Below are positions 1 to 32,291 of a stretch of 32,291 nucleotides of DNA, one piece after another (the first letter of the stretch is position 1; the number at the start of each line of letters is the position of its first letter). This DNA is from Candidatus Campbellbacteria bacterium RIFOXYC2_FULL_35_25. Lineage in GTDB: Bacteria; Patescibacteriota; Minisyncoccia; Phycocordibacterales; UBA12079. A program made the translations under genes and the position numbers. The DNA is taken from positions 1 to 32,291 of the forward strand of contig MFAE01000011.1 in the NCBI GenBank assembly GCA_001774495.1, written 5' to 3'. Below the pieces are notes generated by a model that was given only the letters and a program-made list of their open reading frames with translations, did not search any database and had not been told where the DNA came from.

Positions 1-1705
1 TGTGAGTTCCTACTGTGTAGGGTGGTTGGTATTCGTAAGCTCCGATGTCGGGGGTGCCGTAGATGGGGTTGCCGGCATAGTCGGTGGTTAGACCGACGGG
101 GGTGCCGGCGTCGATGGCTGGGGAGAGGTAGGTCAAGGTGAAATCGGAAGCGCTAGTTGGAGATGAAGAAGAAAAGAGTGGATCAGAATATTTAGCTGTT
201 GCTTCATGAGCTGTTTGCCATGCCGATAAAGTGCTGAATATATCATCTCCATGTAACCAAGAATTTGATGTTAACCCTGCTGCGGAATAATATAAATTAT
301 TAGCAAGTGTCGCGATATTATTTGGATCAACATCAACTATCGGCTGGGTGTCTGCCGTCACAGCTATATTGTTTTTAAAAATTACTCCCGTGCTATTTGT
401 TGAGGTGCCATCATTAGTGTTAATCAAAATAGTTCTTCCTACGGAACCTGCGGGTATATAAACTGTATTATTATAAAAAACGTCGTTAGTTGCGCCCTTT
501 GTTCTGAGTCCGCCACTATTGGAAACTACATTATTTATAATATTATTATAAAATTCTGATGATGTTGTTTCCTTGCCAATAACTCCAATTGTGACATCAG
601 TTCCTATATTATTATATACTTTTCCCCCTGTCACATGACCAATAATATACCCATGATTTGCTCCAGTAAAATTATTGTTATAAATATCTATTCCCGATAT
701 CGTATTAGCCGTTGTCGGGGTGCCATCATCTCCTGCTAAAATCAAATACCCGCCCGTAGACATATTCAGTATTCCCGTGTTGTTATGTATGTTGCAATCA
801 GTTGCCGCTATCGTGTCGTGATTATGAATTTGAATTGCAGACGGTGAAACGGAATTAGTTATATTGCAAGTATTATTATATATGTTAACTATGCTATTAC
901 CTTTCCCGTAAATACAATGCGTTCCATGAACTCCATCGCCAACCAAACTAAATGTAACATTAGAAATATCAAGATTAATTCCAGAGACAGAGGGTCTTAC
1001 ATCAATTGCATAATAAGTATTTGCTGATGTTTCTGAGGTAATTGTTCCATCTGAAATAGTTATGTTGCCAGCCACTGGTGGATCAATATCAACTACTCTA
1101 GCAAGAATTCCTGATGATTGAGAAAATATCCAGCCACCAGACATTGTTAGGTTATATAGTCTTGCCCCGCCTTGAATAAAACCCGTTGTTGGATTGAGGC
1201 ATTTTGTTCCGTTGATAGTTAATCCATTAACATTTGTTACACTATCGGAAGTATAACAGGAAGTGTCATCATTATTTCCATCCAGTGTAATTTTGCCAAT
1301 CGTCAAATTGCTACCTAGATTGTTTTGATGAATGACTCTTGCTCCAGCCACTGCTCCATTTTGAATTATGGCTAAATAATCATTTTCAGCATTAACTGTT
1401 ATATTCGGCACATTAAACATCACATAGCTGGCCTCATTATAAATTCCATCATTTAAAATAATAGTGTCGCCATTTAAAACGACAGCCTCTGCTCCTGTTA
1501 AAGTAAGTTTAGGAGTCGCTTTATTTTGAGATTGTACATAAGTATTTGAATCATTACCAATAGAATAACTATTTGAGGCAGTATTACTAACATAAATAGT
1601 TGCCCCAAAAACACTATTGGGTAAAACAAAAAACGTCACAAAAAAAACTGTCGGGATTAAAAATTTAATTAACTTATTTTTCTTCACTGAGAGACTTTTC
1701 ATCAT
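1..1705 (-). CDS. Right-handed parallel beta-helix repeat surface/secreted protein, C-terminus truncated by window edge
   Basis: Manual minus-strand translation starts MMKSLSVKKNKLIKFLIPTVFFVTFFVLPNSVFGATIYVS (signal peptide), stays open to position 1, has many YNN/NN-rich beta-helix turns, and ends ...TPDIGAYEYQPPYTVGTH. Not in the ORF track because it has no stop in the window. Confidence 0.85.
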   Translation of the reverse strand, partial: MMKSLSVKKNKLIKFLIPTVFFVTFFVLPNSVFGATIYVSNTASNSYSIGNDSNTYVQSQNKATPKLTLTGAEAVVLNGDTIILNDGIYNEASYVMFNVPNITVNAENDYLAIIQNGAVAGARVIHQNNLGSNLTIGKITLDGNNDDTSCYTSDSVTNVNGLTINGTKCLNPTTGFIQGGARLYNLTMSGGWIFSQSSGILARVVDIDPPVAGNITISDGTITSETSANTYYAIDVRPSVSGINLDISNVTFSLVGDGVHGTHCIYGKGNSIVNIYNNTCNITNSVSPSAIQIHNHDTIAATDCNIHNNTGILNMSTGGYLILAGDDGTPTTANTISGIDIYNNNFTGANHGYIIGHVTGGKVYNNIGTDVTIGVIGKETTSSEFYNNIINNVVSNSGGLRTKGATNDVFYNNTVYIPAGSVGRTILINTNDGTSTNSTGVIFKNNIAVTADTQPIVDVDPNNIATLANNLYYSAAGLTSNSWLHGDDIFSTLSAWQTAHEATAKYSDPLFSSSSPTSASDFTLTYLSPAIDAGTPVGLTTDYAGNPIYGTPDIGAYEYQPPYTVGTH

Positions 1706-1752
1706 ATATATATTACACCAAAACCTGTTTTTTAAAACTTTAAATTTTTTTA

Positions 1753-1787
1753 CTATCGACTATAAACTACCAACTATAAACTCCTCC
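1753..1787. repeat. 7-nt-period array at the dnaN 3' end
   Basis: CTATCGA CTATAAA CTACCAA CTATAAA CTCCTCC; reaches the dnaN stop codon. Confidence 0.8.
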
Positions 1788-2887
1788 TAGCTATTCATCG
1801 GCATTACAAGATAAGTAAACCTACTATCAGGGACTCCTTTAATCACGAGAGGTTTATTGCTACCATTAAAATTCAAGACGAGACTGTCTGAATCTATTGA
1901 TTGAAAACAATCTATTATATATTTTTGATTAAAACTAATTTCTATCTCATCACCATTCAAAACACCTTCTATTTTGTTTAGAGTCTCCCCCACACTGTTA
2001 TTCTTTGCCACTATTTCAAAGATTTTTTTACTTGGGTTAATTTTAAAAGTTAACTTGTTAAATTGATCAGAAAAAATATTACTTATTTTTAAAGAATTAA
2101 TTAAATCTTCTTTTAAAACAGTTACGTCTGTTTTAAATTCTTTAGGAATAAGTTGTTGGTAGTCAGGGAAAACACCATCTATAATCCTAGATGTTAGATA
2201 AATATTTTCATATTCAAAAGCAATCTGATTTTTTGTTAAATAAACCTTAATATTTCCTTCAATATTATCAAAAATCTTTAAAATCTCTGCTACATTTTTA
2301 AACGGAATCAAAATTTGTTCAAACTGTTTATCAGAAGCTGTGTCAATCTTCATTTCAGCCAATCTAAAAGAATCTGTTGCCACAAAAGTTATATCTTTTG
2401 CACTACTATAAATCAAAATACTAGATAATTCTGGTTTAATATTTGATGTGGAAGAACTATACCAAACAGACCTTAATCCTTTATTAAGTTTTTTTGCATC
2501 AATTAAGAAAAATTCTCCATTATTTAGTTTTGGAATAGTCGGAAAATCAGCATTTGCTTGTAAATTTATTACAGTAGAATTATTTTCAGTTAAAACAACC
2601 AAGTTGTCACCTTTTTCTTCTAATTTAATATTTCCCTTTTTAAAATTATTAGAAATTAAACTATTTAGAACATTCCCAGGAACAGCCACCGTTCCCTCTT
2701 CTGTTATATTCGCGGGAACTATTATTTCCACTCCTAAATCTAAATTAGTTGCTATTATCTTTAAAGTATTTCCTTTTGCTTCCAATAACAAACAACTCAA
2801 AACAGGTAAGGTTAAATTCTTTCCTGTAATTTTTTCTGCTTTCGAAACAGCACTTAATAATTTTTCTACTGTACATTCTATTTTCAT
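1787..2887 (-). CDS. dnaN: DNA polymerase III beta subunit (sliding clamp)
   Basis: MKIECTVEKLLSAVSKAEKITGKNLTLPVLSCLLLEA... and C-terminal YLVMPM; next to dnaA. Confidence 0.96.
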   Translation of the reverse strand: MKIECTVEKLLSAVSKAEKITGKNLTLPVLSCLLLEAKGNTLKIIATNLDLGVEIIVPANITEEGTVAVPGNVLNSLISNNFKKGNIKLEEKGDNLVVLTENNSTVINLQANADFPTIPKLNNGEFFLIDAKKLNKGLRSVWYSSSTSNIKPELSSILIYSSAKDITFVATDSFRLAEMKIDTASDKQFEQILIPFKNVAEILKIFDNIEGNIKVYLTKNQIAFEYENIYLTSRIIDGVFPDYQQLIPKEFKTDVTVLKEDLINSLKISNIFSDQFNKLTFKINPSKKIFEIVAKNNSVGETLNKIEGVLNGDEIEISFNQKYIIDCFQSIDSDSLVLNFNGSNKPLVIKGVPDSRFTYLVMPMNS

Positions 2888-2898
2888 ATTATTTTTAA

Positions 2899-2933
2899 AG
2901 CTTACAGCTGGCAGCCCACAGCAGACAGCACTT
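2899..2933. repeat. 7-nt-period array (AGCTTAC family) upstream of dnaN
   Basis: AGCTTAC AGCTGGC AGCCCAC AGCAGAC AGCACTT. Confidence 0.8.
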
Positions 2934-2958
2934 CTTGTTTAAATAAATTTTAACTTTA

Positions 2959-4320
2959 TTAAAATATGGACCTTATTTGTTCAATCTCTTGTTCAAGAGA
3001 ATTATTTTTTTCTAATTCTTGTTTTATTTTTTTACAAGAGTGAATAACAGTCGTGTGGTCCCTTCCTCCTAATTTTTCACCAATTGATGGATAAGATATA
3101 TTAAAATCTTTTCTTAATATATACATAATTATCTGTCTTGGCTTAACAACCTCTTTCCTTCTAGACTTTTCATAAATACTGGACTCATCGATATTATAAA
3201 AGTCGGCAATAATTTTAACCACGTCTTTAACGGAAACCAATTTTTTTGGTTTTGAATTATTTTTTAGTAAGTTTTTTACTTCCCCCAAACTTAATTCCCT
3301 ATTTTTTAATTGGGTCTGACAAATAATGGAATTTAAAATACCTTCCAGATCTCGGATATTTGCATCTTGAGTCAATGAAGCTATAAAATTTACAATATCC
3401 TCATTTAAGTAGAAATTGTTTAATCTTGCCTTTGATTTCAGTATTTCGGCTCTTGATTCGTTGTCAGGAGCCTGAACATCCACAATCATACCCTGTCCAA
3501 ATCGTGATTTTAACCTATCGGCTAAACCTGGGATGTAACTAGGGTGTCTGTCGGATGAAAAGATGATTTGTTTGTTGCTGTCATAAAGAGTATTAAACAA
3601 GTGAAACAATTCTTCTTGGGTTCTCTCTTTGTTTGATAAAAACTGAATGTCATCCATAATCAAGACATCATATTTTCTATATTTTTCTTTAAAATAATTA
3701 ACTTTATTTTGTTGAATAGAATTTACACAGTCTATAGAAAATTTTTCAGAAGTAATGTAGAAAACCTTTTTAGCTTCATTCTCTTTCATATGGTTACCAA
3801 CAGCCTGAATTAGGTGAGTTTTTCCTAATCCAGTATTTCCATAAACGAAAAGTGGATTGTAGACGATTCCCTGCTTCTTAATAATTGCTTGGGAGGCAGC
3901 GTGAGCCAACTCATTAAATGATCCAATAATAAATGAATCAAAAATATATTTAGGATTTAGATTGTCTTCTTTATTTATATAAAAATCACTTAAAGGAAGT
4001 TCGCTGTTTATAATGCTTGATTGTTGATATTTTAAGCTTCCTTTCTTTTTAGTAGTGCTGTTAACAACAACATACTCAATATTTCTTATATTATTTTTTA
4101 AATTTCTTAAAGATTTTAAAATAAACTTGTGATATTTTTCAAGTAACCAGCTTTTAACAAACTCGTTCGGAACACTAAGAAAAACTACCCCATTTTCATA
4201 TTTAAGAATATTTGTATCCTTAAACCATGTACTAAAATTAGCCTTAGAAACACTCAACTCCATATCTAATAGAACTTTATCCCAAATTTTCTTATTATCA
4301 TCTAAAATTGTTGTATCCAT
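2959..4320 (-). CDS. dnaA: Chromosomal replication initiator DnaA
   Basis: Walker A GNTGLGKTHL, Walker B DVLIMDDIQF, C-terminal GGRDHTTVIHSCKKI DnaA-box-binding motif. Confidence 0.98.
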   Translation of the reverse strand: MDTTILDDNKKIWDKVLLDMELSVSKANFSTWFKDTNILKYENGVVFLSVPNEFVKSWLLEKYHKFILKSLRNLKNNIRNIEYVVVNSTTKKKGSLKYQQSSIINSELPLSDFYINKEDNLNPKYIFDSFIIGSFNELAHAASQAIIKKQGIVYNPLFVYGNTGLGKTHLIQAVGNHMKENEAKKVFYITSEKFSIDCVNSIQQNKVNYFKEKYRKYDVLIMDDIQFLSNKERTQEELFHLFNTLYDSNKQIIFSSDRHPSYIPGLADRLKSRFGQGMIVDVQAPDNESRAEILKSKARLNNFYLNEDIVNFIASLTQDANIRDLEGILNSIICQTQLKNRELSLGEVKNLLKNNSKPKKLVSVKDVVKIIADFYNIDESSIYEKSRRKEVVKPRQIIMYILRKDFNISYPSIGEKLGGRDHTTVIHSCKKIKQELEKNNSLEQEIEQIRSIF

Positions 4321-4587
4321 TTTATAAAAATAAGTTAATTATTAACTAATTACGGAAATACTTCAGAAGGAATATCTACATAAACATTTCCACTAATTAT
4401 ATACTTGTTGAAAGAATATGAAACTTGTTTCAGGTGTATTAATATGTTATTAACATGTGGATAACTTATTATCGACCATATTTTATATTTTGTAAATGAT
4501 ATTAAAATGCCCAACGAATTAAAGGTCTTTTTAATTTTTATAATAATACTTGCTACTTTTTACTTTATACTTTATACTCTTCCTATT
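4321..4587. promoter_or_regulatory. Putative oriC / divergent dnaA-rpmH regulatory region
   Basis: AT-rich gap between dnaA and rpmH. Perfect DnaA box TGTGGATAA (4456-4464) facing a one-mismatch box TTATCGACC (4469-4477). Confidence 0.55.
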
Positions 4588-4722
4588 ATGTCACAAACAT
4601 ACCAACCTAAAAAAGTAAAAAGAGCAAGGACCCACGGTTTTCTTGAAAGACAATCAACAAAGTCCGGTCAAAATATTATAAATAAAAGGAGAAGAAAGGG
4701 GCGAAAGAAACTTTCCGTTTAA
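4588..4722 (+). CDS. rpmH: 50S ribosomal protein L34
   Basis: [44 protein letters not shown] is L34-like. The ORF-track start at 4507 adds an implausible hydrophobic leader; internal ATG at 4588. Confidence 0.92.
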
Positions 4723-4748
4723 TTTTAACTTTTCAAAAACAATGACTA

Positions 4749-4781
4749 CAAAAAATTGCTTCGGCAATTTTTTGTTTTTTA
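4749..4781 (+). terminator. Rho-independent terminator after rpmH
   Basis: CAAAAAATTGC-TTCG-GCAATTTTTTG followed by TTTTTT; UUCG tetraloop. Confidence 0.8.
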
Positions 4782-4912
4782 TATTACCCAGGGCCAAATT
4801 TCCTTCAAAAAATCTTTTAAACTCGTCTATTATTCGGTCTTGTAAGCTTTAGTCATTACCTCACATCTTTTATTTAAACAAAAGGCAAATAACTATTTAC
4901 TCCTCAAGATTT

Positions 4913-4941
4913 TTGCAACAAATGGTGTGGGGGTTTATACT
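4913..4941 (+). promoter_or_regulatory. Putative sigma70-type promoter of rnpA (leaderless)
   Basis: TTGCAA (4913-4918), 17-nt spacer, TATACT (4936-4941); predicted TSS at the ATG (4949). Confidence 0.6.
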
Positions 4942-4948
4942 TATAATT

Positions 4949-5284
4949 ATGTTAAGTAAAAAAAGTAAAATAAGCAAAAAACTTTTTGATCAAGTCTTTA
5001 AGGAGGGCAAAGTTTATCACTCTGACTCTTTGTATGCAAAAATATTAAAAATAGGATTAGCTGAAGAAAATAAATTTTCTATTGTCGTACCTAAAAAGAT
5101 ATCCAAAAAGGCAGTTACCAGAAATCTTTTAAAGAGGAGGGGTTTTTTTATTTTAGAAAAACATCTAGAGAAAATAATCTCACCCTATGCCATAATATTT
5201 TTTTTAAAAAAGGAAATTGAATTTGAAGAATACGAAAAAGAAATTTTAAATTTACTTCAAAAATCAAAACTTCTCAATTCATAA
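4949..5284 (+). CDS. rnpA: Ribonuclease P protein component
   Basis: MLSKKSKISKKLFDQVFKEGKVYHSDS...SIVVPKKISKKAVTRNLLKRRGF; between rpmH and yidC. ORF-track start 4913 (TTG) overlaps the promoter. Confidence 0.92.
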   Translation: MLSKKSKISKKLFDQVFKEGKVYHSDSLYAKILKIGLAEENKFSIVVPKKISKKAVTRNLLKRRGFFILEKHLEKIISPYAIIFFLKKEIEFEEYEKEILNLLQKSKLLNS

Positions 5285-5322
5285 TTCTTGATTCTTGGCT
5301 CTATTTCATATAGAATAAGCCT

Positions 5323-6096
5323 ATGTTTTCATATATTTTTAACACATTTTTCTACAATCCTATCTATAATGGACTTATTTTCCTTGTATCTTATTTTTCG
5401 TGGATAGACCTAGGAATCGCAGTAGTTTTAATCACTATTATCGTAAAATTAATTCTTTTTCCACTAACAAAAAAATCTATCCAGGCTCAAATAAAAATGA
5501 AAGAAATTGAGCCTCGAATGGTTGAATTAAAGGAAAAATATAAATCAGACAAAGAAAAGCAGGCAAAAGAAATAATGGCCCTTTACAAAAATAACGGCAT
5601 AAATCCTTTCGCGAGTTTTCTTCTTGTTTTTGCACAACTTCCTATTCTTTTTGCCCTTTATTTTGTTTTTTTAAGTGGGGGTTTGCCAGAAGTAAACACG
5701 GACATTCTTTATTCCTTTATGAAAGTGCCGGAAGCAATAAATGTTCATTTCTTATTTATAGTTGATATAACTCAAAAAAGTCTCTTATTAGCCCTTCTCG
5801 CTGGAGCATCTCAATTTTTTCAAATAAGATTAATAATGCCAAAAACAGAGCCTAGTACAAATAAAGAAAAAACTCTTAAAGATGATTTGGTAAAGAATAT
5901 GCAGATGCAAATGAAGTATGTAATGCCTATTATTATATTCTTTATTGCTTATGGATTATCAGCAGCGATTGCATTATATTGGACAACCAGTAATTTATTT
6001 ATGATTGGGCAAGAATTATATATAAGAAAAAATATAAAAAACAAAACAAAAATAACCAAGAGCACTAAAGAAGTTAATTTAAAATATCATGGATAA
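5323..6096 (+). CDS. yidC: Membrane protein insertase YidC/Oxa1
   Basis: LITIIVKLILFPLTKKSIQAQIKMKEIEPRM...ELKEKYKSDKEKQAKE; YidC core and context. Confidence 0.95.
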   Translation: MFSYIFNTFFYNPIYNGLIFLVSYFSWIDLGIAVVLITIIVKLILFPLTKKSIQAQIKMKEIEPRMVELKEKYKSDKEKQAKEIMALYKNNGINPFASFLLVFAQLPILFALYFVFLSGGLPEVNTDILYSFMKVPEAINVHFLFIVDITQKSLLLALLAGASQFFQIRLIMPKTEPSTNKEKTLKDDLVKNMQMQMKYVMPIIIFFIAYGLSAAIALYWTTSNLFMIGQELYIRKNIKNKTKITKSTKEVNLKYHG

Positions 6097-6553
6097 TGAA
6101 ATTAATTTAATTAAGAATATAATCGAACAATTTCTGAAAAAATTAACAGTAGAGTTTGATGAAATTTATATAGATAAAGAAGATAAAAATAGTGTTAGAT
6201 TTGCTATAAAATCTAATGATTCTGGAATTTTAATTGGAAATGACGGGAACAACATCAAGGCTTTAAACCATATGATTAAACAAATTGCATGGAAAAACAA
6301 CAGCCTTGGAGAAAATATAAACTTTTTTGTAGACGTAAATGACTATCAATATAAGAATATAAAAAGAATAAGAGACAAGGCTCTTGAAATGGCAGAAAAA
6401 GCGATTATTTTTAAAAGAGATATTGAGCTTGAGCCAATGTCTTCTTTTGAAAGAATGCTTGTTCATTCGGCTCTCGCAGACAAACCAAACATAGAAACAG
6501 AGTCATCCGGAGACGGAATTTTTAGAAAAGTAAGTATAAAATTTAAAAATTAA
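6089..6553 (+). CDS. jag: Jag/KhpB-like KH-R3H RNA-binding protein
   Basis: KH GILIGNDGNNIKALNHMIKQ and R3H-like MSSFERMLVHSALADKPNIETESSGDG...RKVSIK; overlaps the yidC end. Confidence 0.88.
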   Translation: MDNEINLIKNIIEQFLKKLTVEFDEIYIDKEDKNSVRFAIKSNDSGILIGNDGNNIKALNHMIKQIAWKNNSLGENINFFVDVNDYQYKNIKRIRDKALEMAEKAIIFKRDIELEPMSSFERMLVHSALADKPNIETESSGDGIFRKVSIKFKN

Positions 6554-7848
6554 TTATCTTCTGAAGGGGCAATTACATCCGTTGTTTCAGAAACGCTTGT
6601 TTCTTCAGGAACAACAACATCTTCTATCATACTAAGTGTCAGACTCCATAAAGAAGAGTCTTTTTTATTGATAAAAACCAAATAATCATCGCTCAAACTT
6701 AAAGCGGGTTTTATTACATCAAGTTCTATGTCAAAATAATCAGAAGTAAGGGATTCTGAAAAAATATTTTCCATATCTATTTTCCATATGTTATCTGAGA
6801 AAGAGACCTGCCCTTTATACCAAGCATCGGGGTAATGAGTATCTTCTGGGTGGATAGGAACTCCACAATAAACACTCACTCCTCCAACGCTCCAAACACA
6901 TTTTTCGGCAAGTGTTCTTAAAAGATTACTTGATTTATTTTCTTTAACGTCATACACTTGCATCTTTAAATTTTCAGAAAACAAAACCTTTGTCATGTCG
7001 TTATTAGCTAGGGTAGTCAAACCTCTAACTCCTCCCAAGATTTTTTTCATGTTTTCATTATTTGTATCAAAAAAGTAAAGACTCCCCAAAACATCAGCTG
7101 ATGGTTTTGTTGTAAAAGTAAGGAAACCTTTTTGTGGTCTTTGTACCAGCCACTCACCTAGAGAGGAAATAAAGATTTGTTCTTTGTTTTCTCCGTCTGG
7201 GTCAGAAGCAATTCCCTTAGCCCCTCCCCCATCAACGAGTAGATAAAATATTTTTGTTCCAGCTTTTACTAATTCTTTGATATCATCTTGCAAAAAGACT
7301 CCTTCTATTTTACCGTCCGTTTTTTCATCTAAATTTTGGTCCTCTGCAATTATTTCTGCGTAAAAACTTTTTATAACTTCCTCCTCATCTAAATACCTAA
7401 TAATTAAAGATTTTTCATCTAACCAAACAGCATCTTGAATTCTTGGTAATGTGGTACCAGAAATTCTTTTCTTGTTTGTTAATCCTAGTTTGGTTTCATA
7501 AATATGCCCTGTTGCTTTTTCTATATATTTTACGACAGCATCGCCGTCTTTGTCTTGGGCGAGAACAAATCCAGCAGTAGGCTCTGCTGTAATTTGTCGT
7601 AATTTATTAATGTTTATTAAATTACCATTATCATCATACTCACCTCCATAAGGAATATTATCACCATTACCGGTATTGTCAGGATTATTATCAGCAGGAG
7701 TCTCTCCAAAAATATAAGGATTCCCTTGCTCGTCGTAAACAATATCCCCTACTTTTGGTTTAGTAAAATAAAAATAAGCCCCTATTAAGATTAGCGTTAT
7801 AAGGATAGACCCGATTATGATATTTTTTATTAATTTTTTGTTATCCAT
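6550..7848 (-). CDS. Membrane-anchored hypothetical protein, last gene of the T4SS-like operon
   Basis: N-terminal TM (NIIIGSILITLILIGAYFYF), long extracytoplasmic domain with repetitive beta-rich segments (possible propeller); co-directional with the T4SS genes. Confidence 0.7.
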   Translation of the reverse strand: MDNKKLIKNIIIGSILITLILIGAYFYFTKPKVGDIVYDEQGNPYIFGETPADNNPDNTGNGDNIPYGGEYDDNGNLININKLRQITAEPTAGFVLAQDKDGDAVVKYIEKATGHIYETKLGLTNKKRISGTTLPRIQDAVWLDEKSLIIRYLDEEEVIKSFYAEIIAEDQNLDEKTDGKIEGVFLQDDIKELVKAGTKIFYLLVDGGGAKGIASDPDGENKEQIFISSLGEWLVQRPQKGFLTFTTKPSADVLGSLYFFDTNNENMKKILGGVRGLTTLANNDMTKVLFSENLKMQVYDVKENKSSNLLRTLAEKCVWSVGGVSVYCGVPIHPEDTHYPDAWYKGQVSFSDNIWKIDMENIFSESLTSDYFDIELDVIKPALSLSDDYLVFINKKDSSLWSLTLSMIEDVVVPEETSVSETTDVIAPSEDN

Positions 7849-7869
7849 ATTTTTTAATTATAAGTATTT

Positions 7870-8253
7870 CTAAAAAGTGTCTGTGTGAGGAATAGCAAAA
7901 CTTGATCCAACTAAATCAGGGTTTATCGTCTGTAAAAGTAAATAAGAAGATAAAATAAGAAGCAAACCAATCAAAGCATTCTTGATAGTATCTTTTGCTC
8001 CAGCCTTACCAGTAAAAGATTCTTCTGTAATATATTTAAAACCACCAATAGATATCATCAGAACGGCCAAAACCATAGCCGAACCGATAGACACATTATA
8101 GATAACACTCAAATAGTCTCCTAAATCATTCACATTAGCATTCAAGCCAGGAATACTCGGTTCTAACAGAGTGTATGTAAAAGCGCTCGCTACACCAAAC
8201 TTCAAAAAAAAGGCTGGAATAATTATTAGTATATTTTTTAAAATCTTATTCAT
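7870..8253 (-). CDS. VirB2/TrbC-like pilin
   Basis: Signal-like N-terminus and two hydrophobic helices (SIGSAMVLAVLMISIGGFKYI; IKNALIGLLLILSSYLLL); position beside VirB4. Confidence 0.65.
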   Translation of the reverse strand: MNKILKNILIIIPAFFLKFGVASAFTYTLLEPSIPGLNANVNDLGDYLSVIYNVSIGSAMVLAVLMISIGGFKYITEESFTGKAGAKDTIKNALIGLLLILSSYLLLQTINPDLVGSSFAIPHTDTF

Positions 8254-8260
8254 ATTTTAG

Positions 8261-9283
8261 TTAAATATTATTAAATAAATTAGAGCCCTTTAATTCACCA
8301 AGGTTTATTTTTAATTGGTTATTTGCAAACTGCATTATCCTATTAAAATTTGTTATCCCTAAATTTAAATTAATTGAGCCACTTCCTTTTTCAGGCCTTC
8401 TTAGTGTCATTATATTATCCCCCTGGGCCTCCTCAATCTCTTTGTTATCGATAAGCCATTTATAAACCAAGTTTCCATTAAAGATATCGTCTTTTGAAAA
8501 GAAGAAGGGTTGAGCAACGATAGAGGCTTCTTCTTCGGTTAGAATAAAGGGTGTTTCTAATGCTTTTTCATAAACCACACCTAGTAAAGGATTTTTTTCA
8601 TAAAAAACTATTTCGGGACGAGAATAAACAACATTAAGATTTCCCCCAGCTAACATTTTTCCGTCTTTTGTCTCAACCTCAACACTTATTGTTTGATTAC
8701 TTGGGATTTTATTATCCTTTAGTATTAAAACATTCCTTCCAATACCGGAACTATCTCCTATTGCTCTCATATCTTTCTTCCACCGATAAATAAGATCTTT
8801 GGAATTTAAAAAGTAACCATTAGAATCAATAAAATTAGGAACAGCAATAATTTTTATATCACTTTGATACGAACTTAATGCCTTTCCTTTGTATAAAGGA
8901 GGGACGGAAGAATTAGCCTCCCAAAATAAATCAACCTCGGCAGGGGTAATCTCAATAATTTTTGTTAAAGTTCCTTTATTAGAAGTCTTTACTTGAATAT
9001 TTATTTTAACAGATGAACCCAATCCCCCCGCTTTAAAAGTAAAGCTATTAAGACCAAACCCTTTTTCTACCAAAGTACCATTTTTAAACCAAGAAGTTTC
9101 TGCTAAATTTAAATCTGTAACATAACTTTCAATACTCACCGAAAATTCCTGGTTTGGTTTAGGAAATTTTGGGTCAATTTTAACATAGAGGCTACTATCG
9201 GAACCTAAAAATTGCGCACTAGCCCAAAAAGGAAGAAAGAGGGCTCCAAGAAAAATTATTTTTTTTATTTTATTACTTAACAT
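8261..9283 (-). CDS. Secreted hypothetical protein with Ig/PKD-like beta segments, T4SS operon
   Basis: Signal peptide KKIIFLGALFLPFWASAQ; beta-rich body; operon context. Confidence 0.65.
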   Translation of the reverse strand: MLSNKIKKIIFLGALFLPFWASAQFLGSDSSLYVKIDPKFPKPNQEFSVSIESYVTDLNLAETSWFKNGTLVEKGFGLNSFTFKAGGLGSSVKINIQVKTSNKGTLTKIIEITPAEVDLFWEANSSVPPLYKGKALSSYQSDIKIIAVPNFIDSNGYFLNSKDLIYRWKKDMRAIGDSSGIGRNVLILKDNKIPSNQTISVEVETKDGKMLAGGNLNVVYSRPEIVFYEKNPLLGVVYEKALETPFILTEEEASIVAQPFFFSKDDIFNGNLVYKWLIDNKEIEEAQGDNIMTLRRPEKGSGSINLNLGITNFNRIMQFANNQLKINLGELKGSNLFNNI

Positions 9284-9313
9284 GATTTTAATAATATTAT
9301 AACATTTTAAATA

Positions 9314-11128
9314 TTATGTTGTAGAGGCTAAATCTTTTTTGGCTTGCTTGATAGCTAATATTTGTGAAGGATCGGATGTAATAATTTGGTCTTCAATGTA
9401 AGAAGCCACTATTTTTATGGCAACATGTTTTAACCCCGCAAAAAATATACCCTCTCCGAGATCAGACTCTAATAACAAAAATTTCTCCTCATCAGTTAAA
9501 TTAAAAGTTTTTTGAACCACGTCAATCGTTGTTGGGGATTGTTTTAATAATAACTGAATAGAAGAGTTTGTTATAATAGGAAGACCATAAGGGGAATGAA
9601 GGAAATCATTAACATCCTGAGTTATTGTCGCCAAACCAAGATAATATTTTCTACCTCTTTTTGCCATTCCAAACAAGAAAGAAGCAGCGTCTTCAGATTT
9701 CATCATCTGCCAAGCCTCATCAATAACTAACAGTCTCTTTTTTAATTCTTTTCTAACAGCGTTCCAAACATAGTGCGTAATAAGATACATGGCTACTGGC
9801 CTCAATTCATCCTCCATGTCCCTGATAGAAAAAACGATGAACTTGTTATTAATATCAACGTTGGTTGGTTTGTTAATAAAACCGGCCCATGTTCCGCTAG
9901 TGTATTTAGATATTTTTTGAACCAAATCGCTTGTCCCTTCCATACCAGACAAAACCATCTCAAAATCAGAAAGAAGGGGGGGTTCAATGTTAGAAAAATC
10001 AGAATCAGGCGTAATATCCTTCAAAGCATATGTTTCTGTTATAGCCCTATCGATAATAGCGTCTTCTGAGGGGGAAAGTCCTCCAAGCATAATCCTAAAA
10101 AGTCCCACGAGGTTTACCGTGTGTGAACGCAAAACATTAGAAGGGGTTTCTTCTTCTCTTGGGATAGGTAAATCAAAAGGATTAATATGGTGGTTAGAAG
10201 CAAGGGATATATCAAAATATCTTCCTCCCATAGCTTCCGCCAAGAAACCAAACTCTTTTTCTGGGTCAATAACAATAACATCAATATCAAACATTAGAGA
10301 TCTCAAAATCTCTAATTTCACAGCGTAAGATTTTCCTGCTCCTGATTTAGCAAAAGTAACTGAATTATAGTTAGCTAAAGAGAATCGATCAAACAAAATC
10401 AAACTGGAATTATGTCTATTTATTCCAAACAAAATCCCTTTATCCGAAGTTAGATCAAAAGAAACAAAAGGGAAAATACTCGATAATGGGGAGGAATTTA
10501 ATTTTTGGTGAACACCTAATTGGTCATCTGCTGTGGGTAAAATACTCTTAAAACCTTGTTCTTGTTGAAAAAGTGCTGGTCTAATATAAATAAGTTTTGA
10601 TTCTAGAATAGACCTTATTTCCGATTCTACTTTGTTTAATTCGTCGTCAGAGTTCCCATAAACAGAAATATAAATACCCACATCAAAAAGCTTTTCTTCT
10701 GCTTGTTGAAGCTTGTCTCTTAATTCTTCGAGGTTTTGATAGGCAGCATCTAGCCCAGGGTCTCTAACAATTCCCTTTTGTTCCCGGGTCATTATCTGAC
10801 TTTGAACCTCCGCAACCTTTTTTTGGAAGTGTCTCAAAATCGTCGCTGTTTCAATTGGGTGAACATAAATAGCCACATCAAACTCTTTGTCTAAATTAAT
10901 TACTGGAGAAAACCAGTTATCTGTAAGAAACTTGGGGTAGGATATAACAAAAAATGTTCGGGCCATCTTTCCTCCGAGGTTAATATCTTTGGGAGAAATT
11001 TTTAAAGCTGAAGGAGCAATAACATCCTTCATTTCCAAAACACTTGCCTCATAAATCTCTTGCGGTAAGATGGGTGTTATCTCAATTTTGTTATTTTTAC
11101 TTCCTAAAATTTTGTCTATCAAATTCAT
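9314..11128 (-). CDS. VirB4/TraC-family T4SS ATPase (ATPase domain)
   Basis: Walker A FAKSGAGKSYAVKLEIL, DVIVIDPEKEFGFLAEAMGGRYFDIS, Walker B RLLVIDEAWQMM, TITQDVNDFL. Confidence 0.92.
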   Translation of the reverse strand: MNLIDKILGSKNNKIEITPILPQEIYEASVLEMKDVIAPSALKISPKDINLGGKMARTFFVISYPKFLTDNWFSPVINLDKEFDVAIYVHPIETATILRHFQKKVAEVQSQIMTREQKGIVRDPGLDAAYQNLEELRDKLQQAEEKLFDVGIYISVYGNSDDELNKVESEIRSILESKLIYIRPALFQQEQGFKSILPTADDQLGVHQKLNSSPLSSIFPFVSFDLTSDKGILFGINRHNSSLILFDRFSLANYNSVTFAKSGAGKSYAVKLEILRSLMFDIDVIVIDPEKEFGFLAEAMGGRYFDISLASNHHINPFDLPIPREEETPSNVLRSHTVNLVGLFRIMLGGLSPSEDAIIDRAITETYALKDITPDSDFSNIEPPLLSDFEMVLSGMEGTSDLVQKISKYTSGTWAGFINKPTNVDINNKFIVFSIRDMEDELRPVAMYLITHYVWNAVRKELKKRLLVIDEAWQMMKSEDAASFLFGMAKRGRKYYLGLATITQDVNDFLHSPYGLPIITNSSIQLLLKQSPTTIDVVQKTFNLTDEEKFLLLESDLGEGIFFAGLKHVAIKIVASYIEDQIITSDPSQILAIKQAKKDLASTT

Positions 11129-11140
11129 AATATTGAATGG

Positions 11141-11767
11141 TTAATTAATTTTTATTGGCTTTTCTGATTCTCCTGGATTAAACATCTTATAAAGCAATTC
11201 TATTATTTCTTCTGTTCCCAATCTCGCCAACCTAAGTCCTGTTCGAGATATCCCTTGTTCAATAACGCTTACTCTTTGTTCTAACTGTGATCTATTTTCC
11301 TCAAAAGCTTCGGCATCATCAAGCTTTTTTGTTTCTACTGTTGATTTTTTGAAAAGACCTTTTGTTCCTTTCGCGGAAATAGTTGGGGAATAAGAGGTAA
11401 CAATAAAAAAGTTTTTTGACATAATGCTTACGCTGTCCGTAAAATTTTTTATAAATTCGATGTATTCATGTGTTTGAATTTTAATAAGATCATTTGTTTG
11501 CTCTTTTCTTTTTGCTTCCATCATAGCTATATAGGGTCTAATATCTAAACGTCTCGATTGAACAAAAATTTGAACAGAAAAATCAAGAGAATTCAAGAAA
11601 TTTTGAAACTGCATAATTATAGCAGTCTGCTCATCTTCAGATTTTAAGGCAAAGTTTAAAGAGGAAACCATAGAAACAGCTCTTAAAGAGTTATTTTTTA
11701 GAACCATAACCCCGTCTCTTACTTCTTTAACGGGTACAAAATTTTGTGCGGCATCTGATTTAGGCAT
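11141..11767 (-). CDS. VirB4/TraC N-terminal-domain-like protein encoded separately
   Basis: FVPVKEVRDGVMVLKNNSLRAVSMVSSLNFALKSEDEQTAIIMQFQNFLNSLDFSVQIFVQSRRLDI matches the usual N-terminal region of VirB4/TraC ATPases; 12-nt gap to the ATPase ORF. Confidence 0.75.
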   Translation of the reverse strand: MPKSDAAQNFVPVKEVRDGVMVLKNNSLRAVSMVSSLNFALKSEDEQTAIIMQFQNFLNSLDFSVQIFVQSRRLDIRPYIAMMEAKRKEQTNDLIKIQTHEYIEFIKNFTDSVSIMSKNFFIVTSYSPTISAKGTKGLFKKSTVETKKLDDAEAFEENRSQLEQRVSVIEQGISRTGLRLARLGTEEIIELLYKMFNPGESEKPIKIN

Positions 11768-11841
11768 AAATATTCATTAATTCTTACTATAAATTGATTA
11801 CTAATCATCTACTATGATAACATTTATTTTGATTATCATAC

Positions 11842-12327
11842 TGTTTAAAACACAATAAAAATAAAACACAAAATCCAAACAAAACACAAACCACAAAAAC
11901 TAAACTTCTTTCTGATTATTTGCCTTTACTATTATAGCAGACAATATATTACGAATTTCTATGATTTCCTGAAAAAGATTTCTCATTCTTGCTGACATTT
12001 TAGGGTTGGCTTCTTCTATTAATTCTAACCAGTGTTGTGTTTCTTTTGATTCTTTTCTAGCTATTCGTAAACGAAAACTAAAATCTTTTTTACCCAAAGC
12101 TTCGTTTGTCTCTCGATAATTTGCACCAACAGAACCTGACGACCTAATAATTTGATCTACTAAACGATTGTTTATCCTGTCTTTTGGTAATTCTTTACAT
12201 AATCTTATGATTCTTTTTGCAAAATCTGTCGTTCTTTGCTCAAACTCTCTATAACTATTTTCTTTTTGTGCTTTCATGTTTTGTGTTTTGTTTGGATTTT
12301 GTGCTTTTGAATTTGTGTTTTTTAAAC
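11842..12327 (-). mobile_element. Candidate inverted-repeat-bounded four-helix-bundle cassette 1
   Basis: 24-nt perfect inverted repeat CACAAAATCCAAACAAAACACAAA (11867-11890 vs 12280-12303), extended imperfectly outward, enclosing ORF 11900-12277. Confidence 0.5.
11900..12277 (-). CDS. Four-helix-bundle protein (23S rRNA IVP/S23 family)
   Basis: REFEQRTTDFAKRIIRLCKELPKDRINNRLVDQIIRSSGSVGANYRETNEALGKKDFSFRLRIARKESKETQHWLELI is characteristic of the family. Confidence 0.9.
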   Translation of the reverse strand: MKAQKENSYREFEQRTTDFAKRIIRLCKELPKDRINNRLVDQIIRSSGSVGANYRETNEALGKKDFSFRLRIARKESKETQHWLELIEEANPKMSARMRNLFQEIIEIRNILSAIIVKANNQKEV

Positions 12328-12332
12328 AACAA

Positions 12333-12764
12333 CTAGTTATTATTCATATCGTCAACCAACTTGTCTTTAATATCCAAACTCCAACCTAGTTCTGATAATT
12401 TACTATCTGACAACTTTGGAATTTGCATCCCCAAAATTGGGTCTTCACTTTTTTCATCTCCTTCGCTATTTTTCTTTTTCTTTTCTGTTCTTTTTTCCCA
12501 TATATATAATTTACTCCCTATCACATACCGAAAAGCTGATTCCATTTGCAGGATAAAAGGTTGGCTGTTTGGTTTATAAAAAGCAAGAGCAAGTCCTAAA
12601 CCCAAGGAAGGAATTATAAGAATAAAAGAAATATAGATGGGGAGGAATTTAAAGAAAATAAAACCTAGCCCAGCCCCACCAGCTACATAAATAAACTGTT
12701 TTATGGTTAGAGGACCTACTATTTTATCCTCTATCTCTATAAATTGTGGAACTTGAAATTTCAT
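12333..12764 (-). CDS. PrgI family protein (T4SS)
   Basis: MKFQVPQFIEIEDKIVGPLTIKQFIYVAGGAGLGFIFFKF...: PrgI-like N-terminus and paired TM helices. Confidence 0.85.
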   Translation of the reverse strand: MKFQVPQFIEIEDKIVGPLTIKQFIYVAGGAGLGFIFFKFLPIYISFILIIPSLGLGLALAFYKPNSQPFILQMESAFRYVIGSKLYIWEKRTEKKKKNSEGDEKSEDPILGMQIPKLSDSKLSELGWSLDIKDKLVDDMNNN

Positions 12765-12770
12765 TTTTTG

Positions 12771-13180
12771 AGTTTACAGTAAACAGTTTACAGTTTACAG
12801 TTTTTTAATTAATGATTCTAACATCCTCTGAACCTCTTTTAATAATAAATTGACTTCACTATCTTCTTTTTTGTAAATATCTTTAACTAATAAGATTTGT
12901 GTCTCTAGTTCGGCTAACGAACCCGATGCTATCCTTAAAAACTGGTTAAAATCTTTCTTGGTTCTTCTTTTCGAGCCCTCAGCTATATTAGAAGGGGTAG
13001 AAACAGCGCATCTTCTTATTTGGCTTATCAAACCAAACCTTTCTTCGTTAGGTAGTTTTTCGGTAAATAGATAAATTAACCTTGCTAACAACATTGCTTT
13101 CTGCCATACAATTAATTTTCTAAAATCACTCATAATTTTCTGTAAACTGTTATCTGTAAACTGTAAACTGTAAACTTTTC
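12771..13180 (-). mobile_element. Candidate inverted-repeat-bounded four-helix-bundle cassette 2
   Basis: (AGTTTAC)n at 12771-12805 and its reverse complement (CTGTAAA)n at 13140-13174 flank ORF 12795-13133. Confidence 0.5.
12795..13133 (-). CDS. Four-helix-bundle protein (IVP/S23 family), second paralogue
   Basis: MSDFRKLIVWQKAMLLARLIYLFTEKLPNEERFGLISQIRRCAVSTPSNIAEGSKRRTKKDFNQFLRIASGSLAELETQI. The first 25 residues of the track ORF (start 13208) read the repeat, so start revised to 13133. Confidence 0.92.
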   Translation of the reverse strand: MSDFRKLIVWQKAMLLARLIYLFTEKLPNEERFGLISQIRRCAVSTPSNIAEGSKRRTKKDFNQFLRIASGSLAELETQILLVKDIYKKEDSEVNLLLKEVQRMLESLIKKL

Positions 13181-13182
13181 TA

Positions 13183-13728
13183 CTAAACCGCTTCTCGGTA
13201 AGGATCAATTCCTCCTTCCTCTTTTATCTCCTTTTCGGCCATGGGCATTTTGATAACCCCTTCTAATTTATTCTCTACTATGCTCTTTTCTTTTTCTACA
13301 TGACCATGATCACCCAAAGGATTTTCAATCTCATTTAAAACCTTTTCTCTATCCAAAAATTCATCTTGTTCGTCTGTTTCTTTGTTTCTTTGTTCGGATG
13401 TCATCCTGTTTTCTTCATAAATTTTTCTAAGGGAAAAACGAATTTTTAAAAAGATTTTTTCGTTTAAATCCTTTACTATCTTTTCAGCTTGGTCTCTTGA
13501 GAGTTCTAATTCTTTCCTTATTTTATTTAAAAAATCATCGCTATGTGTGATGGCCAACATAACCAAACCAGACTCATAAATTAATTTATCAATTTGTTCG
13601 TGGTTTAATTCATATTTTTCCCCTATATCAACAATAATATTACTCGTATCAACAGATGAAATAGCCTCCCTTACATCATTAGGTAGTGCTTCAAACTTTT
13701 TTTGTATTTCTTCTTTTGTGTGTTCCAT
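13183..13728 (-). CDS. Conserved hypothetical protein of the T4SS-like operon
   Basis: Long helical ORF in operon context; no family recognised. Confidence 0.7.
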   Translation of the reverse strand: MEHTKEEIQKKFEALPNDVREAISSVDTSNIIVDIGEKYELNHEQIDKLIYESGLVMLAITHSDDFLNKIRKELELSRDQAEKIVKDLNEKIFLKIRFSLRKIYEENRMTSEQRNKETDEQDEFLDREKVLNEIENPLGDHGHVEKEKSIVENKLEGVIKMPMAEKEIKEEGGIDPYREAV

Positions 13729-13752
13729 ATTATTGTTTATTAGTTTTTAGAA

Positions 13753-15687
13753 TTATTTTTTCTTCTTACTACCACCTCCTGCCTGTTCAGCTTTTTTCTC
13801 TTCTCCTTTTAATTTATTAGCTTCTCCTTCCAATTTTTTAATTTCCTTTTCTTTATTAAAAATTTCATCCCTTAAGCGCCCAGTCTCATTATCATCCTCT
13901 TTCGCTATAGAGGCTTGCTTCAAATCCTTAAGTTTTTCTAATTCTTTTTTAGATTTTTCTAGTTCCTTTGATTTTTCTGATAATTTTTCAGCACTATCAA
14001 GATATGCCTTTCGTCCAGAATCAGCAAGAGTAGCCCCCCTGGTAGCACGCTGACCAGCAAATGCTCCAACGACCCCTCCAATAGCTCCTCCCATAACAGT
14101 ACCTATTGGTCCAGCAACAGAACCGAGAACAGCCCCTGTAGCAATCCCTCCTGTAGCGCCAGTCGCACTACCCCCAACCTCAGCAGTCCTTCTCAAAAGA
14201 TTAGGTAGAACGCCCTCTTCTCTCCATTTTTGTTTAGCCTTTTGGTTCTCTCTGTATTTTTCTTGGGCACTTTTCGTCATTATTGGATTATTCTGATCAT
14301 CAAAAGATAACTCGCCATAAATGTCTCTTTCTTGTACCTTCTTGCCTGATAAAGATTTTTCGTACGCAGTATGTCCAGCTCTCTGGCTCGCTACTCTTTG
14401 GGTATATCCCTCCTTCATTCCAAATTTCTTATTTCCTACAGCCCTAAGGGTCTGTAATTTCATTTTTCCATAAGTAGTATCCCCCTTTCCTTCTTTCTCC
14501 ATTTGGTCAGCCTTCCTAGCCGCATATCCACCGACCGCACCCCTAGCAGCATAACCAGCAACTCCCGCCCCTGTGGCAATCGCAGCAACTTTTGCCATAC
14601 CCATAACCTTAGCCCCCACCCCTCCGTCACTACATTTCTTTCTTGTTTCCTCTAACCCTGTTCTAAACAAAGTTATTACTAAAATAAACTGCATTACAAC
14701 CATCATCATAATTTCTATAAATTTCATTTCATTCATAGATGGTTTAAAAAGAGAACTATAAAAATTACTATGAAGAATTCCGAGTGTTAACCATATAAAA
14801 AACAAAAAAATAACAAGGCAAAAAGCTTGATCAAACAACTTTATCCACCACCGATTCCATAAACTCTTTGTCCCAGGCATGGTAAAAGAGATAAATGCCA
14901 AGGGAGAAATAAGCATCAAAAGCCACAGCCATATAACCCTAACCACAACAATAAAACTCGCCAGGGCGAACAAATAGGAAAGATACAAACACATGGCCGC
15001 AGACACGATATAAATAATAGCTAAAACAGCCACGCTCCCCCCTTCATCATTAATCCATGCTGTTAAAGCTGTGCCACTGACTATATTTGAAGGTTCAAAA
15101 GCATTTCTAATAGCAGAGGCAACATCTTTTTGAGCCAAAATACCCGAAGGAACAGGGGGGCCTGCTGGTGCATCAATTGCATCATAAAACCCTAAGGTAA
15201 AGATATTCCCAGCATCAATAACAATCCTTGAGGCAAATAGGCTAAAATTAATCAGCAGGGCAATAATGATAACATCTATTATTAGTTTTTTTTGAGCAAA
15301 CTTGCCAAAATCTAAAATTATAGAAATGGAAATAGCAATCAACACAAAAATAAACATCATATTGGCAAAATCCCTAAGATTATCCCACGCAGTATTTACA
15401 AAGGAGGCATTCAAAACACTCGAGCTCATAGACCAAACGAGAAAGTAGTTAAAAATACCGGCGGTCACCTTTAAAACAAAAGCAGCTGGTTTATAAAAAA
15501 TTTCTTCTGCTATTACAACCAAACAACCTTCAACAGAAAAATTAATAGGATGAAGAAACATATTACATGTTAGTTTTGTTACATCTATTGGTGAAGCGTG
15601 AGCAACACTAGCACCAATAGGAGCAAAAACTCCCACCAAAACAACAAAAAAGAATATTAGAATAAGAAATTTTTTTTTCATTACCAT
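13753..15687 (-). CDS. VirB6/TrbL-like polytopic membrane protein with charged Gly/Ala C-terminal tail
   Basis: Signal peptide, several TM helices (FANMMFIFVLIAISISIIL, LIIDVIIIALLINFSLF, FIVVVRVIWLWLLMLISPLAF), C-terminal glycine-zipper-like GSVAGPIGTVMGGAIGGVVGAFAG and Lys/Glu coiled coil. Confidence 0.8.
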   Translation of the reverse strand: MVMKKKFLILIFFFVVLVGVFAPIGASVAHASPIDVTKLTCNMFLHPINFSVEGCLVVIAEEIFYKPAAFVLKVTAGIFNYFLVWSMSSSVLNASFVNTAWDNLRDFANMMFIFVLIAISISIILDFGKFAQKKLIIDVIIIALLINFSLFASRIVIDAGNIFTLGFYDAIDAPAGPPVPSGILAQKDVASAIRNAFEPSNIVSGTALTAWINDEGGSVAVLAIIYIVSAAMCLYLSYLFALASFIVVVRVIWLWLLMLISPLAFISFTMPGTKSLWNRWWIKLFDQAFCLVIFLFFIWLTLGILHSNFYSSLFKPSMNEMKFIEIMMMVVMQFILVITLFRTGLEETRKKCSDGGVGAKVMGMAKVAAIATGAGVAGYAARGAVGGYAARKADQMEKEGKGDTTYGKMKLQTLRAVGNKKFGMKEGYTQRVASQRAGHTAYEKSLSGKKVQERDIYGELSFDDQNNPIMTKSAQEKYRENQKAKQKWREEGVLPNLLRRTAEVGGSATGATGGIATGAVLGSVAGPIGTVMGGAIGGVVGAFAGQRATRGATLADSGRKAYLDSAEKLSEKSKELEKSKKELEKLKDLKQASIAKEDDNETGRLRDEIFNKEKEIKKLEGEANKLKGEEKKAEQAGGGSKKKK

Positions 15688-15716
15688 TTAATCACTTTAA
15701 GGAAAAACAACAAGAC

Positions 15717-17084
15717 CTACGGTAACCAAGGATTATTACATTGATTAAGCTGTTGTAATAATTGGTTGTTTCTAATTACCAATTGTTCGCGATAATCCTC
15801 GGCATCACTCAATTCAATAGCATTATAGAGGCTTCCACTAGACTGTAAATTCTGATAATTTAGGGTGACTGAATTTAATTGTGCTGTTGTTGCTGAGGGA
15901 GAACTAATAACCGCCTTTAAAGAGTTTAGGTTGTTTATGTTGTTATTAGCGAGAGTGGTGTCGTTGGAAATATTGGTTTGGGCAACAGCAGTTGATGCTA
16001 TTTCATTATTTACAGCCACCACACTGGCTCCTTTTGCTATATAACAAGCCTTTAGGGACAGTAATGTATTCATAACACTGTTTGACGCTGTAAGAACTTG
16101 ATTATTCTTCCCAACAAAAGCATTTTCAGCAACAATATCAGCATTTATACCATTCAACAAACCAGTCAAAGTTGAGACATTCACTGTTTGTATTGTTCCA
16201 AGAGCTTGTAATAATGAAGTTCCTGAAGGTCCTGGGGTATTTGCAGCAAACAAACCAGTACTTCCAAGAACTTGCTCGGAGAGTGTTGTCAAAACACCCA
16301 TAATAATTTCGTCTATTTCGTCCGCGGCTACCAAAGCATCTTGTCCTGAACCGAGCGTTTTACTTATTGCTTGAGAAATTGTTTGTCCTGGTGTTATTGT
16401 TTGACAAGGAGAAGCTGGTCCATTTGGACAATCTTGCATAGCAAGAAAACCATCCGACCAATTCCACTTTGTTTGTTCTATTGTTTGTTTTCTTTCTATT
16501 TCAGCATCGAGTCTTTGTGATTCATTTATAAACGAACTTACAGGACTATTTCCTTTGTAAGTTGCATTTGACCACTCGTCCCAACCCCAAGTATATGCCG
16601 TTCCTTCTATATTCATATCAAGATAAGCGGGAGCGGGAGCGGCTATATGCTGCATTATAAGTGCAGAACGAATAACACCAGCAGAGGGACTGGCCCCTAA
16701 ACGGCCAGCAACCTCACTATCCCATTGCAGGGTAACATCTTCTTCTAATTGTCTCACAAAAAAATCCACATCTGTCACAAAAGCAGGCGCTCCAGAAAAA
16801 CCACTATTTATCCAAGAAATCGAACTTTCTGTCATCCCTTGTATAAGAGATTTGGCGGCAAAATAAGCAATAGGATCAAGAACAAACTCTTTCAAGTAGT
16901 CCTGCATAGAAAGAGCTAACTGTTTCACTGTGGTAACGGCTGTCATTGCGTTTTTAACAAAATTTCCTGGGTCAAAAACAACATCCCCCACTCCAAAAAG
17001 AGCCTCGGCTTTTTGTGTTTTATAAAAAAATGTTGGAAGAATCAACAAGTTTATTATTAAAAATATATTAATTATTTTTTTCAT
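15717..17084 (-). CDS. Secreted hypothetical protein of the T4SS-like operon
   Basis: N-terminal signal segment IINIFLIINLLILPTFFYKTQKAEALF; Asn/Gln/Ser-rich C-terminus; operon position. Confidence 0.7.
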   Translation of the reverse strand: MKKIINIFLIINLLILPTFFYKTQKAEALFGVGDVVFDPGNFVKNAMTAVTTVKQLALSMQDYLKEFVLDPIAYFAAKSLIQGMTESSISWINSGFSGAPAFVTDVDFFVRQLEEDVTLQWDSEVAGRLGASPSAGVIRSALIMQHIAAPAPAYLDMNIEGTAYTWGWDEWSNATYKGNSPVSSFINESQRLDAEIERKQTIEQTKWNWSDGFLAMQDCPNGPASPCQTITPGQTISQAISKTLGSGQDALVAADEIDEIIMGVLTTLSEQVLGSTGLFAANTPGPSGTSLLQALGTIQTVNVSTLTGLLNGINADIVAENAFVGKNNQVLTASNSVMNTLLSLKACYIAKGASVVAVNNEIASTAVAQTNISNDTTLANNNINNLNSLKAVISSPSATTAQLNSVTLNYQNLQSSGSLYNAIELSDAEDYREQLVIRNNQLLQQLNQCNNPWLP

Positions 17085-17086
17085 TT

Positions 17087-18001
17087 TTAATTTATATTAT
17101 TATCTTTTAAATAGGTTCCTATTTTGAAAAACTCTCCCACAAATTTTTCTTGATTTTCAAAATATTTTTTAGCACCAGTTAAACCTCTCAAAGGGTCTTC
17201 CATAGAAAGAGACATGTCTTCAATGTTTTTAATTAAATTTCCTAGTATTGTTACAATATTTAAATGGTTGTTTACAAGGTCTGATGGGGTTATTATTTTA
17301 ACCAGTTCATTTTGTAAGTTTATATAGTTTATGGCAGACTTTTTCAATTTTTCAATTTCTTTACTGTCGTTGTTTTCTAATGCTCTTTTCAAAACAAGAA
17401 GGTCATTTTCTCCGTTTGTATAAGTGCCCAAAACAGAAACAATCTTGTCGTAGTATGTCTTAACAGAATCTTGACTATTGTTTGTTGTTTTTATGTCGGA
17501 GATTGAATATTTATTTGATGAACTTTCTAAAACATTTTCCAAAACAATTGAATCTATTAATTTTTCCTTATTGGTATCGGTCAACAAACCAGCTTGTTTT
17601 AGCCCAATATATCCGATTAGCAAGTCTTTTGAGGCTAGGTCTGTTCTATTTAAATCTTTCCTGTTTTCCAACTCTTTTTTGTAATTATCAAAATAAGTAT
17701 AAAAACCTTCTTCGGTTAGTCTATTATCTTTTTTAAACTCATCTTTGTCGCTTATACCATCCCCATCGGTATCGGGATTGTTTGAATCTGTTTTTAATAA
17801 AAATTCTTCCCAATCCATAAGACCATCTCCGTCAGTATCCTCGTCTGTTTTGTTTATTTTAGTAGCATCGTCTTGGTTGGATGAAAAAGAAAAAGTTGCT
17901 TTGTTGTCATTTTTAAAAACAAAAAAATAAACACCAAAAATGACAGCAACTACAAAAAAAACAGATACTAGTTTTTCACTGGGTAACCAATCTTTATTCA
18001 T
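17087..18001 (-). CDS. Membrane-anchored EF-hand/thrombospondin type 3-like Ca-binding protein
   Basis: TM near N-terminus, then DEDTDGDGLMDWEEFLLKTDSNNPDTDGDGISDKDEF. Confidence 0.85.
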   Translation of the reverse strand: MNKDWLPSEKLVSVFFVVAVIFGVYFFVFKNDNKATFSFSSNQDDATKINKTDEDTDGDGLMDWEEFLLKTDSNNPDTDGDGISDKDEFKKDNRLTEEGFYTYFDNYKKELENRKDLNRTDLASKDLLIGYIGLKQAGLLTDTNKEKLIDSIVLENVLESSSNKYSISDIKTTNNSQDSVKTYYDKIVSVLGTYTNGENDLLVLKRALENNDSKEIEKLKKSAINYINLQNELVKIITPSDLVNNHLNIVTILGNLIKNIEDMSLSMEDPLRGLTGAKKYFENQEKFVGEFFKIGTYLKDNNIN

Positions 18002-18014
18002 GGCTAAATTATAG

Positions 18015-18048
18015 CAAAAAAATTACTTATTTCTTAGTAATTTTTTTG
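18015..18048. terminator. Bidirectional hairpin terminator candidate
   Basis: CAAAAAAATTACT-(8 nt)-AGTAATTTTTTTG, 13-bp perfect stem between rsmA and the EF-hand gene. Confidence 0.65.
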
Positions 18049-18062
18049 TGTATAACTTTTGT

Positions 18063-18884
18063 TTAATTAATCTTTATAAACAAACTTTTCCAATCATTTT
18101 TTGATAAATTCTCTGCCCTTATTTTTGGTGAAAAATTTAATTCTTGAAAAGATTTATTTAAAATTTCCTTGTTTAGTTCTTTTTTTTCATCATAATCTGT
18201 AATCAAATTATTAATTAAAGTCTTTCTTTTGTGGGAAAAACCGGCTTTTACTAGATAAAAAAAGTCTTTTTCTGCTATTTTTTTATGTTTTTCTCCTTCT
18301 TTTTCTTCTTTAAAGAAATTCTTTGAAATATTATTAATCAACAAAATAGCTGAATCAACTTTTGGTTTCGGTGAAAAATTCTCGGCTTTTACTGTTTTTA
18401 CATATTTAGGATCACCATAAATTTTGACACTTATCGATAAAATACTTTCTGGTAATTGTGTAATTCTCTTTGCTACTTCTTTTTGAACCATTAAAACCAT
18501 CATCGTTGGTTGTTTTTTTTCTGATAAAAATTTTTTAACTATTTTACCTGTAATATAATAAGGTATATTTGCAACTATTTTATAATCTTCTTTTAAAAAT
18601 ATATCTTTTGCTTCAAAATCTAGAATATCCCCATAAATTACTTTTAACTTATCTTTTTTAATATAATTTTCAAACTTCTCTTCTAAATAAGAAATCAACC
18701 TTATATCTTTTTCAACAACTATAACCTTTCCAGCTTTATCTAAAAGTTTTTCAGTCAAAACACCTTTTCCTGGCCCTATTTCTAAAATAAAATCATTATC
18801 ACTGATATCAGCTGTTTCAACAATCTTATTAATAATATTACCTGACTTTAAAAAGTTTTGTCCTAGTGTTTTTTTATTCTGCAT
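18063..18884 (-). CDS. rsmA: 16S rRNA dimethyladenosine transferase
   Basis: MQNKKTLGQNFLKSGNIINKIVETADI...VLEIGPGKGVLTEKLL, NIPYYITG. Start trimmed to 18884; the upstream extension in the track is AT-repeat translation. Confidence 0.93.
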   Translation of the reverse strand: MQNKKTLGQNFLKSGNIINKIVETADISDNDFILEIGPGKGVLTEKLLDKAGKVIVVEKDIRLISYLEEKFENYIKKDKLKVIYGDILDFEAKDIFLKEDYKIVANIPYYITGKIVKKFLSEKKQPTMMVLMVQKEVAKRITQLPESILSISVKIYGDPKYVKTVKAENFSPKPKVDSAILLINNISKNFFKEEKEGEKHKKIAEKDFFYLVKAGFSHKRKTLINNLITDYDEKKELNKEILNKSFQELNFSPKIRAENLSKNDWKSLFIKIN

Positions 18885-18930
18885 ATATTGTTTATATATT
18901 ATATATATATCTATTATATATATATGATAA

Positions 18931-19089
18931 TGTGGATATGTTGATAAACTAATTAAAATCTTATTTACAAACAACTTTATACTTCTTATTAATATAACAA
19001 ACTGTTAATAAATAAACATCAACTGTTAATAAACTTTAAATAATAATAAACTTTGTTTATAAACAGTTTGATATTAGATATTTATCAAC
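18931..19089. repeat. Iteron-like cluster of GTTNATAAA with adjoining DnaA-box-like TGTGGATAT
   Basis: GTTNATAAA at 18940-18948, 19004-19012, 19025-19033, 19055-19063 and (reverse) 19081-19089; TGTGGATAT at 18931-18939; flanked by a (TA)-rich tract ~18885-18925. Confidence 0.55.
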
Positions 19090-19104
19090 CTACTTTTAAA
19101 CAGA

Positions 19105-21060
19105 TTAAAAATCTAAATAAATTATTTTTTCCTCATTATTATTTGTCTCAATAATTTCCTCTTCTATTAAATTATTACTTATATCAGATATAAATTCAGA
19201 AGGTTGATTCATTTGTCTTGAACCAAAAATAGTTCTTACTGAAGAGAAAGACAAAAATATTTTTTTTCTCGCCCTGGTTAAAGCAACATAAAACAGTCTT
19301 CTTTCTTCTTCTTTTTGATTTTCTGTTTGTCTTTCAAAATCCCTTTTACTAGGAAATAATTTATCTTCTAATCCTGTTATAAAAACATAATCAAACTCCA
19401 AACCTTTAGAAGAATGAACCGTCATAAGTTTAACCTTTTCTTTTCTTTGTTGATTTTTGTCTACCTCATCTTGGTCAGTGGCCAAAATAGCATCTTCTAA
19501 AAGCTTCTCAATTCCCTCTGGTGTTGGTAAATAATCATATTTTGTAGCCAAAGTAACAAATTCCCTTATATTTTCTAACCTTTCTTTATCCTCTTCTGTT
19601 CCATTTTTTAGTTTTTCTTCAAGGCCAGTTTCTTTTAATATAAATTTAATAGTGTCTGAAGGTTTTTCTTCTAAAGCAGTTTTTTTTATTTTGTCTATTA
19701 TTTTATAAAAATTTTCAACCTTCATTTTTACATTTGTACTCAGTTCATCTTGTTTGTTTGAAAATACTTTTAAAATAGTTAAAGGACCGATACCTCTTGG
19801 AGGAATATTAATTATCCTTTTCATATCAATCAGACTTTCTGGGTTTAAAGAACCTCTTATAAAAGACATAATATCTTTTATTTCTTTTCTTTCAAAAAAC
19901 TTTGTTCCTAATACTTGATAAGGAATATTTTCCAACATAAAATATTCTTCTAAAACCCTAGACTGAAAATTAGCCCTATATAAAATAGCAATTTCATCAG
20001 GAGAAACTTCTTTTTCTAATAATTCTTTTACCCTTTTTGCTACTTCTTGGGCTTCGTTGTTTTCTGTATAATTTGAAATTACGCTTATTTTTTCACCTTC
20101 TTCTTTGTTTGTAAAAAGATTTTTTTCTTTCCTTATTTTATTTTTCTTAATTATATCGTTAGCCGCATTTAGGATTGTTTTGGTAGAACGGTAATTTTCT
20201 TCCAATACAATAGTGTTAACTTTTTGGAAGTCTTTTTCAAAATTTAAGATATTTTCAACATCGGCTCCTCTCCATGAATAAATATTTTGGTCCATATCAC
20301 CAACAACACAAATATTGTTATTTTTTTGTGAAAGCAGTTTTGATATTTCATACTGAACCCTGTTTGTGTCTTGATACTCATCAATATGAATATATTTCCA
20401 AAGGTTTTGGTAGTGGTCTCTCACCTCGGCATCATTTTTTAAAAGAAGAGCTGTTTTTAAAAGCAAATCATCAAAGTCCAGTGCCTTTTCTTTTTCTAAA
20501 ATTTTTTCGTAATCATCCCAAACACGAGAAACTATTTTTGTAAAATATTCGGTGTTGTTTTTTTTTGCGTAATCTTTGTGTGTTAAAAAATTACCCTTCT
20601 GTCTTGAAATTACCCCAAGTATTTTTGCTGGTTCAAATAATTTTAGATCAAAATTATTTTGAATAAGTGACTCCTTTACTGCTTTTTTTGAGTCATTTTT
20701 ATCAAAAATATTAAAATATCTAGAGATATTTAGTTTTTGAGAATTTTCTCTTAGGATATGAACCCCTAAGGCATGAAATGTTTTTATAAAAGGTTTGTTT
20801 TGGTTGTTGGTCGGAAAGTTTATTTGATTATCTTCGGTAAGCATTTTTTCTATTCTCTCTTGCATTTCTTTAGAAGCCTTGTTGGTAAAGGTAACCGCCA
20901 AAATAGAAGAGGGGTTTACCCCTTCTTTTATAAGGTGAATTATTCTGTGAGTGATGGTTCTCGTTTTTCCAGCCCCTGCCCCGGCAAGGATAAGTATAGG
21001 CCCTTCTTTTTGAAGAACAGCCTCCTTTTGTGCTGGGTTTAAGTCTTTTAGGTGTTGCAT
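19105..21060 (-). CDS. UvrD/PcrA-family superfamily 1 DNA helicase
   Basis: LNPAQKEAVLQKEGPILILAGAGAGKTRTITHRI, VTFTNKASKEM, HIDEYQDTNRVQY, VHSSKGLEFDYVFITGLE, YVALTRARKK. Confidence 0.97.
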   Translation of the reverse strand: MQHLKDLNPAQKEAVLQKEGPILILAGAGAGKTRTITHRIIHLIKEGVNPSSILAVTFTNKASKEMQERIEKMLTEDNQINFPTNNQNKPFIKTFHALGVHILRENSQKLNISRYFNIFDKNDSKKAVKESLIQNNFDLKLFEPAKILGVISRQKGNFLTHKDYAKKNNTEYFTKIVSRVWDDYEKILEKEKALDFDDLLLKTALLLKNDAEVRDHYQNLWKYIHIDEYQDTNRVQYEISKLLSQKNNNICVVGDMDQNIYSWRGADVENILNFEKDFQKVNTIVLEENYRSTKTILNAANDIIKKNKIRKEKNLFTNKEEGEKISVISNYTENNEAQEVAKRVKELLEKEVSPDEIAILYRANFQSRVLEEYFMLENIPYQVLGTKFFERKEIKDIMSFIRGSLNPESLIDMKRIINIPPRGIGPLTILKVFSNKQDELSTNVKMKVENFYKIIDKIKKTALEEKPSDTIKFILKETGLEEKLKNGTEEDKERLENIREFVTLATKYDYLPTPEGIEKLLEDAILATDQDEVDKNQQRKEKVKLMTVHSSKGLEFDYVFITGLEDKLFPSKRDFERQTENQKEEERRLFYVALTRARKKIFLSFSSVRTIFGSRQMNQPSEFISDISNNLIEEEIIETNNNEEKIIYLDF

Positions 21061-21081
21061 TGGGATACTATAACATGAAAG

Positions 21082-21109
21082 AGCTCATAGCTTACAGCCT
21101 AAAGCAGAC
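21082..21109. repeat. 7-nt-period array (AGCTTAC family) upstream of the helicase gene
   Basis: AGCTCAT AGCTTAC AGCCTAA AGCAGAC. Confidence 0.75.
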
Positions 21110-21140
21110 AATAATAGAATTATAAGAGTAATGGATTATT

Positions 21141-21175
21141 AATTGTGAATCGTGAATTAAGAATTATGAATTGTG
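21141..21175. repeat. 7-nt-period array (AATTGTG family)
   Basis: AATTGTG AATCGTG AATTAAG AATTATG AATTGTG. Confidence 0.8.
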
Positions 21176-21176
21176 G

Positions 21177-21207
21177 AGATGAATTTTGGAGAAGCCAAAA
21201 TTCATCT
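21177..21207. repeat. Hairpin sharing its stem with 23508-23535
   Basis: AGATGAATTTTGG-AGAAG-CCAAAATTCATCT, 13-bp perfect stem. Confidence 0.8.
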
Positions 21208-21379
21208 GTTTAAAAATTAAAAAATTTAAAATTATTGATAAATTTCCGTTAAAAAAAATAAAAATTTTTGTATTTGGCTCTGTAGAGCCTTTTGGTTATC
21301 CCCATTCTGGTTGACCGAGACCTCTCATTTGCTAAAATTATAAGTAAGATTATCTACTATAAATAGTTTGTTAAATAGG

Positions 21380-21407
21380 TTGACTTTCTGTTTTTGTAGT
21401 ATATAAT
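21380..21407 (+). promoter_or_regulatory. Putative sigma70-type promoter for the LysM-M23 gene
   Basis: TTGACT, 16-nt spacer, TATAAT, followed by a ~140-nt leader containing palindrome GGGTTTTTAAAAACCC (21439-21454). Confidence 0.65.
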
Positions 21408-21550
21408 CTTGGGTATTGTTGAAAATTTGAATGGCAGTGGGTTTTTAAAAACCCTGGAAGACACCCGGTTATTAACTAACACTTTAACTTATTTTATCTA
21501 ACCAACAGGAATCTGATTTATCCAATAAACGGATAGAGAAGACGACAAAG

Positions 21551-22567
21551 TTGTTTTTGAAGAGACTTTTTGTTTTGAGGCTCGTTTTTGGTGTTTCTAT
21601 AGTAATTTTATTTCCCTTATCAGTACAGGCAAATATTTTTTCATTTGTTTCCGATCTTTTTAATAATAGCGTTGATATAATAGACAAGACAGCCACCAAC
21701 TCTCAAAACATGGCTTTGTTGGAAGCTTCTTTAGGTGTTGATCCTAATTTAGCCAAAGGAGGTGGCGAAATCGTGATTGTTGAGAATACCGCCCTGCTTT
21801 CAGAGACCGGCCCATCGGGGACTGTTCTTGATATTAAAGACCAAGTTGCAAGCGACCAAATAAGTATCTATGTTGTTAGGAAGGGAGACTCTCTTTCTCA
21901 GATAGCAAAAATGTTTAATGTTTCAGTAAATACCATTATTTGGGCAAACGATTTACATAAAAGTACAATTAAAGAAGGTCAAACTCTTGTTATTTTGCCG
22001 ATCTCGGGTGTGAGACATACTGTTGTTGCTGGTGAAACTTTAGCTAGTATTGCAAAGAAATATAAAGGAGATTTAGATGAAATTTCTCAATTTAATAATA
22101 TAGATTCAAAGGCCTCTTTAGCTGTTGGAGATGTCGTTGTCGTTCCTGATGGCGAAATGAATTCTTATAGTTATGGGACAACGAGTTCTGCTGTTGTTAA
22201 AGGAGCTGGAGGTCCTTCTTATAGTAGTGGTTATTATCTAAAACCAGTAAATGGTAGAAAGTCCCAAGGGCTCCATGGTTATAATGCGGTTGATATTGCG
22301 GCATCAACAGGAACCCCAATTTTTGCATCCGCTTCGGGGCAAGTTATTCTAAGTAAAAATTCTGGATGGAATGGTGGTTATGGTAATTATGTTGTTATTA
22401 AACACAATAATGGAACACAAACTCTTTATGCTCACATGAGTCAAGACATTGTTTATGTGGGGCAAGGGGTTGTCCAAGGACAAGTAATCGGTTATGTTGG
22501 GTCTACCGGAAAATCAACCGGCCCACATATTCACTTCGAGGTTCGCGGAGCTAAAAATCCATTTTAG
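21551..22567 (+). CDS. LysM-domain M23 family peptidoglycan endopeptidase
   Basis: Signal-like N-terminus; YVVRKGDSLSQIAKMFNVSVNTIIWANDL and HTVVAGETLASIAKKYKGDLDEISQFN LysM repeats; M23 GYNAVDIAASTGTPIFASASGQV...YAHMS...GPHIHFEVR. Start appears to be TTG. Confidence 0.93.
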   Translation: MFLKRLFVLRLVFGVSIVILFPLSVQANIFSFVSDLFNNSVDIIDKTATNSQNMALLEASLGVDPNLAKGGGEIVIVENTALLSETGPSGTVLDIKDQVASDQISIYVVRKGDSLSQIAKMFNVSVNTIIWANDLHKSTIKEGQTLVILPISGVRHTVVAGETLASIAKKYKGDLDEISQFNNIDSKASLAVGDVVVVPDGEMNSYSYGTTSSAVVKGAGGPSYSSGYYLKPVNGRKSQGLHGYNAVDIAASTGTPIFASASGQVILSKNSGWNGGYGNYVVIKHNNGTQTLYAHMSQDIVYVGQGVVQGQVIGYVGSTGKSTGPHIHFEVRGAKNPF

Positions 22568-22598
22568 TTTTTTGCAAAAAACTAAAATGGATTTTTAG
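22551..22598. repeat. Perfect 48-bp palindrome overlapping the 3' end of the M23 gene
   Basis: CTAAAAATCCATTTTAGTTTTTTG|CAAAAAACTAAAATGGATTTTTAG; the halves are exact reverse complements. Confidence 0.95.
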
Positions 22599-22620
22599 TG
22601 AGCAATAAGTAATAAGATTT

Positions 22621-22652
22621 AAAAAAACACCCGCAAAGCGAGTGATTTTTTG
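22621..22652. terminator. Bidirectional terminator hairpin
   Basis: AAAAAAACACCCGC-AAA-GCGAGTGATTTTTTG between convergent genes. Confidence 0.75.
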
Positions 22653-22668
22653 TTTTTTAGATTATTTT

Positions 22669-22959
22669 TTACTTTTGTTGTTCCCGACTTTTTCTTAATG
22701 TTTCTTCTGCTTCTTTTTTAACTCTATCTAATTCTCTCATTGTTGAATCTTGTTTATTTTTAGTTGTGTTTATTTCACCCTCTATCTTTCTCTCCTCTCC
22801 CTCAATTCTTCTAAGTTCTCTTTCCGCTTCTTTTCCTTTTGAGACCTCATCTTCTTTTTGTTTTTTTTCTGACTGAAGTGTTCTTAAACTTGATTCAAGT
22901 TGCATCAGTTTTGTGGTATCTTGTTGTATTTCTCTTTCTAAAGCATCTAAATTTGACAT
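22669..22959 (-). CDS. Small coiled-coil protein
   Basis: Highly charged heptad-like 96-aa ORF; function unknown. Confidence 0.65.
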   Translation of the reverse strand: MSNLDALEREIQQDTTKLMQLESSLRTLQSEKKQKEDEVSKGKEAERELRRIEGEERKIEGEINTTKNKQDSTMRELDRVKKEAEETLRKSREQQK

Positions 22960-23004
22960 ATTTTTTTAAATTAAATTTAATAATTACTAATATAATAACA
23001 TAGA

Positions 23005-23451
23005 TTATTTTTTTAAATCTATTTTCTTTTTATCAAAACCAAAGTTTTTTTCATCAATCAAATCTATAAAATCTAGTTTTAGTTTATACCAAAAATCTCC
23101 ATCTAAAATATCCATTGGTTTAGGCGGTATTTTGTAACCCCTTTTGGATAAGTGTTTGATGACTAAATCAAATCTCATTCCCTCCAGCCTTTCTGCTTTT
23201 CCTGAAAATTGTATACCAAAGTTATCTTCTTTGCTTTTATTACTGATGGTTATTGAGCCCGACACCAGATTATTTTTTTCAATAGCTTTTGAGTGTCGGC
23301 AATCTGGGGCAGACATCCAAAAAATATTTAAATCATCATCAAAAATATAAATAACATCAGCTACCCAGACTCCCCCGTCGTCAATCGTCCCTAAACTCAT
23401 TAGGTGCCCAGATTTTAAAACTTCTAGTATTCTTTGTTTAATATCTACCAT
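23005..23451 (-). CDS. Pyridoxamine 5'-phosphate oxidase-like (FMN-binding split barrel) protein
   Basis: LMSLGTIDDGGVWVADVIYIFDDDLNIFWMSAPDCRHSKAIEKNNLVSGSI pattern. Confidence 0.75.
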   Translation of the reverse strand: MVDIKQRILEVLKSGHLMSLGTIDDGGVWVADVIYIFDDDLNIFWMSAPDCRHSKAIEKNNLVSGSITISNKSKEDNFGIQFSGKAERLEGMRFDLVIKHLSKRGYKIPPKPMDILDGDFWYKLKLDFIDLIDEKNFGFDKKKIDLKK

Positions 23452-23459
23452 TTTTTTAA

Positions 23460-23508
23460 AGCTAACAGCTAACAGCTGACAGCTGACAGCCTACAGCTTA
23501 CAGCTAGA
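23460..23508. repeat. 7-nt-period array, 7 units (AGCTAAC/AGCTGAC family)
   Basis: AGCTAAC AGCTAAC AGCTGAC AGCTGAC AGCCTAC AGCTTAC AGCTAGA. Confidence 0.9.
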
Positions 23509-23535
23509 TGAATTTTGGCTAAAGCCAAAATTCAT
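23508..23535. repeat. Hairpin ATGAATTTTGGC-TAAA-GCCAAAATTCAT
   Basis: 12-bp perfect stem, directly abutting the heptamer array; stem sequence shared with 21177-21207. Confidence 0.85.
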
Positions 23536-23585
23536 TAATTATTTAATAATACAAACTTCATTTAGCAAGGCCTTGCCTTACAATT

Positions 23586-23620
23586 CTACCAACTACTCAC
23601 TACTCACTATAAACTACTTT
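23586..23620. repeat. 7-nt-period array at the comM 3' end
   Basis: CTACCAA CTACTCA CTACTCA CTATAAA CTACTTT; contains the comM stop codon. Confidence 0.85.
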
Positions 23621-25127
23621 TGGGTCTATACTGCAATGCCTCCAACAAATGATTCACCTTTATTTCTTCAGAATTATCTAGGTCTGCAATGGTGCGGGAT
23701 AGTTTAATTATTTTATGGTAAGCCCGGGCGGATAAACCAAACTGTTGAGCCGATTTATTTAAAATATCTTTTACCTCTGGGCTTAGCTGAATAAAACTTT
23801 CTATATCTCTTGCCCCCATATCGCTATTTGTTTTAGATGAGCCCAATCTCTTTATTTGTTTATTCCTAGCCGAAATCACTCTACCCTTTATTATATCAGT
23901 TTTATCGCCGTTAAAAGTTTTTTCCAATAATTTTTTATGATAAATATTTGAGACTTCCACCCACATATCAATTCTATCCACAATCGGTCCTGAGATTTTT
24001 CTTTCATAGCGAGAAATACTTGCTGGAGGGCAAATGCATTCTTTGTTTGATTTATAATTTCCACAAGGGCAAGGATTCATGGCGGCGATGAGAATAAAAT
24101 TGGCAGGGAAAATTGCTGATCCTTTAGCTCGAGAAATACTGATAATTTTGTCTTCTAGTGGTTGTCTAAGAGAATCAATTACCCTTCGGTCGAATTCTGG
24201 AAATTCATCCACAAAAAGTACCCCTTTATGAGCCAAGGTTACTTCGCCTGGTTTTGGAAAGGTTCCCCCTCCTACAATAGATACATGAGAAGAAGTATGG
24301 TGAGGAGACCTGAATGGTGGTTGGATTATCATGTTTTTATCCAACACCCCAGCAACAGAATGGATGGATGTCACCTCCAAGACATCCTCGAAGGAGAGTT
24401 GGGGGAGGATGTGGCAAAAAGCCTTCGCAAGCATAGTTTTGCCCGTTCCAGGAGGCCCGTACATAGCTATATTGTGTCCACCAGCGGCCGCGATTTCTAG
24501 CCCTCTTTTGGCTGTTTCTTGCCCTTTTATATCAGCAAAATCAATTAAGTATTCGGAATTTGTATATTTTATTTTTGTTAAAGGTTGAGGCTGTATTTCT
24601 TCTTGAGAATTTGTATCTAAATGATTTAATACTTGTTTCAAATCTTCCACTCCATAGATTGTAATTCCTTCTATTAAAGCTCCTTCCAAAACATTTTCTT
24701 TTGGTAGATAAACCTCTTGGAAACCTTGTCTCTTGGCTTCCCTAACTAAAGGCAAAACCCCTTTTATTCTTCGGAGTTTCCCGTCCAAAGAAAGTTCCCC
24801 TAAAAATATTTTACTGGCTGGGTCAAAATTAGTTTTATCTGTGGCTAATAAATAAGCTAAAGCAATTCCCAAATCAAATTTAGGTCCTTCTTTTTTAATA
24901 TCAGCCGGAGCCAAAGCAATTACAATCTTTCCTTGGTTGCTTTTAGGTGATTTAAAGCCAGAATTTTTTATAGCAGCCGATACTCTGTCACGAGATTCCT
25001 CAACAGCTTTATCAGGAAGACCAACAACAGAAAAATGATGTAAGCCTTTTGAAATATCAACCTCAATATCAATGATATGAGCTTTGAGGAGATTTGTTTG
25101 GGCAGAATATACTTTGGAGAAAGACAT
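23607..25127 (-). CDS. comM: YifB/ComM-family Mg-chelatase-like AAA+ ATPase
   Basis: MSFSKVYSAQTNLLKAHIIDIEVDISKGLHHFSVVGLPDKAVEESRDRV, MYGPPGTGKTMLAKAF, AAMNPCPCGNY. Start trimmed to 25127. Confidence 0.95.
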   Translation of the reverse strand: MSFSKVYSAQTNLLKAHIIDIEVDISKGLHHFSVVGLPDKAVEESRDRVSAAIKNSGFKSPKSNQGKIVIALAPADIKKEGPKFDLGIALAYLLATDKTNFDPASKIFLGELSLDGKLRRIKGVLPLVREAKRQGFQEVYLPKENVLEGALIEGITIYGVEDLKQVLNHLDTNSQEEIQPQPLTKIKYTNSEYLIDFADIKGQETAKRGLEIAAAGGHNIAMYGPPGTGKTMLAKAFCHILPQLSFEDVLEVTSIHSVAGVLDKNMIIQPPFRSPHHTSSHVSIVGGGTFPKPGEVTLAHKGVLFVDEFPEFDRRVIDSLRQPLEDKIISISRAKGSAIFPANFILIAAMNPCPCGNYKSNKECICPPASISRYERKISGPIVDRIDMWVEVSNIYHKKLLEKTFNGDKTDIIKGRVISARNKQIKRLGSSKTNSDMGARDIESFIQLSPEVKDILNKSAQQFGLSARAYHKIIKLSRTIADLDNSEEIKVNHLLEALQYRPKSSL

Positions 25128-25141
25128 AGGGATAAGTATAA

Positions 25142-25219
25142 ACCCCCACACCTTTTATTGCATTGCAAAATATGTGGATATTTTCTTCCTGATATTTTTA
25201 CAACAAAAGGTGTGGGGGT
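25142..25219. repeat. Inverted repeat ACCCCCACACCTTTT...AAAAGGTGTGGGGGT
   Basis: 15-nt perfect arms at 25142-25156 and 25205-25219, 48-nt spacer. The left arm lies in the comM promoter. Confidence 0.85.
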
Positions 25220-25220
25220 A

Positions 25221-25248
25221 AAGTAGCAAGTATCAAGTAACAAGTTTA
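25221..25248. repeat. 7-nt-period array (AAGTATC family)
   Basis: AAGTAGC AAGTATC AAGTAAC AAGTTTA. Confidence 0.8.
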
Positions 25249-25256
25249 TAAAAAAC

Positions 25257-25286
25257 AAAAAAACACCCCCAACGGGGTGTTTTTTA
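25257..25286. terminator. Rho-independent terminator of the DksA-like gene
   Basis: AAAAAACACCCC-CAAC-GGGGTGTTTTTT. Confidence 0.88.
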
Positions 25287-25297
25287 TTTTGGAATTA

Positions 25298-25672
25298 TTA
25301 CCTCAAGTTTGTGTTTATGTGTTCTTTACAGGTTCGTGCTGAAGGATTTGCTTCCAACCTCGCTTCTTCTATTGGTTTGCCGTCTACTTCACAAAGACCA
25401 TAAGTTTCTTCCTCTATTTTTTCTAGAGCTAACTTTACATTATTATATTTAGCTTCTAAATCGTTTAAAATAGCGGAGTTACTTTCAAAATCATCTATTG
25501 AGTCAGCTACTTCGTTTAAATCTGCACCAGGAATATTTTCTTCTGGTTGTTTAGCTTCCCAGTCGTTTGGATTTGATGGGTTTCTTCTTCCCACACTTTC
25601 CAATTCTTTTTCTAGATTTGCTAATTCTTTATCTAATTTTTCTTTATATTTTTTTAAATCTATTTTATTCAT
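25298..25672 (-). CDS. DksA/TraR-like protein with altered zinc-finger ligands
   Basis: Coiled-coil N-terminus, then EETYGLCEVDGKPIEEARLEANPSARTCKEH. Confidence 0.85.
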   Translation of the reverse strand: MNKIDLKKYKEKLDKELANLEKELESVGRRNPSNPNDWEAKQPEENIPGADLNEVADSIDDFESNSAILNDLEAKYNNVKLALEKIEEETYGLCEVDGKPIEEARLEANPSARTCKEHINTNLR

Positions 25673-25712
25673 GATCTTAATATTATCATATAATCACAAT
25701 TATGAACATTTA

Positions 25713-26915
25713 CTAGTCTTTTCTCTCTAAATCAGCATTTAATAGGCGTTTAAACAACTCTTTTAGGGTAGTTTCGTTGTTTGCGACTACAAGGGTTTCT
25801 CTGTTTATAAAAGCGTAAACAAACTCTATTTTTCCTTCGTTGTTTAATAATACCCGGACATCTTTATTTGATATTATTAAATCTTGGAAGTCATTTTTGT
25901 ACCTATCGATTTTCGAATCTCTTCTTTGGAAGAGAAAGGATAATTCATCAAACATGGTTTTTTCCCAGGTTAACATTCCAGCAAAAGCATTTTCATAAGA
26001 TTTTACTTTAAAAATTAGAAAAGGATTATTTCCCAAGGCTGAATGTAGACCAAAGACAAAATCGGGTCTCAGAGATCTTTTTAAAGGAGATAAAGATTTT
26101 GTCTCTAGTAAATTTAAAAATACTTCTGTTGTTAAGAGTAATTTACTCCCATCTGCTTTTTCAACAACAAATTGCCCAGTACTGTCTTCTATTGTTAAAA
26201 ATAATTGTATTATTTGTCCCAAAGGAATAGAGGTTAAATCTATCTCGGCGATAATGTCTTCTATTATACTTTTTTTGTTTAAATTATTTAAGAAAAGCTC
26301 TTTTTGATAATCAGAAAAAATAAAAGAAGGGATTATAATTTCTGTAATGCCGGCGTTATTTTTTTTGTTTATATAGTAATTACCCACAAAACCAGCTATC
26401 AAAGAAAATAAGACAATAATAATTATTATCATAAAGCCTAGGGGAATTTTTTTAGAGAGGCCCTCTTCGCCTATTTTGTTGTCTCGGTAAGGCCTTTTTT
26501 CTTTCTCAGAAACAACTATTTTTGATAAAGAGGTTTTTTGACTTTTTAAAATGTTTGCAACGTCATCTCGATAGGTTCTTAATGTTTTTACTTCTTTTTC
26601 TTTCCATTCTTTTACCTTATCTTCCGGGGTATTTTTTTCAATAGGAATAATATCACTTTTTGTTATTGGTCGTTGGATTTGTTCCTCGGGTGTCACTTTC
26701 TCCTGTAGTCTTTGTGTTGCACTCTTTTTTTTGTAATTTAGTATTAGTTCTTTTTTTTTTAAATCATTTTCTTCATTTTCATTCTTTTGTGTTTCTGATA
26801 TTTCTGCGTCTTTTTCTGTTGGTAAAATTTCTATTTTACTATTCAGAAAAACCCCGTTCTTTCCACTCGGGTTATTATTTTCATTATTAGGTATTTTATT
26901 GTTTGTTTCATCCAT
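25713..26915 (-). CDS. Single-pass membrane hypothetical protein
   Basis: Acidic/Asn-rich N-terminus, TM GFMIIIIIVLFSLIAGFVGNYYI, extracytoplasmic C-terminus; family not identified. Confidence 0.7.
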   Translation of the reverse strand: MDETNNKIPNNENNNPSGKNGVFLNSKIEILPTEKDAEISETQKNENEENDLKKKELILNYKKKSATQRLQEKVTPEEQIQRPITKSDIIPIEKNTPEDKVKEWKEKEVKTLRTYRDDVANILKSQKTSLSKIVVSEKEKRPYRDNKIGEEGLSKKIPLGFMIIIIIVLFSLIAGFVGNYYINKKNNAGITEIIIPSFIFSDYQKELFLNNLNKKSIIEDIIAEIDLTSIPLGQIIQLFLTIEDSTGQFVVEKADGSKLLLTTEVFLNLLETKSLSPLKRSLRPDFVFGLHSALGNNPFLIFKVKSYENAFAGMLTWEKTMFDELSFLFQRRDSKIDRYKNDFQDLIISNKDVRVLLNNEGKIEFVYAFINRETLVVANNETTLKELFKRLLNADLERKD

Positions 26916-26978
26916 AATACTTATATAGTATAAAATAAAATGTAGAAAGTTGAAAGTAAAAACTATTTATAATAAGGA

Positions 26979-27013
26979 GAGGGGGAAATTTTTCTTTGAA
27001 AAATTTCCCCCTC
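26979..27013. repeat. 16-bp perfect stem, 3-nt loop
   Basis: GAGGGGGAAATTTTTC-TTT-GAAAAATTTCCCCCTC between pnp and the downstream gene. Confidence 0.9.
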
Positions 27014-27041
27014 AACCCACCCTCTCTTTTTCAAGAAAATT

Positions 27042-29141
27042 TTATTCAGGCTTTTTTACAAAGTTAGGGTCGATGTCTTTTATAGACAGCTTAATTCTTT
27101 CTTGTGCATCTATCTCTTTGATAATCACAGGGACTTTTTGGCCCTCTTTCAATATTCCTTCCATTTTTTCAATTCTAAAAGGAGCAATTTCTGAAATATG
27201 AACAAGGCCTTCTTTGTTTGGTGCTATTTTAACAAAGGCTCCAAAGTCTAGGACTTTTATTACTTCTCCTTCGAACTTTTCTCCAACCAAAAAGTCTCTC
27301 GTCATTTCTCCAACAATTTTTTTAGCCTCTTGAGCAGAACCATTTTTACCAGTAATGAATACTGTCCCGTCGTCTTCTATATCAATCTCTGCTCCCGTTT
27401 TTTCTTTAATTTCTTTTATTGTTTTTCCTCCCCCACCAATAACTAGCCCGATTTGGTCTTGTTTGATTTTGATAATTAATATTTCTGGCGCATTTGGGGA
27501 AATGTTTGTTCTAGGTTTTGCTATTTCTTTCTCTATAACATCGAGAATTTCTAGGCGAGCTTTTTTTGCAGCTTCTAGTGCCTCGGATAAAATTTTCAAA
27601 GGAATTCCACCAACCTTAACATCCATCTGAATCGCTGTTATTCCATTTCTTGTTCCTGCTACTTTAAAATCCATATCACCATGGTAATCTTCAGGACCTT
27701 GAATATCTGTTAAAAGTTTGTAGTTGCTTTCGCTTAACATCATAAGCCCAGAAGCAATTCCTGCGACAGGTGCTTTGATAGGAACTCCTCCATCCATCAG
27801 CGCTAAAGTACTTCCACAAACTGATGCCATCGAAGTGGATCCGTTTGATGCCATTGATTCAGAAACAATTCTTATTGTGTAGGGAAAATTTTCTTTTGAA
27901 GGGATTACTGCCAGCAAAGCTTTTTCAGCCAAAGCCCCGTGCCCAATCATTCTTCTATTTGTTCCTCCCATCCTTCCTGTTTCTCCTGTAGAAAATGGAG
28001 GAAAATTATAATGGTGCATAAATTTCTTTTCCATTTTCTCTTCCATTCCATCTATAAGTTGAGCATCTTTTGGCCCACCTAAAGTAAGCGCTGAAAAAAC
28101 ATGAGTACCTCCTCTATAAAATATTCCTGACCCATGTATTTTTTTTGAGACTCCTCCTGCTTGAGCAAAAAGATTTCTTACCTCGTCCATTTTCCTTCCA
28201 TCGACTCTTCTATTATTTTCAATTGCTTCTTTGTGAATTAAATCATTAACAGCTTCTTCATAGTGATCGAGAGCTAGAGAAATACTTTCTTCAGTGGATT
28301 GCTCTTTAAATAATTTTTTCCACTCATCTTTTAATCCTTCGATCCCTTTTTTTCCAGGACCACTAAAAACAGCACCTTCTAGTTTTGGTGTTATTTCTTT
28401 TTTGAATAATTCTACAGTTTCTGATGATAGATTTGGTTTTACTATAACTTGTTTTTTCTTTCCTATTTCTGCAATAATTTTTTTCTGAAATTCTTGGATT
28501 TTTTCTATTTCTTGGGAGGCCATTTTTAATCCTTCATTAACCACATCTTCACTTGTTTCCTTTGAGCCAACTTCTATCATATTTATATTTCCGTCTTTTC
28601 CACAAGCAACCAAATCTAATTCCAAGTCGTCATTATTTTTGAAAAGATAATTTGGGTTTATTTTGTATTCACCATTTTTTGCAATTCTTACTGCGCTCAC
28701 AGGACCATTCCAAGGAATGTCCGAAGTAGCTAATGCCAAGGATGCGGCAGTAATCGCTAAAATATCCGGATCATAATCTCCCAAAGAAAGGATGGTGATG
28801 ATTACCTGAATTTCATTTCTAATATGTTGTTCAAAGAGAGGGCGAATAGTTCTGTCGACAACTCTTGCCCCCAGAGTTGCTTCATCAGAGGCTCTTCCTT
28901 CTCTCCTCATAAAACGACTTCCTAAAATTTGTCCCGCCGCATAAAATTTTTCTTCGTAATCTACCGTTAAAGGAAACCAATCCCCCCCCTCTCTTACATT
29001 CGAAGACATAACTGCTGTTGCCAAGATTGTGGTATCCCCGCAACTAAGCATAACTGATCCGTTGGCTTGATCAGCCAAATCATTAAATTGGGCTGTTAGA
29101 GTTTGACCCCCTATCTCCATGCTGTATTCTTTTTTTATCAT
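27042..29141 (-). CDS. pnp: Polyribonucleotide nucleotidyltransferase
   Basis: Two RNase PH domains, KH IGLVIGGGGKTIKEIKEKTGAEIDIEDDGTV, S1 GEVIKVLDFGAFVKIAPNKEGLVHISEI. Start trimmed to 29141. Confidence 0.97.
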   Translation of the reverse strand: MIKKEYSMEIGGQTLTAQFNDLADQANGSVMLSCGDTTILATAVMSSNVREGGDWFPLTVDYEEKFYAAGQILGSRFMRREGRASDEATLGARVVDRTIRPLFEQHIRNEIQVIITILSLGDYDPDILAITAASLALATSDIPWNGPVSAVRIAKNGEYKINPNYLFKNNDDLELDLVACGKDGNINMIEVGSKETSEDVVNEGLKMASQEIEKIQEFQKKIIAEIGKKKQVIVKPNLSSETVELFKKEITPKLEGAVFSGPGKKGIEGLKDEWKKLFKEQSTEESISLALDHYEEAVNDLIHKEAIENNRRVDGRKMDEVRNLFAQAGGVSKKIHGSGIFYRGGTHVFSALTLGGPKDAQLIDGMEEKMEKKFMHHYNFPPFSTGETGRMGGTNRRMIGHGALAEKALLAVIPSKENFPYTIRIVSESMASNGSTSMASVCGSTLALMDGGVPIKAPVAGIASGLMMLSESNYKLLTDIQGPEDYHGDMDFKVAGTRNGITAIQMDVKVGGIPLKILSEALEAAKKARLEILDVIEKEIAKPRTNISPNAPEILIIKIKQDQIGLVIGGGGKTIKEIKEKTGAEIDIEDDGTVFITGKNGSAQEAKKIVGEMTRDFLVGEKFEGEVIKVLDFGAFVKIAPNKEGLVHISEIAPFRIEKMEGILKEGQKVPVIIKEIDAQERIKLSIKDIDPNFVKKPE

Positions 29142-29187
29142 ATATATTAAAACTTCCACAATTGGAGTACTTCTTCGTCAGTTTCAA

Positions 29188-29233
29188 AAAAAATTTTTTC
29201 GCCGTATTTAAAATACGCCTCAAAAAATTTTTT
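29188..29233. repeat. Nested palindrome: two AAAAAATTTTTT arms flanking CGTATTTAAAATACG
   Basis: Inner 7-bp stem (29203-29217) inside 12-nt A6T6 arms (29188-29199 and 29222-29233), upstream of pnp. Confidence 0.75.
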
Positions 29234-29518
29234 CTCACTTCCTCGAATTACTCGCAATTTTGAAAGTTTTTTAGATGTCTAGTTTCCAGATTTTAGATCT
29301 GAAAGTATGTTTCAAACCTACCTATCTAAAAACTAAACAATTAAATTTTTAAAACCCACTCGACTCTCTTGATTATATCTATTTTACAGGCCTTCGCAAG
29401 GAAAACACCCTTATTTATATAGATTGGAAACAGAATAACATAAAGCTAAATTTTTTTTGAGGAAAGAACAAAATGCCTGAATACCTTAATTTAGAAAGAG
29501 ATTTATGTAATATTTTTT

Positions 29519-30013
29519 TTAGGTTTTCTTTTTTTTGTATACAAAAAAATATAAATAGAAGATGAATAACAGAGCCACGTTTGGAAAGAACACCCAAGGT
29601 GTTCCCCAAGACACTCCATTAAACTTGTAATCAAACAACGGCCATAGAAAAGGTGTGGGAAAAAATTCAAAACTGTGTGTAAAGATATCCAGAGCAATAT
29701 GAAAAAACCACGCCCCCATTTCCCAAAGAGGTTTCTTAAGAAAAAACCAAACAATACCGAATACCACAAAAAATATTATTAAGCTGTGAGTAATATTGTA
29801 GAGAAAATCTACATACTGAGGAATGAGAGAGGGGTCTGGAGGTCCGTTTTCAAAAGATACTCGCTCAGTAAATCCTAATAAGTTAGAAGCAAACAAAATC
29901 CCGAAAGATAAAATATCTGGAGCTAGCCCAAAAGTGCTAGCAAGTAAAAAACTTTTTCGGCTCTTTCTTCCGAAGGCCACCCCTCCCCAAAGAGCATGTG
30001 ATAGTGTATCCAT
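29519..30013 (-). CDS. YdjM/DUF457-like membrane-bound putative metal-dependent hydrolase
   Basis: MDTLSHALWGGVAFG, GLAPDILSFG, YNITHSLIIF, WFFHIALDIFTHS His/Asp motifs. Confidence 0.8.
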   Translation of the reverse strand: MDTLSHALWGGVAFGRKSRKSFLLASTFGLAPDILSFGILFASNLLGFTERVSFENGPPDPSLIPQYVDFLYNITHSLIIFFVVFGIVWFFLKKPLWEMGAWFFHIALDIFTHSFEFFPTPFLWPLFDYKFNGVSWGTPWVFFPNVALLFIFYLYFFVYKKKKT

Positions 30014-30024
30014 TTTTTAAAAAA

Positions 30025-30282
30025 TTATTTTTTACTTTTTCCAACCAAACAAGACATATAAGATTTTGCTTTTTTAAGAAAGCTTTCAGCTTCAGGGCTA
30101 CCTTCTTTTGGGTAGCCTAAGTTGGATAAAATTTTTTCTACTTTTCCTTCGCCCCCAGTAAAAGAAATTTCTCCGCTAGGTGCATTTACTGAAATGTTTG
30201 AGAAACCTTCTTTTTCTAATGTGTCAGTAATCATTTTTTCACAACCCCCACATTTTATATTTAATACTTTAATTGTTTGCAT
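30025..30282 (-). CDS. Heavy-metal-associated (HMA) domain protein
   Basis: MQTIKVLNIKCGGCEKMITDTLEKEGFSNISVNAPSGEISF with CxxC and ferredoxin-like pattern. Confidence 0.85.
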   Translation of the reverse strand: MQTIKVLNIKCGGCEKMITDTLEKEGFSNISVNAPSGEISFTGGEGKVEKILSNLGYPKEGSPEAESFLKKAKSYMSCLVGKSKK

Positions 30283-30306
30283 AATATTTTTATTGCTAGA
30301 TATTTT

Positions 30307-30948
30307 TTATAGAGAATCAAAATTTTTACAAGAAGGAGTGGGGTCATTTTCTTTAATTCTTTTTCTGCAAATTTCCCCAATTGCTAAAGCCCCTTTTATC
30401 CCTGAGATATAAATTACATCTGGGACATATTTTCTACTCTCATTTTCTTCATTAACTATTTTGCCAGTTCTCATTTGTAGAATAATATTTCCTTTTTTTG
30501 AATTCCCATTTATTTCTATGTCACCAGAAAATTGTTCCCAATCAATGGACCTTACTTTATTTTTTCTGTAGTTTATTAATCTTGTTGGAGTCCCCACAAA
30601 GTAACCCCCTTTTTTAAAAAAAGAAAAAATACCAAATCCTAATATATAAATTCCAACCAAAACAAAAATAGCCATTACTAACATTGGGGCAATAAGAGGA
30701 TTAAGGTTTTGAAGACTTGCTACAACTGGAATTTCGTTGGAAGTAAAATAAACTTCTTTCCCTTGGAAAAGAGGACCCAGAAAAGCGAACATAAAAACAC
30801 CAGTAAAGGTGAGCCAAATGATTCCAAAAACACCTAATGAAAATATTTTTGTGAGTGGTTGGGTATGCCTTGCTTCTACCTCGAAATCTTTTCTTTCGGA
30901 ACCAATAGCAATATTTAGTCCTTTTGGTAATAAAATTTTTTCAATCAT
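30307..30948 (-). CDS. Two-TM hypothetical membrane protein
   Basis: TM helices LGVFGIIWLTFTGVFMFAFLGPLF and MLVMAIFVLVGIYILGFGIFSFF. Confidence 0.65.
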   Translation of the reverse strand: MIEKILLPKGLNIAIGSERKDFEVEARHTQPLTKIFSLGVFGIIWLTFTGVFMFAFLGPLFQGKEVYFTSNEIPVVASLQNLNPLIAPMLVMAIFVLVGIYILGFGIFSFFKKGGYFVGTPTRLINYRKNKVRSIDWEQFSGDIEINGNSKKGNIILQMRTGKIVNEENESRKYVPDVIYISGIKGALAIGEICRKRIKENDPTPSCKNFDSL

Positions 30949-30986
30949 AATTGTTACAATTTTAGAATAATTATTTGGGAGAAATT

Positions 30987-31529
30987 TTATTTCTTCGCGA
31001 CTCTTCTTTTCCTATTCCCTTTGTAGCCCATTAAATATTTTGAGTGTTCTTTATCTAGGTCCATAAAATCGTCAGCCTTTTCCATTAACTTTGATGACGA
31101 AGATCGTCCGAAGGAAACAACTTCAACTTGGCAACCTTCATTCATTTGTAAATATTCTACAAGAGGAATAAAATCTCCGTCCCCTGAGACAATAATAATT
31201 GTATCTAACTTTGGTGCCATCTTAACAGCATCAATGGCAAGACCAACATCCCAATCGGCTTTTTTTGCTCCGCCAAAAAATATTTGTAAATCTTTTGTCT
31301 TGGCTTCTATTCCTAGTTTTTCGAGAGCTTCAAAAAAAGTAGATTCTTCTCCTGACTCGGTTGTGATTACATAAGCAATCGCACGAATCAAAGCTCTATC
31401 CCCCACCGCATCATCCATTATTTGTTTAAAGTTTACTTTTGCTTTGTAAAGATTTTTTGCACTGTGGTATAAATTTTGGGCATCAATAAAAACCCCAACC
31501 CTTTGTTCTTTGTGTTTTGTTATAGACAT
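30987..31529 (-). CDS. NYN-domain (LabA/DUF88-like) protein, putative nuclease
   Basis: RVGVFIDAQNLYHSAKNLY, DWDVGLAIDAVKMAPKLDTIIIVSGDGDFIPLVEYL. Confidence 0.9.
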   Translation of the reverse strand: MSITKHKEQRVGVFIDAQNLYHSAKNLYKAKVNFKQIMDDAVGDRALIRAIAYVITTESGEESTFFEALEKLGIEAKTKDLQIFFGGAKKADWDVGLAIDAVKMAPKLDTIIIVSGDGDFIPLVEYLQMNEGCQVEVVSFGRSSSSKLMEKADDFMDLDKEHSKYLMGYKGNRKRRVAKK

Positions 31530-31537
31530 ATTTTTTG

Positions 31538-31572
31538 AGCTTACAGTAGACAGCTTACAGCTTACAGCTTTT
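31538..31572. repeat. 7-nt-period array (AGCTTAC family) upstream of the NYN gene
   Basis: AGCTTAC AGTAGAC AGCTTAC AGCTTAC AGCTTTT. Confidence 0.88.
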
Positions 31573-31600
31573 GAAAAATTTGCGAAGCAAATTTTTCAAA
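31570..31600. repeat. 14-bp perfect hairpin with GAA loop
   Basis: TTTGAAAAATTTGC-GAA-GCAAATTTTTCAAA, directly abutting the heptamer array. Confidence 0.92.
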
Positions 31601-31703
31601 CCATCGACTATAAAGTATTAAAATATTTCTGCCAATATATAGTTTATTTTTGGCGGAAAAAATTGATAAAATGTATAAAAATTTGTACTTAAAGTACTTA
31701 AAT

Positions 31704-31752
31704 AAGTATAGAGTATCAAGTATCAAGTATCAAGTAACGACTAATAAGTGAT
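31704..31752. repeat. 7-nt-period array (AAGTATC family)
   Basis: AAGTATA GAGTATC AAGTATC AAGTATC AAGTAAC GACTAAT AAGTGAT. Confidence 0.85.
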
Positions 31753-31840
31753 TAATAGAAAAGCTTACAGTTTATTCCACGCCTTTCTTTTGGAAAATAA
31801 AGGTGTGGGTGTTTATAGATAACAGCTTCCAGAAAATTTC

Positions 31841-31869
31841 TTGACAAAAGGTTGACTTTGGTATATAAT
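31841..31869 (+). promoter_or_regulatory. Consensus sigma70-type promoter
   Basis: TTGACA (31841-31846), 17-nt spacer, TATAAT (31864-31869). Confidence 0.88.
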
Positions 31870-31908
31870 TATCGTGTAATTTAGCTCTTTGATTTAACTA
31901 CTTACGAG

Positions 31909-32020
31909 TGGTCATAGCTAAAAGATTTTATAAAACACTAATTCATAAAAAATGAATGGGCAAATGAAATTTTTTGGCTATGACCAATTGGTGGAAGTAG
32001 CACACCCTCAAATAAGAGGG
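31909..32020 (+). ncRNA. Structured 5' leader (candidate cis-regulatory RNA)
   Basis: 23-bp stem 31909-31931/31964-31986 (3 G-U wobbles), internal hairpin ATTCAT-AAAAA-ATGAAT, then CCCTC-AAATAA-GAGGG (32005-32020) upstream of SD AGGAG (32033-32037). Confidence 0.65.
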
Positions 32021-32044
32021 AAAAATTAGAATAGGAGAAAACTC

Positions 32045-32291
32045 ATGGAGAAGACCTATGATGGACAGACAGCAGCTTTTTTGGCAGCTGTGGCAACTTG
32101 TATGCCGAGGAATATGAGTTCTGAGGTTATGCAAGGGTGGATTACAGACCTTACTGGATTGAAAAAGATTTTGGCAGAGGCATTTTGTCCGCCATCGCAG
32201 AACTACATCACCCACACCTTCACAATTTTGGTCGACGAGACCAAGACTGTGGAGGAGCTGGTTGTCGAAGGGAACTATGATTGGAGTGACA
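32045..32291 (+). CDS. Hypothetical protein, C-terminus truncated by window edge
   Basis: AGGAG then ATG; open to the end: MEKTYDGQTAAFLAAVATCMPRNMSSEVMQGWITDLTGLKKILAEAFCPPSQNYITHTFTILVDETKTVEELVVEGNYDWSD... Not in the ORF track (no stop). Preceded by a strong promoter and leader. Confidence 0.85.
   Translation, partial: MEKTYDGQTAAFLAAVATCMPRNMSSEVMQGWITDLTGLKKILAEAFCPPSQNYITHTFTILVDETKTVEELVVEGNYDWSD

Follow-up and report, generated by a model that had tools for sequence, protein, structure and literature searches.

Among known systems, the leader reported here is closest to those of antiterminated transcripts, in which a boxA sequence lies just past the promoter. In nut sites, NusB-S10 takes the boxA and another factor takes the hairpin that follows it (PMC10250234, PMC12691694), and in rRNA transcripts boxA accompanies long processing helices (PMC10250234). 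The boxA consensus GYTCTTTAANA is a gamma-proteobacterial one (PMC5725501), and boxA can also be found in the 5' UTR of a protein gene, as in the suhB mRNA of E. coli, where it lies at most ~50 bp from the start codon and acts on translation, which a boxA in an mRNA leader can repress (PMC5725501). In the LoaP/dfn leaders, which belong to long polyketide operons, an elongation factor recognises a small UNCG hairpin upstream of terminators (PMC12691694). With regard to the genes, the closest systems are the diversity-generating retroelements (DGRs) of Patescibacteria, assigned to clade 2 in PMC8144416, in which a target gene with a C-terminal variable region (VR), a template repeat (TR) and a reverse transcriptase (RT) follow one another in this order, the VR and TR differing by adenine-specific mismatches. 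CPR bacteria have many DGR targets, which are hypermutable, of blank function and without recognisable domains (PMC8144416). The main text of that study contains neither the word "promoter" nor the word "hairpin" and describes no target leader.

Our study analysed a stretch of 32,291 nucleotides, hereafter the window, which is the entire contig C11 (MFAE01000011.1) of the 782-kb, 15-contig genome of Candidatus Campbellbacteria bacterium RIFOXYC2_FULL_35_25. At its right end lies an element that we identify, with near certainty as to its identity and structure, as the 5' leader of the mRNA of DGR target genes in Paceibacteria/Parcubacteria (CPR). At the gathering threshold, Rfam 15 contains no family for the window, and 20 leader loci returned tRNAs only; in a permissive search the leader matched mainly microRNA models, at scores well short of their cut-offs, and these matches were dismissed as chance. 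We found no description of the leader in the open-access literature either, and it appears to constitute an uncatalogued family of boxA/hairpin leader RNAs in an unexpected place. The rest of the window includes dnaN, dnaA, L34-like, rnpA-like, yidC-like and jag-like ORFs in this order (1787-6553), which we take to be the usual replication-origin region. A cluster on the minus strand (7870-15687) resembles by eye a type IV secretion/conjugation apparatus, with a VirB4-like ATPase at 9314-11767 and two small ORFs of apparent four-helix-bundle type, also judged by eye, at 11900-12277 and 12795-13208. A gene for an NYN-domain protein (30987-31529, minus strand; PF01936, 1.6e-35) is divergent from the leader.

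The leader and all its parts lie on the plus strand. Transcription would start from a sigma-70-type promoter (31841-31869) that matches the consensus at 12/12 positions and can be read directly in the sequence, with the -35 box TTGACA at 31841-31846, a 17-nt spacer and the -10 box TATAAT at 31864-31869. Thirteen nucleotides past the -10 hexamer there is a boxA-like element, AGCTCTTTGAT (31883-31893), resembling the boxA of the 16S leaders of relatives. It is followed by a long hairpin, P1, supported by sequence, fold and covariation, whose 5' arm TGGTCATAGCTAAAAGATTTTAT (31909-31931) pairs with the 3' arm ATGAAATTTTTTGGCTATGACCA (31964-31986) over 23 pairs, a few of them G-U. Behind P1 come a segment, GGTGGAAGTAGC (31990-32001), that can serve as an alternative partner of the P1 3' arm, a second hairpin, P2, of the form CCCTC-AAATAA-GAGGG (32005-32020), and a Shine-Dalgarno (SD) sequence AGGAG (32033-32037) ahead of the ATG at 32045. 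The SD is thus ~50-60 nt away from P1, and the boxA-like element ~160 nt upstream of the start codon. The promoter, the stem, P2, the SD and the start codon had all been placed in this way in a preliminary description of the locus, and each is indeed present. That description also pointed to a perfect ATTCAT-AAAAA-ATGAAT hairpin in the P1 apical loop (31932-31963); the hairpin exists in the window (31941-31957) but falls outside the conserved element, since it is not conserved in other copies, among which the loop ranges from 2 to 55 nt. At the position of P2, hairpins are found in many copies, without conservation of their sequence. The RNA of 31875-32060 folds at -53.7 kcal/mol, compared with -29.0 +/- 3.7 in shuffled sequences (z = -6.59; 0/200 shuffles as good), and P1 dominates the full-leader folds (mean 0.92).

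To evaluate the stem, we relied on its other copies. A first covariance model, built from 7 copies of relatives, gave 5 compensatory pairs with 96.9% of the cells paired. The model was rebuilt with 81 copies, including 3 reverse-strand matches to the palindrome. In this alignment 18/23 pairs show double changes, the cells with such changes numbering 243 where shuffling gives 80.5 (0/500), and slid controls collapse; in 27 later copies that were not used in the models, the figures are 14/23 pairs and 101 against 29 cells (0/500). The alignments of the later copies were obtained by fitting to the model, and the sequences are related, so that these values are not to be read as probabilities. The size of the effect and its recurrence in the second set make a chance origin of the covariation implausible. 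The suggestion of a cis-regulatory RNA was to be given up if covariation and conservation upstream of homologous genes were lacking; the stem passes this check, which strongly supports a leader RNA that is conserved and acts in cis.

An inverted repeat just behind a promoter might instead act at the level of DNA, as an operator palindrome, a cruciform or a recombination site that aids the exchange of target genes between loci, and this would agree with a leader that remains similar in front of exchanged genes. We nevertheless consider a DNA element very improbable. G-U wobbles are conserved (G60-U186 in 69/80, U65-G181 in 61/80), an A-C mismatch is common and the length of the apical loop is variable, and for these reasons we read P1 as RNA rather than as a DNA operator; the compensatory changes are a further argument, and a boxA makes sense solely as RNA.

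The leader is frequent in one part of the bacterial tree. It was identified with the first covariance model in 62 of the 397 genomes of the order, and with the 81-copy model in 60 of the 387 genomes of the class and in 11 of the 382 genomes of a phylum sample, five of these eleven being outside the class. The covariance-model search found it in none of 50 control genomes from elsewhere, which had been chosen for the chance presence of a 16-mer of the stem; they came from a scan of genome contigs for the exact stem 16-mer, whose matches were mostly chance ones outside CPR. The public records with matches are named as Paceibacterota, Parcubacteria, Harrisonbacteria, Taylorbacteria, Vogelbacteria, Lloydbacteria and Jorgensenbacteria. 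At least a hundred copies were found here in total, two of them in the genome of the window. Among 89 leader copies, 74 have a -10 box with at least 5/6 matches, and 59 of these also have a -35 box with at least 5/6.

The second copy in the same genome, on contig C8, revealed which kind of gene the leader precedes. Promoter (again 12/12) and leader recur there at 85-91% identity, and the N-terminal coding parts are unrelated, which indicates that the leader is retained in front of different genes. On C8 the order is a target gene of 184 aa with a VR, a strong terminator, the TR, a second terminator and the RT (C8:10318-11379; RVT_1, 2.3e-25; PHROG reverse transcriptase, 6.7e-104), 1.49 kb behind the leader. 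Seven of the 8 mismatches between the 3' end of the target gene and the TR are located at template adenines, and a further VR, on contig C6, also differs from the TR mostly at adenines. By its organisation, this cassette is a diversity-generating retroelement with two variable regions. At locus L006, strong terminators are present behind the target gene (4507-4548) and behind the template repeat (4930-4951), before the RT at 5319.

The gene of the window itself is interrupted by the assembly. Its ORF (32045-32291) comprises 82 codons and is open at the contig end, and its last 89 bases (32203-32291) are identical to C8:9018-9106, inside the other target gene, so that the assembly breaks within a repeat. 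It is therefore not the small-protein gene of the preliminary description, which had also overlooked the boxA-like element, the DGR context, the second copy and the truncation, but the 5' part of a DGR-type target gene. One end of contig C6 holds the open 3' end of a homologous gene, whose first base there corresponds to a position 155 bp further along the C8 gene. Most likely this is the 3' end of the window ORF across a collapsed repeat of 155 bp, a joining that we infer; counting the bases places the two halves in frame, for a predicted protein of ~197 aa, to which the VR at the end of C6 most likely belongs. No DGR-type RT was identified at this end of the window's own contig.

The association holds beyond this genome. 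The ORFs behind 89 leaders (median length 206 aa) include 62 that form one similarity cluster, and 25 of 26 from the second set match the first set. Every examined leader with a nearby RT (18/18) has a VR/TR pair, with 260 of 293 mismatches at TR adenines; in these 18 cassettes the template is usually ~320-370 nt behind the stop codon and the RT lies mostly 1.48-1.63 kb from the leader. An adenine-biased VR at the 3' end and a DGR-type RT close by are thus found both on C8 and in all 18 cassettes, and in the case of the window gene the VR is the one on C6 that most likely belongs to it. The genes behind the leader mostly represent one modular protein group, whose 3' ends are adenine-mutagenised VRs where an RT is adjacent. 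These targets had no match in Pfam, NCBIfam or PHROG, and an AlphaFold2 model of one family member (mean pLDDT 54.5, below 50 in the variable end) was too weak for the structure comparison that would address the question of a C-type lectin fold. Across the 397 genomes of the order, 40 have both the leader (called at the model threshold) and a DGR RT (called at E <= 1e-12), 22 the leader alone, 130 the RT alone and 205 neither, a co-occurrence with an odds ratio of 2.9 and p = 1.6e-4, uncorrected for relatedness. Because 22 genomes with the leader lack an RT match and 130 with an RT lack the leader, the leader belongs to the target genes and not to the retroelement, and by these counts it is not an obligate part of a DGR.

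Some copies are found in other settings. At L196:5001-5092 (minus strand), a leader is followed after ~10 nt, without an intervening target gene, by a DGR reverse transcriptase that lacks part of its N-terminus. Genes that are not DGR-target-like follow two 65-bit copies, a membrane protein at L091:1826-1900 (minus strand) and a short ORF at L103:1413-1492 (plus strand), as well as another well-scoring copy, before a membrane-protein or short ORF, at L197:3768-3840 (minus strand).

Special attention was given to the start of the leader. Nearly all copies begin with the boxA-like AGTTCTTTGAT, of the form A-G-T-T-C-T-T-T-G/A-A; no other unpaired part of the leader is as well conserved as this element, whose positions 2 (G), 5 (C), 7 (T) and 8 (T) are nearly invariant. 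Its median distance is 11 nt from the -10 box and ~12-13 nt from P1. The 16S leaders of relatives carry a boxA word with the same variants, TGTTCTTTGAAAA and TGTACTTTGATAA, and 10 of the 17 that were tested do so clearly (p < 0.05; combined p = 6.6e-11), so that the element is both close to the expected transcript start and common to the rRNA leaders of the same lineage. In the 16S leader of the window's own genome, GTTTCTTTGAAAAC lies shortly behind the -10 box, as a weaker match that is not significant alone. At locus L265, a sequence like a type III hammerhead ribozyme (4508-4562, minus strand; 42.3 bits, E = 3e-8, below the Rfam cut-off of 48.5) adjoins a leader at 4440-4509 (minus strand) and ends at the start of its boxA; such a ribozyme might cleave the RNA immediately ahead of the leader.

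Since a boxA directly past the promoter and a conserved hairpin together reproduce the layout of a nut site, a Nus-type ribonucleoprotein may form on the leader, and we give a boxA/Nus-type mechanism a chance somewhat short of even. Once RNA polymerase has left the promoter, boxA would be bound by NusB-S10, and P1, ~12 nt past it, by a second factor, as at a nut site, where boxA is followed by the boxB hairpin. The resulting complex could modify elongation and/or shield, fold or process the long leader and would in this way set the expression of the diversified protein as a unit; where terminators separate target, TR and RT in a cassette, the leader could also determine read-through into the TR and the RT. 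The position of boxA just past the promoter, the hairpin ~12 nt further on, the order of the two and the boxA variants in relatives' 16S leaders are all shared with nut/rRNA antitermination leaders. There are also differences: the hairpin has ~23 bp, whereas boxB is short, the target genes are short, no N-like protein is known here, and the order in E. coli rrn leaders is boxB-boxA-boxC. The boxA complexes of the rRNA type in E. coli mainly counter Rho and, given also how short the target genes are, there is no obvious need for processive antitermination. The resemblance to LoaP/dfn lies in a leader hairpin and in downstream terminators, and no sequence relation between dfn and the DGR leader was seen.

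The segment behind P1 is often similar to the 5' arm of P1 and thereby offers the 3' arm another partner. With its own downstream sequence the 3' arm pairs better than with shuffled ones (p = 2e-13), and somewhat better than with the downstream segments of other copies (p about 0.002-0.01, among related sequences); compensatory partners, A/U to G/C, were also seen. This alternative pairing, P1', is moderately supported and is a plausible second state of the leader, and it points to P1 being opened or cleaved at some stage. We also considered a leader devoted to processing or stability. In this reading, P1 would be a site for a double-strand-specific nuclease of the RNase III type or a hairpin that protects the 5' end; after cleavage its 3' arm would refold as P1', so that the mature mRNA keeps a 5' hairpin, and boxA would aid co-transcriptional folding as in rRNA. 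Several features are consistent with it: the stem is long and almost perfect, a mismatch in it is common, its 3' arm keeps a second partner just downstream, and boxA accompanies the processing helices of rRNA. Neither a nuclease site nor a generic protective stem, however, would require the ~11 bp of sequence conservation seen in the lower stem, and we judge this possibility rather unlikely.

Two mutually exclusive pairings in a conserved, covarying leader also recall a riboswitch, which the preliminary description had raised as a possibility. A leader that senses a small molecule found no support and is extremely improbable: there is a single imperfect hairpin with a variable apical loop and no multi-helix pocket, no clear sequestering of the SD and no Rfam match, no terminator (a GC-rich hairpin followed by a U run) was detected in 31500-32291 of the window, and the target genes have no common metabolic function. 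A different form of translational control, by a protein (a Nus complex or a regulator of the diversified protein) or a ligand on boxA/P1 that governs the access of ribosomes to the SD, is closer to the suhB case and would be helped by the hairpins between P1 and the SD. Compared with those of the suhB type, the leader boxA is much further upstream and is followed by a covarying hairpin. We regard translational control of this form as unlikely: the SD is far from P1, and complementarity between leader and SD (3.2 nt against 2.9 nt expected) is hardly above chance. With the same figures, an anti-SD role of the CU-rich tract 3' of P1 was dropped, and an ACTTGC stretch 5' of P1 that seems by eye to pair with the SD region in some copies is absent in the window.

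Taken as a whole, the explanation of a DGR-target 5' leader whose nut-like boxA and hairpin act on elongation, stability or translation is in our estimate evenly poised between right and wrong. Its more ambitious extension is doubtful: a dedicated, bistable leader, with boxA and P1/P1', through which the Nus machinery would be coupled, across Paceibacteria, to how hypermutated proteins are expressed and, in cassettes, to read-through into TR and RT as well, as the first expression-control element known to be common to cellular DGR targets.

Roughly every sixth genome in a large group of ultra-small bacteria has the leader at the head of DGR gene messages, and the common occurrence of this leader implies that expression of DGR targets is probably under a shared mechanism. 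It provides a sequence handle for diversified genes even where an RT is lacking, and it takes boxA outside rRNA in a lineage of which few members are in culture. When and how these organisms make their diversified proteins thereby becomes a testable question.
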